From Gordonia sp. X0973 (lineage in GTDB: Bacteria > Actinomycetota > Actinomycetes > Mycobacteriales > Mycobacteriaceae): a stretch of 64,000 bases of DNA. Position numbers and translations under genes: made by a program. Positions 1-64,000 of this stretch are shown in pieces. Every line of letters starts with the position of its first letter. Position 1 is the first letter of the stretch. The notes under the pieces were generated by a model. The model worked only from the letters and a program-made list of their open reading frames with translations. It did not search any database and was not told the DNA's origin. The DNA is taken from the NCBI RefSeq assembly GCF_013348785.1, contig NZ_CP054691.1, positions 992,001 through 1,056,000 of the forward strand, written 5' to 3'.

Positions 1-40
1 GACGATAACTTAACGTGGGTAACCAACTTGGGAGGCTTCC

Positions 41-2245
41 GTGGAACGACTCACCCGGCTCGTGCTCGCCGCGCCGAAATCCGTCCTCACCGGTGCCCTG
101 GCACTGCTGGTGATCTTCGGCGTCTACGGCGCCGGTGTCGCCGGACACCTGTTGTCGGGCGGATTCGAGGACCCGCATTCGGAGTCCGCGCAGGCGAGCA
201 AGATCCTCGAGAACGATTTCGAGCGCGGCAGCATCCAGGTCGTCTTCAAGATCGACGCACCCGGCCGTGACGTCACCGTCGACCCGCTCGTCGCCAAGAT
301 CGGCAAACCGCTGGTCGCCGAGATCAAGGGCTACGACTTCGTGCAGGACCCGGTGCTGTCGATCTGGACGGATCCGGCCGCGGCGAAGAACCTGATCAGC
401 AAGGACAAATCGTCGACGCTGATCATCGTGCCGCTCGCCGGCGGGGAGAACGTCGCCCCCGGGCACGCCCAGGAATTGGCCGAGCGCTTCGCCGGGGAGC
501 GCGACGGGGTGACGATCACCGCGACCGGGCAGGGCAAGGTCTTCGCCGACACCAACAAGCAGGTGTCCAAGGACCTGGCCATCGCCGAGGGAATCGCCAT
601 CCCGATCAGCTTCATCGCGCTGATCATCATCTTCGGCGGCGTCATCGCCGCAGCGCTGCCGCTGGTGGTCGGGATCTTCGCGATCGTCGGGACACTGGCC
701 CTGCTGCGCGTGTTCGCCCTGTTCACCGACGTCTCCATCTTCGCCATGAATCTCGCGACGGCGATGGGGCTGGCGCTGGCCATCGACTACACGCTGCTCA
801 TCGTGACGCGCTACCGCGAGGAGGTGGCCGGCGGGCTGGATCGGCCAGCGGCGATCCGCCGCGCCATGTCGACGGCCGGTCGCACCGTGATGTTCTCCGC
901 GGTCACCGTCGGGCTCTCCCTCTCCGGGCTGTTGCTGTTCCACCAGTACTTCCTGCGGTCCTTCGCCTACGCGGGTCTCGCCGTCGTCGTGGTCGCGCTG
1001 CTCGGATCGCTGGTCATCACACCGGCACTGCTCGCAGTGCTCGGCGACCGCATCGACGGGTGGGATCTGCGCAAGCCGATCCGCCGGCTGCTCGGGCGCC
1101 CCGAGCACGGCTTCATCCCCACCGAGCAGACCTGGTGGTACCGCTTCGTCCAGTGGGTCCTGCGCCGGGCCGCGCCGGTGGCACTGATCGTCACCGTCCT
1201 CCTGCTGGTCCTCGGGGCGCCCTTCCTCTCGATGAAACTCGGCTTCCCCGACGACCGGATACTCCCGACCTCGCAGTCCTCCCGCGTGGCGATGGACGAG
1301 ATCCGTTCGGACTACGCGCAGAAACTCGGCGGCGAGGTCACCGTCGTGGTGACCGGGTCCACCGACCAGGCCGTCGACGACTATGCGGCCAAGCTTTCGG
1401 CGGTGAAGGGTGCCGACGCGGTCACCACGCCCGACGCGGTGTTCGCCGGTGGCCAGCCCGTCGGGCCGCGCCAATCCGACGACCGTCGCGGGGATCACCG
1501 CATCCTCACCGTGGCCAACAACATCAACCCGCTCGACGATCAGGGCAAACAGCTTCTGGCCGAACTGCGCGCGGTGCCCAAACCCGCGTCGGCCGACGTG
1601 AAGTTCGCCGGCATCGCCGCGTCCACCGAGGACACGGTCGCGTCGATATACCACCAGCTGCCGTGGGTGCTGCTGTGGATCGCGGTCGCCACGTTCATCC
1701 TGCTGTTCCTGTTCACCGGCAGCGTCGTACTGCCGCTGAAGGCACTGGTGCTCAACCTGCTCTCGCTCTCGGTGACCTTCGGGGCGGTCGTGTGGATCTT
1801 CCAGGAGGGCCACTTCGGCGCGCTGGGCACCACCGCCACCGGCTTCATCACCGCGACCATGCCGATCCTGATGTTCTGCGTGGCCTTCGGATTGTCGATG
1901 GACTACGAGGTGTTCCTGCTCGGCCGCATCCGCGAGGAGTGGCTCAAGTCGGACAAGACCACCGCCGACAGCGACCACGCCGTCGCTTACGGTCTGGCTA
2001 GCACCGGTCGCGTCATCACCGCCGCGGCACTGCTCATGGCGATCGTGTTCGCCGCGATGATCGCCTCGCAGGTGTCGTTCATGCGCATGTTCGGCCTCGG
2101 CCTGACGATCGCGGTGCTCATGGATGCGACGTTGATCCGCATGCTGTTGGTGCCGGCCTTCATGCGGCTGATGGGGCGCGCCAACTGGTGGGCGCCGGCC
2201 CCGCTGCGCAAGCTGCACGACAAGATCGGGCTGTCTGAATCGTGA
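41..2245 (+). CDS. MMPL/RND family transporter
   Basis: Inner-membrane RND-superfamily transporter of the MMPL family (734 aa), which in Mycobacteriales exports lipids or drugs using the proton gradient. The layout is typical: TM1 at residues about 12-32, a first extracytoplasmic loop, a TM cluster at about 180-335, a second loop (about 400-540), and a second TM cluster at about 545-710. The GLSMDYEVFLLGRIREEW segment in the last cluster carries the conserved Asp-Tyr pair of MMPL proteins. The GTG start is supported by GGAGG about 7 bases upstream. A TetR gene follows after 43 bases on the same strand and is the likely local regulator. The substrate cannot be told from the sequence. Confidence 0.9.
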   Translation: MERLTRLVLAAPKSVLTGALALLVIFGVYGAGVAGHLLSGGFEDPHSESAQASKILENDFERGSIQVVFKIDAPGRDVTVDPLVAKIGKPLVAEIKGYDFVQDPVLSIWTDPAAAKNLISKDKSSTLIIVPLAGGENVAPGHAQELAERFAGERDGVTITATGQGKVFADTNKQVSKDLAIAEGIAIPISFIALIIIFGGVIAAALPLVVGIFAIVGTLALLRVFALFTDVSIFAMNLATAMGLALAIDYTLLIVTRYREEVAGGLDRPAAIRRAMSTAGRTVMFSAVTVGLSLSGLLLFHQYFLRSFAYAGLAVVVVALLGSLVITPALLAVLGDRIDGWDLRKPIRRLLGRPEHGFIPTEQTWWYRFVQWVLRRAAPVALIVTVLLLVLGAPFLSMKLGFPDDRILPTSQSSRVAMDEIRSDYAQKLGGEVTVVVTGSTDQAVDDYAAKLSAVKGADAVTTPDAVFAGGQPVGPRQSDDRRGDHRILTVANNINPLDDQGKQLLAELRAVPKPASADVKFAGIAASTEDTVASIYHQLPWVLLWIAVATFILLFLFTGSVVLPLKALVLNLLSLSVTFGAVVWIFQEGHFGALGTTATGFITATMPILMFCVAFGLSMDYEVFLLGRIREEWLKSDKTTADSDHAVAYGLASTGRVITAAALLMAIVFAAMIASQVSFMRMFGLGLTIAVLMDATLIRMLLVPAFMRLMGRANWWAPAPLRKLHDKIGLSES

Positions 2246-2288
2246 GAACCGGAGTCGCCCGCTCATTCCCGCGGAGTACGGTGCGGTC

Positions 2289-3038
2289 GTGACGGCACGG
2301 CGGACCCGCTCTCCCCGCGGCTCCGGAGAGCAGCTGCGGGGTGAGATCATCGACGCGGCGGCGCGTCTGCTCGAGGAGCACGAGGACGCCGACGCGGTGT
2401 CGGTGCGAGCCGTGGCCGACGAGGTGGGCGTGAGTCCGCCGTCGATCTATCTGCATTTCACCGACAAGGACGCGCTGCTCGACGCGGTGTGCGGCCAATA
2501 CTTCGACCGGCTCGACGAGGCGCTCGCCACCGCGATGGTCCAGTGCGACCACCCGTTGGACCACGTCGTGGCGCTCGGACGGACGTACATCCGGTTCGCC
2601 GTCGAGCACCCCGCGGCCTACCGCTTCGCCTTCGGCCACAACGGGACCGAGGGCACGCCGATGGTCGACGAGGCGCTGCGGGCCGCCGCCTTCCTCCGGT
2701 TGAGCGCGACGGTGCGCGAACTGGTCGATCTCGGCTGGTTCCCGGACATCGAGGCCGGGTCCGTGCCCGCCGCCGACACCGACGAGCGGACGATGCAGAT
2801 CGCGTTGGAACTCTGGATCGTCGCCCACGGCGCCGCCTCGTTGATGATCGCCAAACCCGAACTGCCGTGGGGGGATGAACTCGACCTCGCCGAATCGGTG
2901 ATGCGGGCCGTGCTCGTGGGACGCGGCTTGGTCCCGCTGACCGGTGCGCGGGTGGTCGGGGAGCAGATGGCGCGCTTCGTCGACGGACGCCGCGCCGCCA
3001 CGCCGGATTGGGCGGATGACGCCGGGCGCCGCGAATAG
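2289..3038 (+). CDS. TetR/AcrR family transcriptional regulator
   Basis: DNA-binding repressor of the TetR family, 249 aa. The N-terminal helix-turn-helix lies at about residues 16-65, with the recognition region GVSPPSIYLHFTDKDALLDAV typical of the family. The C-terminal region is a TetR_C-like ligand and dimerisation domain (about 85-230). The GTG start is chosen because TACGGT at 2277-2282 sits 6 bases before it, the spacing of a leaderless -10 element; no Shine-Dalgarno is visible. It lies directly behind the MMPL gene, so control of that exporter is likely but inferred. The ligand is unknown. Confidence 0.88.
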   Translation: MTARRTRSPRGSGEQLRGEIIDAAARLLEEHEDADAVSVRAVADEVGVSPPSIYLHFTDKDALLDAVCGQYFDRLDEALATAMVQCDHPLDHVVALGRTYIRFAVEHPAAYRFAFGHNGTEGTPMVDEALRAAAFLRLSATVRELVDLGWFPDIEAGSVPAADTDERTMQIALELWIVAHGAASLMIAKPELPWGDELDLAESVMRAVLVGRGLVPLTGARVVGEQMARFVDGRRAATPDWADDAGRRE

Positions 3039-3134
3039 TCAAGAAAGAGTAAAGTCGGAACTAATCGGCGGCTCGGAGCGTTTAACGCAATGATGGAGCC
3101 GACGAGCTTTCACCCAAACCCTAAGGAGCATGCT

Positions 3135-3998
3135 GTGCGAGAGTCCAGCAACCCCGTGATGCGCGGCGTCGTCCGCGACAACGAGAAGGCCGCGGCGCCG
3201 TACGCCGGCTTCAACCAGGCCATCCCCGGTGCGCAGAACGCGGTCCTCGACGCCGCCGGTCAGCCCACCTACGCGCCGGCCCCGGCCGGCCGCGCCCTGA
3301 CCATCGACGACGTCGTCACCAAGACCGGCATCACCCTCGGTGTGCTGAGCGTCGTCGCCGTCGCCGCCTACGCGCTGATCGGCGCCAACCCCGGCCTCGC
3401 CTTGCCGGTGTGGGCGGTCGGCGGCATCGGCGGGTTCGTCCTCGTCCTGATCGCCTCGTTCGGGCGCAAGCAGGACAACCCGGCGATCGTGCTGAGCTAC
3501 GCGGCCTTCGAGGGCCTCTTCGTCGGCGCCGCGTCGTACGTGTTCAGCCACTGGAACATCGCCGGTGGCACCGCTGACGGCGGGACCAACGCCGGTGCCC
3601 TCATCGGGCAGGCGATCCTCGCGACGATCGGTGTATTCGTCGGAATGCTCGTCGTCTACAAGACCGGTGCGATCCGCGTGACCCCGCGGTTCACCCGGAT
3701 GCTCGTCGCCGGCCTGATCGGCGTCGTCGTCCTGGCCCTGGGCAACTTCGTGATCAGCCTGTTCACCCACCAGGTGGGCATCCTGCGCGACGGCGGCCCG
3801 ATCGCCATCATCTTCTCGCTCGTCTGCATCGGCCTCGCCGCGTTCAGCTTCCTCGTCGACTTCGACCAGGCCGACCGCCTGATCCACGCCGGTGCGCCGT
3901 CGAAGGCCGCGTGGGGTGTCGCCCTCGGCCTGACCGTGACCCTGGTCTGGCTCTACGTCGAGATCCTGCGACTGCTGAGCTACTTCCAGCGCAACTGA
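3135..3998 (+). CDS. Bax inhibitor-1/YccA family membrane protein
   Basis: Multi-pass membrane protein of the Bax inhibitor-1 (TMBIM) family, 287 aa from the chosen GTG. The hydrophilic N-terminus (about 55 residues) starts with a MRESSNPVMRG-type opening usual in actinobacterial members, then seven hydrophobic segments follow from about residue 65 to the C-terminus. I prefer GTG 3135 over the upstream in-frame ATG 3090 because AAGGAG (3123-3128) stands 6 bases before it. Bacterial members are thought to act as pH-sensitive calcium leak channels; that function is family knowledge only. The gene ends just before a strong convergent terminator. Confidence 0.88.
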   Translation: MRESSNPVMRGVVRDNEKAAAPYAGFNQAIPGAQNAVLDAAGQPTYAPAPAGRALTIDDVVTKTGITLGVLSVVAVAAYALIGANPGLALPVWAVGGIGGFVLVLIASFGRKQDNPAIVLSYAAFEGLFVGAASYVFSHWNIAGGTADGGTNAGALIGQAILATIGVFVGMLVVYKTGAIRVTPRFTRMLVAGLIGVVVLALGNFVISLFTHQVGILRDGGPIAIIFSLVCIGLAAFSFLVDFDQADRLIHAGAPSKAAWGVALGLTVTLVWLYVEILRLLSYFQRN

Positions 3999-4007
3999 TC
4001 GACAGCA

Positions 4008-4055
4008 CCAATAACGCGCGGCCCCGAGGAGATCCTCGGGGCCGCGCGTTATTGG
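4008..4055. terminator. Bidirectional terminator
   Basis: Perfect 23-bp inverted repeat with two bases between the arms, GC-rich in the middle and AT-rich at the outer ends (CCAATAA...TTATTGG). It fills the space between two convergent genes, so it can end transcription in both directions. Confidence 0.85.
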
Positions 4056-4068
4056 TTGTCGGGGGAGA

Positions 4069-5292
4069 TCAGCTCAGGCGCTCGAGCACCATCGCCATAC
4101 CCTGACCGCCACCGACGCACATCGTCTCGATGCCGAAGGTCTTGTCGTGGGTCTGCAGGTTGTTCAGCAGGGTCGTGGTGATGCGGGCACCGGTCATGCC
4201 GAACGGGTGGCCCAGGGCGATCGCGCCGCCGGACACGTTCAGCTTGTCGTGGTCGATGCCGAGCACGTCGGCCGAACCCAGCACCTGCACGGCGAAGGCC
4301 TCGTTGATCTCGAACAGGTCGATGTCGGAGATCTGCTTGCCCGCGGTGCGCAGCACCTTGCGGACCGCCTCGATCGGGCCGAGGCCCATGATCTCGGGCG
4401 AGAGCCCGGTGGCCGCGGTGGCGACGATGCGCGCCAACGGGGTCAGTCCCAGCTCCTTGGCCTTGGTGTCGCTCATGATGACCAGGGCGGCGGCGCCGTC
4501 GTTGAGGGGGCAGGCGTTACCCGCGGTGACGGTGCCGTCGGGGCGGAACACCGGCTTGAGCTGGCTGATCTTCTCGTAGGTGGTACCGGCGCGCGGGCCG
4601 TCGTCGGTGCTCACCGTGCTGCCGTCGGCCAGCGTGATCGGGTCGATCTCGCGGGCGAAGAAGCCGTTGTTGATGGCGGCCTCGGCGCGGTTCTGGCTCA
4701 GCACGCCCCAGCGGTCCTGGTCCTCGCGGGAGATACCGGTGTAGGAGACGACGTTCTCCGCGGTCTGGCCCATCGCGATGTACACGTCGGGCAGCAGGCC
4801 CTCGTCGCGCGGGTCGTGCCACTTGCCGGCGCCGCCCTCGGCGGCCTTCGCGGTCCGCGCCTCGGCCTCGTCGAACGCGGGGTTCTTCGAGTTGGGCAGA
4901 CCGTCGGCGGCACCGGAGATGCCGAAGGAGGAGACGCTCTCGACGCCGCCGGAGATGAACACGTCGCCCTCGCCGGCCTTGATGGCGTGCAGCGCCATCC
5001 GGGTGGTCTGCAACGACGACGAGCAGTAGCGGTTGACCGTCACACCGGGGACGTGGTCGAGGCCGAGTTCGACGCCGATCACGCGGGCGATGTTGTAGCC
5101 GCCCTGGCCGCCGGGCTGACCGATGCCCCAGTGGATGTCGTCGATGTCTTTCACGTCGAGCTGCGGCACCTTGCCGAGCGCGGCGGCGACCATCTGGCGG
5201 CTCAACTCGTCGGGGCGGACGTCCTTGAGGGACCCCTTCCCGGCGCGGCCGATCGGGGAGCGGGCATGGGCGACAATCACGGCTTCTGGCAT
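4069..5292 (-). CDS. Acetyl-CoA acetyltransferase (thiolase family)
   Basis: Thiolase of 407 aa, catalysing Claisen condensation of acyl-CoA or its thiolytic reversal. Family residues are visible: the nucleophile Cys90 in NRYCSSSLQ, the GHPFGMTG histidine motif near residue 360, and the second catalytic Cys in CVGGGQGMA near the C-terminus. It matches in context M. tuberculosis Rv1074c (fadA3), next to an Rv1075c-like esterase. TAGTCT at 5299-5304 lies 6 bases before the ATG, suggesting a leaderless mRNA. Whether it acts in beta-oxidation or in a biosynthetic step cannot be decided here. Confidence 0.93.
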   Translation of the reverse strand: MPEAVIVAHARSPIGRAGKGSLKDVRPDELSRQMVAAALGKVPQLDVKDIDDIHWGIGQPGGQGGYNIARVIGVELGLDHVPGVTVNRYCSSSLQTTRMALHAIKAGEGDVFISGGVESVSSFGISGAADGLPNSKNPAFDEAEARTAKAAEGGAGKWHDPRDEGLLPDVYIAMGQTAENVVSYTGISREDQDRWGVLSQNRAEAAINNGFFAREIDPITLADGSTVSTDDGPRAGTTYEKISQLKPVFRPDGTVTAGNACPLNDGAAALVIMSDTKAKELGLTPLARIVATAATGLSPEIMGLGPIEAVRKVLRTAGKQISDIDLFEINEAFAVQVLGSADVLGIDHDKLNVSGGAIALGHPFGMTGARITTTLLNNLQTHDKTFGIETMCVGGGQGMAMVLERLS

Positions 5293-5315
5293 GCGGTCAG
5301 ACTACCCTCCGGCAT

Positions 5316-6257
5316 TCAGCGCCCGGGAACCGATGGCACCAATCGCTTGATGCGGTTGACCAGCCGTCGCGACTCGGCGACTTCGGACACTTCCGGCGGC
5401 GACGGCAGCGGTCCGCCCCACTCGCCGACGGCGTCGAGGACCTCCGGCATCAGGATGCTCGCGGCCAGTGCGTATCCGGCCGCCGAGGGGTGGTAGTTGT
5501 CCGGCGAGAACATGTGCTCGGGGCGCGCCAGGAACTCCTTGGCGAGGACGTCGGCGAGGGGGACCGCGCGACCGCCGTGGGCGCGGACCGCGCTGCGTTG
5601 CGCTGCGGCCAGGCGCAGGCTGTACTGCCGGATCACCCAGCGCAGCGGCTGTGGGATCGCGGTGACGACGCCCAGGTCCGGACAGGTGCCGACGACGACC
5701 TTCGTGCCGACGTCGACGAGCTGCTGGACGGCCTCGCCGAGCCGGTTGGCCGAGGCATGCACCCGGTTGACCGCGGTGACGTCGTTGGCGCCGATGAGGA
5801 TGACCGCGACATCGGGCCGCGACCGGGCGATCAGCGACGCGTCGATCTGCGCGGCCAGCCCTTTCGACGTGGCCCCGACGATGGCCTTGTTGCTGTAGCG
5901 CACGACCTTGTCGGTCTCGCGGACCAGATTGCGCACGATCTGCACGCCCGGGGTCTCCTCGGCGGTGTCGACCCCGAGCCCGGCCGCCGTGGAATCCCCG
6001 TACACCGCGAGATGCAGGTCCACCTCCATCCCGCGATGGAACGGAACCGGACCGCTTCCGTCCGGGAAGTAGACGCCGTCGCCGTTGGGGGCGGCATCGG
6101 TGCGGTGCGGGATGATCTGTCTGGCGTGCGCGGCCTGCGAGTTCAGGTAGCTGTACGCGGCGTAGGAGGCGGCGGCACTTGCCCCGGCGGCGACGACGGT
6201 GGCCCCGACGTCGCGAAGCAGCCGGTCGGCCTTCTCGTGCGGATCAGCGGGCGGCAC
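5316..6257 (-). CDS. SGNH/GDSL hydrolase family esterase
   Basis: Secreted or membrane-anchored esterase of the SGNH fold, 313 aa. Block I is GDST (Ser near residue 89), block III is GAND, and block V is DNYHPS with the catalytic Asp and His. An Ala-rich hydrophobic stretch at about residues 17-36 looks like an uncleaved signal anchor. It corresponds in position to M. tuberculosis Rv1075c, beside the thiolase and cbs. The GTG start is supported by TAGAGT at 6265-6270, 7 bases upstream. It is transcribed away from cbs across 87 bases. The natural ester substrate is unknown. Confidence 0.88.
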   Translation of the reverse strand: MPPADPHEKADRLLRDVGATVVAAGASAAASYAAYSYLNSQAAHARQIIPHRTDAAPNGDGVYFPDGSGPVPFHRGMEVDLHLAVYGDSTAAGLGVDTAEETPGVQIVRNLVRETDKVVRYSNKAIVGATSKGLAAQIDASLIARSRPDVAVILIGANDVTAVNRVHASANRLGEAVQQLVDVGTKVVVGTCPDLGVVTAIPQPLRWVIRQYSLRLAAAQRSAVRAHGGRAVPLADVLAKEFLARPEHMFSPDNYHPSAAGYALAASILMPEVLDAVGEWGGPLPSPPEVSEVAESRRLVNRIKRLVPSVPGR

Positions 6258-6344
6258 AACAGAAACTCTACTGCGTTGCGCTCATCGTGCTCGGCAACCC
6301 GGACCCGGTGCGCCCGTGACCCGCCCGGGTGCGACCATAGAGGT

Positions 6345-8908
<2,564 letters not shown>

Positions 8909-8991
8909 CCGCTTACGAGCATCCCGACTACGCGCGCGCCGCGGGTGACGCCGCCGACGAGGGGCGTCCGCGCCGCGGCGGCCCGACGCTG

Positions 8992-9534
8992 GTGGGCATG
9001 GGCCTGCTGCTCTGGCTGGTCGCGATGGTCTACTCGTTCCTCCGGCCCAACCTGTGGGTGCTCGACTGGGTCGCGCTCACCGCGGCATGGATCCTGTTCC
9101 TGCTCGGGGTCGCGCTCATCGTCGTCGGACTCATCCGTACCCGCTCACTCGTCACGACGGTGGCCGTCGGCCTCGTGGTCGTGGTGGTCAGCGCGACGAT
9201 CGGCTCGTGGTGGCAGCTCTCGCCGCGCGGCTGGTTCTTCGTCAACCGGCCGATGTTCAACGCGGCGCTGGCGACCGACCCGGGCAGCGAGTACTACGGC
9301 GCGCGGTTACCCGTGCCGCTGCGGTACCTCAGCATCGAGGGTCGGGTTTCCGGCGGGTACGGGGAACAACGCGATACCCGCTTCTTCGCGCAGTGGATGG
9401 GTGTCCCCGACGATGCGGGCGGCTACCTGCACTCCCCGTCGGGTTCGCCAGAGGGTTTCGACATGTACGGCATGATGTGCCGCAATCCCGTGTCACTCGG
9501 CGGCGACTGGTGGATGTGTGGGATGCGCGACTGA
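8992..9534 (+). CDS. Putative membrane protein downstream of metB
   Basis: Unrecognised protein with two or three membrane segments at the N-terminal end (LLLWLVAMVYSF, WILFLLGVALIVVG and VAVGLVVVVVSATIG) and a soluble C-terminal part of about 100 residues with three Cys near the end. GTG 8992 or ATG 8998 is the first usable start. The open frame continues upstream, without a start codon, to GTA at 8905, which overlaps the metB stop exactly as a GTGA junction would. The 29 codons between look coding (acidic and basic, high third-position GC). The natural start may therefore have been lost or misread. It is probably cotranscribed with cbs and metB. No function is proposed. Confidence 0.7.
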   Translation: MGMGLLLWLVAMVYSFLRPNLWVLDWVALTAAWILFLLGVALIVVGLIRTRSLVTTVAVGLVVVVVSATIGSWWQLSPRGWFFVNRPMFNAALATDPGSEYYGARLPVPLRYLSIEGRVSGGYGEQRDTRFFAQWMGVPDDAGGYLHSPSGSPEGFDMYGMMCRNPVSLGGDWWMCGMRD

Positions 9535-9545
9535 TCGTCGGCAGG

Positions 9546-10046
9546 TCAGCTGAAGTGCTTTTCCGTATCGCTCTTGACGGTGCTGAACGCGGCCGCGGCG
9601 ATGGGCGAGGACAGGAAGCCGGGCAGCGACAGGCCGCTGGTGCGCAACGCGAACTTCCAGACGATTCGCGTGCCGCCGCCGGCGTCATCGGCCGGGGTGA
9701 CCTCGGTGTACTCGCCGAAGTTCTTCAACCCGGGCACCGAGGCGACCTTGCCGTAGAAGGCGTGTCGATACCGGTGCTGCTCGGGATCCTCGTCCCAGAT
9801 GAAGAACTGCTCGTTCAAGGTGACGACCCCGGGCGAGAGCACCGCGGTCCGCGTCGTCTTCGCGTTGTACGGCGCCGGGCTGGTGTAGGTGACCTTTTTC
9901 AGCGCCCGGCACCAGTCGAGGGTGTCCTGCCTGGTGAACTCCCGCCAGACGAAATCGGTGTCGGCGGGAACGACGATATCGATGACGTAGCGCACCGGCG
10001 CCTCGTCGAAGAAGGACTCGGTGATCGGCTGCAGCGCATAGGGCAT
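9546..10046 (-). CDS. SRPBCC family protein
   Basis: Small soluble protein of 166 aa with the features of the START/Bet v1-like SRPBCC fold: an N-terminal strand with a Val-Ile-Asp-Ile-Val-Val-Pro pattern, a following helix (TDFVWREFT), alternating strands, and a long amphipathic C-terminal helix. Members bind hydrophobic ligands; no ligand is evident here. TACACT at 10053-10058 sits 6 bases before the ATG, predicting a leaderless message. It is convergent with the membrane gene and divergent from the amidohydrolase gene. Confidence 0.82.
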   Translation of the reverse strand: MPYALQPITESFFDEAPVRYVIDIVVPADTDFVWREFTRQDTLDWCRALKKVTYTSPAPYNAKTTRTAVLSPGVVTLNEQFFIWDEDPEQHRYRHAFYGKVASVPGLKNFGEYTEVTPADDAGGGTRIVWKFALRTSGLSLPGFLSSPIAAAAFSTVKSDTEKHFS

Positions 10047-10121
10047 GGATGCAGTGTATCGACGTACAAAGCCGCCGAGTGCGGATAGCATTCGGGGACT
10101 GTCCCCGTAGTAGGAGGTGCC

Positions 10122-12062
10122 ATGCGCGTCAGCTTCCGAATGATCGGGAATTGTTCTGCAGCAATACTTCTCGCGTTCGCCGCGGCCTGCGGTACCAATG
10201 ACGGAGAGGGTCAGAGCCAGGCGACGACGGTGTTCGTCGGCAAGATTCTCACCGTCGACGCGAAGGATTCGGTGGCGCAGGCCGTCTCGGTCGACGCGGC
10301 CGGACACATCGTGAAGGTGGGATCCGAGAAGCATGTCCGCGAGGGATTGCGGGCCGACGTCAAGACGGTCCAGCTCTCGCCTGGACAGGTCCTGGCGCCC
10401 GGCTTCGTCGAGCCGCATATGCACCTGGGGCCGACGATCATCCAGGACCTCGTCGGCACCCACAACATCGCGCCCTGTCTGCCGCCGCCGTTCGAGGGCC
10501 GTGACGCGCAGGAGTGCGGCCGACTCGCCGACATCACGTCGGCGCTGCAGTCGATGAAGGTGGCCCCGACGTCCCCGGCCAACGCCGGCGAGTTCATCCT
10601 CGGTATGAACCTCGACCCGTCGCGTCAGCAGTTCCTGCCCGGACGGTGTGGGACCACCGGTCCGGCGACCTTCAGCCAGCGGCCCAAGGACTTCCTCGAC
10701 GCATGCGTGAGCAAGGACCGGCCGGTGCTGGTCCTCGACCAATCCGGTCACCTCGCCTATGCCAACGACAAAGCCTTCGCCGCCGTCTGCGGCGGACAAC
10801 CGAAATGCCCGGTACCCGATGCGGTGACGCAGGCCGGCGGAGGCTGGGTCGTCGACGACAAGGGCGAGTTCACCGGGGTGCTGCAGGAGTCCGCCGGATA
10901 CGCGCCGTTCATGGCGGCGATGGAGCGCAGCCACCTGGCCGGTCTGCAGGAGGCGAATCCGCGCAAGCTCATCAGCGAAAACCTGCCCGCGGTGATGAAG
11001 TCGATCGAGAAGCTGCGCGCCGCCGGTCTCACGACCATCACCGACGGTGGTGTGACGGGCCGCAAGCAACTCGACGCCGACGAACTCCTCGCACAGGAAA
11101 AGGACTTCCCGCTGCGCATCACCGGAGTCGTCACCTATGACACCGCGAACCGCGACGGCATCACCTCGGCCGGCCCGGGGTGTGACCCGGCGGCGGACAA
11201 GGACTGCGTGTTGCCGCGCTGGCTGGGGGCACGGGGCATCAAGCTGTGGGTCGACGGGTCGACGCAGGGGTGCACGGCCAAGCTCGCGCCGCCGATCTCC
11301 TATCGGCAGGGCGGCCATTGCGACGGCGCGGGTGAGGGTCGCGCCGACGTGTCGGGCCCCGACGAGATCGTCAAGGATCTACGGCCCTATTGGACCGCGG
11401 GGGACTGGATGATCCAGACGCACGTCAACGGCAACGGTGCGAATCGGTGGATCGTGTCTGCGCTGGCGCAGATGCAGTTGGAGAAGCGCGCGACCCGCCC
11501 GGTGCTGCTGATCCACCACACCGTCGTCGACGAGTCGCTCTCCGCCGACATCGGCAAGCTGCGCCGCGGTGAGTACGTGTTCAACGGCAAGAAGGTGCCC
11601 GCGCTCGACGTGCGGGTCACCCATCTGATCGGCCACGTCGCGTACTGGGGCGCCGCCTTCGACGACATGCTCAGCCCGGGAGCGGGTCCGAACATCGACC
11701 CGATCGGATGGGACAAGAAGTACGGCAACCCGTGGTCGTTGCACAGCGACTCGATGGTCACCCCGGCCCACCCGCTCTGGTACATGCAGCAGGCCGTGAC
11801 CCGGCAGACGTGGGCGTACCCCGATTTCGCCAAGAGCTACGTCCTGGGCCCGCAGCACCGCGCGACGGCAGCCGAGGCGTTGCGCGCCGTCACGATGGAG
11901 CCGGCCGTGCAGCAGGGATTGGGGACGTGGGTCGGGTCCGTCGAACCGGGCAAGGTCGCCGACTTCGTCGTGCTGGGCGGCGATCCGTTGACGGTGACCC
12001 CCGACCGGATTGGTGCCATCCCCGTGGTCAACACCTATCTCGGCGGGGTGCCCACCAAGTAG
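10122..12062 (+). CDS. Amidohydrolase family lipoprotein (YtcJ-like)
   Basis: Metal-dependent amidohydrolase of the Amidohydro_3/YtcJ type, 646 aa. The N-terminus is a lipoprotein signal (LLAFAAAC lipobox, Cys near residue 26), so the enzyme should be anchored on the outer face of the membrane. Metal-site motifs include HMH in EPHMHLG, a later HVNGNGANRW histidine, LIHHT, and HSDSM. The closing SVEPGKVADFVVL strand is typical of the family. The start is well supported: AGGAGG at 10112-10117 lies 4 bases before the ATG. The substrate is unknown; relatives hydrolyse amides or cyclic imides. Confidence 0.88.
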   Translation: MRVSFRMIGNCSAAILLAFAAACGTNDGEGQSQATTVFVGKILTVDAKDSVAQAVSVDAAGHIVKVGSEKHVREGLRADVKTVQLSPGQVLAPGFVEPHMHLGPTIIQDLVGTHNIAPCLPPPFEGRDAQECGRLADITSALQSMKVAPTSPANAGEFILGMNLDPSRQQFLPGRCGTTGPATFSQRPKDFLDACVSKDRPVLVLDQSGHLAYANDKAFAAVCGGQPKCPVPDAVTQAGGGWVVDDKGEFTGVLQESAGYAPFMAAMERSHLAGLQEANPRKLISENLPAVMKSIEKLRAAGLTTITDGGVTGRKQLDADELLAQEKDFPLRITGVVTYDTANRDGITSAGPGCDPAADKDCVLPRWLGARGIKLWVDGSTQGCTAKLAPPISYRQGGHCDGAGEGRADVSGPDEIVKDLRPYWTAGDWMIQTHVNGNGANRWIVSALAQMQLEKRATRPVLLIHHTVVDESLSADIGKLRRGEYVFNGKKVPALDVRVTHLIGHVAYWGAAFDDMLSPGAGPNIDPIGWDKKYGNPWSLHSDSMVTPAHPLWYMQQAVTRQTWAYPDFAKSYVLGPQHRATAAEALRAVTMEPAVQQGLGTWVGSVEPGKVADFVVLGGDPLTVTPDRIGAIPVVNTYLGGVPTK

Positions 12063-12083
12063 CACCGATCGCCGACGGTGCGA

Positions 12084-12683
12084 TCAGTCGCGCAGGGGAA
12101 GTCCGCGCTCGAGGAGGTCGATGGCGGCCAGGAGCCGGGCCCGTGCCTCGTCGTGGTCGGGCTCTTCTTGGGAGTTGGCGAGGTAGAACATCACCCCGCT
12201 CACCGCGGCGACGAACACCTGCAGGTGCAGATCGGTCGTCGGCACCCCGGTGTAGTCGGAGATGAACTCGGTGGCCTCCGAGATCGCCCGCTCGGTCTCG
12301 AGTTGATAGGCGAAACGCAGTTCCGGGTCGCTGTTGATGAGGGCGAGCCGCTCATGGCTCGCCGCCCATTCATCGGCCAGCCCGACTTCGAAGAGCCCCG
12401 CGATCATCTGCCGCAGCAACTCGAAGTGGTCCAGCCCCGGGGGAATCGCGGCCAGTGCCTCGTCGCGCGCCTCCTGCAGGTCGTCGCTGATGATGACCTG
12501 CTCCTTCGAGGTGAAGTAGCGGAAGAAGGTGGTGTGGGAGACGCCTGCGGTATGCGCGATCTGCTCGACCGTCGTCGCCGAATACCCCTGTTCGGTGAAC
12601 AGGGTCATCGCGGCCGACCGAATGGCGGCGCGGGTGCGGGCCTTCTTCTGGGCCCGCACCCCGCCGTCGACCGGGGTCGCCAT
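12084..12683 (-). CDS. TetR family regulator of the adjacent MMPL transporter
   Basis: TetR-type repressor, 199 aa. The helix-turn-helix lies at about residues 15-62 (SAAMTLFTEQGYSATTV, then GVSHTTFFRYFTSKEQ). The rest is the ligand domain. It starts 2 bases behind the stop of the MMPL gene, so the two form one operon read leftwards. The likely operator is the 8-5-8 palindrome at 14921-14941 in front of the MMPL gene, which would give autoregulation of the whole operon. The ligand is unknown. Confidence 0.88.
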   Translation of the reverse strand: MATPVDGGVRAQKKARTRAAIRSAAMTLFTEQGYSATTVEQIAHTAGVSHTTFFRYFTSKEQVIISDDLQEARDEALAAIPPGLDHFELLRQMIAGLFEVGLADEWAASHERLALINSDPELRFAYQLETERAISEATEFISDYTGVPTTDLHLQVFVAAVSGVMFYLANSQEEPDHDEARARLLAAIDLLERGLPLRD

Positions 12684-12685
12684 GA

Positions 12686-14914
12686 CTAGGGCGCCAGGCC
12701 CCGGTCGCGGACGGCCTCGCCCTCGATGTCGAAGTTGACGACCAGCTTGTCCAGCCACTTGGGCAGACCCCAGGCACGGTCGCCGAGCAGGGCGATCACG
12801 GCGGGGACCACCGTCATGCGGATGATGAAGGCGTCGAAGAAGATGGCGATCGCCATCGAGAAGCCCATCATCTTGGCCATCGTGTCCGGTGCCAGCATGA
12901 ACGCGGAGAAGACGCTGATCATGATGATCGCCGCCGACGTCACGACGCGCGCGCCGTGCCGGTAGCCGGCGATGATCGCCTCCTTGGCGCCCATGCCGTG
13001 GATGTACTCCTCGCGCATGCGCGTCACCAGGAACACCTGGTAGTCCATGGCGAGGCCGAACACCACGCCGATCAGGAAGATCGGCAGGAACGAGAGGATC
13101 GGCTTGGTGTGGTCGATCAGGCCCAGGCCGCCCTCTTGGAAGAAGAAGACCGTGGCGCCGAAGGTCGCGAGCACCGAGAAGATGAACCCGAGCGTTCCGA
13201 TCAGCGGCACCCACAGCGAGCGGAAGACACCGATCATGATGAGGAAGGCGAGTCCGACCACGACGATCAGGTAGGGGATCAGCGCCTTGTCGAGCTTGGC
13301 GGTGAGATCCGACATGATCGCGGTCTGACCGCCGACGTGGAGTTCGGCTCCCTGCTTGGCGATCGCCGGACTCGTCGAACGGATCTTCTCCACGAGGTCG
13401 TGGGTCTGCGGGGACGACGCGGAGCTGATCGGGGTCACCGAGATGATCGCGGTGTTCGCGTTCTGGGTTCCCAGCGGGCCGGAGCCGTTGCCGAGCCAGG
13501 TGAGGGTCGTCGGCTGGGCGACGCCCGGCATGCCCTGGATCTCCTTGACCGCGGCGGTGGCGGCGTCGTTGACGGTGCCCTTGTCGGCGTGCACGACGGC
13601 GATCAGCGGTGCGCCGTTGCCTTCGCCGAATCCGCGCGCGAGCAGCGATTGCGCCGCGACCTCGTCGTCGGAGACGGTGTCCATGCCCAATTCCATCCGG
13701 GACATCGGGAGGGCCGCGAGGATCAGGATGAGCAGCCCGCCGACGATGAACGGGATCGGGCGCTTGACGATGGCCCGGCCGTATTTGACGCCGAGTGTGT
13801 CAGCGGTCGCCGACTCCTGCGCATGCCGGATCCACGGGATCTTCGGGCTGAAGGCGAAGCGTCCGGTGGCGCCGAGGAGGGCGGGGATCAGCGTCAGCGC
13901 CGCGAGCACGGCGACGGCAACGGCGACCGCCGCACCCAGACCCATCTGGGCGATCAGCGGGATGCCGATCACCGTCAGCGCGGCGACGGCGATCATCACC
14001 GTCAGGCCGGCGAAGACGACGGCCGAACCGGCGGTGCCGACCGCGCGGCCGGCGGCGTCCGCGGGATCACCGCCGCGCTCGCGTTCGGACCGGTAGCGCG
14101 ACACGATGAACAGCGCGTAGTCGATGGAGACGGCGATACCGAGCATCGTCACGATGGCGGTCGCGGTCTGGTTGACCGACATGAACTTGGCCGACACCGT
14201 CAGCAGCATCATGGTCAGACCGACGCCGACCATGCCGGTGATCAGCGGGATGAAGGCGGCGACGATCGCGCCGAAGGCGATGATCATGACGACGAAGGCG
14301 ATGGCGAAGCCGATCATCTCCGCCTTGCCCGGCTGCTCCTGGGCCTGCATCACGCCCATCGTCGCGGCCACCTCGATGCCGTGCCCGCGATGCCGTTCGA
14401 GGATGTCGGTCAGCGCCTTCTTGTCCTCGGGTTTGAGGTCCATGACGTTGATCGACTGGTGGACCGTGATCTGTCCGACGCGGCCGTCGTCGCCGAGGAC
14501 CTTGGAGGCCATCTGCGGCATGAGCTGCGCGGCCGTCACCGGGTTGGCGATCGTCGACGTCTGCGGGTTCTTGTCCGTGGCGCTCACATGCGGGAGCTGC
14601 CGCAGATCGTTGACGAGCTTGTCGATCTCGACGGTGTGGTCGGCGAGCTTGTCGGTCGGCTTGGACTTGTCGGTACCGAGCACGATGATCGTGTTGGCCT
14701 CGGTCTGCGACTTGGTCACCTCCGGGAAGTACTGCTGCATCTGGGACATGGCGACGCCGCCGTCGGTCCCGGGAAGGTCGAAGTCTTTGGCGAACTTGGG
14801 CTGCAGGGCGCCGATCAGCCCGCCGAGGATGACGAGGAGGGCGAGCCAGGCGCCGATCACCCACCACTTGTTGCGGAACGAGAAGCGTCCGAGGTTGAAC
14901 AAATAGGTCGACAT
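12686..14914 (-). CDS. MMPL family RND transporter
   Basis: RND/MMPL transporter of 742 aa with TM1 at about residues 17-37 after an MSTYLFNLGRFSFRNKW opening, a first periplasmic loop, a TM cluster (about 190-350), a second loop (about 405-545) and a second TM cluster (about 550-715). The FGLAMDYQVFLVTRMREEY segment is the hallmark motif of the last cluster. It is the first gene of a two-gene operon with a TetR repressor. A perfect palindrome starts 7 bases before the ATG. Such pairs often export drugs or envelope lipids; the substrate is not inferable. Confidence 0.92.
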   Translation of the reverse strand: MSTYLFNLGRFSFRNKWWVIGAWLALLVILGGLIGALQPKFAKDFDLPGTDGGVAMSQMQQYFPEVTKSQTEANTIIVLGTDKSKPTDKLADHTVEIDKLVNDLRQLPHVSATDKNPQTSTIANPVTAAQLMPQMASKVLGDDGRVGQITVHQSINVMDLKPEDKKALTDILERHRGHGIEVAATMGVMQAQEQPGKAEMIGFAIAFVVMIIAFGAIVAAFIPLITGMVGVGLTMMLLTVSAKFMSVNQTATAIVTMLGIAVSIDYALFIVSRYRSERERGGDPADAAGRAVGTAGSAVVFAGLTVMIAVAALTVIGIPLIAQMGLGAAVAVAVAVLAALTLIPALLGATGRFAFSPKIPWIRHAQESATADTLGVKYGRAIVKRPIPFIVGGLLILILAALPMSRMELGMDTVSDDEVAAQSLLARGFGEGNGAPLIAVVHADKGTVNDAATAAVKEIQGMPGVAQPTTLTWLGNGSGPLGTQNANTAIISVTPISSASSPQTHDLVEKIRSTSPAIAKQGAELHVGGQTAIMSDLTAKLDKALIPYLIVVVGLAFLIMIGVFRSLWVPLIGTLGFIFSVLATFGATVFFFQEGGLGLIDHTKPILSFLPIFLIGVVFGLAMDYQVFLVTRMREEYIHGMGAKEAIIAGYRHGARVVTSAAIIMISVFSAFMLAPDTMAKMMGFSMAIAIFFDAFIIRMTVVPAVIALLGDRAWGLPKWLDKLVVNFDIEGEAVRDRGLAP

Positions 14915-14920
14915 GGCATC

Positions 14921-14941
14921 AAGTGTTACTGACTAACACTT
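14921..14941. promoter_or_regulatory. Palindromic operator, likely TetR site
   Basis: AAGTGTTA - 5 bases - TAACACTT, a perfect 8-5-8 inverted repeat, 7 bases before the MMPL start codon. Its size and position fit a TetR dimer site blocking the leftward promoter. The assignment to the operon's own TetR protein is inference. Confidence 0.7.
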
Positions 14942-15051
14942 TTTCGCGCAACCGCTGCCGGATCGCAGTGGTGAGCCTCACCGCCACGGCGGCCCGGCGC
15001 TCACATCTCGGTGTGCTGACAATCAGGTGTGGCTCTAGAAGATTGGAGCGC

Positions 15052-15417
15052 GTGCCAGAACGAGTCCGCGGATCCCTCGATTGGGGGACCTATGCCAACT
15101 CGTTCGCCTTCCGATTAGTCCAGGTCAGACGCATTCGCGGCCTCTCGCAGGAGGCGTTGGCACACAAGGCCGGGATGCATCGAAACCAGGTGTCGAACCT
15201 GGAGCGGGCGCGTAGCAATCGCGAGCCGTTCATCTCCGATCCGCAGCTCTCCACGGTCTACCGTCTCGCCGTCGCCCTCGACGTCCCGCCCGCCTATCTG
15301 CTTCCCGACGCCGACGGAAGACTGCCGGAACAGTCGCCCGAGTTGACCGACGGTTCCCGGGTCGAGAAGGAGCTGTACGAGCGGCTGGCGCCGGGGACCG
15401 ACTCCGCGCTGGGCTAG
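15052..15417 (+). CDS. XRE family helix-turn-helix regulator
   Basis: Small DNA-binding protein of 121 aa with a Cro/C1-type helix-turn-helix at about residues 20-85 (VRRIRGLSQEALAHKAGMHRN, then VSNLERAR). The C-terminal tail is short and acidic, with no sensor domain. The GTG start has GGAG about 5 bases upstream. Neighbours are the divergent MMPL operon and a small Rossmann-like gene; neither tells its target. Confidence 0.8.
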   Translation: MPERVRGSLDWGTYANSFAFRLVQVRRIRGLSQEALAHKAGMHRNQVSNLERARSNREPFISDPQLSTVYRLAVALDVPPAYLLPDADGRLPEQSPELTDGSRVEKELYERLAPGTDSALG

Positions 15418-15492
15418 TCGGAGTCGTGACTTCCCAGTCGATCCACAGGTATTGCCGATAGCTCTCTCACCTGTGCGACGGACGATAGATGC

Positions 15493-15801
15493 ATGAGCAA
15501 CAACGGCCTGTACCCCGAATCCGTCGAACTGATCGTTCTCGACGACGAGGCGGCCCGTCGCTATGCGCACGAGCTGCTGGACGCCGGGCTGCCCGTCGCC
15601 GTCGTCGCGCGCACCGCGTCGCTCGTCGTGCCCTTCCTCGAGGCCGGCGGGCGGACCGTGGCCGTCGTCGCCGACATCGACGATCCCGACCAGCTGGCCG
15701 GTGCGATCATGCGCGTCGAGAGTCGACTCGCGCCGGTCGGCGCGCTGATCCGCTACCGCTGCGACGTGCCGGTGCACCCGACGGCGTTCCACGCCGCGTG
15801 A
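15493..15801 (+). CDS. Small Rossmann-like protein, possible SDR remnant
   Basis: Unassigned protein of 102 aa. It reads as one beta-alpha-beta unit followed by a second strand and helix: a strand (VELIVLDD), a helix (AARRYAHELLDAG), a strand (PVAVVART), then AGGRTVAVVADIDDPDQ and a helix. That order resembles the cofactor half of short-chain dehydrogenases, but the Gly-rich TGxxxGxG loop and the catalytic Tyr-x-x-x-Lys are missing. It could be a stand-alone small family or a reduced gene. Upstream, CACAGGT and ACCTGTG (15444-15450 and 15469-15475) form an inverted repeat. Confidence 0.6.
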   Translation: MSNNGLYPESVELIVLDDEAARRYAHELLDAGLPVAVVARTASLVVPFLEAGGRTVAVVADIDDPDQLAGAIMRVESRLAPVGALIRYRCDVPVHPTAFHAA

Positions 15802-15842
15802 GCATGGGCGATAGCTCGCAAGTGATGTCAGCGAGTGTGCTT

Positions 15843-15872
15843 TAGCATCACTTATCGTTATAAGTGATGCTA
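15843..15872. promoter_or_regulatory. Palindromic operator overlapping the fic promoter
   Basis: Perfect 13-bp inverted repeat (TAGCATCACTTAT and its complement) with a 4-base centre. Its right end overlaps the first two bases of TATGAT (15871-15876), the predicted -10 element, which lies 6 bases before the fic ATG. A bound dimer would cover the -35 region and block the promoter. Confidence 0.75.
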
Positions 15873-15882
15873 TGATCGGATC

Positions 15883-17082
15883 ATGACGTCACTTGGTACC
15901 GCCGTCACCTATGAACAGCTGACGTGGCCGGTGGCCGACGAGGCCGGCTACGGGGTCGCCGATCAGCGCGCAGCCCTACGGCAATCCGGGCCATACGACG
16001 CCGCGGTGCCCGCTGAGATCGCCGACCTGAGACTTGACTTGCCGCCCGGGGTCTTGGCCGAAGCGGAGGACGCCGCCGCCGAGCTTGCCCGATTCGACGC
16101 GGAGTTGGGCACCGAGATCGCGCCGTTCACGGCCATTTTGCTGCGGTCGGAAGCCGCGTCCAGTTCCAACATCGAAAACCTCACGGCGTCGGCCCGTGCA
16201 ATCGCCGAGGCGGAGGTGTTGGTCGGTACCCACCGTCGCAACGCGGGACTCATCGTCGCCAACGTGAACGCGATGCGCGCCGCTGTCGACCTGTCCGACG
16301 ACGTCGATGCGGGGGCCATCCTCGCCATGCACCGCGCATTGATGGAATCGAGTGATCCGGCGACGGCAGGCAGGTGGCGCAAGGAACAGGTATGGATCGG
16401 CGGCGGACCGTTCGGTCCGCGTGGCGCCGACTTCATCGCGCCGCACCACGCCCGGGTGCCCGGTGCGGTCGACGATCTCGTCGACTTCGCCAGACGTCGC
16501 GACCTGCCCGTCGTCCCGCAGGTCGCGATCGCCCACGCCCAGTTCGAGACCATCCACCCCTTCCCCGACGGGAACGGGCGCACCGGACGTGCGTTGCTGC
16601 AGGCGATGCTGCGATACCAACGACTGACGAGGCGAATCACGGTGCCGGTGTCCGCCGGACTCCTTGCCGACACCGAGGGGTATTTCTCCGCGTTGCACGC
16701 CTACCGCGAGGGTGATGCCGCGCCGATCGTGTCGACGGTCTCCGCGGCTTCTCTCCATGCCGTGGCCAATGGGAGACGGCTCGTCGACGATCTGCGCGGT
16801 GTGCGCGCGGGCTGGCGGGAGCTGATCACCGCGCGGAGTGACTCGGCCATTCACCGCGTCGCCGATCATCTGCTGATCCGCCCCGTCTTCGACGCGGCGC
16901 TGCTGAATCGCGAACTGGGGATCCGGACGGGAAATGCTCGCCGATATGTCGACCCGCTGGTCGAAGCGGGGATCGTCGTCGAGTTCACCGACCGGGCTCG
17001 CAACCGTGCCTGGCGGGCTCCGGAGGTGCTGGCCGCGCTCGACGACTTCGCGGAGCGCGCCGGTCGGCGAAGATTGCCGTGA
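15883..17082 (+). CDS. Fic family AMP-transferase with winged-helix tail
   Basis: Fic-domain protein of 399 aa, expected to transfer AMP from ATP to protein hydroxyls, or in some class II members to remove it. The catalytic loop HPFPDGNGRTGR is intact at residues 225-236. The N-terminal inhibitory motif SSNIEN (residues 94-99) fits the class II S-x-x-x-E-N rule, so activity should be autoinhibited. The C-terminal 90 residues look like a winged-helix DNA-binding domain (AALLNRELGIRTGNARRYVDPLVEAG). With the promoter palindrome this suggests that the protein regulates its own gene. ATG 15883 is the likely transcription start as well. No partner antitoxin gene is adjacent. Confidence 0.92.
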   Translation: MTSLGTAVTYEQLTWPVADEAGYGVADQRAALRQSGPYDAAVPAEIADLRLDLPPGVLAEAEDAAAELARFDAELGTEIAPFTAILLRSEAASSSNIENLTASARAIAEAEVLVGTHRRNAGLIVANVNAMRAAVDLSDDVDAGAILAMHRALMESSDPATAGRWRKEQVWIGGGPFGPRGADFIAPHHARVPGAVDDLVDFARRRDLPVVPQVAIAHAQFETIHPFPDGNGRTGRALLQAMLRYQRLTRRITVPVSAGLLADTEGYFSALHAYREGDAAPIVSTVSAASLHAVANGRRLVDDLRGVRAGWRELITARSDSAIHRVADHLLIRPVFDAALLNRELGIRTGNARRYVDPLVEAGIVVEFTDRARNRAWRAPEVLAALDDFAERAGRRRLP

Positions 17083-17088
17083 GGACGG

Positions 17089-17430
17089 CTACGCGACGAC
17101 CGTGCCCTGGTGATACAGCGCGACCCAGTCGGCACCGCGGCGCTGCCAGACGGTGGCGCGCCGGGTGCGTCGCACACCCTGCGTGAGCGCATAGGTCACC
17201 AGATACGTGTCGACGGCCAGTTCGCGAACCTGAAGGTCCGTGGCCGGCCCGGTTTCGTCGGGCTCGCCAGAGGCGAACCGCTCGGCCAGCACCGACCACA
17301 CGAACTCGCGATCGTAGACCTGGCCGGATGCCCCGGTCTCGGAGAAGTCGTCGGCGGTTTGGCGCAGGAAATCCGCGCGCGTCAGCGGCTGGTGGAACAG
17401 CGGCTCACGCCGGGCCAATTCCGTCAGCAC
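17089..17430 (-). CDS. NTF2-like protein (DUF4440 type)
   Basis: Small cone-fold protein of 113 aa with the DUF4440/nuclear transport factor 2-like pattern: helix with RREPLF, the phrase ADDFSETGASGQVYDRE, and closing strands (YLVTYALTQ, RRATVWQRRGADWVALYHQGT). The GTG at 17430 is the only start in frame before the greA stop. It follows greA by 16 bases on the same strand and is probably cotranscribed. Members are enzymes or ligand binders; function here is unknown. Confidence 0.8.
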   Translation of the reverse strand: MLTELARREPLFHQPLTRADFLRQTADDFSETGASGQVYDREFVWSVLAERFASGEPDETGPATDLQVRELAVDTYLVTYALTQGVRRTRRATVWQRRGADWVALYHQGTVVA

Positions 17431-17446
17431 ATCGTCGAGAGACGAA

Positions 17447-17932
17447 TCAGCCGTGGTACGGCTCCGCCTTGACCAGGGTCACCTTGACCTGGGCGCCCGA
17501 CGGCACGGCGTATTCACGGGTGTCGCCGACCTTCGCGTTGAGCAGCGCGGCGCCCAGCGGCGAGCTGGGGGAGTAGATCTCCAGCGAATCCGAGCCGCTG
17601 TCCTCGCGCGTGGCGATCAGGAAGGTCTCGGTGTCCGACTCGTCGCCGTCGTAGTAGACGGTGACCACGGAACCGGGCAGCGCGACGCCGGACTGGGTGG
17701 GCGCCTCGCCGACCTTCGCGTTGTTGAGCAGCTCCTGCAGCTGGCGGATGCGCGCCTCCTGCTGGCCCTGCTCCTCGCGCGCGGCGTGGTAGCCACCGTT
17801 CTCCTTGAGGTCGCCCTCTTCACGGCGTTCGTTGATCTCGGCGGCGATGACCGGACGGTTGGCGATCAACGAGTCCAACTCGCCCTTGAGGCGGTCGTGC
17901 GACTCCTGCGTCAGCCAGGTGGTGTCGGTCAT
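17447..17932 (-). CDS. greA: Transcription elongation factor GreA
   Basis: Binds the RNA polymerase secondary channel and stimulates cleavage of backtracked RNA; 161 aa. The N-terminal coiled coil (about residues 8-75) carries the tip sequence [19 protein letters not shown] with acidic Asp41 and Glu44. The C-terminal FKBP-like domain has the usual [11 protein letters not shown] region. AAGGAG precedes the ATG. It stands where Rv1080c stands in M. tuberculosis, next to the DUF4307 gene, except that a transporter gene lies between them here. Confidence 0.97.
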
Positions 17933-18018
17933 GGGAACTCCTTTGTCTGTCCGCTGCCCGCGCTGCTCACTGTCGATGAGGCGGTATCGCGGGTGGACGC
18001 TGTCCTAATGCAACTGAA

Positions 18019-18044
18019 CACGGCCCCCACGTTCGGGGGCCGTG
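18019..18044 (-). terminator. Terminator-like hairpin behind yhhQ
   Basis: Inverted repeat CACGGCCCCC - 6 bases - GGGGGCCGTG. It lies 84 bases beyond the yhhQ stop and 87 bases before greA, both read leftwards, so it should insulate greA from the upstream operon. No long T-run follows. Confidence 0.65.
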
Positions 18045-18127
18045 CCTGTGAACAACAGACTACCAGTCGATGTGTTGCAAGGCACAACCGTTATCGGTTC
18101 GTTGCCGTCGGTCGGGGCGCTGACGAC

Positions 18128-18886
18128 CTACTGCGCGACGAGTCCGTAGGTCGGCTCGTTGCGTTTGAGCCACCCGCACACGGCGTAGGTGACGGGCATG
18201 ACCAGGACTTCGACGAGGACCTTCCAGATGAACCCGACCACCGTGTAGGACAGCCACGACGAGAAGCTGGTGAACCCCAGTGCCGGTGCGGCGATGGAGC
18301 AGAACACGATGGTGTCGGCGGCCTCGCCGACCACCGTCGAACCGAGCAGCCGCGCCCACAGGCGCCGCTCGCCGGAGCGTTCCTTCATCTTCACCAGGAC
18401 GTAGGAGTTGAGGAATTCGCCGACGAGGTACCCGGCGAGCCCGGCGAGCAGGATCTGCGGGATCACCCCGGACACGGTGTGGAAGGCGGTCTGTAAATCG
18501 TGGGTCTGCGGGTCGGTGACCGGATCGGACATCGGCAGGTGATCGGCCACCCACAGGCTGCCCGACGCGAGCAGCAGGATCGCGAACCCGAGCGCGATCA
18601 CCCGCCGCATCGCGCGGAAGCCGTACACCTCGCTGATCACGTCGCCGAGGACGTAGGCCAGCGGGAACAGGAAGAACGCCCCGTCGGTGGGCAGCCCTTG
18701 CACGTGCAGCGGGCCGAGGTCGAAGTGCAGCCACGACGCGAAGAAGACCGCCGGCCGCGACGCGGTGACGTTGCTGATGAGCATGACGCCGACGAACAGC
18801 CCGACGAGGATCGGGAAGTAGCGGCTGCCGGTCGACGCGAAGTTCACGCGTCGTTCGGTCGTGGTCGCTGCTTCTGCGCTGGTCAT
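18128..18886 (-). CDS. yhhQ: Queuosine precursor transporter (YhhQ/VUT family)
   Basis: Multi-pass inner-membrane protein of 252 aa of the VUT/YhhQ family, which imports queuine-pathway precursors (preQ0, preQ1 or queuine). About six hydrophobic segments run from residue 22 to 235. Family stretches include FPLAYVLGDVISEVYGFRAMRR and GYLVGEFLNSYVL, with the acidic-polar pairs kept inside the membrane. It begins within the stop codon of the DUF4307 gene (ATGA overlap), so translation is coupled. No queuosine-modification gene is in this window, so the salvage enzyme would be elsewhere. Confidence 0.9.
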   Translation of the reverse strand: MTSAEAATTTERRVNFASTGSRYFPILVGLFVGVMLISNVTASRPAVFFASWLHFDLGPLHVQGLPTDGAFFLFPLAYVLGDVISEVYGFRAMRRVIALGFAILLLASGSLWVADHLPMSDPVTDPQTHDLQTAFHTVSGVIPQILLAGLAGYLVGEFLNSYVLVKMKERSGERRLWARLLGSTVVGEAADTIVFCSIAAPALGFTSFSSWLSYTVVGFIWKVLVEVLVMPVTYAVCGWLKRNEPTYGLVAQ

Positions 18887-19329
18887 GGCTTATCCGTCCG
18901 GGTGAGGTAGGGCGGCACGTTCGGGTCGCAGCCGAAGACCTCGCCGATCACCGGCTGGGCCGACGTGTGGATGGTGGTGCGCACACCGACGCGCTGCGCG
19001 CTGCCGCCGACGATGAGGACTTCCCGTCGGCCGACCTCGGCGCCGTCCTTGGAGCGGGCCTTCACGACGCAGGCGACGGGAGTGCTCGGGTCGGCGCGGT
19101 CGACGGTGAACTGCACGTCGACGGTGTCGGGTCCGGTGAGGAAGAACCCGGTGGTCTCGCCGGAGACGTCGGGGTTGCCGAACTTCTGGAAGCCGATGAC
19201 CGCCAACACAACGCCGAGCACCACGACGGCCGCCGTCAGCAGTGCGAACCAGCGGCGTCGCGACATCGACGACTGTTCGACGGGGTAGGTGGCACGGGGG
19301 CCGTAGCCGCCCCCGTCGGATGCGTTCAC
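18883..19329 (-). CDS. DUF4307 membrane protein
   Basis: Protein of 148 aa with one membrane helix at about residues 27-48 and an extracytoplasmic domain of about 95 residues ending with a Cys ([14 protein letters not shown]) that could pair with the earlier Cys in PVACVVKA. This arrangement and the position beside mca match Rv1081c of M. tuberculosis. It is divergent from mca and overlaps yhhQ by four bases. Function is unknown. Confidence 0.88.
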
Positions 19330-19352
19330 CCGTCAATACCTACCATGAACGC

Positions 19353-20213
19353 ATGGCCAGACTGATGGCGGTTCACGCGCATCCCGACGACGAGTCGAGC
19401 AAGGGCGCCGCGACGATGGCGCGCTATGCCGCCGAGGGGCATGACGTCCTGGTGGTGACCCTGACCGACGGTTCACGCGGCGACATCCTCAATCCGGCGA
19501 TGGATCGGCCGGGCGTCCTGGAGAACATCACGCAGGTGCGGCGCGAAGAAATGGCCGCCGCCGCCGCCGCGCTCGGCGTGCGGCAGACCTGGCTGGGGTT
19601 CGTCGATTCCGGGTTGCCAGAAGGGGATCCGCTGCCGCCGCTGCCGGAGGGCTCCTTCGCGACCATCCCGTTGGAGGAGTCGACCGAGGCGCTGGTCCGC
19701 GTCGTGCGCGATTTCAAGCCGCACGTGATGATCACCTACGACGAGCACGGCGGATACCCGCACCCCGACCACATCCGCTGCCACGAGGTCTCGGTCGCGG
19801 CTTACGAACAGTCCGGCGACGCCGCGGCCTTCCCGGAGGCGGGGGAGCCGTGGACGGTGAGCAAGTTGTACTACACCCACGGATTCATCCGCGACCGCAT
19901 GGTGCGCTTCTCCGACGAGTTCGAGCAGCACGGTCAGGAGAGCCCGTTCAAGGAGTGGCTGGCCAAGTGGGATTCGTCGCGCGGCGACCTCATGGGGCGC
20001 GTCACCACGCAGATCACCTGTGGTGACTACTTTCCGCAGCGCGACGACGCACTGCGGGCGCACGCCACACAGATAGATCCGAACGGCGTCTTTTTCGCAG
20101 TACCCTTGGAGTGGCAGCAGCGCTTGTGGCCGACCGAGGAATACGAGTTGGCGCAGACACGGGTGACGACGTCGATCCCCGAGACCGACTTGTTCACCGG
20201 GATCGAGGAATGA
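19353..20213 (+). CDS. mca: Mycothiol S-conjugate amidase
   Basis: Zinc amidase that cleaves mycothiol conjugates of toxins into a mercapturic acid and glucosaminyl-inositol; 286 aa. The PIG-L/LmbE fold is marked by AHPDDE at residues 9-14 and by HPDHIRCHE later, which supply the zinc ligands. The length and the Trp-rich C-terminal part ([17 protein letters not shown]) fit Mca better than the related deacetylase MshB. TACCAT at 19341-19346 lies 6 bases before ATG 19353. Its stop overlaps the next start. It corresponds to Rv1082. Presence of mca implies mycothiol biosynthesis. Confidence 0.95.
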
Positions 20214-20524
20214 TGAGCCCGACGATCACCGTCGTAGCGACACGGGCCGCGATGCTGCTCGCCGCCCCCGACGGCGGCGACACCAAGGGCCCCGAGTTCG
20301 GCAAGGCGTCGCCGATCGGTCTGCTGATCATCCTGGTGCTGCTCGTCGGCACGGCCCTGCTGATCCGTTCGATGAACGCGCAGCTGCGCAAACTCCCGCA
20401 AACCTTTGACGCCGAGCACCCCGAGCCCGACCAGGCGTTCGATGAGGGGACCGATAAGGTGAGCGTCCCCGACGACGGGTCGGAGAGCCCGACGGATCCG
20501 GTCGTCCCGAAGACGGACGAGTAG
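20210..20524 (+). CDS. Small membrane protein, Rv1083-like
   Basis: Protein of 104 aa with one clear membrane helix ([20 protein letters not shown], about residues 36-55) and an acidic, Pro-rich cytoplasmic tail. Two adjacent in-frame ATG codons overlap the mca stop. It lies between mca and the YyaL-like gene exactly as Rv1083 does in M. tuberculosis, and all three are fused by overlaps or abutting codons into one operon. Function is unknown. Confidence 0.82.
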
Positions 20525-22504
20525 TTGGCCAACCGTCTCGCGGCCGCGACCAGTCCGTATCTGCGTCAACATGCCGATAATCCGGTCCACTGGTGGGAGT
20601 GGTGCGACGAGGCGTTCGCCGAGGCCGCCCGTCGGGACGTCCCGGTTCTGCTGAGCGTCGGATACGCCGCCTGCCACTGGTGTCACGTGATGGCGCACGA
20701 GACCTTCGACGACCCGGCTCTCGCGCAGCAGATGAACGACGGATTCGTCTGCATCAAGGTCGATCGCGAGGAGCGCCCCGACATCGACGCGGTCTACATG
20801 AACGCGACGACGGCGATGACCGGTCAGGGCGGTTGGCCGATGACCTGCTTCCTGACCGCGACCGGTGAACCCTTCTTCTGCGGTACCTACTACCCGCCCG
20901 TGGCACGCAACGGCCAACCGGGATTCGGGGAGGTCCTCGCCGCGGTGACACAGACCTGGCAGGGCAATCGCGGTGAGATCAACCGGGTCTCGGCGCAGGT
21001 GCGCGAACACTTGGCGAGGTCGGCGTCGGGATTGCCCGGCGGGGACGGCAGCGTCGACGACGAGTTGGCCCGGGCGGCGGTGGCGGCCCTCATCATCGAC
21101 GAGGACCCGGTCTACGGCGGATTCGGCACGGCACCGAAGTTCCCGCCGTCGTCGTTCATGTTGGCGCTGATCCGCCACGACGAGCGGGTGGGCTCCCCCG
21201 AGGCCTTCGACGTCGCGGTGCGCGCCGCGGTGGGTATGGCGGGTGGCGGCATCCGTGACCAGCTCGGTGGCGGGTTCGCGCGCTATGCGGTCGACCAGGC
21301 ATGGATCGTCCCGCACTTCGAGAAGATGCTCTACGACAATGCGCTGCTGTTGCGGGCGTACGCACAGTTGGCCCGCCGCGATAGTCCCATCCGTGAGATG
21401 TCGCAGCGCATCTGCGAGGAGACCGTGGCGTTCCTCGACGACACGCTGGGTACGTCGAGTGGATACGCCTCGTCACTCGACGCCGATACCGATGGCGTGG
21501 AGGGGGCGACCTACGTCTGGACACCCGAACAACTCTCCGACGTCCTCGGTCCCGACGACGGTGCCTGGGCGGCAAGGGTTTTCGGTGTCACGAGCGCCGG
21601 GACGTTCGAAGAGGGCACCTCCACGCTGCGATTCGCCGAACCACCCGATGACATCGACCGGCTCGGGCGGATCGTCGAGAAGCTGCGCGCGGCCCGCTCG
21701 GGTCGCCCCCAGCCCGCGCGCGATGACAAGGTCGTGACGGTGTGGAACGCGCTGGCCATCACTGCGCTCGTCGAGGCCGGACTGGGGATGTCCCGGCCGG
21801 AGTGGGTTGACCGGGCCGCATGGTGCGCCGAGGAAATCCTGAGCCGCCACCTGGTCGACGGCGAGCTGCGCCGGGCATCGCTACACGGCGAGGTCGGGGC
21901 GCCCCGCGCGATGCTCGACGACCATGCGGCGCTCGTCGTCGCCCTGCTCTCGCTGTTCGGTGCCACCGGCGAACAGCGGTGGCGCACCGCGGCGATCGAT
22001 CTGCTCGATACCGCGGTGGATACCTTCGCGGACCCCGACGCGGCCGGCTCCTGGTACGACGCGCCGGCTGACGGCGGGCTCATCGTGCGCCCGCGCGACC
22101 CGGCCGACGGTGCCACCCCGTCCGGCTCGTCGCTGATGGCTGAGGCCCTGTTGACGGCGTCGATGCTCGCCGAGCCCGAAGCGGCGGGTCGATACGCGGA
22201 ATTGGCCGAGCAGACCCTGTCCCGTGCCGCGGTTCTCTTGGCGCGTGTCCCGCGCGGGGCGGGTCACTGGTTGGCGGTTGCCGAGGCGCGGTTGGGCGGT
22301 CCGCTGCACGTCACGGCATCGTCGCCGGAGAAGCTCGCCCTCGCGCGCGAGCTGGCTCCCGGCTTCGCAATCGTTACCGCGGCTGGCGATTCCGGCTTCT
22401 CCGCCGACCAACCCGCGAACACGGTGCTCGTGTGCCGGGGAAGTACCTGCTCGCTCCCGCTGTCGGACGCCGACGAGATCGCTTCCCAACTCCGTCCGGT
22501 TTGA
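20525..22504 (+). CDS. Thioredoxin-domain protein (DUF255/YyaL family)
   Basis: Protein of 659 aa. The N-terminal thioredoxin-like domain (about residues 1-170) contains the CHWCH redox-like motif in [16 protein letters not shown] and the family opening [15 protein letters not shown]. The remaining 450 residues form an (alpha/alpha)6-barrel-like region as in N-acylglucosamine epimerase-type enzymes. The TTG start directly abuts the previous stop and begins at the conserved family N-terminus. It corresponds to Rv1084 and to animal SPATA20. No biochemical role is established for bacterial members to my knowledge. Confidence 0.9.
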
Positions 22505-22522
22505 GGGCGGTGGCACTACGGA

Positions 22523-22921
22523 TCAGAGTGAATCCGTGATGACGCCGGGAAGATCGCCGAAGCGGGCAGACGAGTCCCGAGTCAGCAGGATTCGGCCCGT
22601 TTCTGCCGCGTGAGCCGCGATGACGAGGTCGTGGGCGCCGCGCGGACGCCCGACCTTTCGCACGTGGGCGATCAACCGCGCGTGGTGGGCGGCCGTCGCC
22701 TCGGTGTAGTCGAGGACGTCGACCGCGCCGGTGATCGCCGCCAGCGCCTGCGCGCGTGCTGCGGCTTGATCAGCGTTCGCCGCCAATTCGATCCCGGTGC
22801 GGTACTCGGCGACGGTGATCGCCGCGATGGCCACATCGTCGTCGTCCAGGGCCGATCGGTCGATCGCATTCCGCTCGTAGGCGATGAGGAGATTCGTGTC
22901 GAGGACTACTCGTCGGCCCAT
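22523..22921 (-). CDS. vapC: PIN-domain toxin (VapC type)
   Basis: Ribonuclease toxin of the PIN fold, 132 aa. The metal-binding acids are all present: Asp in VVLDTNLLI, Glu in TVAEYRTG, Asp in GAHDLVIAAHA and Asp in LLTRDSSAR. It overlaps the antitoxin gene by 16 bases and is cotranscribed with it. VapC proteins cleave tRNA or rRNA; the target here is unknown. The pair is an insertion relative to the M. tuberculosis order between Rv1084 and Rv1085c. Confidence 0.9.
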   Translation of the reverse strand: MGRRVVLDTNLLIAYERNAIDRSALDDDDVAIAAITVAEYRTGIELAANADQAAARAQALAAITGAVDVLDYTEATAAHHARLIAHVRKVGRPRGAHDLVIAAHAAETGRILLTRDSSARFGDLPGVITDSL

Positions 22922-23163
22922 GGGTCCGTTTGGTCGGCGACCAACAGGTCGACAGCGGCAGAGATGTCGGCGGTGAAGGAATCGTCTGGTGGGGTGGTGT
23001 CGGCGAGGGCGCGGGCCAGGTCGCGTCCGGTCCGTCGGCGCACCGGGCGGATCTCGGCGATCGGGCGGTTGCCGCGCGTGACCACGACCGTGTCGCCCGC
23101 CTCGATGGAATCGAGGAGGTCGGAGAAGCCGCGGGAGGCCTCGGTGGCGCTGATCTTTCGCAC
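22906..23163 (-). CDS. vapB: Phd/YefM-type antitoxin
   Basis: Antitoxin of 85 aa with an N-terminal Phd/YefM DNA-binding fold (SATEASRGFSDLLDSI, then GDTVVVTRGNRPIAEIRP) and an acidic C-terminal tail that would wrap the PIN toxin. GTG 23163 is chosen because TATGAT lies 6 bases upstream; GTG 23169 is an alternative. The palindrome ATCTGAT-A-ATCAGAT stands over the -10 region and would be its operator. Confidence 0.87.
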   Translation of the reverse strand: MRKISATEASRGFSDLLDSIEAGDTVVVTRGNRPIAEIRPVRRRTGRDLARALADTTPPDDSFTADISAAVDLLVADQTDPWADE

Positions 23164-23174
23164 GATCACATCAT

Positions 23175-23189
23175 ATCTGATAATCAGAT
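23175..23189. promoter_or_regulatory. Operator of the toxin-antitoxin pair
   Basis: Perfect 7-1-7 inverted repeat (ATCTGAT, A, ATCAGAT) touching the predicted leftward -10 TATGAT (23170-23175). The position fits autorepression by the antitoxin, as known for Phd-type systems. Confidence 0.65.
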
Positions 23190-23192
23190 TTC

Positions 23193-23220
23193 TTGCCGGT
23201 GGACGACCGGGTGCTACTGT
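23193..23220 (+). promoter_or_regulatory. Promoter of the DAHP synthase leader
   Basis: TTGCCG (23193-23198), a 16-base spacer and TACTGT (23215-23220). The -10 ends 7 bases before GTG 23228, so the transcript should begin at the leader-peptide start codon. Confidence 0.6.
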
Positions 23221-23227
23221 GGGCGAC

Positions 23228-23296
23228 GTGAACATCTCCGTGCGCGCCTATTGGCGCTTTACCGAGGCTCCGGGTGGGCCTGCGGTGAAGCGGTAG
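23228..23296 (+). CDS. Aromatic leader peptide of DAHP synthase
   Basis: A 22-codon open frame starting with GTG. Its residues 8-11 read Tyr-Trp-Arg-Phe, using TAT, TGG, CGC and TTT. All three aromatic amino acids made by the pathway thus appear within four codons, and TAT and TTT are rare in this GC-rich DNA. A terminator hairpin with a T-rich tail follows 30 bases after the stop, ahead of the DAHP synthase gene. This is the layout of ribosome-mediated attenuation, known for example at the C. glutamicum aromatic and trp leaders. The peptide itself probably has no function beyond being translated. Confidence 0.75.
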   Translation: MNISVRAYWRFTEAPGGPAVKR

Positions 23297-23318
23297 TTTC
23301 GCGCGCACATTCCACATC

Positions 23319-23373
23319 CGGAGCCCGAGCAGTGACCATCACGGTCGCTGCTCTTTCCTTTTCCAGGGCTCCG
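23319..23373 (+). terminator. Attenuator hairpin before DAHP synthase
   Basis: Core stem GAGCAGTGACC (23327-23337) with GGTCGCTGCTC (23343-23353), one G-U pair, 5-base loop, followed by TTTCCTTTTCC. An outer stem CGGAGCCC (23319-23326) with GGGCTCCG (23366-23373) can enclose it. GGCTCCGG inside the leader-peptide gene (23266-23273) can instead pair with CCGGAGCC (23318-23325), an alternative fold that would disrupt the outer stem. Confidence 0.7.
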
Positions 23374-23412
23374 ACCGCGGGGCCCGGCGGACCAACGCGA
23401 GAGGCCAACACC

Positions 23413-24465
23413 GTGACCACCACCCCCGACCTGAATGCGCAGACCACCTCCGACCGGCGCATCCGGGCCTTCCGTCCGATCCCGACGCCGGATGCGCTGC
23501 GCAGCGAGCTGCCGCTGACCGCGCGCCGCGCCGTGGCCGTCGCCCGCGACCGCGAGGAGATCGCCGCCATCCTCGCCGGGCGCGACGACCGCCTACTCGT
23601 CGTCGTCGGTCCGTGCTCCATCCACGACACCGTCGCGGCGCTCGACTACGCGCGTCGCCTCGCGCCGCTGGCCGTCGAATACGCCGACCGCCTCAAGATC
23701 GTCATGCGCGTCTACTTCGAGAAGCCGCGGACCACCGTCGGGTGGAAGGGCCTCATCAACGACCCGGGCATGGACGGCAGCTTCGACGTGGAGCGCGGCC
23801 TGCGGACCGCCCGCGCGCTGCTGCTGGACATCATCGACCTCGGGCTGCCGGTGGGCTGCGAGTTCCTCGAGCCGAACAGCCCGCAGTACATCGCCGACGC
23901 GGTGGCCTGGGGAGCCATCGGGGCCCGCACCACGGAATCGCAGGTCCACCGGCAACTCGCCTCCGGCCTCTCCATGCCGGTCGGATTCAAGAACGGCACC
24001 GACGGGAACGTGCAGGTCGCCGTCGACGGGGTGCAGGCCGCGGCCGCACAGCACGTCTTCTTCGGACTCGACGACTTCGGCAACGGCGTCGTGGTGGAGA
24101 CGGCGGGCAACGAGGACTGCCACATCATCCTGCGCGGCGGGACCAGCGGGCCCAACTACGACGCGGAGTCGGTCGCGTCGGCGGCCGGCGTGCTCGCGAA
24201 GGCCGGACTGCCCGCGCGGGTGATGATCGATGCCTCCCACGCGAACTCTGGCAAGGATCACGAGCGCCAGGCCGTCGTCGCCGCCGAGATCGGCGACCTC
24301 GTCGCGCGGGGTGTGCCGATCAGCGGTGTGATGCTGGAGAGCTTCCTCGTTCCCGGCGCCCAATCGCCCGACGGCGCCGACCTCGTCTACGGCCAGTCGG
24401 TCACCGACAAGTGCATGGGCTGGGAAGCCACCGAGGCGGTGCTCCGCACGCTGGCCCGGGGCTAA
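23413..24465 (+). CDS. aroG: 3-deoxy-7-phosphoheptulonate synthase (class I)
   Basis: First enzyme of the shikimate pathway, condensing phosphoenolpyruvate and erythrose 4-phosphate; 350 aa, the usual length of the E. coli AroF/G/H type. Signature stretches are VVGPCSIHD, MRVYFEKPRTTVGWKG, GFKNGTDGN and MIDASHANSGKDH, holding the metal and substrate residues. GAGAGG lies 8 bases before the GTG start. Upstream sit a leader peptide and attenuator, so expression should respond to charged Tyr, Trp or Phe tRNA. Its end overlaps the convergent PepSY gene by four bases. Which aromatic amino acid inhibits the enzyme cannot be told. Confidence 0.95.
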   Translation: MTTTPDLNAQTTSDRRIRAFRPIPTPDALRSELPLTARRAVAVARDREEIAAILAGRDDRLLVVVGPCSIHDTVAALDYARRLAPLAVEYADRLKIVMRVYFEKPRTTVGWKGLINDPGMDGSFDVERGLRTARALLLDIIDLGLPVGCEFLEPNSPQYIADAVAWGAIGARTTESQVHRQLASGLSMPVGFKNGTDGNVQVAVDGVQAAAAQHVFFGLDDFGNGVVVETAGNEDCHIILRGGTSGPNYDAESVASAAGVLAKAGLPARVMIDASHANSGKDHERQAVVAAEIGDLVARGVPISGVMLESFLVPGAQSPDGADLVYGQSVTDKCMGWEATEAVLRTLARG

Positions 24466-25814
24466 CCGGCCCGGCAGTAGCCGACGAGAGCGTCGACGAC
24501 GACGAAGGCGAGCAGCGGAATCCCCAACAGCGGCACGAACCATCCGACGACGAGGATCGCGACGAACAGCAGGGCGAACACGGAGCGGGTGCGCATATCG
24601 GCGGCGGCGAATGCACTCCGCATGGTTCCACCCTGCGGGGGACGCCCGGCGCGGAGTCCCGGACCGCGGCGCCACCACAGGAGGTAGCCGCGGACGATGA
24701 CGGTCGTCAGCGCGATCATCAGCAGGAGCAGGGCCACCGCGCTGACCCAGCCGAACAGGATGCCCATGTGCAGCTGGATGCCCCACTCGGCCAGCTTCGC
24801 CGGCAGCGACCAGGTGGAGAACGGGACGTCGGCGGTCACGCCCATCGTCGTCGGGTCGACGGCGATGGCGTCGACCGAGTAACGCCACGGCAGTCGGGTC
24901 TGCGTGATGGTGACGGCGTCCCGAGGTCCGGTCGGCAGATCGATCTCGACCCGCCCGGACAGGCCGTGTGCGCGGGCGACGGCGAGTAGGGCGTCGAAGG
25001 AGGCGCTCGGCTGCTCGTGCGCGACGGTCGGCCCGGGGGCCGCGCCGTGGTGGTGGGCGGCCGGCACCGCCGTCGGCAACGGTGGGCGATCCCAATTCAG
25101 GTGGTGCCGCAGGTCGGCGATGTTCTGCCCCGCGTGCTTCGACCACGTCAACCCGGTCGCGGAGAGGAAGACGAGTCCGACGACGAGCCACACGCCGACG
25201 GCGCCATGCCAGTTCAGGGTGCGGTTGCGCCTGGTGCCCGTGCGCTCGACCGAGGCGATCCGCCACCACGAACGACCGGTGTTTCGGCGTCGGATGCGAA
25301 ACCGGTTGACCCACAACGCGAGTCCGCCGAGCGCCACGACCCACAGCCACGACGCGGCGAGTTCGCTGTATGTCCGGCCGGGCTCGCCCAGATGCAGATT
25401 CCGGTGCAACCCGTCGAGCCACGACCGCAGCGGCAGGGCGCCGTTGCTCCCGAAGGTCACCGATTGCCCCAGGACCCGGCTGGTCGTCGGGTCGACGAAG
25501 ACGGTGCGGCGTTCCGACTCGCCCAGGGAGTTGTCGGCGAAGTAGACGCGCGTCGTCTCATGTGGCGCGGCGGCCGCGTCGACCGCGGTGACGACCCCGA
25601 GTCGCGACTCCCGAGCAGCGGCGACCTGCTCGTCGATGCTGTGCGGCGGGCCGTCGGAGTCGACGTGGAGCAGGTGTCGGTAGGTCACGGACTCGACTTG
25701 TGGTGCGAGGGCGTACAGGCCGCCGCTGATCGTCGCGACGAGTAGGAACGGTGCGACGAGGATGCCGGCGTAGAAGTGCAGGCGACGGATGAGGGGCAGG
25801 AGGGGACGGAACAC
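24462..25814 (-). CDS. PepSY-domain membrane protein
   Basis: Membrane protein of 450 aa of the PepSY-associated TM family, sometimes called iron-regulated membrane protein. An N-terminal RRLHFYAGILVAPFLLVA helix is followed by an extracytoplasmic PepSY-like region, TM segments near residues 160, 215 and 365, and a second PepSY-like region (about 270-340). A C-terminal pair of TM helices ends the protein. A His-rich patch (AAHHHGAAP, about residue 257) could bind metal. The next gene upstream on the same strand is a small membrane protein, a pairing often seen for this family. Role in metal or reductase function is a family-based guess. Confidence 0.85.
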   Translation of the reverse strand: MFRPLLPLIRRLHFYAGILVAPFLLVATISGGLYALAPQVESVTYRHLLHVDSDGPPHSIDEQVAAARESRLGVVTAVDAAAAPHETTRVYFADNSLGESERRTVFVDPTTSRVLGQSVTFGSNGALPLRSWLDGLHRNLHLGEPGRTYSELAASWLWVVALGGLALWVNRFRIRRRNTGRSWWRIASVERTGTRRNRTLNWHGAVGVWLVVGLVFLSATGLTWSKHAGQNIADLRHHLNWDRPPLPTAVPAAHHHGAAPGPTVAHEQPSASFDALLAVARAHGLSGRVEIDLPTGPRDAVTITQTRLPWRYSVDAIAVDPTTMGVTADVPFSTWSLPAKLAEWGIQLHMGILFGWVSAVALLLLMIALTTVIVRGYLLWWRRGPGLRAGRPPQGGTMRSAFAAADMRTRSVFALLFVAILVVGWFVPLLGIPLLAFVVVDALVGYCRAG

Positions 25815-25910
25815 GGTGATCGCTCGATTCGGTGAGGGCGCACGCGGGCACGCCGACGCCGCGATGCGGCAACCGATGCTCGGTGCGGGGTTAGGAACAG
25901 ACGGCGGCGA

Positions 25911-26441
25911 TCACCGGGGGACCGCGTCTGATGTGGTGGCGTGCCGTGCTGGCGTCGAAGAGCGGGGCGCGCTCGGCGGTGACCACCGCCCACGACCGGG
26001 CCAGCGGCAACGGAGTGGGCGTGACGGCCCGTACGAGGCGGTGCAACGCGGCCAATGCGGCCTGCACCGCCGATCCGCGCGGCGCACCACGGCGACGCCG
26101 ACGAGGAGCGCGATCGCGTGCGCGCCGACCATCGTCGGTGACGGCGCGGCGAAGGCGTGACCCGATCCCGTCGCCAAGGTCAGGTGACCGAGGACCTGGG
26201 CGACGAGGAGTGCGGCTGCGACGGTGTACGGGCGGTCGGCGGTCGGGCGCGCCGAGCTGGTGAGTGCACCGATGGCCGCGCATCCGATGAGCAGCATGAC
26301 CAGGATTCCCGCCGACGGCGTCTCGTCGGGCATCAGCGCGCAGTGGCCGGCCATCGCCGTCGTCGCGGCGACGATGCCCACGGCCGCGCCGTACACGTGC
26401 CGCCGAGCGCGGTCGGTCCGCGGTGCGGCGGCGATGAGCAT
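25911..26441 (-). CDS. Membrane protein with probable frameshift
   Basis: Reading frame of 176 aa with an N-terminal region of four hydrophobic segments (about residues 17-36, 46-62, 74-90 and 103-118). After about residue 122 this frame becomes Arg/Trp/Cys-rich and loses protein-like character. The -1 neighbour frame over the same DNA then reads a coherent helix (SAVQAALAALHRLVRAVTP) and an ending with RRGPP at stop 25891. A one-base loss, or a two-base gain, in the CG-rich run at about 26075-26085 explains this. The repaired gene would span 25891-26441, about 183 aa. It is probably the partner of the PepSY gene. A sequencing error is possible. Confidence 0.6.
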   Translation of the reverse strand: MLIAAAPRTDRARRHVYGAAVGIVAATTAMAGHCALMPDETPSAGILVMLLIGCAAIGALTSSARPTADRPYTVAAALLVAQVLGHLTLATGSGHAFAAPSPTMVGAHAIALLVGVAVVRRADRRCRPHWPRCTASYGPSRPLRCRWPGRGRWSPPSAPRSSTPARHATTSDAVPR

Positions 26442-26457
26442 GGGAAAAGTCTAGGGG

Positions 26458-27132
26458 TCAGCGCAGGAGCAGCAACCAGATGGCCGTGTAGTGGGCGATG
26501 GCGGCGACGACGGTGCAGGCGTGGAAGAACTCGTGGTGTCCGAAGGTCTCCGGCCACGGGTCGGGCCAGCGCAGGGCGTAGAGGATCCCGCCGACGCTGT
26601 AGAGCACACCCCCGATGACCAGCAACGAGATGACCAGCCACCCCGAGTAGTGGATGAGGGTGGCGGCCTTGGCGATGATCACCCAGCCCAGGCCGATGTA
26701 GAGGACGACGCCGAGCCACCGGGGTGCCTGCGGCCACGCGATCTTGAGGATCATGCCGGCCAGCGCGCCGCTCCAGACGATGCCGAGCACCCACCACCGT
26801 GTCGGCGAGGGGAGGGCCAGGTAGCAGAACGGGGTGTACGAACCGGCGATGAACAGGAAGATCATCGAGTGGTCGGCCCGCTTCATGAGCATGGCGGCCC
26901 GTTCCGAACCCCACTTGTGGCGGTGGTAGGTGGCGCTGATGGTGAAGAGGCCGAAGACGGTGATGCCGTAGACGGCGCACGCCACCGCGGCGCCGACGCC
27001 TTTGAGTTGCGCGGCGCCGATCACGATCGCCGCGACGGCGAGCGTCGAAATCCAGGCCGAGTACTGGTGGATCACGCCGCGCAGCCGCGGCTTGCTCTCC
27101 AGGTGAATCGGAGTGGGGATCGGGGAGGTCAT
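26458..27132 (-). CDS. Hemolysin III family protein (PAQR-like)
   Basis: Seven-helix membrane protein of 224 aa of the hemolysin III/PAQR family. Conserved polar residues for the metal site are visible: Ser and His in FTISATYHRHKW, Asp-His in MKRADHSMIFLFIAGSYTP, and the HHEFFHACTVVAAIAHY histidines near the end. It corresponds to Rv1085c and is divergent from uppS as in M. tuberculosis. I prefer ATG 27132 to upstream starts because TACCGT lies 6 bases before it. A long palindrome covers that -10. Function in bacteria is unsettled. Confidence 0.9.
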   Translation of the reverse strand: MTSPIPTPIHLESKPRLRGVIHQYSAWISTLAVAAIVIGAAQLKGVGAAVACAVYGITVFGLFTISATYHRHKWGSERAAMLMKRADHSMIFLFIAGSYTPFCYLALPSPTRWWVLGIVWSGALAGMILKIAWPQAPRWLGVVLYIGLGWVIIAKAATLIHYSGWLVISLLVIGGVLYSVGGILYALRWPDPWPETFGHHEFFHACTVVAAIAHYTAIWLLLLR

Positions 27133-27133
27133 G

Positions 27134-27153
27134 AACCTACGGTACCGTAAGTT
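27134..27153. promoter_or_regulatory. Palindrome over the hemolysin III promoter
   Basis: Central perfect 12-bp palindrome TACGGTACCGTA (27138-27149) flanked by AAC and GTT one base away on each side, giving an 18-of-20 symmetric site. The leftward -10 TACCGT is contained in it. The bound regulator is unknown. Confidence 0.65.
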
Positions 27154-27214
27154 ACTCTCGGGTATCTCGTTTTGGTGTCGGACCTCACTGGCGACCGGCG
27201 TAGGATCGGACGCG

Positions 27215-28000
27215 ATGAAACTCCTTCCCGACACGCTGCGTACCCCCATGTACGCGGTCTATGAACGACGGCTGGCGCAGCTGTTGGACCGGGAACGCCT
27301 GCCCAAGCATGTCGCCATCATCTGCGACGGCAACCGGCGTTGGGCGCGCGAAGCGGGTTTCGAGGACGTCAGCCACGGCCACCGGGTGGGTGCCGCCCGC
27401 ATCGCGGACATGCTGTCCTGGTGCGATGAGCTGGGCATCGGCACGGTGACCATCTACCTCCTCTCGACGGAGAATCTGCAGCGCCCCTCCGAGGAACTCG
27501 ACGCGCTGATGGAGATCGTCCCCGACATCGTCGACGAGATCTCCGCCCCGGAGCGGGGATGGCGCGTACGCCTCGTCGGCAACATCGACCAGTTGCCCGC
27601 CGTCGCGGCCCAGCGGTTGAAATCCGCGGCCGACCGCACGTCGTCGCATGACGGCCGGCTCAACGTGAACGTCGCCGTCGGCTACGGCGGCCGCCAGGAG
27701 ATCGTCGACTCGGTCCGCGACCTGCTCGCCGAGCACATCGCCGCAGGCGATTCCGGCGACGCGCTCATCGAGGCGGTGACCGTCGACGCGATCGACCGCA
27801 ATCTCTACACCAAGGGCCAGCCCGACCCCGACCTGGTCATCCGGACCTCGGGTGAACAGCGCCTCTCCGGCTTCCTGCTATGGCAGAGCGCCTACTCGGA
27901 GATCTGGTTCACCGACGCCTATTGGCCGGAGTTCCGCCGCGTCGACTTCCTGCGCGCGCTGCGCGACTTCGGCGCGCGGAATCGCCGGTTCGGGCGTTGA
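27215..28000 (+). CDS. uppS: Z-isoprenyl diphosphate synthase (UPP synthase family)
   Basis: cis-Prenyltransferase of 261 aa. Family motifs are present: ICDGNRRWAR with the catalytic Asp, TIYLLSTENLQRPSEE, the DLVIRTSGEQRLSGF box and the closing SEIWFTDAYWPEF. Position next to hemolysin III and the sequence character match Rv1086 of M. tuberculosis, a short-chain Z-farnesyl diphosphate synthase feeding decaprenyl phosphate synthesis; whether product length is the same here is not visible. TAGGAT lies 8 bases before the ATG. Confidence 0.93.
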   Translation: MKLLPDTLRTPMYAVYERRLAQLLDRERLPKHVAIICDGNRRWAREAGFEDVSHGHRVGAARIADMLSWCDELGIGTVTIYLLSTENLQRPSEELDALMEIVPDIVDEISAPERGWRVRLVGNIDQLPAVAAQRLKSAADRTSSHDGRLNVNVAVGYGGRQEIVDSVRDLLAEHIAAGDSGDALIEAVTVDAIDRNLYTKGQPDPDLVIRTSGEQRLSGFLLWQSAYSEIWFTDAYWPEFRRVDFLRALRDFGARNRRFGR

Positions 28001-28035
28001 CGTGAATCCGCTGGTCGTCACACTAGATTGAGCTT

Positions 28036-28692
28036 ATGTACGACGACGCGGACGAGTGCGAGACGCAGACCGGTCTCGGTGATTTCGAGTTCGAGCGGAA
28101 ATTCCTCCTGCGCGACCTGCCCGTCGAGGCGGCCGGCGACCCCACGCCCACCCTGATCGTGCAGGCCTATGTCTTCGCCGACGACGGGTTCGCCGTGCGC
28201 GTGCGGATCAGCGGACCCGCTGGAGAACTCGACCTCGACTCGGCACCGTCGGATCTGGCGCAGGCGCTGACCGAGAGCGACGACGCGATGGGAACGCTCG
28301 GCGTCAAGGGGCCGGCGAATGCCGGAACCCGATACGAGGCGGAGCGGGCGATCGATCCGCTGGTCGCCGGGTCGATCGCGGCCCGGTCGTCGGCGCTGAT
28401 CGCGAAGGTCCGGTACTCGATGTGGATGGGGGAGGACGGGTGGATCGTCGACCGCTTCCTCGCCGACAACGCCCCGCTGCTGGTCGGGGAGGTGGAACGG
28501 GCGCGGCCGGTGACCGACCTCGCCATCCCGGACTTCTGCGTCACCGAGGTGTCGGAGGATCCGCGGTTCGGCAACGAATACCTCGCCCATCATCCGTTCC
28601 CGACCTGGGCGGCACAGTTCGCCGACGAGTACCGCATCCTCGGGCCCGGATTCATGCACACGCTGGGCGAGAACCGCTTCGGGGTCGAGTAG
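28036..28692 (+). CDS. CYTH domain protein
   Basis: Protein of 218 aa with the CYTH/triphosphate tunnel fold signature EFERKFLL (E-x-E-x-K, about residues 16-23). Charged strands follow, including RVRISG, KVRYSMWM and WIVDRFL, where Arg and Lys line the tunnel. Members hydrolyse triphosphates or make cAMP; the short bacterial type usually acts on inorganic triphosphate. TAGATT lies 6 bases before the ATG. A long hairpin starts at its stop codon, ahead of the next gene. Confidence 0.85.
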   Translation: MYDDADECETQTGLGDFEFERKFLLRDLPVEAAGDPTPTLIVQAYVFADDGFAVRVRISGPAGELDLDSAPSDLAQALTESDDAMGTLGVKGPANAGTRYEAERAIDPLVAGSIAARSSALIAKVRYSMWMGEDGWIVDRFLADNAPLLVGEVERARPVTDLAIPDFCVTEVSEDPRFGNEYLAHHPFPTWAAQFADEYRILGPGFMHTLGENRFGVE

Positions 28693-28728
28693 TTGCTGTT
28701 GGTGCCGCTTACCGGCATCAACAGCAAC
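28692..28728. terminator. Intergenic hairpin between CYTH and NmrA-like genes
   Basis: GTTGCTGTTG pairs with CAACAGCAAC, then a G-U pair and TGCCG with CGGCA around a 5-base loop: 16 pairs in all. There is no T-run, and the next gene's GAGAGGAGAG follows within 3 bases. It may be a terminator of the first gene or a structure in the second gene's leader. Confidence 0.5.
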
Positions 28729-28742
28729 CTGAGAGGAGAGCG

Positions 28743-29501
28743 ATGAAGGCAGTGGTGCTCGGATCGAGCGGGACGATGGGCGCACTCGTGTGCAACCAGC
28801 TGGGCGAGCGCGGCGTCGAGGTCGTCGAGGCGAACCGCCGCACCGGGGTCGACGCCGAGACCGGAGCGGGGCTCGCGGCCGCCGTCGACGGTGCCGACGT
28901 GGTCGTCGACTGTCTCAACCTCAACACCCAGTCCGCGAACAAGGCCAAGGCGTTCTTCGGCACGGCCGCGCGCAACACCGCCGCCGCGGCGAAGAACGCG
29001 GGGGCTCGGGTGGTCTGCCTGTCCATCTGCAACGCCGCCGATCCCGCGGTCAATCGCCGCATGGGCTACTACCAGGGCAAAGCCGCCCAGGAACAGGTTT
29101 ATCGCGACGCGCTGGGCGACCGGTTGACCATCGTGCGGACGACCCAGTGGTTCGAATTGGCCACCACGATGCTCGACCGCATGTCGATCGGACCGCTGGC
29201 CGTCGTACCGCATATGGTGACCGCGCCGCTCGCCGCCTCCGACGGCGCGGTGGTGCTGGCAGACGCGGCGACCGGCGAGAACTACCGGGCCAAAACCGTC
29301 GTGGAAGTACGGGGACCCGAGCAGCTGGACCTCGTCGACGTGGCCAAGGCGCTGCGCGCCGCGCAGGGGCGGCGCGGCCCCGTGGTGCCGATCAGCTTCG
29401 GCGGGTCCGCCTTGCGCGACGGCGGGCTGATCCCCGTGCACGCCGACGTCGTCACCGCGATGACGCTCACCCAGTGGGTGGCGGCACAGCCGGTGCGCTG
29501 A
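28743..29501 (+). CDS. NAD(P)-binding protein (NmrA/SDR-like)
   Basis: Rossmann-fold protein of 252 aa. The N-terminus VVLGSSGTMGALVCNQL is a dinucleotide-binding Gly-rich loop of the atypical SDR type. The strands and helices continue with DVVVDCLNLN and VVCLSICNA; the region YYQGKAAQE holds a Y-x-x-x-K-like pair. Likely a nucleoside-sugar or NmrA-like sensor or reductase, substrate unknown. GAGAGGAGAG ends 2 bases before the ATG. It is convergent with coaA. Confidence 0.82.
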   Translation: MKAVVLGSSGTMGALVCNQLGERGVEVVEANRRTGVDAETGAGLAAAVDGADVVVDCLNLNTQSANKAKAFFGTAARNTAAAAKNAGARVVCLSICNAADPAVNRRMGYYQGKAAQEQVYRDALGDRLTIVRTTQWFELATTMLDRMSIGPLAVVPHMVTAPLAASDGAVVLADAATGENYRAKTVVEVRGPEQLDLVDVAKALRAAQGRRGPVVPISFGGSALRDGGLIPVHADVVTAMTLTQWVAAQPVR

Positions 29502-29510
29502 AGCGGCGTT

Positions 29511-30449
29511 TCAGAGCTTGCGCAGCCGCACCCGGTTGATCGAGTGATCGGAGTCCTTGCGCAAGACCAGGTCGGCGCGCGGACGCGTCGGCAGGATGTT
29601 CTCCACCAGGTTGGGCCGGTTGATCGACGTCCAGATGTCGTGGGCGGCCGCGGTGGCCTGCACGTCGTTGAGCCCGGCGTAGGAGTGGAAATGCGAATTC
29701 GGGTCGGCGAACGAGGTGGTGCGCATCTGCAGGAAGCGCGAGATGTACCAGCGCTCGATGTCGGCGGTCTTCGCGTCGACGTAGACCGAGAAGTCGAAGA
29801 GATCCGAGACCATCAGCGTCGGCCCGGTCTGCAGCACGTTGAGGCCCTCGATGATGAGGATGTCGGGCTGGCGGACGAAGTGCCGGACGTCGGGGACGAT
29901 GTCGTAGGTCAGATGCGAGTAAACCGGGGCGGTGACCTCGCGCGCCCCCGACTTCACCTCGGTGACGAACCTCATGAGCGCACGGCGGTCATAGGACTCC
30001 GGGAAGCCCTTGCGGTGCATCAGACCGCGGCGCTCCAACTCCCGCTTGGGGTACAGGAATCCGTCGGTGGTGATCAGGTCGACCTTCGGGTGGGTGTCCC
30101 AGCGCGCCAACAGGGTGGCCAGCAGGCGGGCCGTCGTCGACTTGCCCACGGCGACGCTGCCGGCGATGCCGATGACGAACGGCACCTGCTGGGCGGTCTG
30201 CAACTCCCCGAGGAAGGTCGAGGTCGCGGCGTATAGACGTTGGCGGGCGGCGACGCGCAGGTGGATGAGACGCGACAGCGGCAGATAGACGTCGGCGACC
30301 TCGGCCATGTCGAGCTTCTCGCCGAGGCCGGCGATCGCGTCGAGTTCGCCCTGCGTCAGGACCATCGGCATGGATTCGCGCAACTCGCGCCACTGCCGAC
30401 GGTCGAGCTCGAGGTACAGGCTGGGATCGCGCCCCGATGATCGCTTCAT
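29511..30449 (-). CDS. coaA: Pantothenate kinase type I
   Basis: Phosphorylates pantothenate, the first and rate-limiting step of coenzyme A synthesis; 312 aa. The P-loop GSVAVGKS is at residues 97-104. Further family regions are [25 protein letters not shown] and [15 protein letters not shown]. The protein lacks no expected region. It corresponds to Rv1092c. Start ATG 30449 begins the [14 protein letters not shown] family N-terminus. Confidence 0.96.
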
Positions 30450-30473
30450 CGGCGCACCCGCAACCCTGGTCTG

Positions 30474-31568
30474 TTACCGGACGGCATCTGACAAGCGTAT
30501 TGGCCGCGTCGTTGCGGTGTCAGGCGGGTCCAGTCGCGGGGTCGCCGACGGCATGGCGAGTCGGTCCCCCGCTACCAGGGCTCCCGCGTTCTTGATCCGA
30601 CGGTGCAGGGCGAAGAACTCGTAGCCGGTGATGCCGTCGATGGTGGCGAGCGTCGTCGTGATGAAGCCGTAGAAACTGTCGTGATCGGCCGCCATCACCG
30701 TCGCGGAGAGGTTCCAGGTCCCGCTAATGGCAGCGGCGAAGGGCACTGTCGGGTTCCTTCCCAGGGACTGGCCGGCGGCGTCGAGTTTTGCCGGCGCCAC
30801 GTTCATCCAGATCGCCGCCAGCACACCTCCGGTCGCGGCCTGCGCCACGTCGACGTCGAAGTAGGCCACGCCGGAGGAGACGAGTTGCTCGACGCGCCTG
30901 GTCACCTTGCCCGTCGTCGTATCGAGGTTGCGGGCCAGCGTCGTGAAGGGCAGCCGTCCGTCACGGGTGAGATGCTCGATGATCGCCCGATCCTCGGTGC
31001 CCGGCAGTCGCCCCTCGGAGGGGGATTCCGGTTGCCGGAAGAGATTGGTGGCGGCCAGCGATTGGATCTGCGAGGCGGTCAGCGTGCCCTGCCAGTGGTG
31101 CCAGTCGTGCGGACTTCCGCCCGCGAACTGGTGCAGGACCGTGGCGGTGCGGACATCGAGGACCTGTGGCGTGCGAGGAAGCATCCGGGTGAGCAGGTCG
31201 GAGGCGTCCTCGCTGGTCTTTGCGCGCAGGTTGAAGACGATTTCCCAGCCGGCGGAGTGGATCGACACCCAGGACACGTCGTCGCGACGGGCCAGCGATA
31301 ACGCGATGGCGTCGGCGGCCTCCGGGCGACAGCGCAGTCGCACCAGTTTGATCGCCCCGCCGAAGGCCCGGGGGTCCAATGCCAGGGTCACGCGCAACAA
31401 GCCCTCGCGGCGCAGTCGGCGGTATCGTCGCGACACCGTGTGCTCCGGCTCGCCCAACGCCTCCGCGATCTCGCGAAACGACGCCCGGGGCGAGATCTGA
31501 ATGGCAGCGACGATTTGCGTATCCAAGAGGTCGAGATTGCTGAAAATATCTGGAACTGAGCGATCCAT
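30474..31568 (-). CDS. Double-length AsnC/Lrp family regulator
   Basis: Transcription factor of 364 aa built from two tandem AsnC/Lrp units. The first helix-turn-helix is at about residues 13-60 (REIAEALGEPEHTVSRRYRRL) and the second at about 185-235 (TTLARNLDTTTGKVTRRVEQL). Each is followed by an RAM-like ligand region. Such fused forms occur in actinobacteria and may bind as pseudo-dimers. TAGAAT at 31576-31581 lies 7 bases before the ATG. It is divergent from an MFS exporter, a pairing that suggests ligand-dependent control of export. Confidence 0.85.
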   Translation of the reverse strand: MDRSVPDIFSNLDLLDTQIVAAIQISPRASFREIAEALGEPEHTVSRRYRRLRREGLLRVTLALDPRAFGGAIKLVRLRCRPEAADAIALSLARRDDVSWVSIHSAGWEIVFNLRAKTSEDASDLLTRMLPRTPQVLDVRTATVLHQFAGGSPHDWHHWQGTLTASQIQSLAATNLFRQPESPSEGRLPGTEDRAIIEHLTRDGRLPFTTLARNLDTTTGKVTRRVEQLVSSGVAYFDVDVAQAATGGVLAAIWMNVAPAKLDAAGQSLGRNPTVPFAAAISGTWNLSATVMAADHDSFYGFITTTLATIDGITGYEFFALHRRIKNAGALVAGDRLAMPSATPRLDPPDTATTRPIRLSDAVR

Positions 31569-31665
31569 TGTGGGAATTCTACGGCATTCGCGGATGTGAG
31601 TGACTGAAATCGCCACCCGGCGCGAGACTGGGGTCAACTCGATTCCTGAGATTAAGGGGCCTTTC

Positions 31666-33216
31666 ATGACACGCAAATGGTGGACACTGGGCGTTATCTG
31701 CGCGGCAACCTTCATGTTGCTGCTCGACGTCACCATCGTCGCCGTCGCGCTACCCCAAATCCAACATTCCCTCGGTGCCAGCTTCACCGCTCTGCAGTGG
31801 ATCACCGATTCGTACGCGCTGGCCCTTGCCGCCCTCCTATTGACCTCCGGGTCTATCGCGGACCGGTTCGGCCGCAAACGGGTGTTCCTCGGTGGTTTGA
31901 TCGTCTTCACCCTCGGATCGGTGCTGTGCGGTATTGCGCAGAGCGCCGAGATGCTGATCGCCTCCCGCGTGCTCCAGGGTGTCGGCGGTGCCGCGCTCTT
32001 CGCCACGTCGCTGGCACTGTTGGCCGCGACCTTCCACGGTCGGGAACGTGGCATCGCCTTCGGCGTGTGGGGGGCGGTCACCGGCATCGCCACCGCACTC
32101 GGTCCCGTCCTGGGCGGGGTCATCACCACCGAGATCAACTGGCGCGGGGTGTTCTGGGTGAACCTGCCGATCGGGATCGCGGCCATCGCCGTCACGGTGC
32201 TGCGCGTCGACGAGTCCCGGTCCCCGCACGCCCGACGGGTCGATCTGGCCGGCATGGTGGTCTTCACCGCGGCTCTGCTGGCACTCGTCTACGGGCTGAC
32301 CGAGGCCGGCCAGCGCTCCTGGGGTGACGCCCTCGTCGTTTCCTCGCTGATCACCGCGGCGGTCCTGCTCATCGTGTTCACCGTGATCGAGGCAACCGTT
32401 GCCGAGCCGATGTTCGATCTCTCGCTACTGCGAGTGCCTACTTTCGTCGGTGGCTCGATCGCCGCGGTAACGATGAACGGCACCCTGTTCGCGATGCTGA
32501 TCTACGTCGTCCTCTATCTGCAGGACGCGCAGGGCTACAGTGCGATGCAGACCGGCCTGCGGTTGCTGATCATGTCGGTCTGCTCGATGGTGGTGGCCAC
32601 CGTCTCGGGTCGCCTATCCGAGCGCGTCCCGGTGCGGTGGCTGATCGGCCCCGGACTCTTCCTCGTCGGCGTCGGCCTCCTGCTGATGCAGGGTCTGCGC
32701 GCCGACAGTTCCTGGACCCACCTGATCCCGGGACTGGTCGTCGCCGGCATCGGATCCGGGCTCGTCAATCCTCCGCTAGCCTCCACCGCGGTCGGCGTGG
32801 TCGACGTCCACCGGTCGGGCATGGCGTCGGGAATCAACACGACCTTCCGGCAGGTCGGCATCGCCGTGGGCATCGCGGTCTACGGCTCGATCTTCTCGGC
32901 CCGATTGGCATCTGGCCTGCGGGAGCGGCTCGGCTCCTCGTCGGGAATCGACCCGGCGCGACTGGCCGGCGCCGCACACAACGGGCAAGCGCAGGCGCTG
33001 ATCTCGCGGTTCCCCGCCGCGCGGCAGGAGATGCTCACCGCCGCGGTACACGGCGCCTTCGCCGACGCGATGAACGCGCTGTTCCTCACGAGCGCGGTCG
33101 CCGCGATCATCGGGGCGGTCGCCGCAGCGGTGCTCATCCGGAGCAACGACTTCGTCGTCCAGGCGCCAGCGGCGCCCGCACCCGAGACCGGCGAACCGGT
33201 GGCCATCGTTCGGTAA
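31666..33216 (+). CDS. MFS transporter, DHA2 (14-TM) family
   Basis: Major facilitator drug:proton antiporter type, 516 aa from ATG 31666, with about 14 membrane segments. Motif A appears as GSIADRFGRKRVFLGG in loop 2-3 and the LDVTIVAVALPQI antiporter motif D1-like segment in TM1. I prefer this ATG to GTG 31600 because AAGGGG stands 6-7 bases upstream and the family N-terminus begins here. Divergent from the double AsnC/Lrp gene. Likely exports an amino acid derivative or toxic compound; not specified by sequence. Confidence 0.9.
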   Translation: MTRKWWTLGVICAATFMLLLDVTIVAVALPQIQHSLGASFTALQWITDSYALALAALLLTSGSIADRFGRKRVFLGGLIVFTLGSVLCGIAQSAEMLIASRVLQGVGGAALFATSLALLAATFHGRERGIAFGVWGAVTGIATALGPVLGGVITTEINWRGVFWVNLPIGIAAIAVTVLRVDESRSPHARRVDLAGMVVFTAALLALVYGLTEAGQRSWGDALVVSSLITAAVLLIVFTVIEATVAEPMFDLSLLRVPTFVGGSIAAVTMNGTLFAMLIYVVLYLQDAQGYSAMQTGLRLLIMSVCSMVVATVSGRLSERVPVRWLIGPGLFLVGVGLLLMQGLRADSSWTHLIPGLVVAGIGSGLVNPPLASTAVGVVDVHRSGMASGINTTFRQVGIAVGIAVYGSIFSARLASGLRERLGSSSGIDPARLAGAAHNGQAQALISRFPAARQEMLTAAVHGAFADAMNALFLTSAVAAIIGAVAAAVLIRSNDFVVQAPAAPAPETGEPVAIVR

Positions 33217-33226
33217 CGTCGACGCC

Positions 33227-34468
33227 ATGCCCGTCTACCTCCCCGCCGACGACGAGATCGTCACCGAATACCTGCGCATCGGGTTGGCATTCGACCTCTT
33301 GGAGGAGGGGTTCGTCGACGCCTACACCGGCGACCCGGCCCTGCGCGCCCAGGTCCGTGACGAGGGACGGCCCGACCCGGCCGTCCTCGCCCGCAGCGCG
33401 GCACAGCTGCACGACCGGCTGCCCGGCGATCTGCCGGCCGACCGGGCCGAGTTCATCGGATCGCATCTGCGGGCGCTGGAGTGCTCGGCGCGCAAATTCG
33501 CGGGCGAGGACATCGGCTTCGTCGACGAGGTGCGGGCCTACTTCGACGTCGACATCGCCCCGCAGGACCCGCAGGTATACCGGGAATCGCACCGGCAACT
33601 GGCCGACGCGCTCGGCGTCGCCGACGATCCAGAGACGTTGCGCGCCGCGTACCGCGCCTACCGCAGGGCCACCGAGATCCCCGCCGACCGTCTCGGCGAC
33701 TGCGTCACCGCCTTCGCCTCGGCATTGCGCGACGAGGTGCGCAAATCCGTCGACCTCCCGGTGGCCGAGACCGTCGAGTTCGAGATCGTCTCCGACCAGC
33801 CCTGGTCCGGGTTCAACTACTACCTCGGCGGCTACCGCTCGCGCGTCGCCATCAACACCGACGTGCCGCAGCAACTTTCGGCGCTGCCGCATCTGGTCGC
33901 CCACGAGGCCTATCCGGGCCATCACACCGAGCACTGCCGCAAGGAGGAGCTGCTCGTCGGGGGCGGGCAGGGGGAGCAGACGATCTTTCTGGTCAACACG
34001 CCGCAATGCCTCATGGCCGAAGGGCTGGCCGATCACGCGCTGCGCGCGGCGATCGGGCCGGATTGGCCGCTGTGGGCCGAAACCGTCTACGCCGACCTGG
34101 GGCTGCGGTTCGACGCCCATCGCGCGCGGGCCGTCGGCGAGGCGACGGCCGGGCTGCTGGCGGTGCGCCAGGACGCGGCCCTGCTGCTGCACGACCGGGG
34201 CTCCGACGCCGACGAGGTCACCACCTATCTCGCGCGCTGGCTGCTCGTCGGCGAGGACCGGGCACGGCAGATGCTGCGGTTCCTCACCTCTGGGCTGTGG
34301 CGTGCCTACATCAGCACCTATGTCGAGGGATACCGCCTGCTCGGCGACTGGCTCGACGCCGGTGCCGCCGATGCGCCGGACCCGGCGGCGGCGCGAGCGC
34401 GGCGATTCGGCCGGCTCCTCGACGAGCCGCTGACCCCGGCCCGACTCCGCGCCGAGTTGGCCAACTAA
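33227..34468 (+). CDS. DUF885-like putative zinc metallopeptidase
   Basis: Protein of 413 aa. The motif [11 protein letters not shown] (about residues 225-235) resembles the zinc site of DUF885/M-type peptidases, with a Glu-rich helix downstream (MAEGLADHA) that may give the third ligand. No signal peptide is present, so it should be cytoplasmic. TAACGT at 33214-33219 lies 7 bases before the ATG and overlaps the MFS stop codon. Substrate unknown. Confidence 0.78.
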
Positions 34469-34478
34469 ACTCGCCGGT

Positions 34479-35792
34479 ATGGCTGAGGCGAATGAAGCAA
34501 CGTCGGTGAACACGATGTCCCTGGCGGAACTCGACCCGGATGTCGCCGCGGCGATGAATGGCGAACTCTCCCGCCAGCGCGACACCCTGGAGATGATCGC
34601 CTCGGAGAACTTCGTGCCGCGCGCGGTGTTGCAGGCGCAGGGCAGCGTGCTGACCAACAAGTACGCCGAGGGCTACCCGGGCCGTCGCTACTACGGCGGC
34701 TGCGAATACGTCGACGTCGTGGAGGACATCGCCCGCGACCGCGCCAAGGAGCTGTTCGGCGCGGAGTTCGCCAACGTGCAGCCGCATTCGGGCGCGCAGG
34801 CCAACGCCGCCGTGCTGATGAGCCTGATGGAGCCGGGCGAGACCCTGATGGGCCTCGACCTCGCCCACGGCGGGCACTTGACGCACGGTATGCGCCTGAA
34901 CTTCTCCGGCAAGCTCTACGAGAACGTCTTCTACGGGGTCAGCAAGGAAGACTTCCGCGTCGACATGGACGAGGTGCGCAAGATCGCCCTCGACACGAAG
35001 CCCAAGGTCATCTGCGCCGGCTGGTCGGCCTACCCGCGCACCCTGGACTTCGCCGCCTTCCGCGAGATCGCCGACGAGGTGGGCGCCCACCTGTGGGTCG
35101 ACATGGCCCACTTCGCCGGACTGGTCGCCGCCGGACTGCACCCGAACCCGGTGCCGCATGCCGACGTCGTGTCCACTACCGTGCACAAGACCCTCGGCGG
35201 CCCGCGCTCCGGCCTGATCCTGGCCAAGAAGGACTGGGCGAAGAAGCTCAACTCCGCGGTGTTCCCCGGCCAGCAGGGCGGACCGCTCATGCACGTGATC
35301 GCAGGCAAGGCCGTCGCGCTCAAGATCGCCGGCGGCGAGGAGTTCAAGGCCCGTCAGCAGCGCACCCTCGCCGGTGCGAAGATCCTCGCCGAGCGGCTCA
35401 CCGGCTCCGACGTCGCCGACTCCGGCGTCTCCGTGCTGACCGGCGGCACCGACGTCCACCTGGTACTCGTCGACCTGCGCAACAGCCAGCTCGACGGCCA
35501 GCAGGCCGAGGATCTGCTGCACGAGGTCGGGATCACCGTCAACCGCAACGCCGTGCCCTTCGACCCGCGCCCGCCGATGGTCACCTCCGGGCTGCGCATC
35601 GGCACTCCGGCGCTGGCCACCCGCGGATTCGGCGACGAGCAGTTCGCCGAGGTCGCCGACATCATCGCCACCGCGCTGGCCGCCGGGAAGTCGGCCGACG
35701 TCTCGGCCCTGCGCGGCCGGGTCTCCGCGTTGGCGCTGGACTTCCCGCTGTACGAGGGCCTCGAGCAGTGGGGACTCATGAGCCGGGTCTGA
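34479..35792 (+). CDS. glyA: Serine hydroxymethyltransferase
   Basis: PLP enzyme converting serine and tetrahydrofolate to glycine and methylene-tetrahydrofolate; 437 aa. The Schiff-base lysine is in [14 protein letters not shown], and [10 protein letters not shown] and [15 protein letters not shown] are classic SHMT stretches. TAAACT at 34466-34471 lies 7 bases before the ATG, so the transcript may be leaderless. It corresponds to Rv1093 and is followed by the desaturase gene as in M. tuberculosis. No glycine riboswitch is visible upstream. Confidence 0.97.
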
Positions 35793-35812
35793 GACCGGGT
35801 ATCCTGTTCGGC

Positions 35813-36682
35813 GTGAGCATCCTCGAAACCGACGACCTCGTCATCGCCCTGGAAAAGGCGCTCCCCGAACTGTCGGAGGAGCACCAAGTCGACGCGACCG
35901 CGTGGAACCCGCACGACTGGGTGCCGTGGGATCTCGGCCGCAACTACGCCTTCCTCGGCGGCAAGGACTGGGAGCCGTCCGACAGCGACACCTCTGCCGA
36001 GGTGCGCGCGGCGGTGCTGGCGCTGCTGCTGCTCAAGGACAACCTGCCGTCGTACCACCGTCTGCTGGCGATGTACTTCCCGGCCTTCTCCGACTGGCGC
36101 CAGCTGGTCGGCGTGTGGACCGCCGAGGACAACCGCCACGCCATCGTGCTGCGCGACTGGCTCGTCGTGACCCGTTCGCTCGACCCCGTCGACGCGGAGA
36201 ACCGTCGTCGCATCCACGTCGTCGCCGGGTACCGGCAGACCGAGGACGCCATCGCTGACCTGCGCCCGATGGACGTGCTGGCCCTGCTCGCGGTCCACGA
36301 ATTCCAGACCGTCGGCTTCATCGCGAAGTTGCAGGAGGCCACCGCCGACGACGTGCTCTCGCAGATCCTCACCAAGATCTCGAACGACGACGAGGCACAG
36401 GCCCGCTACTTCGCCGGATTCCTCGGTGCCGGACTCGTGGCCGACCAGGATGCCACGGTGAAGGCGATCGACTGGGCGCTGAACCACATCGACACCATCG
36501 GCGCCGACATCGCCGACTACGACGAGCAGCGCAAACTGTTCGCCTCTTACGAGGACGAGTCGACCCGCGGCGTGATCGCCAAGGCCATCGTCGACCAGGT
36601 CAAGCTGGAGAGCATCGACGGTCTCTCCGACGAGGCCGACGCCGCCAAGAAGCGGATCCTGGAGCTCGCCGCCAAGGCGTAG
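35813..36682 (+). CDS. desA2: DesA2-like acyl-ACP desaturase homologue with altered metal site
   Basis: Helical ferritin-like protein of 289 aa related to stearoyl-ACP desaturases and standing where Rv1094 (desA2) stands. Comparison with the classical six ligands gives: Lys75 for Glu (LLLKDNLPS), Asp106 for Glu and His109 kept (TAEDNRHA), Glu163 kept (AVHEFQT), Asp193 for Glu and Gln196 for His (ISNDDEAQARYF). Four of six positions differ, so normal di-iron chemistry is doubtful. GTG is chosen because TATCCT (35800-35805) lies 7 bases upstream. A terminator follows. Confidence 0.87.
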   Translation: MSILETDDLVIALEKALPELSEEHQVDATAWNPHDWVPWDLGRNYAFLGGKDWEPSDSDTSAEVRAAVLALLLLKDNLPSYHRLLAMYFPAFSDWRQLVGVWTAEDNRHAIVLRDWLVVTRSLDPVDAENRRRIHVVAGYRQTEDAIADLRPMDVLALLAVHEFQTVGFIAKLQEATADDVLSQILTKISNDDEAQARYFAGFLGAGLVADQDATVKAIDWALNHIDTIGADIADYDEQRKLFASYEDESTRGVIAKAIVDQVKLESIDGLSDEADAAKKRILELAAKA

Positions 36683-36701
36683 CCGAACCCCGCAGTTTCG
36701 G

Positions 36702-36734
36702 ATGGACCCGACGCCCTCTGGGTGTCGGGTCCAT
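36702..36734 (+). terminator. Terminator behind desA2
   Basis: ATGGACCCGAC with GTCGGGTCCAT, then a G-U pair and CCC with GGG around a TCT loop: 15 pairs. It starts 20 bases after the stop. A weak T-containing tail (TCCGTT) follows. Confidence 0.75.
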
Positions 36735-36820
36735 TCCGTTCTGCAGGGTTTGCACAAAGTTCACATGGCGCACGGCGCGCCACCGGTTCTCGTGGCCCGT
36801 GCGGCGTAGCGTCGGAGGCG

Positions 36821-36916
36821 ATGAACCGCAGGGGAAAGCGATTCATCCGGGAGGTCCGATTCGTGGATTTTGCAGTCACGAGGGGGCCGGCCCCGGTCCC
36901 ACGCTCGCGCGGCTAG
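36821..36916 (+). CDS. Short open frame upstream of phoH2
   Basis: Possible 31-residue peptide, strongly basic, starting at ATG with GGAGG 2 bases before it and TAGCGT (36807-36812) 8 bases before it. It is the only recognisable content in the 313-base gap between desA2 and phoH2 apart from the terminator. M. tuberculosis and M. smegmatis carry a small gene, phoAT, ahead of phoH2; this frame may be its counterpart, but I cannot align them from memory. The frame is also open upstream to 36722. Confidence 0.4.
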
Positions 36917-36995
36917 CCCGGTCGCAACAGCACGGATCCGCCGGTCACCAGTAACACCCAGTCGGTGCGGGTGCCGCGCCGACATAGGAGTCCAC

Positions 36996-38285
36996 GTGAC
37001 TACTCGCACCTATGTCCTCGACACCTCCGTGCTGCTCTCCGATCCGAAAGCGGTGACCCGCTTCGACGAGCACCGCGTGGTCCTACCGCTGGTCGTCATC
37101 AGCGAACTCGAGGGCAAACGCCACCATCACGAGCTGGGCTGGTTCGCCCGAGAGGCGTTGCGCCTGCTCGACGACCTGCGTGGCGAGTACGGCCGGCTCG
37201 ACCGGCCGATCCCGATCGGGGAGAGTGGCGGCACCCTGCAGGTCGAACTCAACCACACCGACCCGTCGGTGCTGCCCAGCGGATTCCGTACCGACGACAA
37301 CGACTCGCGCATCCTCGCCTGTGCGCTCAACCTGCGGGCCGAGGGACTCGACGTCACGCTCGTCACCAAGGACACACCGCTGCGCGTCAAGGCGGGCGCG
37401 GTGGGGCTGGCCGCAGACGAATACCACGCCCAGGACGTCGTCGTCTCCGGGTGGACCGGGATGACCGAGCTCGAGGTGGACCGCGACACGATCAACGCTT
37501 TGTTCGACGAGGGTGTCGTCGACATCGACGAAGCGCGCGACCTGCCGTGTCACACCGGCGTCCGCCTGCTCGGCGGGACGTCGAGCGCGTTGGGTCGGGT
37601 GAACGCCGAGAAGCGGGTGCAGTTGGTGCGGGGCGACCGGGAGGCATTCGGACTGCACGGCCGCTCCGCCGAACAGCGGGTCGCGCTCGACCTGCTGCTC
37701 GACGACAGCGTCGGCATCGTGTCGCTCGGCGGCAAGGCGGGTACCGGCAAGTCCGCGCTCGCGCTCTGCGCCGGGTTGGAGGCCGTGCTGGAGCGCCGCA
37801 CCCAACGCAAGGTCGTGGTCTTCCGGCCGCTCTACGCCGTCGGCGGTCAGCAATTGGGCTACCTGCCGGGCGGGGAGGCGGAGAAGATGGGGCCGTGGGC
37901 GCAGGCCGTGTTCGACACGTTGGAAGGATTGGCGTCGACGGAGGTCATCGACGAGGTCGCGTCGCGCGGGATGCTCGAGGTGCTGCCGCTCACACATATC
38001 CGCGGGCGTTCGCTGCACGATTCCTTCGTCATCGTCGACGAGGCGCAGTCGCTGGAGCGGAATGTGCTGCTGACGGTGCTGTCGCGCCTGGGCTCGGGTT
38101 CCCGGGTGGTCCTCACCCACGACGTGGCGCAGCGCGACAACCTGCGCGTCGGGCGCCACGACGGTGTCGCCGCGGTGATCGAGAAGCTCAAGGGCCATCC
38201 GCTGTTCGCCCACATCACGTTGACGCGCTCGGAGCGGTCGCCGATCGCGGCGCTCGTCACCGATGTGCTGGAGGAGTTCACCTAG
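36996..38285 (+). CDS. phoH2: PhoH2-type PIN-PhoH RNase/helicase
   Basis: Fusion protein of 429 aa: an N-terminal PIN ribonuclease domain (residues 1-150, acids in [27 protein letters not shown] and VTKDTP) and a C-terminal PhoH ATPase. The ATPase has a Walker [10 protein letters not shown] near residue 245 and a DEAQSLE Walker B near 346. Homologues unwind and cleave RNA with ATP. GTG 36996 is supported by ATAGGAG 5 bases upstream. It corresponds to Rv1095. A strong terminator separates it from the convergent transpeptidase gene. Confidence 0.94.
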
Positions 38286-38291
38286 ACGGGG

Positions 38292-38343
38292 AAACGAATC
38301 GGCCCCACACTCCCTGGCGGGTGAGTGTGGGGCCGATTCGTTT
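38292..38343. terminator. Bidirectional terminator
   Basis: Perfect 21-bp inverted repeat (AAACGAATCGG... to ...CCGATTCGTTT) with a 10-base loop. The arms end in AAA and TTT, giving a T-tail on either strand. It lies between two convergent genes. Confidence 0.9.
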
Positions 38344-38351
38344 GGTGTGCG

Positions 38352-39248
38352 TCAGCTCTGTCCGACCTTGCCGAGGATCTGGGGCAGGATGTTGAGCGCC
38401 CCCTCGACGATGCCGCCGAGAAGCCCGCCGGCAGCGCCGTTGGGGGAGTCCTTCATGTTCTGCGGACTCGCGCCGGCGGCGTCGCCGCTCGGTGCCTGGG
38501 CGTTGACGCCGATGGTGATCTTCGGCGACTTCGCCGGATCCAGCCACTTGAGGATCTTGACCATCTCCGACTGTCCCACGGCCACGCAACCCTCGGTGGG
38601 CTGGCCGTTGGTGACGTGCAGGAAGATCGCCGACGCCTTGCCGGGGACGCGGCTCGGGTTGTGGGCGATGTTCACCGCGTAGTCGTAGACCGGACCCGAG
38701 TTGTAGAGGTTCTCCGCGTCGGCACTGGGCTTGCCCTTGTGGTGGACCAGCGTGTTGTAGGTCTTGGACTTCATGTCCGAGTCCCACCAGTCGTCGACGG
38801 TCACCTGCTTGTACGGCATCTTGGTGCCCGGGTTGGCCTTGCGTCCGAAGGCCTGGTCCAGGGCGAAGGTGCCGCTCGGCGTGCGGGGCACGTTGTCGGC
38901 GGGTTCGCCCTGGCCCTTGGAGCCGAGGTGCGCGGTGGTCGGTCCGACGACGGGCTTCCAGTTGCCGTCGGCGCCGCGCTCGTAGGCGGTCAGGGTGCCG
39001 GTGGTATCCGAGGCAGCTTTCGCATTGACGACGATGAGCTGCGAGGTCTGGCCGGTGACATTGGTCTTGTCACCGGGGTTGCGACCGGTCAGCTGGTCCA
39101 GGATGCCGTTCAATTCTCCGCCCGCGGACCCGGTATCGGGGAGCGGTACGGCTGCGGCCATCGCCGGGACGGTCAGCGCGGTCGCGAGCAATGCCGCGAA
39201 GGCGAGTCCCAAAAGTCTCAAATTTCTCTGTAGTAACTTCAGCACCAT
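38352..39248 (-). CDS. L,D-transpeptidase family protein, secreted
   Basis: YkuD-type protein of 298 aa. The N-terminus (MVLKLLQRNLRLLGLAFAAL then AMA) is a signal peptide. The catalytic motif is HVTNGQPTEGCVAVG near residue 230, the variant with Glu-Gly-Cys seen in the YkuD-like branch, with His and Cys in place. A C-terminal Gly-rich tail may be amphipathic. It would act on peptidoglycan or a related crosslink outside the membrane. ATG 39248 gives the best signal peptide; ATG 39275 is also open. Neither has a clear Shine-Dalgarno. Confidence 0.87.
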   Translation of the reverse strand: MVLKLLQRNLRLLGLAFAALLATALTVPAMAAAVPLPDTGSAGGELNGILDQLTGRNPGDKTNVTGQTSQLIVVNAKAASDTTGTLTAYERGADGNWKPVVGPTTAHLGSKGQGEPADNVPRTPSGTFALDQAFGRKANPGTKMPYKQVTVDDWWDSDMKSKTYNTLVHHKGKPSADAENLYNSGPVYDYAVNIAHNPSRVPGKASAIFLHVTNGQPTEGCVAVGQSEMVKILKWLDPAKSPKITIGVNAQAPSGDAAGASPQNMKDSPNGAAGGLLGGIVEGALNILPQILGKVGQS

Positions 39249-39278
39249 TTCAGTGTGCCATCCAAAATCGGACATCGA

Positions 39279-39288
39279 GTCACGTGAC
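39279..39288. promoter_or_regulatory. GTCACGTGAC palindrome
   Basis: Perfect 10-bp palindrome 31 bases before the transpeptidase start codon. It could be a regulator site; no regulator is named. Confidence 0.35.
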
Positions 39289-39322
39289 GATCACAGTGCG
39301 GCAAGGATCCGGTCAAGTCGGA

Positions 39323-40006
39323 TCACCGGCCGACCAACTCGAACCCGACGGCCCGCCGCCCGCCGAAGTCCTCGCGGGCGGGGGTGGTCATCTCCACCTG
39401 CCGCTGCGCCTGTTCGGCCACCGGGGTGTCCGGGTCCAGGACGCGTAGGTATTCACGGTGCTCGGCCAGGGAGCGGACCGCGGCCTCGATATCCGCGTGC
39501 GAGACGGCGACGGCGTGCGTGGCCAGCGGGCCGTTCTCGAACAGCCAGCGCGGCCCGGTTCCGCGCAGCTCGCCAACCGCCTGCCGCACCGCGGCGGCGA
39601 ACTCCATGTGATCGCGTTGGTTGGGGAAGCCGGGCGCCCACTCCGGTCCGCCGTAGGTTGCCAGCACCACGTCGGGCCTGATGCGTTCGACGGCCTCGGC
39701 GACCTTCGCCCGCAGCGGGCCGGTGTTGAACACCTCGCTGTCGGGAAAGCCCCAGAACTCGACCTCGGAGACCCCGACCTCGGCGGCCGAGGCCCGCTGC
39801 TCGTCCTCCCGCAGCGGACCGCACTCCTCCGGTGCCATGCCCTCGATACCGGCTTCGCCGCTCGTCGCGAGTCCGTAGACGACGCGTTTGCCCTCGTGTG
39901 TCCACCGGTGTACAGCGGCGGCCATGCCGTATTCCGGATCGTCGGGGTGGGCGACGAGGACGAGGGCGGTCTGCCAGTCGTCGGGAAAGGGGAGCAGGGC
40001 GGTCAT
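39323..40006 (-). CDS. PIG-L family deacetylase
   Basis: LmbE/PIG-L zinc deacetylase of 227 aa. The zinc motif AHPDDPEYG lies at residues 19-27, and the later stretch NQRDHMEFAAAV gives the second His region. It is distinct from mca in this window. TAGCCT at 40013-40018 lies 6 bases before the ATG. Likely substrates are N-acetylglucosamine-containing small molecules; not identified here. Confidence 0.87.
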   Translation of the reverse strand: MTALLPFPDDWQTALVLVAHPDDPEYGMAAAVHRWTHEGKRVVYGLATSGEAGIEGMAPEECGPLREDEQRASAAEVGVSEVEFWGFPDSEVFNTGPLRAKVAEAVERIRPDVVLATYGGPEWAPGFPNQRDHMEFAAAVRQAVGELRGTGPRWLFENGPLATHAVAVSHADIEAAVRSLAEHREYLRVLDPDTPVAEQAQRQVEMTTPAREDFGGRRAVGFELVGR

Positions 40007-40025
40007 GACCCCAGGCTAGCCACGG

Positions 40026-40880
40026 TCATGCGTGCGTGTGCATGTCGATGTGGTCGGCCGGCTTGGCGCGCCGGCCCTCGTCGACGTCGAGGAACTCGTT
40101 CGCGGAGATGTAGGCCCGGCTGATGAGTTCGTCGGCGCGGGAGAAGTCCAACGCCCCGATCGTCAACGGGCACGGTGGTGGCAGCACGCGCAGGTCGGCG
40201 GTGTCGGCGTACTCCCGGATGTCGCGGACGAGGCGTTTCTGGATCAGTAGCGACATGGTGTGCAGAATCGTGTCGGCGACCGTCCGCGGCGGCTTGAGAA
40301 GCGCGCACGGATAGCCGCACGGCAGGACGTAGATCGTGTCGGCGGCCGATTCGACGGCCAGCGAGACCGGCGTGTTGTCGGCGACCCCGCCGTCGACGAG
40401 GAGCCGGCCGCCCAGTTCGACGGCCGGGAAGATCCCCGAGATCGCGCTGCTCGCCAATATCGCGTCGGCCGCCGACCCGGAGGCGAGGTCGACCTGTTCG
40501 CCGGTCAGCAGGTCGGTGGCCACCACGGTCAGCGGCGTCCGGGCCCGCTCGATCAGGGTGAAGTCGAGGTGTTCATCGATGAGGGTGCGCATACCCCGGT
40601 TGCTGAACAGGGCCGATTGGCGGCCGACGAGTGCGCCGAACAACTGTCCGGCATGCGGTCGGAACAGTTGCCAGGCGCTCAGCGAACGCCACACGTCGCC
40701 GAGTGACTCGACGACGGCAGGACTCGTGCCCCGGTTGGCGAGGTAGGCGGCGTTGAGCGCCCCGGCCGACGTGCCGAACAGCAGATCCGGGGCGATGCCG
40801 CGCTCGGCGAGGGCTGCCAGCATCCCCACCTGCATCGCACCCAGGTTCGCGCCTCCGGAAAGGACAAAGGCCGTGGTCAT
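40026..40880 (-). CDS. Patatin-like phospholipase family protein
   Basis: Ser-Asp dyad lipase of 284 aa. The oxyanion-hole stretch LSGGANLGAMQVG opens the protein, the nucleophile elbow is FGTSAGALN (Ser near residue 38), and the catalytic Asp is in LVDGGVADNTP. The C-terminal 80 residues are charged and end His-rich (DHIDMHTHA). A good Shine-Dalgarno, AGGAGG, lies 7 bases before the ATG but is paired in a hairpin. It acts on acyl esters, perhaps lipids in the cytoplasm or on the membrane; substrate unknown. Confidence 0.9.
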   Translation of the reverse strand: MTTAFVLSGGANLGAMQVGMLAALAERGIAPDLLFGTSAGALNAAYLANRGTSPAVVESLGDVWRSLSAWQLFRPHAGQLFGALVGRQSALFSNRGMRTLIDEHLDFTLIERARTPLTVVATDLLTGEQVDLASGSAADAILASSAISGIFPAVELGGRLLVDGGVADNTPVSLAVESAADTIYVLPCGYPCALLKPPRTVADTILHTMSLLIQKRLVRDIREYADTADLRVLPPPCPLTIGALDFSRADELISRAYISANEFLDVDEGRRAKPADHIDMHTHA

Positions 40881-40887
40881 CGTCGCA

Positions 40888-40909
40888 CCTCCTATTCCAG
40901 GATAGGAGG
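40888..40909 (-). promoter_or_regulatory. Shine-Dalgarno-sequestering hairpin
   Basis: On the mRNA strand CCTCCTAT - 6 bases - ATAGGAGG, a perfect 8-bp stem whose 3' arm is... the sequence pairs with the Shine-Dalgarno AGGAGG of the patatin gene. It may lower translation or respond to a signal. It also lies 3' of the beta-propeller gene on the same strand and could partly serve as its terminator. Confidence 0.5.
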
Positions 40910-40937
40910 GTGCGGCGACGACCTCTGGTCGCCTCGC

Positions 40938-42053
40938 TCAGGTCAACGCGACGACCGGGCCGTCGGACATGACGACGCCGGTGTCGACGACGGGCCGATT
41001 GGTCGGTGCCAGGCCCCCGTCGGCGCGCACCCGGTAGGTGGTGATCCGGGTGGTGATTCCGACGGTGAGGACGTCGATGTCGTAGAGCCACTTGCCGCTC
41101 GGGTGCAGCGCGACCTGTCCGCACAGCGTGCCGGCCGGCCCGGGGTACGGTGATCCCGCGATGCGGGTCAACCGGCCGTCGGGGTGGATGCGGTAGGCGG
41201 CGATCGAGGTGCCGACGGCGTTGGGGACGTAGAGGCGTTTGCCGTCGGGGCTGGTGATGACGCCGTGGGGCACGCCACCGGTGGGATACGGCGAGCCGGG
41301 TGTCGGGGTGAGCGAGCCGTCGGCGTGGATGCGGAACCCGGACAGGCCGAAGCCGAATTCGTCGCTGGAGTAGAGGAATCTCCCGTCGGGCGTGTAGCCG
41401 GGGGCCACGGGTCCGAAGGCGACGGGGGTGGTGCCGATGCTGCGTGCCCCGCCGTTCGGGCTCAACGCATAGCTGGTCAGCGTGGTGCTGATGTAGCTGG
41501 TGACGCGCAGGAATCTGCCGTCCGGATCGATCGAGGCCATGCCGACGGCGCTGCTCGGGGTGCCGATGGCGGGCCGCGGCCGGTTGAGGGGGCGCAGTGC
41601 GCCCGACGGGGTGATCGCGAGCGTGGCGACCTGGCCGGGGAAGCCGCCGAGGACGACGTACAGGTGCTTGCCGTCGGGGGTGACGCGCGCCCCGGTCGGG
41701 GCGCCGCCGACGGCGACCGTGTTGAGCAGGTGCAGGCTACCGGCGTCGTCGATCCGGAACGCGCTGACCGCGCCGTCGCCGACATGCGGGACGTAGAGCT
41801 TCTTCTTGTCCGGCGAGACCGAGATCCCGAGGATTCCGAAGCCGGTGCGGAAGGGACTGCCGGGTGTCGGCGTCAGGGCGCCGTCGTCGTGGACGCGCAT
41901 CACGCTGAGTCCCATCGACGCGTCGCCTGCGGTGATCAGGAAGTGTTTGGCGGGTGGTTCGGCGACCGCGCTCGACGACGGTAGTGCGCCGACGGACATC
42001 AGGGCTGCCGCACTCAGGGCGGTCAGGACCGATAGGAATCGGGGAGGATGCAT
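40938..42053 (-). CDS. Secreted beta-propeller protein (lactonase/YncE-like)
   Basis: Exported protein of 371 aa with a signal peptide (MHPPRFLSVLTALSAAALMS then SSSAVA). The rest is a seven-bladed propeller built of repeats with the phrase SPDGKRLYV or its variants (SPDKKKLYV, TPDGKHLYV, DPDGRFLRV, TPDGRFLYS, SPDGKRLYV), alternating with DGSLTPTPGSP-type linkers. Such proteins resemble 6-phosphogluconolactonase of the Pgl type, but an extracytoplasmic member is more likely a binding protein. Start at ATG 42053 gives the signal peptide. Confidence 0.82.
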   Translation of the reverse strand: MHPPRFLSVLTALSAAALMSVGALPSSSAVAEPPAKHFLITAGDASMGLSVMRVHDDGALTPTPGSPFRTGFGILGISVSPDKKKLYVPHVGDGAVSAFRIDDAGSLHLLNTVAVGGAPTGARVTPDGKHLYVVLGGFPGQVATLAITPSGALRPLNRPRPAIGTPSSAVGMASIDPDGRFLRVTSYISTTLTSYALSPNGGARSIGTTPVAFGPVAPGYTPDGRFLYSSDEFGFGLSGFRIHADGSLTPTPGSPYPTGGVPHGVITSPDGKRLYVPNAVGTSIAAYRIHPDGRLTRIAGSPYPGPAGTLCGQVALHPSGKWLYDIDVLTVGITTRITTYRVRADGGLAPTNRPVVDTGVVMSDGPVVALT

Positions 42054-42137
42054 CTGAGGATTCTCGATGCGTATCCCCTCGCGCGGTGTCCAAGGTCTGG
42101 ACACTCTGCGTCCGGTGGGCGATTCCCCGGGTGTCGG

Positions 42138-43538
42138 TCAGCGCTCCCGGTCGAGATTGGCCATTTTCAGGACGTCCAGGCGAGCGTCGAGTTCCGCCTC
42201 GGTCAGCTTGTCGCCGATCAGGCCGCGGTCGATCACGGTCTGGCGGATCGTCTTGCCCTCCTTGAGCGCCTGCTTGGCGACGGCGGCGGCCTCCTCGTAG
42301 CCGATCGCGCTGTTGAGTGGCGTCACGATCGACGGGGAGCTCTCCGCAAGGGTGCGCAGGCGGTCGGTGTGGGCGACCAGTCCGCTGATGCACCGGTCGG
42401 CGAAGAGGCGCGACACGTTGGTCAGCAGGGTGATCGATTCCAGCACGTTGCGGGCCATCATCGGGATGTAGACGTTCAACTCGAAGGCGCCGTTGCCGCC
42501 GCCCCAGGTGACGGCGGCGTCGTTGCCGATGACCTGGGCCGCGACCTGGGTGACCGCCTCGGGAAGCACCGGGTTCACCTTGCCCGGCATGATCGAGCTG
42601 CCCGGCTGCAGGTCGGGGAGCTGGATCTCGCCCAGGCCGGTCAGCGGGCCGGAACCCATCCACCGGATGTCGTTGGCGATCTTGGTGAGCGAGACGGCGA
42701 TCGTCTTCAACTGGCCGGACAGTTCGACGAGGCCGTCGCGGGCGGCCTGCGCCTCGAAGTTGTCGGCCGCGAGGCGTAGCGCGTCGACGCTGGTCAACTT
42801 CACGAGTTCCGCGACGACCTTGGTGCCGAAACCGTCGGGGGCGTTGAGCCCGGTGCCGACAGCGGTGCCGCCGATCGGCAGTTCCCCGACGCGGGGGAGC
42901 GTCGATTCGATGCGCTCGATGCCGGCCTGGACCTGACGGGCGTACCCGCCGAATTCCTGACCGAGAGTGACCGGCACGGCGTCCATCAGGTGGGTGCGCC
43001 CGCTCTTGACCGTTTCCCGCCACTCTTGCGACTTGGCGGCCAAGGCGTCGTGTAGATGCGCGAGGGCGGGGATGAGCTGCGTGACCGCGGCCTCGGTGGC
43101 GGCGACGTGCGTCGCGGTGGGGAAGGTGTCATTGGACGACTGCGACATGTTGACGTCGTCGTTGGGGTGGACGTCGACGCCCTGGGCCTTGGCGATCGAC
43201 GCGATCACCTCGTTGGCGTTCATGTTGGAACTGGTGCCCGACCCGGTCTGAAAGACGTCGATCGGGAACTGGTCGTCATGCTTACCGTCGGCGATCTCTG
43301 ATGCCGCGGCGATGATGGCGTCGGCCTTCTCGGCGCTGAGCAGGCCGAGATCCTTGTTGACCTGGGCGCAGGCGGCCTTGAGTAGGCCGAGTGCGCGGAT
43401 CTGGGTGCGCTCCAGCGGGCGGTGGCTGATGGGGAAGTTCTCGACGGCCCGTTGGGTCTGTGCGCGCCAGAGCGCGTCGACGGGCACTTTCACCTCGCCC
43501 ATCGTGTCGTGCTCGATGCGGTATTCCTGCTCTGCCAT
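42138..43538 (-). CDS. fumC: Class II fumarate hydratase
   Basis: Iron-independent fumarase of 466 aa interconverting fumarate and malate in the TCA cycle. The superfamily signature [12 protein letters not shown] is near residue 318; [11 protein letters not shown] (catalytic His region) and [10 protein letters not shown] are also typical. GGAGG precedes the ATG by 7-8 bases. It corresponds to Rv1098c. Upstream lies TTAGGTT plus a degenerate second half resembling an IdeR/DtxR site, and a second, unrelated fumarase gene lies 1.9 kb upstream. Together these suggest iron-dependent exchange of enzymes. Confidence 0.96.
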
Positions 43539-43564
43539 GCGAGATTCCTCCGGAGTCGACGTAG

Positions 43565-43583
43565 TTAGGTTGCCCTACGTTCT
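43565..43583. promoter_or_regulatory. Possible IdeR/DtxR-like half site
   Basis: TTAGGTTGCCCTACGTTCT matches the classical 19-base iron box at 11 positions, including all of the left TTAGGTT half. It lies 27 bases before the fumC ATG. The right half is poor, so binding is uncertain. Confidence 0.3.
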
Positions 43584-43610
43584 CGACGGTACCAGCGCGC
43601 GTCCTCGCGG

Positions 43611-45212
43611 CTAGAACGGCGGATCGCCGGGTTGCCGTGGTGAGCGTTCGCGGCTCCGGCGGTTGCGGGTGCGTTCGGCTCGGCGGCGTTCATGTTTGCG
43701 CTGTGTGCGCGTCTTGACTCGGCGGGGCCGGTCGGGGGTGGTGGGTGGCGCGGTTTGTGCCGATGTTTCGGATGTTCGCCATCGGTAGCGCACCAAGCCG
43801 CCGAATAGGTCGGCGTTGTTCTCCGCCGGGCCGTCGATGATGATCCGTTCCGGTGTTGCCCACGTGGTCCGGGTGTGTCCGTCGGCGTCGGTGTGCTGGT
43901 CGTCGACCCAGTTGCTGAAGGTCTTCAGCAGGTGGTGGAACTTGCACTTGGCGTTGAGGTAGTCGGGGTGGGTGGGTCCGCCGGTGGCAGGCGAGTCGTG
44001 GTCGTATTCGACGACGTGGTCGATTTCGGCGTCGAATGCCGGACGGTCGCAGCCGGGGACCGTGCAGTAGCCATCGCGGATGCGGATGAACAGATCGAGC
44101 GCCGCTGACGGGCGGTACGGGTTGGTGGGCTGGTACAGCGGCAGCTCCGGCGTGGACGAGTCGGCGGGCGCCGCGCGTCCCGCGACTGGCCGGACGGTCG
44201 AGTCGGGGCGGTTGATGATGTCGCGGGCGTGGTCGGCGCTGATGACGCCGTGGCCGGCCAAGAATCCGGGATGGTCGGCCGAGTCGGTGGCGGTCGCCTC
44301 GTCGCAGACGACGTGGACGACGATTCGGCCTGCCGTGTCGGTTGCCAGCTGCCCTGGAGCGGGGATGTCGGCGGTGCAGTCTTTGTGCCCGCATTCGCAG
44401 GTGAATGCCTGGCCGGTGAGGAGGCTGTAAAAGGCGTCGCTCGCTCGGGCGTCACGGCTGCGGGTGTCGTGCTCACAGGCCGTGGCGGCCAAGGCGGTGA
44501 CGGCGTCATGAGCGATGCGGGCGTTCTCGGCGGTCATCGAGGCGCCGATGGTTGCCATGCCGTTGGCGGTCGGATTGGTCCACGTGGTGCGGCCCGCGAG
44601 GCTGCGTTCCCGGGCACGACGCACCGCGTCGGGATCGTGGCGGAACACGATCCGATCGGCCAGGTTGCGGATGCGGCTGGTGGACCAGGCGCCGGGCTTG
44701 GTGCGGATGGCGGTGGCGATTCCGGCGTCGACCGGTGCGGTCTCGTCGTCGGCGAGTAGTTCGGTGCGGGAGATGATGAGTCGCGCGTCGGCGGGAGAGA
44801 TCAGGCCGTCGCGCAGGCACTCGTCGACACGGGGGAGCCGGTCGCGCAACGCGAGCCCTTGACCGAGCAGGTTCTCGGCCCAGCCCTGGGAGATGGCCAT
44901 GGTCATTGCCAAGCGGGTGGCGGTCTGGGTATGCGCGTCGAAGAGGTCGAGGCCGTCGTCGCCCGCATCGGTCATGGCGGCGAGGACCGTGTCGAACAGT
45001 TCGGCACTGCGCCGATAGCGCAACCAGGCGATAAACGACTCGGCACGAACACACGCCCCTACCCCGGCAAGGGTGGATTCCGCGTCACCGCCGGCGGGAT
45101 CCGACGCGAAGACGGCCATCGCGGCGCTGACATCGGCCCAACGTGCCGACGCCGAATCCTCGACGCGAGGAGCCGCCATACCACGGGTGTCGGTGCTGGT
45201 GGCGGGGCTCAT
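43611..45212 (-). CDS. HNH endonuclease/DUF222 (13E12 repeat family) protein
   Basis: Protein of 533 aa with an N-terminal DUF222 helical region (about residues 30-300) and a C-terminal HNH nuclease domain. The nuclease part reads YCTVPGCDRPAF, EIDHVVEYDH, LNAKCKFHHLLKT, with the paired Cys of the zinc knuckle and the catalytic His. The C-terminal 40 residues are Arg-rich. Families of this kind occur in many copies in Mycobacteriales (13E12/REP13E12) and behave as selfish or recombination-linked elements; no terminal repeats are seen here. Upstream is a nearly ideal leaderless promoter. Confidence 0.9.
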   Translation of the reverse strand: MSPATSTDTRGMAAPRVEDSASARWADVSAAMAVFASDPAGGDAESTLAGVGACVRAESFIAWLRYRRSAELFDTVLAAMTDAGDDGLDLFDAHTQTATRLAMTMAISQGWAENLLGQGLALRDRLPRVDECLRDGLISPADARLIISRTELLADDETAPVDAGIATAIRTKPGAWSTSRIRNLADRIVFRHDPDAVRRARERSLAGRTTWTNPTANGMATIGASMTAENARIAHDAVTALAATACEHDTRSRDARASDAFYSLLTGQAFTCECGHKDCTADIPAPGQLATDTAGRIVVHVVCDEATATDSADHPGFLAGHGVISADHARDIINRPDSTVRPVAGRAAPADSSTPELPLYQPTNPYRPSAALDLFIRIRDGYCTVPGCDRPAFDAEIDHVVEYDHDSPATGGPTHPDYLNAKCKFHHLLKTFSNWVDDQHTDADGHTRTTWATPERIIIDGPAENNADLFGGLVRYRWRTSETSAQTAPPTTPDRPRRVKTRTQRKHERRRAERTRNRRSRERSPRQPGDPPF

Positions 45213-45218
45213 GGACCA

Positions 45219-45247
45219 ATTCTACTCGAATGTATGTGCTAATACAA
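45219..45247 (-). promoter_or_regulatory. Promoter of the HNH/DUF222 gene
   Basis: Leftward TTGTAT, a 17-base spacer and TAGAAT; the -10 ends 6 bases before the ATG at 45212. The region is AT-rich compared with its surroundings. The 174 bases from 45241 to 45414 hold no gene that I can see. Confidence 0.7.
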
Positions 45248-45414
45248 CACCTCGTTGTGCGGCTTTGCTTGTTCTTTCGATAAGGGTCGTCACCGTGTTA
45301 TCGGCCACCCCGTCGATGAGTTCGTACCGGTGGCCGTCGTCGGGCATGTTGTCCGCGGCTTCGCCCGCTTCCCCGGCCTCAAGTGGCGGGTGCCGGGCGA
45401 ATGAGCTGCCGCGG

Positions 45415-47115
<1,701 letters not shown>

Positions 47116-47167
47116 ATCCGGAATGATACTGAGCACGCCCGTTTACCTGCGGGTTAGTGCAGGCTAA

Positions 47168-47800
47168 CTAATCGATCAGACCGCGTTCGCGCGCCAGCGC
47201 GATGACCTTGGTGCGGCTGTTGACCCCCAGCTTGTCGAAGATGTGGACCAGGTGCGATTTGACCGTCGCCTCGGAGATGAACAGGCGGCGCGCGATCTCC
47301 CGGTTTGATCCGCCGACCGTGAGTTGCTCGACGATGTCCAGTTCGCGCACGGTCAACGCCTGTGTCGGCGACGCCATCCGGTCCAGGAGCCGGGCGGCGA
47401 CCGGCGGCCCGAGGACCGTCGCGCCCACCGCGGCTTCCCGAATTCCGGAGATCAGGTTGTCCGGTGCCGTGTCCTTGAGTAGATAGCCGGTGGCGCCGGC
47501 GTCGACCGCGCGCACGATGTCGGCGTCGGAAGCGTAGGTGGTCAGGATGATGACTCGAGGTGCGTCGTCGAGGGCTCGGATGCGGGCGGTGGCACCAACG
47601 CCGTCGGCGCCGGTATCGGCACCGCTGCGCAGGCGCAGGTCCATGAGGACGACATCGGGGCGGTGGCGGCTCGCGAGCTCGACGGCTTCCTGCGCCGACT
47701 CGGCTTCGGCGACGATCTCGATGTCGTCGACCGGATCGAGTACCGCACGCAACCCGGCCCGGACGATGGGATGGTCGTCGACCAGCATGACGTGGATCAA
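47168..47800 (-). CDS. NarL/LuxR-family response regulator
   Basis: Response regulator of 210 aa: receiver domain (residues 1-120, acidic pocket DDHP, phospho-Asp in VVLMDLRLR near residue 54, Thr in ILTTYAS, Lys in LLKDTAP) and a LuxR-type helix-turn-helix (about 145-205, LTVRELDIVEQLTVGGSNREIARRL region). The start overlaps the kinase stop by four bases. It probably controls the divergent ABC exporter genes. Confidence 0.94.
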   Translation of the reverse strand: MIHVMLVDDHPIVRAGLRAVLDPVDDIEIVAEAESAQEAVELASRHRPDVVLMDLRLRSGADTGADGVGATARIRALDDAPRVIILTTYASDADIVRAVDAGATGYLLKDTAPDNLISGIREAAVGATVLGPPVAARLLDRMASPTQALTVRELDIVEQLTVGGSNREIARRLFISEATVKSHLVHIFDKLGVNSRTKVIALARERGLID

Positions 47801-48975
47801 CTGCGGACCTCCGACTGGTTGCCGACGGGCAGACAGACATGGACGGTGGTGCCGTCACCGGGCTCGGAGTCGATGGTGACCGCTCCGCCGAGCCGCTGAA
47901 TCCGTGACCGCAGCGCCGCCAATCCGAATCCGGTGCCTGTTCCGGTCGGGCGTGCGGGCATACCGCGCCCATTGTCGACGACATCGAGATGGATCTCGTC
48001 GCCGAGCGAGGTGAGGGTGACGATTGCCTGGTCGGCGCCAGAGTGGCGGGCGGCGTTGCGCAGTGCCTCGTTGGCGGCGCGGATCAGCGCATCCCGGATC
48101 TCGGGGGTTGTCGTGATCGGGTCGCCATGAGTCTGCAACCGCGTGGGCAGGCCCAGGCTGCGGGCCTGGTCGACCGCATCGCCGACCGCCGCCGAGAGTG
48201 AATCCGCGGATGGTCGAGAGTCGATGCCCCGCAAGAAGTCTCGGGTCTGCGCCAGCGCGCTCGACGCCATGTCGAGAGCCGTGCGCGTCTGCGTCAGTCG
48301 TTGCGCCGCCGGCGTCGTCTCGTCGGTCGCCGACTGCAGGAGCATGACGATGCCGGCCAACGCCTGCCCGGCGCCGTCGTGGACCTCGCTGCCGAGTCGT
48401 TCCCGCTCTGCGAGTATGTCGGCGTCGCGGCGCTGTCGGGACAACTGTTCTTGGGTCTCCAACAGCCGGCGGTTCAATTCCTCGCGCCGCTGGGCCGAGG
48501 CCACGACGCGGTGCAGGGTTTCGGTGACCGCGATTGCCGAAGCGATACCGATGAGCGGACCGATGACCGCGCCGGGGCCGGACGGTCCCAGCCGCTGGGA
48601 CGCGGTCGCGGCAACGGCTGCGACGGCGATCTCGACGGGTATCGCGGCGACGACCGGCAGGAAGTGCCAGCACAGCATGGCGAGGACGAAAGCCACCCAC
48701 ACGAAGCCGGGCCAAAAGGTGGCCAGCAGCGCCCAGCCGCCGACGAGGACGATCAGCCATAGGATCGCGAAGCGTGAATGGTCGGCGCGGAGGAGGACCG
48801 CCCCCGCGACGTACCAGGCGCAGAGCGCGGCGGCACAGAGCACGGGGATCAACACGGCCCCCTCCGACGTGAGAACACGTGCCACGCCCACCCCCATGAG
48901 GACGCCGAAGAGCAGATGGCCGGCCCACCGCATGTAGCGGTCGCCGGCGAGGGGGTGGGGGTTGGTCGAGCGCAC
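47797..48975 (-). CDS. NarL-type sensor histidine kinase
   Basis: Membrane sensor kinase of 392 aa with four to five hydrophobic segments (about residues 15-150), a short linker coiled coil, and a HisKA_3 domain with the phospho-His in GSEVHDGAGQALAG. The ATPase part has ANEALRNAARHSGAD (N box) and GTGFGLAALRSRI (G box). There is no large extracytoplasmic domain, as in kinases sensing within the membrane, for example envelope-stress sensors paired with ABC exporters. GTG 48975 is chosen; GATACT lies 6 bases before it. Confidence 0.92.
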   Translation of the reverse strand: MRSTNPHPLAGDRYMRWAGHLLFGVLMGVGVARVLTSEGAVLIPVLCAAALCAWYVAGAVLLRADHSRFAILWLIVLVGGWALLATFWPGFVWVAFVLAMLCWHFLPVVAAIPVEIAVAAVAATASQRLGPSGPGAVIGPLIGIASAIAVTETLHRVVASAQRREELNRRLLETQEQLSRQRRDADILAERERLGSEVHDGAGQALAGIVMLLQSATDETTPAAQRLTQTRTALDMASSALAQTRDFLRGIDSRPSADSLSAAVGDAVDQARSLGLPTRLQTHGDPITTTPEIRDALIRAANEALRNAARHSGADQAIVTLTSLGDEIHLDVVDNGRGMPARPTGTGTGFGLAALRSRIQRLGGAVTIDSEPGDGTTVHVCLPVGNQSEVRS

Positions 48976-49103
48976 GTACCCAGTATCGCGGTGACCGCCA
49001 TCGGCCGCCTCCAACTTTCGGTTGAGGTGAAGACCGTTCTTCGAGGCGATTCGGGCCGGGCTTCGCCGCTTCTAGCGTGGGAAGCACCGAAATGGAGGTG
49101 CAG

Positions 49104-50105
49104 ATGTACATCGGATGGCGCGAGATCCGTCGATCGGCGGGCAAGTTCGGACTGATGGTCGGCGTGATCGCGCTCTTGGCTTTCCTGGTGGTCATGTTGT
49201 CGGCGTTGACGGCAGGACTGGGGTGGCAATCCTCGTCGGCAGTCCAACGACTGCCGGGCGTCGGACTGATCGTTCAGCGCGACGCCGGGGGGACCCCGGT
49301 CAACCTGGTCGACAGCCGACTCGACGAGACCGTGGTCGCGCAGGTCGGCGAAGCCGACCCGCAGGCGCGACCGTTGGGGATCGCCATGGCGGGACTCTCC
49401 GCTCGGCACCTCGACGCCGCGGTTGCCCTCGTCGGGCGGGAAGGCGCTGCCCCAGGTGTGACGATCAACGCTGCGACCGCCTCGACCCTCGGTGTACGCG
49501 TGGGCGACCCGGTCTCCGTCGGCGGCGTTTCAACGACGGTGACCGCGATCGCCGACACCGCGATGTTCGCGCACGCCCAAGTGGCCGAGGTGCCGATCGC
49601 CGTGTGGCGCGTCGCGGCACATCGCACCGAACCGAGCGCCATGATCCTCACGCGCGAAGTCGGACCGATCTCCGGGGCGTCGACGGCCATCGGGGGGAGC
49701 CGTCTGAACCTGATCCCCGGCTACGCCTCCGAGCACGGCTCGCTGCTGCTTATCCAGGGACTGTTGGTGGTCATCGCGGCGGTCGTCGTGGGGGCCTTCT
49801 TCGCCGTGTGGACCAGTCAGCGGCTGGTCGGCCTCGCCGTCGTACGAGCGATGGGCGCTGGACGCGGGTACCTACTAGCCGACGGACTCGGCCAAGTAGC
49901 GGCAATTCTCGCTGTCGGATTGGTCCTGGGTACCGCCGCTGGCGGAGGGCTCGCCGGCGCCGTCGCGGGCGTGGTGCCGATCTCTCTCACAGCGAGCGGT
50001 GTCGCGCTCCCCGTAGCGATCATGGCTGTCCTCGGACTGGTCGGTGCGTTGCTCGCGCTGCGGCCGTTGACCTCCGTCGACCCTTTGACCGCCCTCAACC
50101 GTTAG
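49104..50105 (+). CDS. ABC transporter permease (FtsX/MacB-like)
   Basis: Permease of 333 aa with the FtsX topology: TM1 at about residues 19-42, a large extracytoplasmic domain (about 43-220), and three TM helices at about 225-325. ATG 49104 is preferred, with GGAGG 5 bases upstream and the family opening MYIGWREIRRS. It is followed by its ATPase and is divergent from a two-component system across 128 bases, which contain GAAG-6-CTTC (49029-49042) near the promoter. Members export peptides, lipids or antibiotics. Confidence 0.9.
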   Translation: MYIGWREIRRSAGKFGLMVGVIALLAFLVVMLSALTAGLGWQSSSAVQRLPGVGLIVQRDAGGTPVNLVDSRLDETVVAQVGEADPQARPLGIAMAGLSARHLDAAVALVGREGAAPGVTINAATASTLGVRVGDPVSVGGVSTTVTAIADTAMFAHAQVAEVPIAVWRVAAHRTEPSAMILTREVGPISGASTAIGGSRLNLIPGYASEHGSLLLIQGLLVVIAAVVVGAFFAVWTSQRLVGLAVVRAMGAGRGYLLADGLGQVAAILAVGLVLGTAAGGGLAGAVAGVVPISLTASGVALPVAIMAVLGLVGALLALRPLTSVDPLTALNR

Positions 50106-50115
50106 GAGCCCAGGA

Positions 50116-50805
50116 ATGAGCCTTTCCTTGTCGAACGTGACCCTCACCTACCCCGACGGCGACGCCGATCGCGTGACCGCCGTCGACGATCTGAGTCTGG
50201 CCGTCCGCCCCGGCCAGGTGATTGCGCTGACCGGACCATCAGGGTGCGGGAAGTCCAGTGCGCTGGCGGTCGCCGGCACACTCATCCGCCCCGACTCCGG
50301 AGATGTTGAGATCGATGGCGTCGACGTCGGCGAATTGGCCTCCCGGGATGCCGCCCGGATACGGCGGGACAAGATCGGCTTCGTCTTTCAGAACGACAAT
50401 CTGCTCCCGGATCTGTCCGTGCTGGAGCAGCTACTGCTCACCGCCCACCTGCGTGGCGAGCGGCCCGCGCGGCATCGCGACGAGGCGATGGGCCTCCTCG
50501 CCGACGTCGGTCTCTCGGGCAGCGAGCACAAACTCCCGCACCAACTCTCCGGCGGTATGCGGCAGCGGGTGAACATCGCCCGCGCGCTGATGGGGCCGCG
50601 CCGGGTGCTGTTGATCGACGAACCGACGTCGGCGCTCGACCAGGCGCGCGGTCGCGCCATCGTCGATCTGATCGTGAGGCTCTCGAAGGTGCGCGACCTG
50701 GCGGCGCTCCTGGTCACCCATGACCTGCAGTCGTTGGACGGCGGCGTCGACGGCGTGGTGCACATGCTCGACGGACGCCTCGTCGACGAGGATCCGGCCG
50801 CCTGA
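50116..50805 (+). CDS. ABC transporter ATP-binding protein (MacB/LolD-like)
   Basis: ATPase subunit of 229 aa. Walker A is GPSGCGKSS (about residues 38-46), the Q-loop is FVFQNDNL, the signature is LSGGMRQR, and Walker B is VLLIDEPTSALD, followed by the switch His in LLVTHDLQS. It pairs with the permease 10 bases upstream. The nearest group is the LolD/MacB type serving FtsX-like permeases. Confidence 0.94.
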   Translation: MSLSLSNVTLTYPDGDADRVTAVDDLSLAVRPGQVIALTGPSGCGKSSALAVAGTLIRPDSGDVEIDGVDVGELASRDAARIRRDKIGFVFQNDNLLPDLSVLEQLLLTAHLRGERPARHRDEAMGLLADVGLSGSEHKLPHQLSGGMRQRVNIARALMGPRRVLLIDEPTSALDQARGRAIVDLIVRLSKVRDLAALLVTHDLQSLDGGVDGVVHMLDGRLVDEDPAA

Positions 50806-50828
50806 TACCCGTGCCGCCAGCGGCCGTG

Positions 50829-51821
50829 TCAGACGTCGATGCGGGCGTATTCGCGCAGCTTCTTGGTGCGGTGGATGCTCTCGATGCGGCGGATCGTGCC
50901 CGACTTGGAGCGCATCACCAGCGAGCGGGTCGTCGCGCCGTTGGCGCGGTAGGAGACGCCGCGCAGCATGTCGCCGTTGGTCACGCCGGTGGCCGCGAAG
51001 AAGGTGTTCTCGCCGCTGACCAGGGTGTCGGTGTCCAACACCTTGTCGAGGTCGTGGCCGGCCGCGATGGCCTTGGCCTTCTCCTCGTCGTTGCGGGGCC
51101 AGAGCTTGCCCTGGATCTCCCCGCCCATGCACTTCATCGCGACGGCGGTGATGATGCCCTCCGGGGTGCCGCCGATGCCCATCAGCAGGTCGACCGAGCT
51201 GGCGTCGTCGGCGGCGGCGATCGCGCCGGCGACGTCGCCGTCGGAGATGAGTCGCACCTTCGCGCCGGCGGCCCGGATCTGCGCGATCAGATCGGCGTGG
51301 CGGGGGCGGTCGAGGACGACGACGGTCAGATCGGCGACCTCGATGCCCTTGGCCTTCGCGACCGACTCGATGTTCCAGCCGACCGGCTTGGTGATGTCGA
51401 TGTGGCCCTTGCCCTCGGGGCCGACGCAGATCTTATCCATGTAGAAGACGGCCGACGGGTCGTACATCGTGCCGCGCTCGGACACCGCGATCACCGCGAT
51501 GGAGTTGGGGCGACCCTCGGCCATGAGGGTGGTGCCGTCGATCGGGTCGACGGCGACATCGCAGTCGGGGCCCTCGCCGTTGCCGACCTCTTCGCCGTTG
51601 TAGAGCATCGGCGCCTCGTCCTTCTCGCCCTCGCCGATGACGACGACGCCGCGCATCGACACGGTCGAGAGCAGTTCGCGCATCGCGTCCACGGCAGCAC
51701 CGTCGCCGCCGTTCTTGTCGCCGCGTCCGGCCCATCGTCCCGCGGCCAGGGCGGCGGCCTCGGTCACGCGGACCAGTTCCATCGCCAGGTTGCGGTCGGG
51801 GGCTTCATGGGTCTCGGACAT
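50829..51821 (-). CDS. glpX: Class II fructose-1,6-bisphosphatase
   Basis: Gluconeogenic phosphatase of 330 aa, the GlpX type used as the essential FBPase in mycobacteria. Metal and substrate motifs include [28 protein letters not shown] and [22 protein letters not shown] lies 9 bases before the ATG. It corresponds to Rv1099c and is divergent from the DUF4245 gene as Rv1099c is from Rv1100. A long palindrome lies about 100 bases upstream. Confidence 0.96.
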
Positions 51822-51921
51822 GTGGGTGCCTCTCCTGAGTCGAGCTTCGTCGGGCCCGACTGTGCCGCCGGGTGGTCGGTTGGTGTTGGGTCTATCTTTT
51901 CACGGCGTCCGCTACCGCTTT

Positions 51922-51957
51922 TCACAACTCCTACTGTTGCAACGGTAGGAGTTGTGA
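51922..51957. promoter_or_regulatory. Long palindrome between glpX and DUF4245 gene
   Basis: TCACAACTCCTAC and GTAGGAGTTGTGA, a perfect 13-bp inverted repeat with a 10-base centre that is itself nearly symmetric (GTTGCAAC). It lies between divergent genes where no terminator is needed, so an operator or a leader-RNA hairpin is more likely. Confidence 0.6.
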
Positions 51958-52002
51958 GAACCGGTAGCCGACGTGGCCGATCCGGCTGGGATACTGGGGG
52001 TC

Positions 52003-52605
52003 ATGGCGCCGAAACCGCGAATCCTCAACGACAGCCGCGACATGATCTGGACGCTGCTGGCCCTGCTGGTGCTGGTCGCACTCGTGGTGGTCTCGTCGCG
52101 GAACTGCTCGGTGGGGCTGCACGGCAATGCCTCCGACGACAAGATCCCACCCTTCGACACCCATGCCGCGCTGCAGGCCGATGCCGCGACGATGGGCTTC
52201 CCGATCCGCCAGCCCCTATTGCCGGCCGATTGGAAACCGAATTCGGGGACGTCCGCGAACGTCGGCGCGACGCGGGTCAGCACCGTCGGGTGGATCACCC
52301 CGAGCGGCTACTACCTGGGACTCTCGCAGACCAATGCCACCGAGGAAGCGCTGCTCCCGACGTTGAGCCCGGACCCGGACAAGGAGGGCACGCTCTCCGG
52401 CACCGGCACCCGCGAGATCGAGGGAACCCGCTGGGTCACCTACGTCGCCGGTGACCGCCTCGCCCCGGACAAGGGGGTGCGCAAGGTCTGGGTCGCCAAC
52501 CTCGGCGACGTGCGGATCGGATTGACCGGCAAGTCCGACGACGCGGACTTCACCACGCTGGCGCGCTCGGTGGTCCAGGCCAAGCCGCTGCCGTCGCGGC
52601 GGTAG
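52003..52605 (+). CDS. DUF4245 membrane-anchored protein
   Basis: Protein of 200 aa with one membrane helix at about residues 15-33 and an extracytoplasmic domain of about 160 residues (DUF4245). It corresponds to Rv1100. The ATG is chosen with GATACT 7 bases before it. No enzyme motif is visible; function unknown. It is convergent with xseB. Confidence 0.88.
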   Translation: MAPKPRILNDSRDMIWTLLALLVLVALVVVSSRNCSVGLHGNASDDKIPPFDTHAALQADAATMGFPIRQPLLPADWKPNSGTSANVGATRVSTVGWITPSGYYLGLSQTNATEEALLPTLSPDPDKEGTLSGTGTREIEGTRWVTYVAGDRLAPDKGVRKVWVANLGDVRIGLTGKSDDADFTTLARSVVQAKPLPSRR

Positions 52606-52617
52606 GCCGGATCGCCG

Positions 52618-52842
52618 CTACTCGTCCTCGTCGTTGAGCACTGCCTCGATGCGCTCGCGCGCGCCCGCAAGATGTTCCTCGCAGCGATTCGCCAGCGCCT
52701 CGCCGCGTTCCCACAGCTTCACCGAGGTGTCGAGGTCCAGGCCGCCCTGCTCCAACGCGCCGACGACCTCGACGAGTTCGTCGCGCGCCTGCTCGTAGCC
52801 CAGTTCGGCGACCGGGGTCCACGACGACGGGTCGATGCTCAC
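52618..52842 (-). CDS. xseB: Exodeoxyribonuclease VII small subunit
   Basis: Small subunit of exonuclease VII, 74 aa, predicted as two long helices with the family phrase [34 protein letters not shown]. It starts with GTG overlapping the xseA stop (GTGA), so the subunits are translationally coupled. Corresponds to Rv1107c. Confidence 0.93.
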
Positions 52843-54068
52843 GGCTTCTCCTCCTGATCGGTGACCTGTGCGCGCACCGCGCCGTCGGCGACGCGGATCC
52901 GCAGCCGCGCGCCGGCCGGCAGGTCGTCGAGCTTTCCGGCGACGCGCGAACCGTCGTCGAGATTCTGCACGATCGCGTAGCCGCGGGCCAGTGTCTGCGC
53001 CGGCCCCAAGGTGGCCAGACGGGCGGCGAGGTGCTCGTGGCGGTGCCGTTGGGTCTCGACGAGACGACTGATCTCGCGGCGCGCGTCGGCCCGATGCCGC
53101 TGCACGGCACTCGCATGGGCGTCGACGATCCGCAGCGGATCGGCCAGCACCGGTCGTGCGCGCAGGCCGTCGACGATGTGGGATTCCCGCTGTACCCAGT
53201 TGCGCAGGGCGCCGGCGCTGCGTCGGCGCATCGTCGCGATACCGGCCAGCTCGGCCTCGACGTCGGGCACCACGCGCTTGGCGGCGTCGGTGGGGGTGGC
53301 GGCGCGCAGGTCGGCGACGAGGTCGAGCAGCGGGGTGTCCGGCTCGTGGCCGATGGCGCTGATCACCGGGGTGGCGCAGGCGGCGACGGCGCGCAGCAGC
53401 TGTTCGTCGGAGAAGGGCAGCAGGTCCTCGACGCTGCCGCCGCCGCGCGCGATGACGATGACGTCGATCTCGGGATCGTCGTCGAGGATCTTCAGCTCGC
53501 CAAGGATGCGCGGCACCGCCGACGGTCCCTGAACGGGGGCGTCGCGCACGGTGATCCGCACCGCGGGCCAGCGCGACTGGGCGACGGATACGACGTCGCG
53601 ACTGGCGGCGGAGGCGCGCCCGCTGATCAGGCCGACGCCGCGCGGCAGGAAGGGCAGCGGCCGTTTGAGGCGCGGGTCGAAGAGTCCCTCGGCGGCCAGC
53701 AGTTGGCGCAACTTCTCGATCCGGGCCAGCAGTTCGCCGATGCCGACGGCACGGATCTCGGTGACGCGCAGCGAGAGGGTGCCGCGGCCGGTGTAGAAGG
53801 ACGGGCGGCCGCACAGGACGACGCGCGTGCCGTCGGCGAGGGGGACCGGGGATCGGTCGATGACCTCGGGCGGGCAGGTGACCGTCAACGACATGTCCGC
53901 GGCCGGATCGCGCAGCGTGATGAACGCTGTGCGGGTGCCCGGCCGTCGAGACAACTGGGTGATCTGTCCTTCCACCCAGATCTGGCCGAGCCGATGGATC
54001 CAGTCGGCGATCTTGGCGTTGACCGTGCGGACCGGCCAGGGCTCGTCGGCGGAATTGGCTGCGGTCAC
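52839..54068 (-). CDS. xseA: Exodeoxyribonuclease VII large subunit
   Basis: Catalytic subunit of exonuclease VII, degrading single-stranded DNA from both ends; 409 aa. An N-terminal OB-fold (about residues 10-105) with [18 protein letters not shown] is followed by the core with [29 protein letters not shown] and a long Arg-rich helical region. The GTG start gives the family N-terminus. Corresponds to Rv1108c. Confidence 0.95.
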
Positions 54069-54081
54069 CGCGAGTGGCAGC

Positions 54082-54801
54082 CTAGCGGTCCGACTTCGCG
54101 GCGATGCGGTTCTCCAGCATCGTCAAGAAGGGGGTCCGATTGCGGCTGTCGCGCTCGTAGTCGGCGAGGATGCGCAGATCGTCGACGTCGACGCTGCGGA
54201 TCTTAGCGCGCAGCTGGGCCAGCGTCAGGTTGTCGTAGTCGAGGAACTCGGCGACCTCCGGTGCCGGGATCTTCGACTTCTTCGGCTCGGCGGCGCGCGC
54301 CGGGGGGTCGGTGACCTCGGGAACCGAGCTGTAGAGCGCGAACCGCCCGGTGCTCGCCTCGGCGACCGGAGACCCCGCGTCCGCGGCGGGTGCCGCCTTC
54401 TTCGCCGCCGTTTTCTTAGCCGGGGCCTTCTTGGCTGCGACTTTTTTCGCGGCGGCCTTCTTGGCGGGTGCCTTCTTCGCCGGAGTGGTGGTCGCGGCGG
54501 GCGCGGGTGCCGGTTTTGCGGGGGCGGGCGGCGGCGGGGTAGCCGGAGCCGACTCCTCGTCCTCGTCGAAGACGGCCCACGCGGGCTGCTCCTCGGGCTT
54601 GTCGAAGAGGCCGTCGAGTACGGCGTCCCCCTTGATGGCCAACTCGGCGATGTTCTGCTGCAGTCGCATGCCCGCCTGGACGGCGCTGCTCACCGCGGTC
54701 ATCGGCATGGTCACGAGCTGGGTGGGGAGCCTGCGCGTCTCTTCCAGAGCGGTCACGATCAGGCCGGCCGCGAGGCGCGCGGAGTACGGGCGATGCTTCA
54801 T
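54082..54801 (-). CDS. Lipid droplet-associated protein (Rv1109c-like)
   Basis: Protein of 239 aa. The N-terminus (about residues 1-60) is an amphipathic, Ala/Leu-rich region without charge clusters, as expected for lipid-droplet targeting. The middle contains an Ala-Lys-Lys repeat tract (about residues 107-140) with a histone-H1-like character, and the C-terminus has a globular acidic-basic region ([29 protein letters not shown]) like SAP or HeH modules. Position matches Rv1109c next to xseA and ispH. Likely coats triacylglycerol droplets and may touch DNA; the latter is inference. Confidence 0.83.
54390..54490. repeat. Ala-Lys-Lys coding repeat
   Basis: Imperfect tandem of Ala/Pro/Thr-Lys-Lys codon units, about eight copies, within the lipid-droplet protein gene. 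Copy number may vary between strains. Confidence 0.7.
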
Positions 54802-54873
54802 GCCCTCAACTGTGCCATATCACGCGTGCCAGCCGTTTAGCCACCGGCGTCGGAAGTCCGTACCCTAGAGGTC

Positions 54874-55824
54874 ATGTCATCCAAGCGCGTCCTGCTGGCC
54901 GAACCCCGCGGCTACTGTGCCGGAGTCGACCGGGCGGTCGAGACGGTGGAGCGGGCCCTCGACAAGCACGGTGCCCCGGTCTACGTCCGCAAGGAGATCG
55001 TGCACAACCGGCACGTCGTCGACACGCTGTCGGAGCGCGGGGCGGTCTTCGTCGGGGAGACCGACGAGGTGCCCGAGGGGGCCATCGTCGTGTTCTCGGC
55101 GCACGGGGTGTCCCCGGCCGTCCACGAGTCGGCGCAGCAGCGGAATCTGATGACGATCGACGCGACCTGCCCGCTGGTCACCAAGGTGCACCAGGAGGCC
55201 AAGCGCTTCGCCCGCGACGACTACGACATCCTGCTGATCGGCCACGAGGGCCACGAGGAGGTCGAGGGCACCTCCGGCGAGGCACCCGAGCACATCCAGA
55301 TCGTCGACGGTCCGGACCACGTCGAGGACGTGACCGTGCGCGACGGGAGGCCCGTCGTGTGGCTGTCACAGACGACGCTGTCGGTCGACGAGACGATGGA
55401 GACGGTCAAACGACTGCGCGAGAAGTTCCCGCAGCTGCAGGATCCGCCCAGCGACGACATCTGCTACGCCACCCAGAACCGCCAGGTCGCGGTGAAGGCG
55501 ATGGCCAAGCACTGTGAACTCGTCATCGTCGTCGGGTCGAAGAACTCGTCGAACTCGGTGCGCCTCGTCGAGGTCGCGCTGCAGGCCGGCGCCTCGAACG
55601 CCTACCTCGTCGACTACGCCCGCGAGATCGATCCGCAGTGGCTCGAGGGTGTTTCGACGGTGGGCGTGACGTCGGGGGCATCGGTGCCCGAGGTGCTGGT
55701 CCGCGGCGTGCTGGACTTCCTGTCCGAGTACGGCTACGACTCGGTGGAGACGATCAACACCGCCGAGGAGACGCTGACCTTCGCGCTGCCCCGCGAGCTG
55801 CGCCCGTCGCGCACTGCGAAGTAG
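54874..55824 (+). CDS. ispH: 4-hydroxy-3-methylbut-2-enyl diphosphate reductase
   Basis: Last enzyme of the MEP isoprenoid pathway, a [4Fe-4S] protein of 316 aa. The three cluster cysteines are in [10 protein letters not shown] (Cys15), [11 protein letters not shown] and [11 protein letters not shown]; the catalytic Glu region SHHGVSP appears as SAHGVSP. TACCCT at 54861-54866 lies 7 bases before the ATG. It corresponds to Rv1110 (lytB2), beside Rv1109c. Confidence 0.97.
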
Positions 55825-55830
55825 GGCCCG

Positions 55831-56220
55831 CTACCTCGGCGCAACGACGCGAATGCCCGCGTCGGTGGCCGCACGTGTGAGTTCGCCGTCGTAGGTCGCG
55901 ATCTCGTCGACTCCCAATCGCAGTGCCGTGGCCAGGTGGATGGCGTCGTTGGAGCGCAGCGGCGAGTGCGTGCCGGCCGCCATCAGATCGCCTCGCGTGA
56001 TGTCGACGAGAACTGTCGCATCGAGCACGGTCGTGATCGCTTCGGCGGTGACCACCGACGGGTGACGACCCGAAGCGCAGTGCAACTCGGTGTGCAGTAG
56101 CCACGATGCGACCAGCCGGCGATCGGGATGTTCGGCGAGCTCGTCGGCAATGGCCTGAGATTCGGTTTCCTCGACGATCAGCTTCATCGCCGCCGACGTG
56201 TCGAGATAGGTAGTCACCAT
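55831..56220 (-). CDS. vapC: PIN-domain toxin (VapC type)
   Basis: PIN ribonuclease of 129 aa. Acids in order: Asp in TYLDTSAAMK, Glu in LLHTELHC, Asp in SNDAIHLATAL, Asp in IATYDGEL. All four are present, so it should be active. It overlaps the antitoxin gene by seven bases. It stands between ispH and the ESX locus, a likely insertion boundary. Confidence 0.9.
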   Translation of the reverse strand: MVTTYLDTSAAMKLIVEETESQAIADELAEHPDRRLVASWLLHTELHCASGRHPSVVTAEAITTVLDATVLVDITRGDLMAAGTHSPLRSNDAIHLATALRLGVDEIATYDGELTRAATDAGIRVVAPR

Positions 56221-56480
56221 CGGCCGCGGGTGTCGGAGATGATAGCGGCCGTCGTGACCGGCGACGTGCGACGGCGAATGGTCCCGACTGCGGACACCGG
56301 GAGGCGGGCCGGGCGCGCCTCGCCTCGTGCGATCGCCGCGTCGAGGGCATCGCCACCAGCCGGTACGAGCAGCGCGGTCGGGTGACCGTTGTTGGTGACC
56401 TGCAGGGTTTCACCCGACGCAACGCGGCGAAGGATCTCGGCGCTCTGGTTACGCATCTCGCGGTGGGTGATCGACTCCAT
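56214..56480 (-). CDS. vapB: Phd-type antitoxin
   Basis: Antitoxin of 88 aa with the Phd/YefM fold (HREMRNQSAEILRRVASGET, then VTNNGHPTALLVP) and a basic-acidic tail. ATG 56480 is chosen because TACGAT (56488-56493) lies 7 bases upstream. GTAGCAC occurs twice there (56481-56487 and 56491-56497), which may be its operator. Confidence 0.85.
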   Translation of the reverse strand: MESITHREMRNQSAEILRRVASGETLQVTNNGHPTALLVPAGGDALDAAIARGEARPARLPVSAVGTIRRRTSPVTTAAIISDTRGRW

Positions 56481-56497
56481 GTAGCACATCGTAGCAC
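56481..56497. promoter_or_regulatory. Direct-repeat operator of the second TA pair
   Basis: Two copies of GTAGCAC with 10-bp spacing, that is one helical turn, covering the predicted leftward -10 TACGAT and reaching the start codon. Confidence 0.5.
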
Positions 56498-56507
56498 TCG
56501 CTTGAGG

Positions 56508-57881
56508 TCACAGTCCGTCGTCGGGCATCGCCACCATCCGGTGGCGCGGTTTCCGGAAGGCGATGACCGCGCCGAGTAGGACGGCCAAGCCGAAGGCGCC
56601 GCCGATCGCGGCGATCCGAGGCGTGAGGTCGGGATCGGGTGCGGGCGGTGCCGGTCGGAACCGGATCGACGACGGGGAGTCGTCGGCCACGCCGGTGACC
56701 GTCAACGCCGCCAGCGGGTCGACCACCCCGCACCCGGTCCGCGCGTCCGGGGCGGTACCGCGACCGATGGCCGTCGCGGTGATCCGACGCATCACGGCGC
56801 GGGCGTCGAGATCGGGGAAGCGCGACCGCACCAGGGCGACCGTGGCCGTGACATAGGCGGCGGCGAAACTGGTGCCGCTGACCGGGACGGCGCCCTGCGC
56901 GCCGGAGAGTCCGCTGACCAGCCCCGATTGGCCGGGACGCGGGTCCAGACTGGTCAAATCGGTGCCCGGGGCCGCCACGCTCACCCACGGGCCGCCCAGG
57001 CTGAACCCCGACGGCTTGCCGTCGAGCGAATCGACGGCCCCGACGGTGAGCACGTAGTCGGAGAACCAGGCCGGCGTGGCGACGGTGCGCACCGCCGACC
57101 ACTGCTGTCGCGCCGCGGCGGGTGGATTCTGCTCGCGGCACCCGCCGTCGGAGGAGACGTTTCCGGCCGCCACCACGACGACCACGTCCCGGTCCACCGC
57201 GTGGCGCAGGGCCACACCCAGCTCGCCGTCGTGCAATGCACTCGCCGCGGCGGCCGGGGCGCACGCGACCTCGGAGATGTTGACGACGGTGGCGCCGAGC
57301 CGGACGGCCCGCATGACCGCGGCGGCCAGTCCGGCGACCGTCCCGTAGCCGCCGCCGACGACGGGCTGTTCCTCCTGGTCACCGCTGCGCTGCCGCGGTG
57401 CGAAGGCGGCACTGGATTGTCGGATGGAGATGAGTGAGACGTCGGGCGCCAACCCGGTGAAATCGTCGGTGGCGCTCGGCCGTGCCGCGATGAGCCCGGC
57501 GACCAGCGTGCCGTGTGCGTCGCAATCGGTGCGTCCGCTGCCACCGGTGACGAAGTCGCCTCCGTCCAGCACGGCGGGCAGTCGCGGATGTGGGCTGACA
57601 CCGGTGTCGATGACGGCGACCCGTTGCCCGCGCCCGGTGCTGATCCGGTGCAGGCGGTCGACTTCGAGTTGGGCATGGACCGCACGCGTCGCCGACGTCG
57701 TGCGGCTCGTGGCGATCGGCACCGCACACTTGGTGCGCTGTTCGGCGGTGCCGGCCGGCACCGAGTCGGACGGGGGAGCGGTCTGCGCGACCTGCGGCGG
57801 ACGGACCGCGACGGCCGGTCCGCCCGACAGTGCCGCGACGAGGATCGCACCCGCGGCGACGCAGGCCCGCACGGCCTTCAC
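56508..57881 (-). CDS. mycP: Mycosin, type VII secretion subtilisin protease
   Basis: Membrane-anchored subtilisin of ESX systems, 457 aa. A signal peptide (residues 1-25) is followed by the S8 domain with catalytic Asp92 (AVIDTGVS), His123 (DAHGTLVAG), oxyanion Asn241 and Ser338 (VSGTSFAAAY). A TM helix near residues 420-442 (GGAFGLAVLLGAVIAF) anchors it. The GTG start overlaps the eccD stop (GTGA). Mycosins are needed for ESX complex stability. The arrangement with eccD and divergent eccC fits ESX-4. Confidence 0.94.
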   Translation of the reverse strand: MKAVRACVAAGAILVAALSGGPAVAVRPPQVAQTAPPSDSVPAGTAEQRTKCAVPIATSRTTSATRAVHAQLEVDRLHRISTGRGQRVAVIDTGVSPHPRLPAVLDGGDFVTGGSGRTDCDAHGTLVAGLIAARPSATDDFTGLAPDVSLISIRQSSAAFAPRQRSGDQEEQPVVGGGYGTVAGLAAAVMRAVRLGATVVNISEVACAPAAAASALHDGELGVALRHAVDRDVVVVVAAGNVSSDGGCREQNPPAAARQQWSAVRTVATPAWFSDYVLTVGAVDSLDGKPSGFSLGGPWVSVAAPGTDLTSLDPRPGQSGLVSGLSGAQGAVPVSGTSFAAAYVTATVALVRSRFPDLDARAVMRRITATAIGRGTAPDARTGCGVVDPLAALTVTGVADDSPSSIRFRPAPPAPDPDLTPRIAAIGGAFGLAVLLGAVIAFRKPRHRMVAMPDDGL

Positions 57882-59311
57882 CAGGCCTCCCGGATCACGC
57901 GGTAGACCTCCAGCGTCCACAGCAACAGCGGCAACAAGGCGACGAGAAGCGCGTATTCGACGAGTTCGGCCATCCGCCGCTGGACCGGGGAGAAAGTGCG
58001 CCCGGCCGCCCACCAGCCGATCAGCGCCGCGACGGTGGCGACCCCGCACGCGGTCGCCGCACCGGCGAGGCACAGGGCCGGTCGTTGCAGGACCAGTGAC
58101 GTGACGACGGTGGCTCCGAGTGATCCGATGATCACCGCGATACCACCGCCGACCAGCGAAGACGCCTGAAGCAGATCGGTGTGCGACCGACCGCGCAGCA
58201 TCATGGTCAATCCCACGATCACGACGATCGCAGTGAACCGCCAATCGGGCGGGTCGACGCCGAGGACCACGGCGGCGGTCGCGGCCGCCACGGTGGTACC
58301 CGCGCAGATCCCGGTGAGGCAGGACCGGGCGTGTTCGGCTCGCTCCACGAGGGCGTCGACGTCGGGGAGATGACTGGACGAGACGGCGTCGACCGCGTCG
58401 ATCGTCGGGAGCAGCGGCGACTCGACCGGCTCGATGGGCTCGCCAGGCGACGGTACCGGTGGGAGCGGGATCTTCGCGACGGCGACGGTCAGTCGCGGTG
58501 CCGCATTGGCGCCGAGGAGGGCGAGTACCGCTATCAGTGCCGCGACCTGTGGTCGGGACAGCCCAGCCAGCGCCGCCGCAGCCGCGACCGTGGCGAGGCA
58601 TCCGAGGGTGATCGTTGCGATGTGGGCGATCGGCCCCACCCGCGTGTACCGCAGCGTTAGCGTCGCGGCCACCGTTGCCGCGACGGCGGCGAGCAGTGCG
58701 CGCGGTGCGTCGGCCGATCCGGGGACGACGGCGAATCCGGCTGCGGCGGCCATCAGCGTCGCCGTCGGGCACAGCGCGGCGAGGACGATCGGATCGCGCT
58801 GCTCGCGCCGGCCGGCGTACAGGGCGGCGGCGATCAGCATCACCGCGCCGACCGCGGCGAAGAGCGCGGCGCCGAACGCGACTGTCGTCGACGACGAGAT
58901 GCCGGCGACCCCCAGTCCGCCCGCGCCCACCGCCGATGCCGCGACCACGCCGAACGCCCCGGCGATCCGTGCCGCACGCGGCGACCACGAGCCGTGGCGC
59001 GCACCGGTGACCTCGGTCAAGGCGTCGAGGGTGTCGTCGACGAGCACGGCCGGTTCCTCGGCCGGTCCCTCCCGCAGCAGGAGCCACGTCCCGTCGTGGA
59101 TCTCCGCGTCGCGCAGGGTGTCGCCCGGTGCGAGCGGAGCGCCGCCGAGTGGGCTCAACGTCCACTCCAGCGTCGGGTCGGCGACCTCCGGTTCACCGGC
59201 GAGGCGGGCCACCAGTTCGTCGAGAAAGTCGGTGATCGGCAGGCCGGTGGGCAGGCCGACGTCGATGCTCGACGACGGTCCGGCCACGGACACGCGTGCC
59301 CAAGCAGTCAT
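57878..59311 (-). CDS. eccD: Type VII secretion integral membrane protein EccD
   Basis: ESX membrane channel component, 477 aa. The N-terminal ubiquitin-like domain (about residues 5-90) contains WARVSVAGPSSSIDVGLPTG and is followed by eleven hydrophobic segments from about residue 115 to the end. ATG 59311 is preferred since the GGGGGG tract (59318-59323) stands 6 bases before it; ATG 59317 would leave no spacing. It is divergent from eccC across about 170 bases. Confidence 0.92.
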   Translation of the reverse strand: MTAWARVSVAGPSSSIDVGLPTGLPITDFLDELVARLAGEPEVADPTLEWTLSPLGGAPLAPGDTLRDAEIHDGTWLLLREGPAEEPAVLVDDTLDALTEVTGARHGSWSPRAARIAGAFGVVAASAVGAGGLGVAGISSSTTVAFGAALFAAVGAVMLIAAALYAGRREQRDPIVLAALCPTATLMAAAAGFAVVPGSADAPRALLAAVAATVAATLTLRYTRVGPIAHIATITLGCLATVAAAAALAGLSRPQVAALIAVLALLGANAAPRLTVAVAKIPLPPVPSPGEPIEPVESPLLPTIDAVDAVSSSHLPDVDALVERAEHARSCLTGICAGTTVAAATAAVVLGVDPPDWRFTAIVVIVGLTMMLRGRSHTDLLQASSLVGGGIAVIIGSLGATVVTSLVLQRPALCLAGAATACGVATVAALIGWWAAGRTFSPVQRRMAELVEYALLVALLPLLLWTLEVYRVIREAW

Positions 59312-59486
59312 TTTCATCCCCCCAGATGAGATCCCTGACCGCAGGGTTTACCAGGGGCACACCCGGCGGGGGAACGAAACCGGGAAACCCGTTCACGCAA
59401 TCCGCGTCGCGGCGCGCCCGCACGCCGATAAGGTGCCGTCAGGCGGTCCGGGGGGGAGCGCCGTGGTCAACGATCTGGGGGGATCC

Positions 59487-62400
59487 GTGACTGATTCGAC
59501 GCGGCTGTTCGTGCGCGAGACCAGGGTGGCGCCGCCGCCGGCGCCCGGTGGCGACATCGACCTCGTCGCGCCGCCGGAGGTAGCGCGTCCGGTGCCGGCC
59601 GGCCTCGCCGCATCCGCGCTACCAGCGGTGATGGTGGTCGCGGTCGTCGGGATGATCGCGCTCATGTTCGTCACCGGCGGCCGTTCGGTGCTCGCGAATC
59701 CGCTGTTTCTGATGTTCCCGATGATGATGCTCATGTCGATGGTCGGCATGTTCGCGACCGGCGGGCGCAACGGCGGCAAGCGTGCGGCTGAATTGGGCGC
59801 CGAGCGTCGCGACTACTTCCGCTACCTCGCCCAGCTGCGCGGGCAGGTCGCCACGACCGTCGACGAGCAATCCGCCGCCCTGCGCTGGTGTCATCCGGCG
59901 CCGAGCGCGCTGTCGCGGCTCGTCGGGTCGCGCCGGATGTGGGAGCGTCGCGGTGGTGACGCCGACTTCGCCCACCTGCGGTTGGGCGTCGGTTCGCAGC
60001 GCCTGGCCACCCGGTTGGTGCCGCCCGAGATGGCGCCGCCCGAGGACTTGGAGCCGGTCGCGATGGTGGCGCTGCGCCGATTCCTGCGGGCACATGCGGC
60101 GGTGCACCGCCTACCGATCGCGGTCTCGCTGCGCGGATTCCCGGTGGTCGCCGTCGACGGTCCGCTCGACGACGCACGTGCGCTGGTCCGCGCGATGCTG
60201 CTCCAGCTGGTGGTGTGGCACGGCCCGGACCAGGTGCGCATCGCCGTCGCGGCGGACCCCGCGCGGTGGCCCGAATGGGATTGGGTCAAGTGGTTGCCGC
60301 ATGCGACCCGGACCGATGACCAGGGCGAACAGCGATTGGGCGCCCCGGCGCTGCTGGTCCCTTCGCTGCACGAGGTGGAGGCCGCGTTGGCCGCCGTCTT
60401 CGCCGAACGCACCCGGTTCACCCGCGGCGAACCGGGGACGCAGGCCCTGCCGTTGGTGGTCATCGTCGTCGACGGCGGCCTGATCACCGGAAGCGAGCGG
60501 CTGGCCGGTGAAGCCGGCATCGACGGGGTGGCGATCTGTGCGCTCGACGGCGCGCTGAGCCATGTCGCGAGCCGGCGCGGCCTCGCGCTCGAGATGGTGG
60601 GGACCAAGGTTGCCGCGCGCACCGCGATCGGTCGGGAGGAGTTCGCCGTCGCCGATCGTCTCAGCGTGGTGGCCGCGGCGTCCGCGGCGCGGCGATTGGC
60701 GCCGTACCGGCCGTCGACGGCATTGCAGATGCTCGTCGACCTCGACGACGGCGGGCCCGTCGGCGATCCCGGCTTGGGCGGCCTGCTCGACCTGGGTGAT
60801 CCCCGCGCATTCGACCCCACTGTTCGCTGGCGCGGGCGCACCGGGCGGGAACGACTGCGGGTGCCGATCGGCTACACACCCGACGGGACCGCGGTCGAAC
60901 TGGACCTCAAAGAGAGCGCCCACGGCGGGATGGGGCCGCACGGTCTCTGCGTCGGCGCGACGGGGTCGGGGAAGTCCGAGTTGCTGCGCACCCTCGTGCT
61001 GGCGTTGATGGCCTCGCACTCGCCCGACGAGCTGAACCTGGTCCTGGTCGACTTCAAGGGCGGTGCGACCTTTCTGGGCCTGGAGCGCGGTCGGCACGTC
61101 GCCGCGGTGATCACGAACCTGGAGCAGGAGTTGTCCCTGGTCGACCGTATGGGCGACGCGCTGCGGGGAGAGCTGAACCGACGTCAGGAGGTGCTGCGGG
61201 CGGCCGGGAACTTCGCGAACGTGACCGAGTACGAGCAGGCCCGTGCCGACGGCGCCGACCTGGCGCCCATGCCGGCGCTGTTCGTCGTGGTCGACGAGTT
61301 CTCCGAACTGTTGGCCCAGAAGCCGGACTTCGCCGAACTGTTCGTGGCCATCGGCCGTCTGGGGCGCTCGCTGCACATCCATCTGCTGCTGGCGTCGCAG
61401 CGGTTGGAGGAGGGGAAGCTGCGCGGTCTCGATTCGCATCTGTCTTACCGCATCGGACTGAAGACGTTCTCCGCCAACGAATCTCGCTCGGTCCTCGGTG
61501 TGCCGGATGCCTATCACCTGCCCAGCGTGCCCGGATCGGCCTATCTCAAGTGCGACTCCGACGCGCCGCGCCGGTTCAACACCTGCTACGTCTCCGGGCC
61601 CGTTCCCGACGGTTCCGACGATCAGGGAGGGGAGGTCGACGAGTCGGCGCGGCGGGGTGCGCAGCGCTCGACCGGACTGGTCCTGGATTTCACGGCGGGG
61701 TCGGGATGCACCGGGTCGGGGTCTCGATACACCGGGTCTCGATACGCGCGCTCCTCCGTCGCGCCCACTCGACCCAAGTTGGCTGGCGCCTCGTCGGCAC
61801 TCGACCACCGGGGAACCGCGCCGGGCGAGCCAGGGTCCGCGCGCCGGGGCGGGCCGTCGCTGTTGGAAGTCCTCGTCGGGCGCATGGCCGGGCATGGCTC
61901 CGCGGCGCACGAGGTGTGGTTGCCACCCCTGGACGAGTCGCCACCCGTCGGGACCTTGCTCGATCCGTTGCCTGCCCGGATGACCGGTGTGACCGGGGCG
62001 CTGCGCCTGCCGATCGGACTCGTCGACCGCCCATACGATCAACGGCGCGAACTGCTCGTCGTCGACCTGTCCGGTGCCGCCGGGAATGCCGCGGTGGTCG
62101 GCGGCCCGCAGTCGGGGAAGTCGACGGCACTGCGCACGCTGATCGCGTCGGCCGCCCTGACCCACACCCCGTCGCAGGTGCAGTTCTACTGCCTCGACTT
62201 CGGGGGCGGGGGTCTGCTCGGATTGGCCGGACTGCCACATGTCGGATCGGTGGCGACGCGGGCCGACCCGGAACGGATCCGCCGGACCCTCGCCGAGGTG
62301 CGCGCGGTGATCGCCCGACGAGAAGAGGCATTCGCGCGGCTCGGCGTCGAATCGATGCGCGAGTATCGGGACCGTCGTGCTCACGGGGATCTCGCCGATC

Positions 62401-63548
62401 CGCACGGGGACGTCTTCTTGGTCGTCGACGGCATCGGCGCGTTGCGCGACGAGTTCGAGGAACTCGAGGCCGATCTCGGTGCGATCGCGCTCGGCGGCCT
62501 GTCCTACGGCGTACACGTCGTCCTCAGTGCCACCCGCTGGGCACAGATCCACCCCTCGGTGCGCGACCTCCTGGGGTCGCGGGTCGAGCTGCGGCTCGGC
62601 GACCCGCTCGATTCCGAGATGAGCAGGCGCTGCGCCGAACTCGTTCCGATCAACCGCCCCGGTAGAGGGATCACCGCGGAGGAACTGCACCTGCTCGTCG
62701 CCCGCCCGGCACTCACGCCGGATACCGGGCTGGCCGAACTCGTCGAGCACGTCGCGGCCCAGCATCCCGACGAGCAGGCCCCGCCGGTGCCGTTGTTGCC
62801 CTCTGTCCTCGCGCTGTCGGAGTTACGCGGACGGCTCGCCGAAGCCGACCTCGTCCTGCCCGCCGGTGTCGTGCCGATCGGCGTCGGGGAGGCGGATCTG
62901 GCGCCGGTGCTGCTGGATTTCACCACCCGTCCGCACCTGCTGGCCTTCGCCGACGTCGAACACGGCAAGACGACGCTGCTGCGAACCCTCGCCTCGGGCG
63001 TCGTCGACAGTGGATCGCCGGAGGAATGCAAGGTCGTCCTCGTCGACTACCGCCGCACGATGCTCGGACTGATCCCGGATTCGCATCGGGCCGGGTATGC
63101 CAGCTCCGCCGCGTCGGCCGGGCCGTTGATGATGGAGCTCGCGAATCTGCTGGAGGGGCGGCTGCCGCCGGCCGACGTCACCCCCGCCCAGCTCGCGGCA
63201 CGCGATTGGTGGTCGGGCCCCGACATCTACCTTTTCGTCGACGACTACGACATGGTGGCCACCGCGTCGGGAAACCCGCTGCTACCGCTAGTCGAGCTGC
63301 TGTCCAGTGCGCGCGACATCGGCTTTCACCTGATTCTCGCGCGACGTTCCGGCGGCGTCTCGCGCGCGCTGTTCGACCCGGTCATCGCCGCGCTGCGGGA
63401 GCTGTCGGTCGACACCTTGCTGATGAGTGGTGACCGCGACGAGGGCTACGTCGTCGGTCAGACGCGCATGAGCCGGCGCATTCCGGGTCGCGGCGAATTC
63501 GTCACGCGGACCGGTAGCGAGGTGATCCACGTGGCCGGTGGCGTGTGA
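59487..63548 (+). CDS. eccC: Type VII secretion ATPase EccC
   Basis: FtsK/SpoIIIE-type motor of ESX, 1353 aa in a single chain. Two TM helices near residues 40-85 are followed by three ATPase domains: GATGSGKS near residue 489 with VVVDEFSELL, GGPQSGKS near 872 with FLVVDGIGAL, and EHGKTTLL near 1157 with IYLFVDDYDM. The linker between domains 1 and 2 (about residues 745-776) is encoded by a REP-like sequence and is low-complexity. GTG 59487 is supported by GGGGGG 4 bases upstream; in-frame GTG 59463 is possible. TAAGGT at 59429-59434 is a candidate -10. It overlaps the next gene by four bases. Confidence 0.95.
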   Translation: MTDSTRLFVRETRVAPPPAPGGDIDLVAPPEVARPVPAGLAASALPAVMVVAVVGMIALMFVTGGRSVLANPLFLMFPMMMLMSMVGMFATGGRNGGKRAAELGAERRDYFRYLAQLRGQVATTVDEQSAALRWCHPAPSALSRLVGSRRMWERRGGDADFAHLRLGVGSQRLATRLVPPEMAPPEDLEPVAMVALRRFLRAHAAVHRLPIAVSLRGFPVVAVDGPLDDARALVRAMLLQLVVWHGPDQVRIAVAADPARWPEWDWVKWLPHATRTDDQGEQRLGAPALLVPSLHEVEAALAAVFAERTRFTRGEPGTQALPLVVIVVDGGLITGSERLAGEAGIDGVAICALDGALSHVASRRGLALEMVGTKVAARTAIGREEFAVADRLSVVAAASAARRLAPYRPSTALQMLVDLDDGGPVGDPGLGGLLDLGDPRAFDPTVRWRGRTGRERLRVPIGYTPDGTAVELDLKESAHGGMGPHGLCVGATGSGKSELLRTLVLALMASHSPDELNLVLVDFKGGATFLGLERGRHVAAVITNLEQELSLVDRMGDALRGELNRRQEVLRAAGNFANVTEYEQARADGADLAPMPALFVVVDEFSELLAQKPDFAELFVAIGRLGRSLHIHLLLASQRLEEGKLRGLDSHLSYRIGLKTFSANESRSVLGVPDAYHLPSVPGSAYLKCDSDAPRRFNTCYVSGPVPDGSDDQGGEVDESARRGAQRSTGLVLDFTAGSGCTGSGSRYTGSRYARSSVAPTRPKLAGASSALDHRGTAPGEPGSARRGGPSLLEVLVGRMAGHGSAAHEVWLPPLDESPPVGTLLDPLPARMTGVTGALRLPIGLVDRPYDQRRELLVVDLSGAAGNAAVVGGPQSGKSTALRTLIASAALTHTPSQVQFYCLDFGGGGLLGLAGLPHVGSVATRADPERIRRTLAEVRAVIARREEAFARLGVESMREYRDRRAHGDLADPHGDVFLVVDGIGALRDEFEELEADLGAIALGGLSYGVHVVLSATRWAQIHPSVRDLLGSRVELRLGDPLDSEMSRRCAELVPINRPGRGITAEELHLLVARPALTPDTGLAELVEHVAAQHPDEQAPPVPLLPSVLALSELRGRLAEADLVLPAGVVPIGVGEADLAPVLLDFTTRPHLLAFADVEHGKTTLLRTLASGVVDSGSPEECKVVLVDYRRTMLGLIPDSHRAGYASSAASAGPLMMELANLLEGRLPPADVTPAQLAARDWWSGPDIYLFVDDYDMVATASGNPLLPLVELLSSARDIGFHLILARRSGGVSRALFDPVIAALRELSVDTLLMSGDRDEGYVVGQTRMSRRIPGRGEFVTRTGSEVIHVAGGV
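61719..61815. repeat. REP-like element inside eccC
   Basis: GGGTCTCGATAC occurs at 61719-61730 and again at 61734-61745, followed by CGCGCGCTCCTCCGTCGCG, ACTCGACC and CTCGACCACCGGGG. These blocks resemble palindromic intergenic repeats that I recall from Gordonia and other actinobacteria. Here they are read in frame in the EccC linker. Confidence 0.6.
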
Positions 63549-64000
63549 ACCGCCCGCTGGCGATCGCGCGCAGTCACGCCGATGCGGGGGTCGCGGCGCT
63601 GCTCGTCGTCGAAATCGGCCGGGATGACGAGTGGCGCGTCCACCGCGTCGCAGGTGCGGCCGCGACGTCGTCGACGCTGGTGCTGCGCGGCCTGTCCGTC
63701 GCGGACATGGGTGGGATCGCCGCGCTGGCGGCCGACGTCGACCTGGTGGTCGTCGACGCCGACGGGCCACGCCGCCGGGCCGCGTTGCGATCGGTCGCTG
63801 CCGTCGCGGGGCCGGTGCGGTTACTCGCCGTCGACGACGAACTGCTCCACCGGTTCGGCGCGCACCCTCCGCTGCCGCCCGTCGCGCCGCAGATCGTTCC
63901 GCTGCGCCGGGCGCCGTCGAGGAGCTGGCCGGTGGCCGTGGTCGCGCTGGTCGCCGTGCTGGTGTGCGGGGCGGTCGGGGTGTCGGCCGTCGGACGGGCG
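63545..64000 (+). CDS. Type VII secretion-associated protein, truncated by window end
   Basis: First 152 codons of a gene continuing past the window. It starts with GTG overlapping the eccC stop (GTGA). The visible part is a soluble region with Asp-rich strands (DVDLVVVDADGP) followed by a membrane helix at about residues 128-150 (WPVAVVALVAVLVCGAVGVSA). Gene order behind eccC and this topology fit the Rv3446c-like associated protein of ESX-4. Genes for EsxU/EsxT-like substrates would be expected beyond the window. Confidence 0.75.
   Translation, partial: MNRPLAIARSHADAGVAALLVVEIGRDDEWRVHRVAGAAATSSTLVLRGLSVADMGGIAALAADVDLVVVDADGPRRRAALRSVAAVAGPVRLLAVDDELLHRFGAHPPLPPVAPQIVPLRRAPSRSWPVAVVALVAVLVCGAVGVSAVGRA

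Follow-up and report, generated by a model that had tools for sequence, protein, structure and literature searches.

We find that aroF, the gene for a type I DAHP synthase in the window (the whole 64,000-nucleotide stretch of Gordonia DNA analysed here), is preceded by a short leader reading frame with Tyr, Trp and Phe codons, by two competing RNA pairings and by a hairpin with a T-rich tail, and that this arrangement of leader and putative attenuator is real, its codons, predicted pairings, terminator and the abutment of one pairing against the terminator being conserved far beyond the genus. Judging from sequence and folding, it is very likely a ribosome-mediated transcription attenuator that would make DAHP synthase follow the state of charging of tRNA-Tyr and tRNA-Trp and, less strongly, of tRNA-Phe. 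Because DAHP synthase stands at the pathway entry and commits carbon to all aromatic products, a leader that hears all three of these amino acids would act as a general switch governed by the end products.

Leader, promoter and terminator upstream of aroF

A sequence-only reading of this region had proposed a 22-codon frame with its own promoter, Tyr, Trp and Phe codons within four positions, and a terminator hairpin with a T-rich tail ahead of the DAHP synthase gene, all of which are borne out (Table 1). The U-ending sensor codons are rare, as it had claimed, with TAT accounting for 2/38 Tyr codons and TTT for 1/56 Phe codons counted over four window genes; by eye, TAT and TTT sensor codons are also seen in most Corynebacterium and distant loci. 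The region thus holds what an attenuator would have, a short frame conserved together with its codons for products of the pathway and, between leader and gene, a putative intrinsic terminator recognised by its sequence pattern and by covariation. The interval 22800-23800 contains one terminator-like site, against a shuffle mean of 0.3, and a search of the window's genome with the aroF protein gives no further match. Upstream, the minus strand carries two genes oriented away from the leader, one VapC-like (22523-22921), though under the curated cut-offs, the other for a Phd-family antitoxin (22906-23166).

Table 1. Features of the leader region and aroF in the window (+ denotes the forward strand)
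Feature	Position	Strand	Details and basis
-10 box TACTGT, with TG at 23212-23213	23215-23220	+	Sequence; 7 nt upstream of the leader GTG
Leader ORF, 22 codons, leaderless reading	23228-23296	+	GTG start 23228-23230; product MNISVRAYWRFTEAPGGPAVKR; stop TAG 23294-23296
Sensor codons TAT TGG CGC TTT (Tyr Trp Arg Phe)	23249-23260	+	TAT 23249-23251, TGG 23252-23254, CGC 23255-23257, TTT 23258-23260; conserved in Gordonia and the family
A:B leader hairpin, proposed anti-antiterminator	23258-23289	+	23258-23270 with 23276-23289, G23282 bulged; fold of 23229-23300
Segment A, 5' arm of proposed antiterminator	23266-23276	+	GGCTCCGGGTG; folding, stem scan
Segment C, 3' arm of proposed antiterminator	23315-23325	+	CATCCGGAGCC; folding, stem scan, covariation set
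Terminator hairpin D:D'	23327-23353	+	11-bp stem, 23327-23337 with 23343-23353, loop ATCAC; terminator scan, covariation among 50 chosen relatives
T-rich tail	23354-23363	+	TTTCCTTTTC; sequence, terminator scan
Segment E	23366-23373	+	GGGCTCCG, complementary to 23319-23326; C:E pairing scan with shuffles
Shine-Dalgarno-like GAGAGG of aroF	23399-23404	+	Sequence
aroF, type I (AroFGH) DAHP synthase	23413-24462	+	TIGR00034, 496.8 bits, cut-off 173.2

The leader is probably leaderless because its start lies only 7 nt past a TANNNT box, and its transcript probably begins at or next to GTG 23228. A TANNNT box stands 6-8 nt ahead of the leader start in 185/185 rows (4 duplicates included), and at 7 nt in 162 of these, which fits a leaderless transcript; for this count the start was chosen by script as the nearest in-frame start with TANNNT at 3-8 nt. 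A sigma-70 consensus scan lists another site, 23157-23184, and does not list the TACTGT promoter.

Segment A (GGCTCCGGG) could pair either with B, within the leader, or with C, beyond the stop codon. The alternative pairing in the sequence-only reading, 23266-23273 with 23318-23325, exists and is longer than claimed, extending over the whole of segments A and C to 11 bp with one G-T pair, and a single nucleotide separates the A:C helix from the terminator. A further candidate helix, between GTGCGCGC inside the leader and GCGCGCAC past the stop, is good in the window but by eye inconsistent in the genus alignment, and was rejected.

Conservation in Gordonia and its family

All 59 Gordonia genomes searched have aroF, and 58 upstream regions were available, the contig of the remaining genome (G040) ending before the upstream DNA. 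The TATTGGCGNTTY leader is present in 58/58, as are TAT, TGG and, for the last Phe codon, TTT; in segment A the codons are GCT in 58/58, CCG in 57/58 and GGT in 50/58. The near-fixation of TAT, TTT, GCT, CCG and GGT points to constraint on the RNA. This bears on the view that the leader acts through its peptide product, whether by nascent-chain arrest or as a functional small protein, which we regard as highly improbable: its C-terminal half (e.g., IEAPGEPAMKR) looks conserved in Gordonia, but the conserved letters, wobble positions among them, fall on the pairing arms of A:B and A:C, and the Gordonia TTT pairs in A:B with GAA of the leader's end, which explains the conserved-looking peptide end. 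Outside the genus the C-terminal part is different and the order of the aromatic residues is shuffled. A small-molecule riboswitch or T-box with an incidental reading frame, as the strong RNA structure might be taken to indicate, is hardly credible given that little in the region is as constant as the sensor codons and that, with matches admitted up to E=1, Rfam gives for 22000-25000 only a microRNA model below its threshold; no Rfam leader family has a gathering-score match in that interval of the window or in seven relatives.

The family sample comprised 301 genomes, 249 with an aroF match, from which 67 non-Gordonia upstream regions were taken. To these were added loci from 30 of the 89 matching genomes of genus g29 (248 searched), which we tentatively take to be Mycobacterium, one further g18 locus, and loci from 30 of the 40 matching Corynebacterium genomes (151 searched); L119, from which no leader was obtained, is excluded from the family counts. 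The comparison of leader codons and hairpin among relatives that the sequence-only reading had put forward as its check comes out in its favour, with the leader in every Gordonia region and with Tyr, Trp and Phe, anywhere in the leader, in 161/181 family loci (Gordonia included; duplicates L178, L200, L147 and L156 removed). Nineteen of the 20 exceptions are Corynebacterium and one is g18, and excluding Corynebacterium the count is 148/149. The aromatic order varies within the family (YWRF, YWRFF, YFWF, YYWF, YRWRF, WRFYF) while the amino acids are kept.

Loci L116-L118 and L120-L126, from genera g6, g15, g21, g22 and g26, have leaders of AYFWF, VYFWF or AYYWF type for which the stem scan called no T-tract terminator, and in most of them a leader segment is complementary to the stretch just before the Shine-Dalgarno site. 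They may represent the switch in a form that acts on translation.

Covariation and the abutment of A:C with the terminator

Among 50 chosen sequences of relatives, 9 of the 11 D:D' pairs show double-sided change; for A:C this holds for 2/10 pairs, and 6 never vary. Taken jointly, A:C and D:D' show standard pairing in 96.5% of cells versus 89.9% in shuffles, and their covariation score is matched by 0/500 shuffles. A:B is outside the reach of this set because its register shifts between genera, and A:B-like hairpins of differing sequence are seen by eye in folds from other genera. A:C is found with other letters in Corynebacterium (AGGTTCCGGG with CCCGGAACCT, AAGGCTTGCGG with CCGCAAGCCTT, GGCTTCGGC with GCCGAAGCC) and is rebuilt with yet others in family f4 (TGGCTCTGGAG with CTCCAGAGCCA). 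In most genera of the family a T-tract terminator is present.

That the alternative pairing abuts the core stem rather than overlapping it, as the sequence-only reading remarked, turns out to be a conserved property. Of 124 loci scanned, 111 have a called stem and 13 do not; for 104 of the former the gap between A:C and the terminator measures -1 to 2 nt, and in the other seven (L101, L102, L109, L110, L114, L115 and L134) the scan caught only an inner helix. A scan with an open window of -3 to +30 nt, distant families included and L263, five genera without a terminator and four duplicates omitted, gives a gap of -1 to 4 nt in 184/210 loci and chooses a helix further off in 26; the gap is mostly 2-4 nt in families f15 and f34, and -1 to 2 nt in 30/32 Corynebacterium loci, including L198. 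Another scan placed 175/175 loci at -2 to 2 nt, a figure biased because its window hardly allowed larger gaps.

Overlap of the antiterminator with the 5' arm of the terminator is typical of attenuators, though not strictly defining; here the two helices abut. As this abutment is conserved, we infer that A:C is probably the antiterminator nonetheless. With an overlap of nil or one base, exclusion would be steric or would operate through competition for the lowest pairs, and for an antiterminator that does not overlap the terminator mutual exclusion is assumed. The adjacency of A:C and D:D' also makes stacking feasible, and A:C could in principle stabilise the terminator in this way, so that stalling would increase termination. 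We consider this very unlikely, as it predicts less DAHP synthase in starvation, and the accessible text of PMC11802643 reports the opposite for the C. glutamicum relative.

Proposed switch and folding tests

In the attenuator we favour, a ribosome would start on the leaderless transcript at its 5' end and, where charged tRNA is scarce, would presumably stall at TAT, TGG or TTT, blocking A:B and leaving A free for C. The A:C helix, ending 1 nt before the terminator, would then keep the terminator open and polymerase would enter aroF. With the tRNAs charged, the ribosome would reach the stop codon, where its bulk between A and C would presumably prevent A:C; C would stay unpaired, the terminator would close, and transcription would end ahead of aroF. 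If there were no translation, A:B and A:C would compete.

Folding was computed with all RNA up to the leading edge of the ribosome made unavailable, for 133 rows (duplicates L147 and L156 included). Without a ribosome, A:C is above 0.5 in 57/133 rows and A:B in 63; a ribosome at Tyr or Trp shifts the fold between these two pairings, which share segment A, such that A:C is above 0.5 in 129/133. A ribosome placed at Phe covers the start of A, so that A:C exceeds 0.5 in no more than 12/133 rows, which suggests, within this model, that a lone Phe codon senses less strongly than the Tyr and Trp codons; with Phe-Phe, present in 19/58 Gordonia leaders, one Phe codon lies further back. Like the Phe result, two others count against the model. 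The window RNA already prefers A:C without a ribosome (0.67 vs 0.16 for A:B), and with a ribosome masked at the stop codon A:C is still above 0.5 in 122/133 rows, so that the OFF state would require a ribosome too large to fit the A-to-C stretch, which measures 36-48 nt in 91/104 loci.

The leader could also, or mainly, control translation of aroF through the pairings C:E, E:F and F with the Shine-Dalgarno sequence, stalling sequestering C and thereby opening the binding site. The C:E pairing is indeed found close behind the T-tract, with a shuffle p≤0.05 in 51/103 loci (median 0.055; 0/200 shuffles in the window). By eye, segment F (GGTGCC or similar) in g29, g18, g10 and g12 could pair with GGCACC on the Shine-Dalgarno side, with compensatory flanks (GAGTGCC with GGCACTC, GTGTGCC with GGCACAC, CAGGTGCC with GGCACCTG), and C. 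glutamicum aroR is called a translational regulatory leader peptide in the available portion of PMC7356990, which counts against a transcription-only reading. Nevertheless, we judge translational control unlikely: blocking C gave no opening of the Shine-Dalgarno site, with changes of more than 0.05 upward in 30 rows and downward in 25, and no change in 76, of 131; by eye no E is seen in Corynebacterium loci L189, L193, L197 and L199-L201; and a T-tract terminator is present in most family genera. The full cascade C:E, E:F, F:G has attractive by-eye covariation that the equilibrium test did not support, and we retain it only as a rival to the attenuator.

Distribution beyond the family

In the window's genome a covariance model detects a single copy; it has matches in 33/298 genomes of the order at E≤0.001 (family members included) and in 52/345 genomes of the class at E≤0.01 (family members and weak hits included). 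Type I DAHP synthase is downstream in 8/8 order-level loci, and of 32 class-level loci 20 precede a type I DAHP synthase, 11 a gene of the type found at L250, and one (L263) neither; lacking a persuasive leader and gene alike, L263 was treated as a false hit. The L250-type product, a divergent one, scores as DAHP synthase plus chorismate mutase, with 5/5 proteins matching both NCBIfam kinds, below curated cut-offs, and 3/3 tested passing the Pfam cut-offs for both domains; L255 was assigned to this type on a match to the chorismate mutase part only.

Leaders at type I loci outside the family carry Tyr and Phe in 28/28 cases and Trp in 11, in motifs such as RWYQRF, RWFTYF and RWYWRF; in the other 17 (RRYRYF, RRYPYF, RSYQRF and others) Trp is missing, so that three-way sensing would be mainly a family trait. 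The suggestion of the sequence-only reading that one leader senses all three aromatics stands for the codons of most family loci, but is qualified by the weaker response to Phe in folding and by these Trp-free leaders outside the family. Leaders before the fused gene (L250, L251, L253-L255 and L257-L262) have Phe in 11/11, Tyr in 6/11 and Trp in 0/11. A rule by which the codon set follows the enzyme, with Trp only before plain DAHP synthase, was entertained and given up, because Trp is absent from the 17 type I leaders as well.

Among 80 named loci kept from the matches listed, the model hits 11, six leaders of the described type (one on a contig labelled Acidobacteriaceae) and five weak alphaproteobacterial ones. 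At eleven type I DAHP synthase loci of named actinobacteria (Nocardiopsis and kin) the covariance model finds nothing, a result that weighs against the attenuator reading. In alphaproteobacteria (Devosia, a Hyphomicrobiales genome, Bradyrhizobium and Rhizobium), an aromatic leader, e.g., MNLRATYFYWYFSNGSRWQPEGRV, precedes type I DAHP synthase and is followed by a hairpin and T-run, as matched by the model in L307, L342, L287, L284 and L319 and seen by eye in L293, L309 and L312; this looks like a separate attenuator, perhaps a convergent one. L268, on a contig labelled Acidobacteriaceae bacterium BOG_194, carries an aroF and a leader that closely resemble their counterparts at Tsukamurella locus L269, and the contig is probably mis-binned.

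We put forward tentatively, as a possibility that falls short of likely, that this is a class-wide attenuator family serving two kinds of DAHP synthase, in which the terminator would be switched off purely by an abutting antiterminator sharing none or one of its bases, and of which the branch in the window's family would hear three aromatics. This caution attaches to the abutment reading alone, with the codon-set-follows-enzyme rule excluded from it.

Comparison with known systems

The 2005 survey of Actinobacteria (PMC1262725), in the portion available, describes operons for Phe or Tyr as having no conserved structures ahead of them, and the present design occurs in many genera of that group; the attenuators and the LEU element described there resemble it in combining leader codons with competing RNA structures. 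Eight Streptomyces lividans leader peptides are listed in the accessible part of PMC8079986, and neither Phe nor Tyr is represented among them. The literature searched, in which subscription journals are thinly covered, gave no account of a leader combining Tyr, Trp and Phe ahead of DAHP synthase. The many-genus collection is well suited to testing multivalent attenuation, leaderless leader peptides and whether an abutting helix suffices to prevent termination, and the leader is a natural target in strains making aromatic amino acids.

The E. coli trpL and pheL leaders each respond to one amino acid, and have a ribosome-binding site and an antiterminator that overlaps the terminator. The Gordonia leader is like these systems, both named in the available text of PMC11802643, in that stalling at end-product codons would pick antiterminator or terminator, and differs from them in being probably leaderless, in carrying codons for three amino acids and in its abutting antiterminator. 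A further likeness is to the C. glutamicum ilvBNC attenuator, which, according to the accessible part of PMC11857589, has an anti-antiterminator, an antiterminator and a terminator and is decided by adjacent antiterminator and terminator bases competing for a shared GCC. In that account the ilvBNC hairpins overlap by these 3 nt and the leader has branched-chain codons, whereas the Gordonia type shares none or one nucleotide.

As in the C. glutamicum aroR-aroF attenuator, aromatic codons precede a type I DAHP synthase aroF in Gordonia; the primary paper on that attenuator is said to be Neshat et al. 2014. The sequence-only reading was right that attenuators of aromatic genes are known in C. glutamicum, aroR before aroF being the described relative (in the available portions of PMC11802643, PMC4046766 and PMC7356990). 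The first two of these give aroR as a Phe-Tyr-Phe leader, and the review PMC11802643, as far as its accessible text goes, states that aroF transcription is up under Phe limitation via stalling on aroR and that Tyr availability is without effect, the latter counting against Tyr sensing by analogy. By eye, the promoter of Corynebacterium locus L198 shares 23 nt with the aroR oligonucleotide printed in the available part of PMC7356990, and its product begins as the downstream oligonucleotide there encodes, making L198 a near relative of C. glutamicum, with strain identity not implied. Its A:C helix ends at the terminator, as in Gordonia. Set against the Phe-Tyr-Phe of the available aroR descriptions, Gordonia has Tyr-Trp-Arg-Phe(-Phe) with Trp invariant, and the leader in the window is, on this comparison, a relative of aroR extended to three amino acids by an added Trp, attenuator-like and widely conserved.
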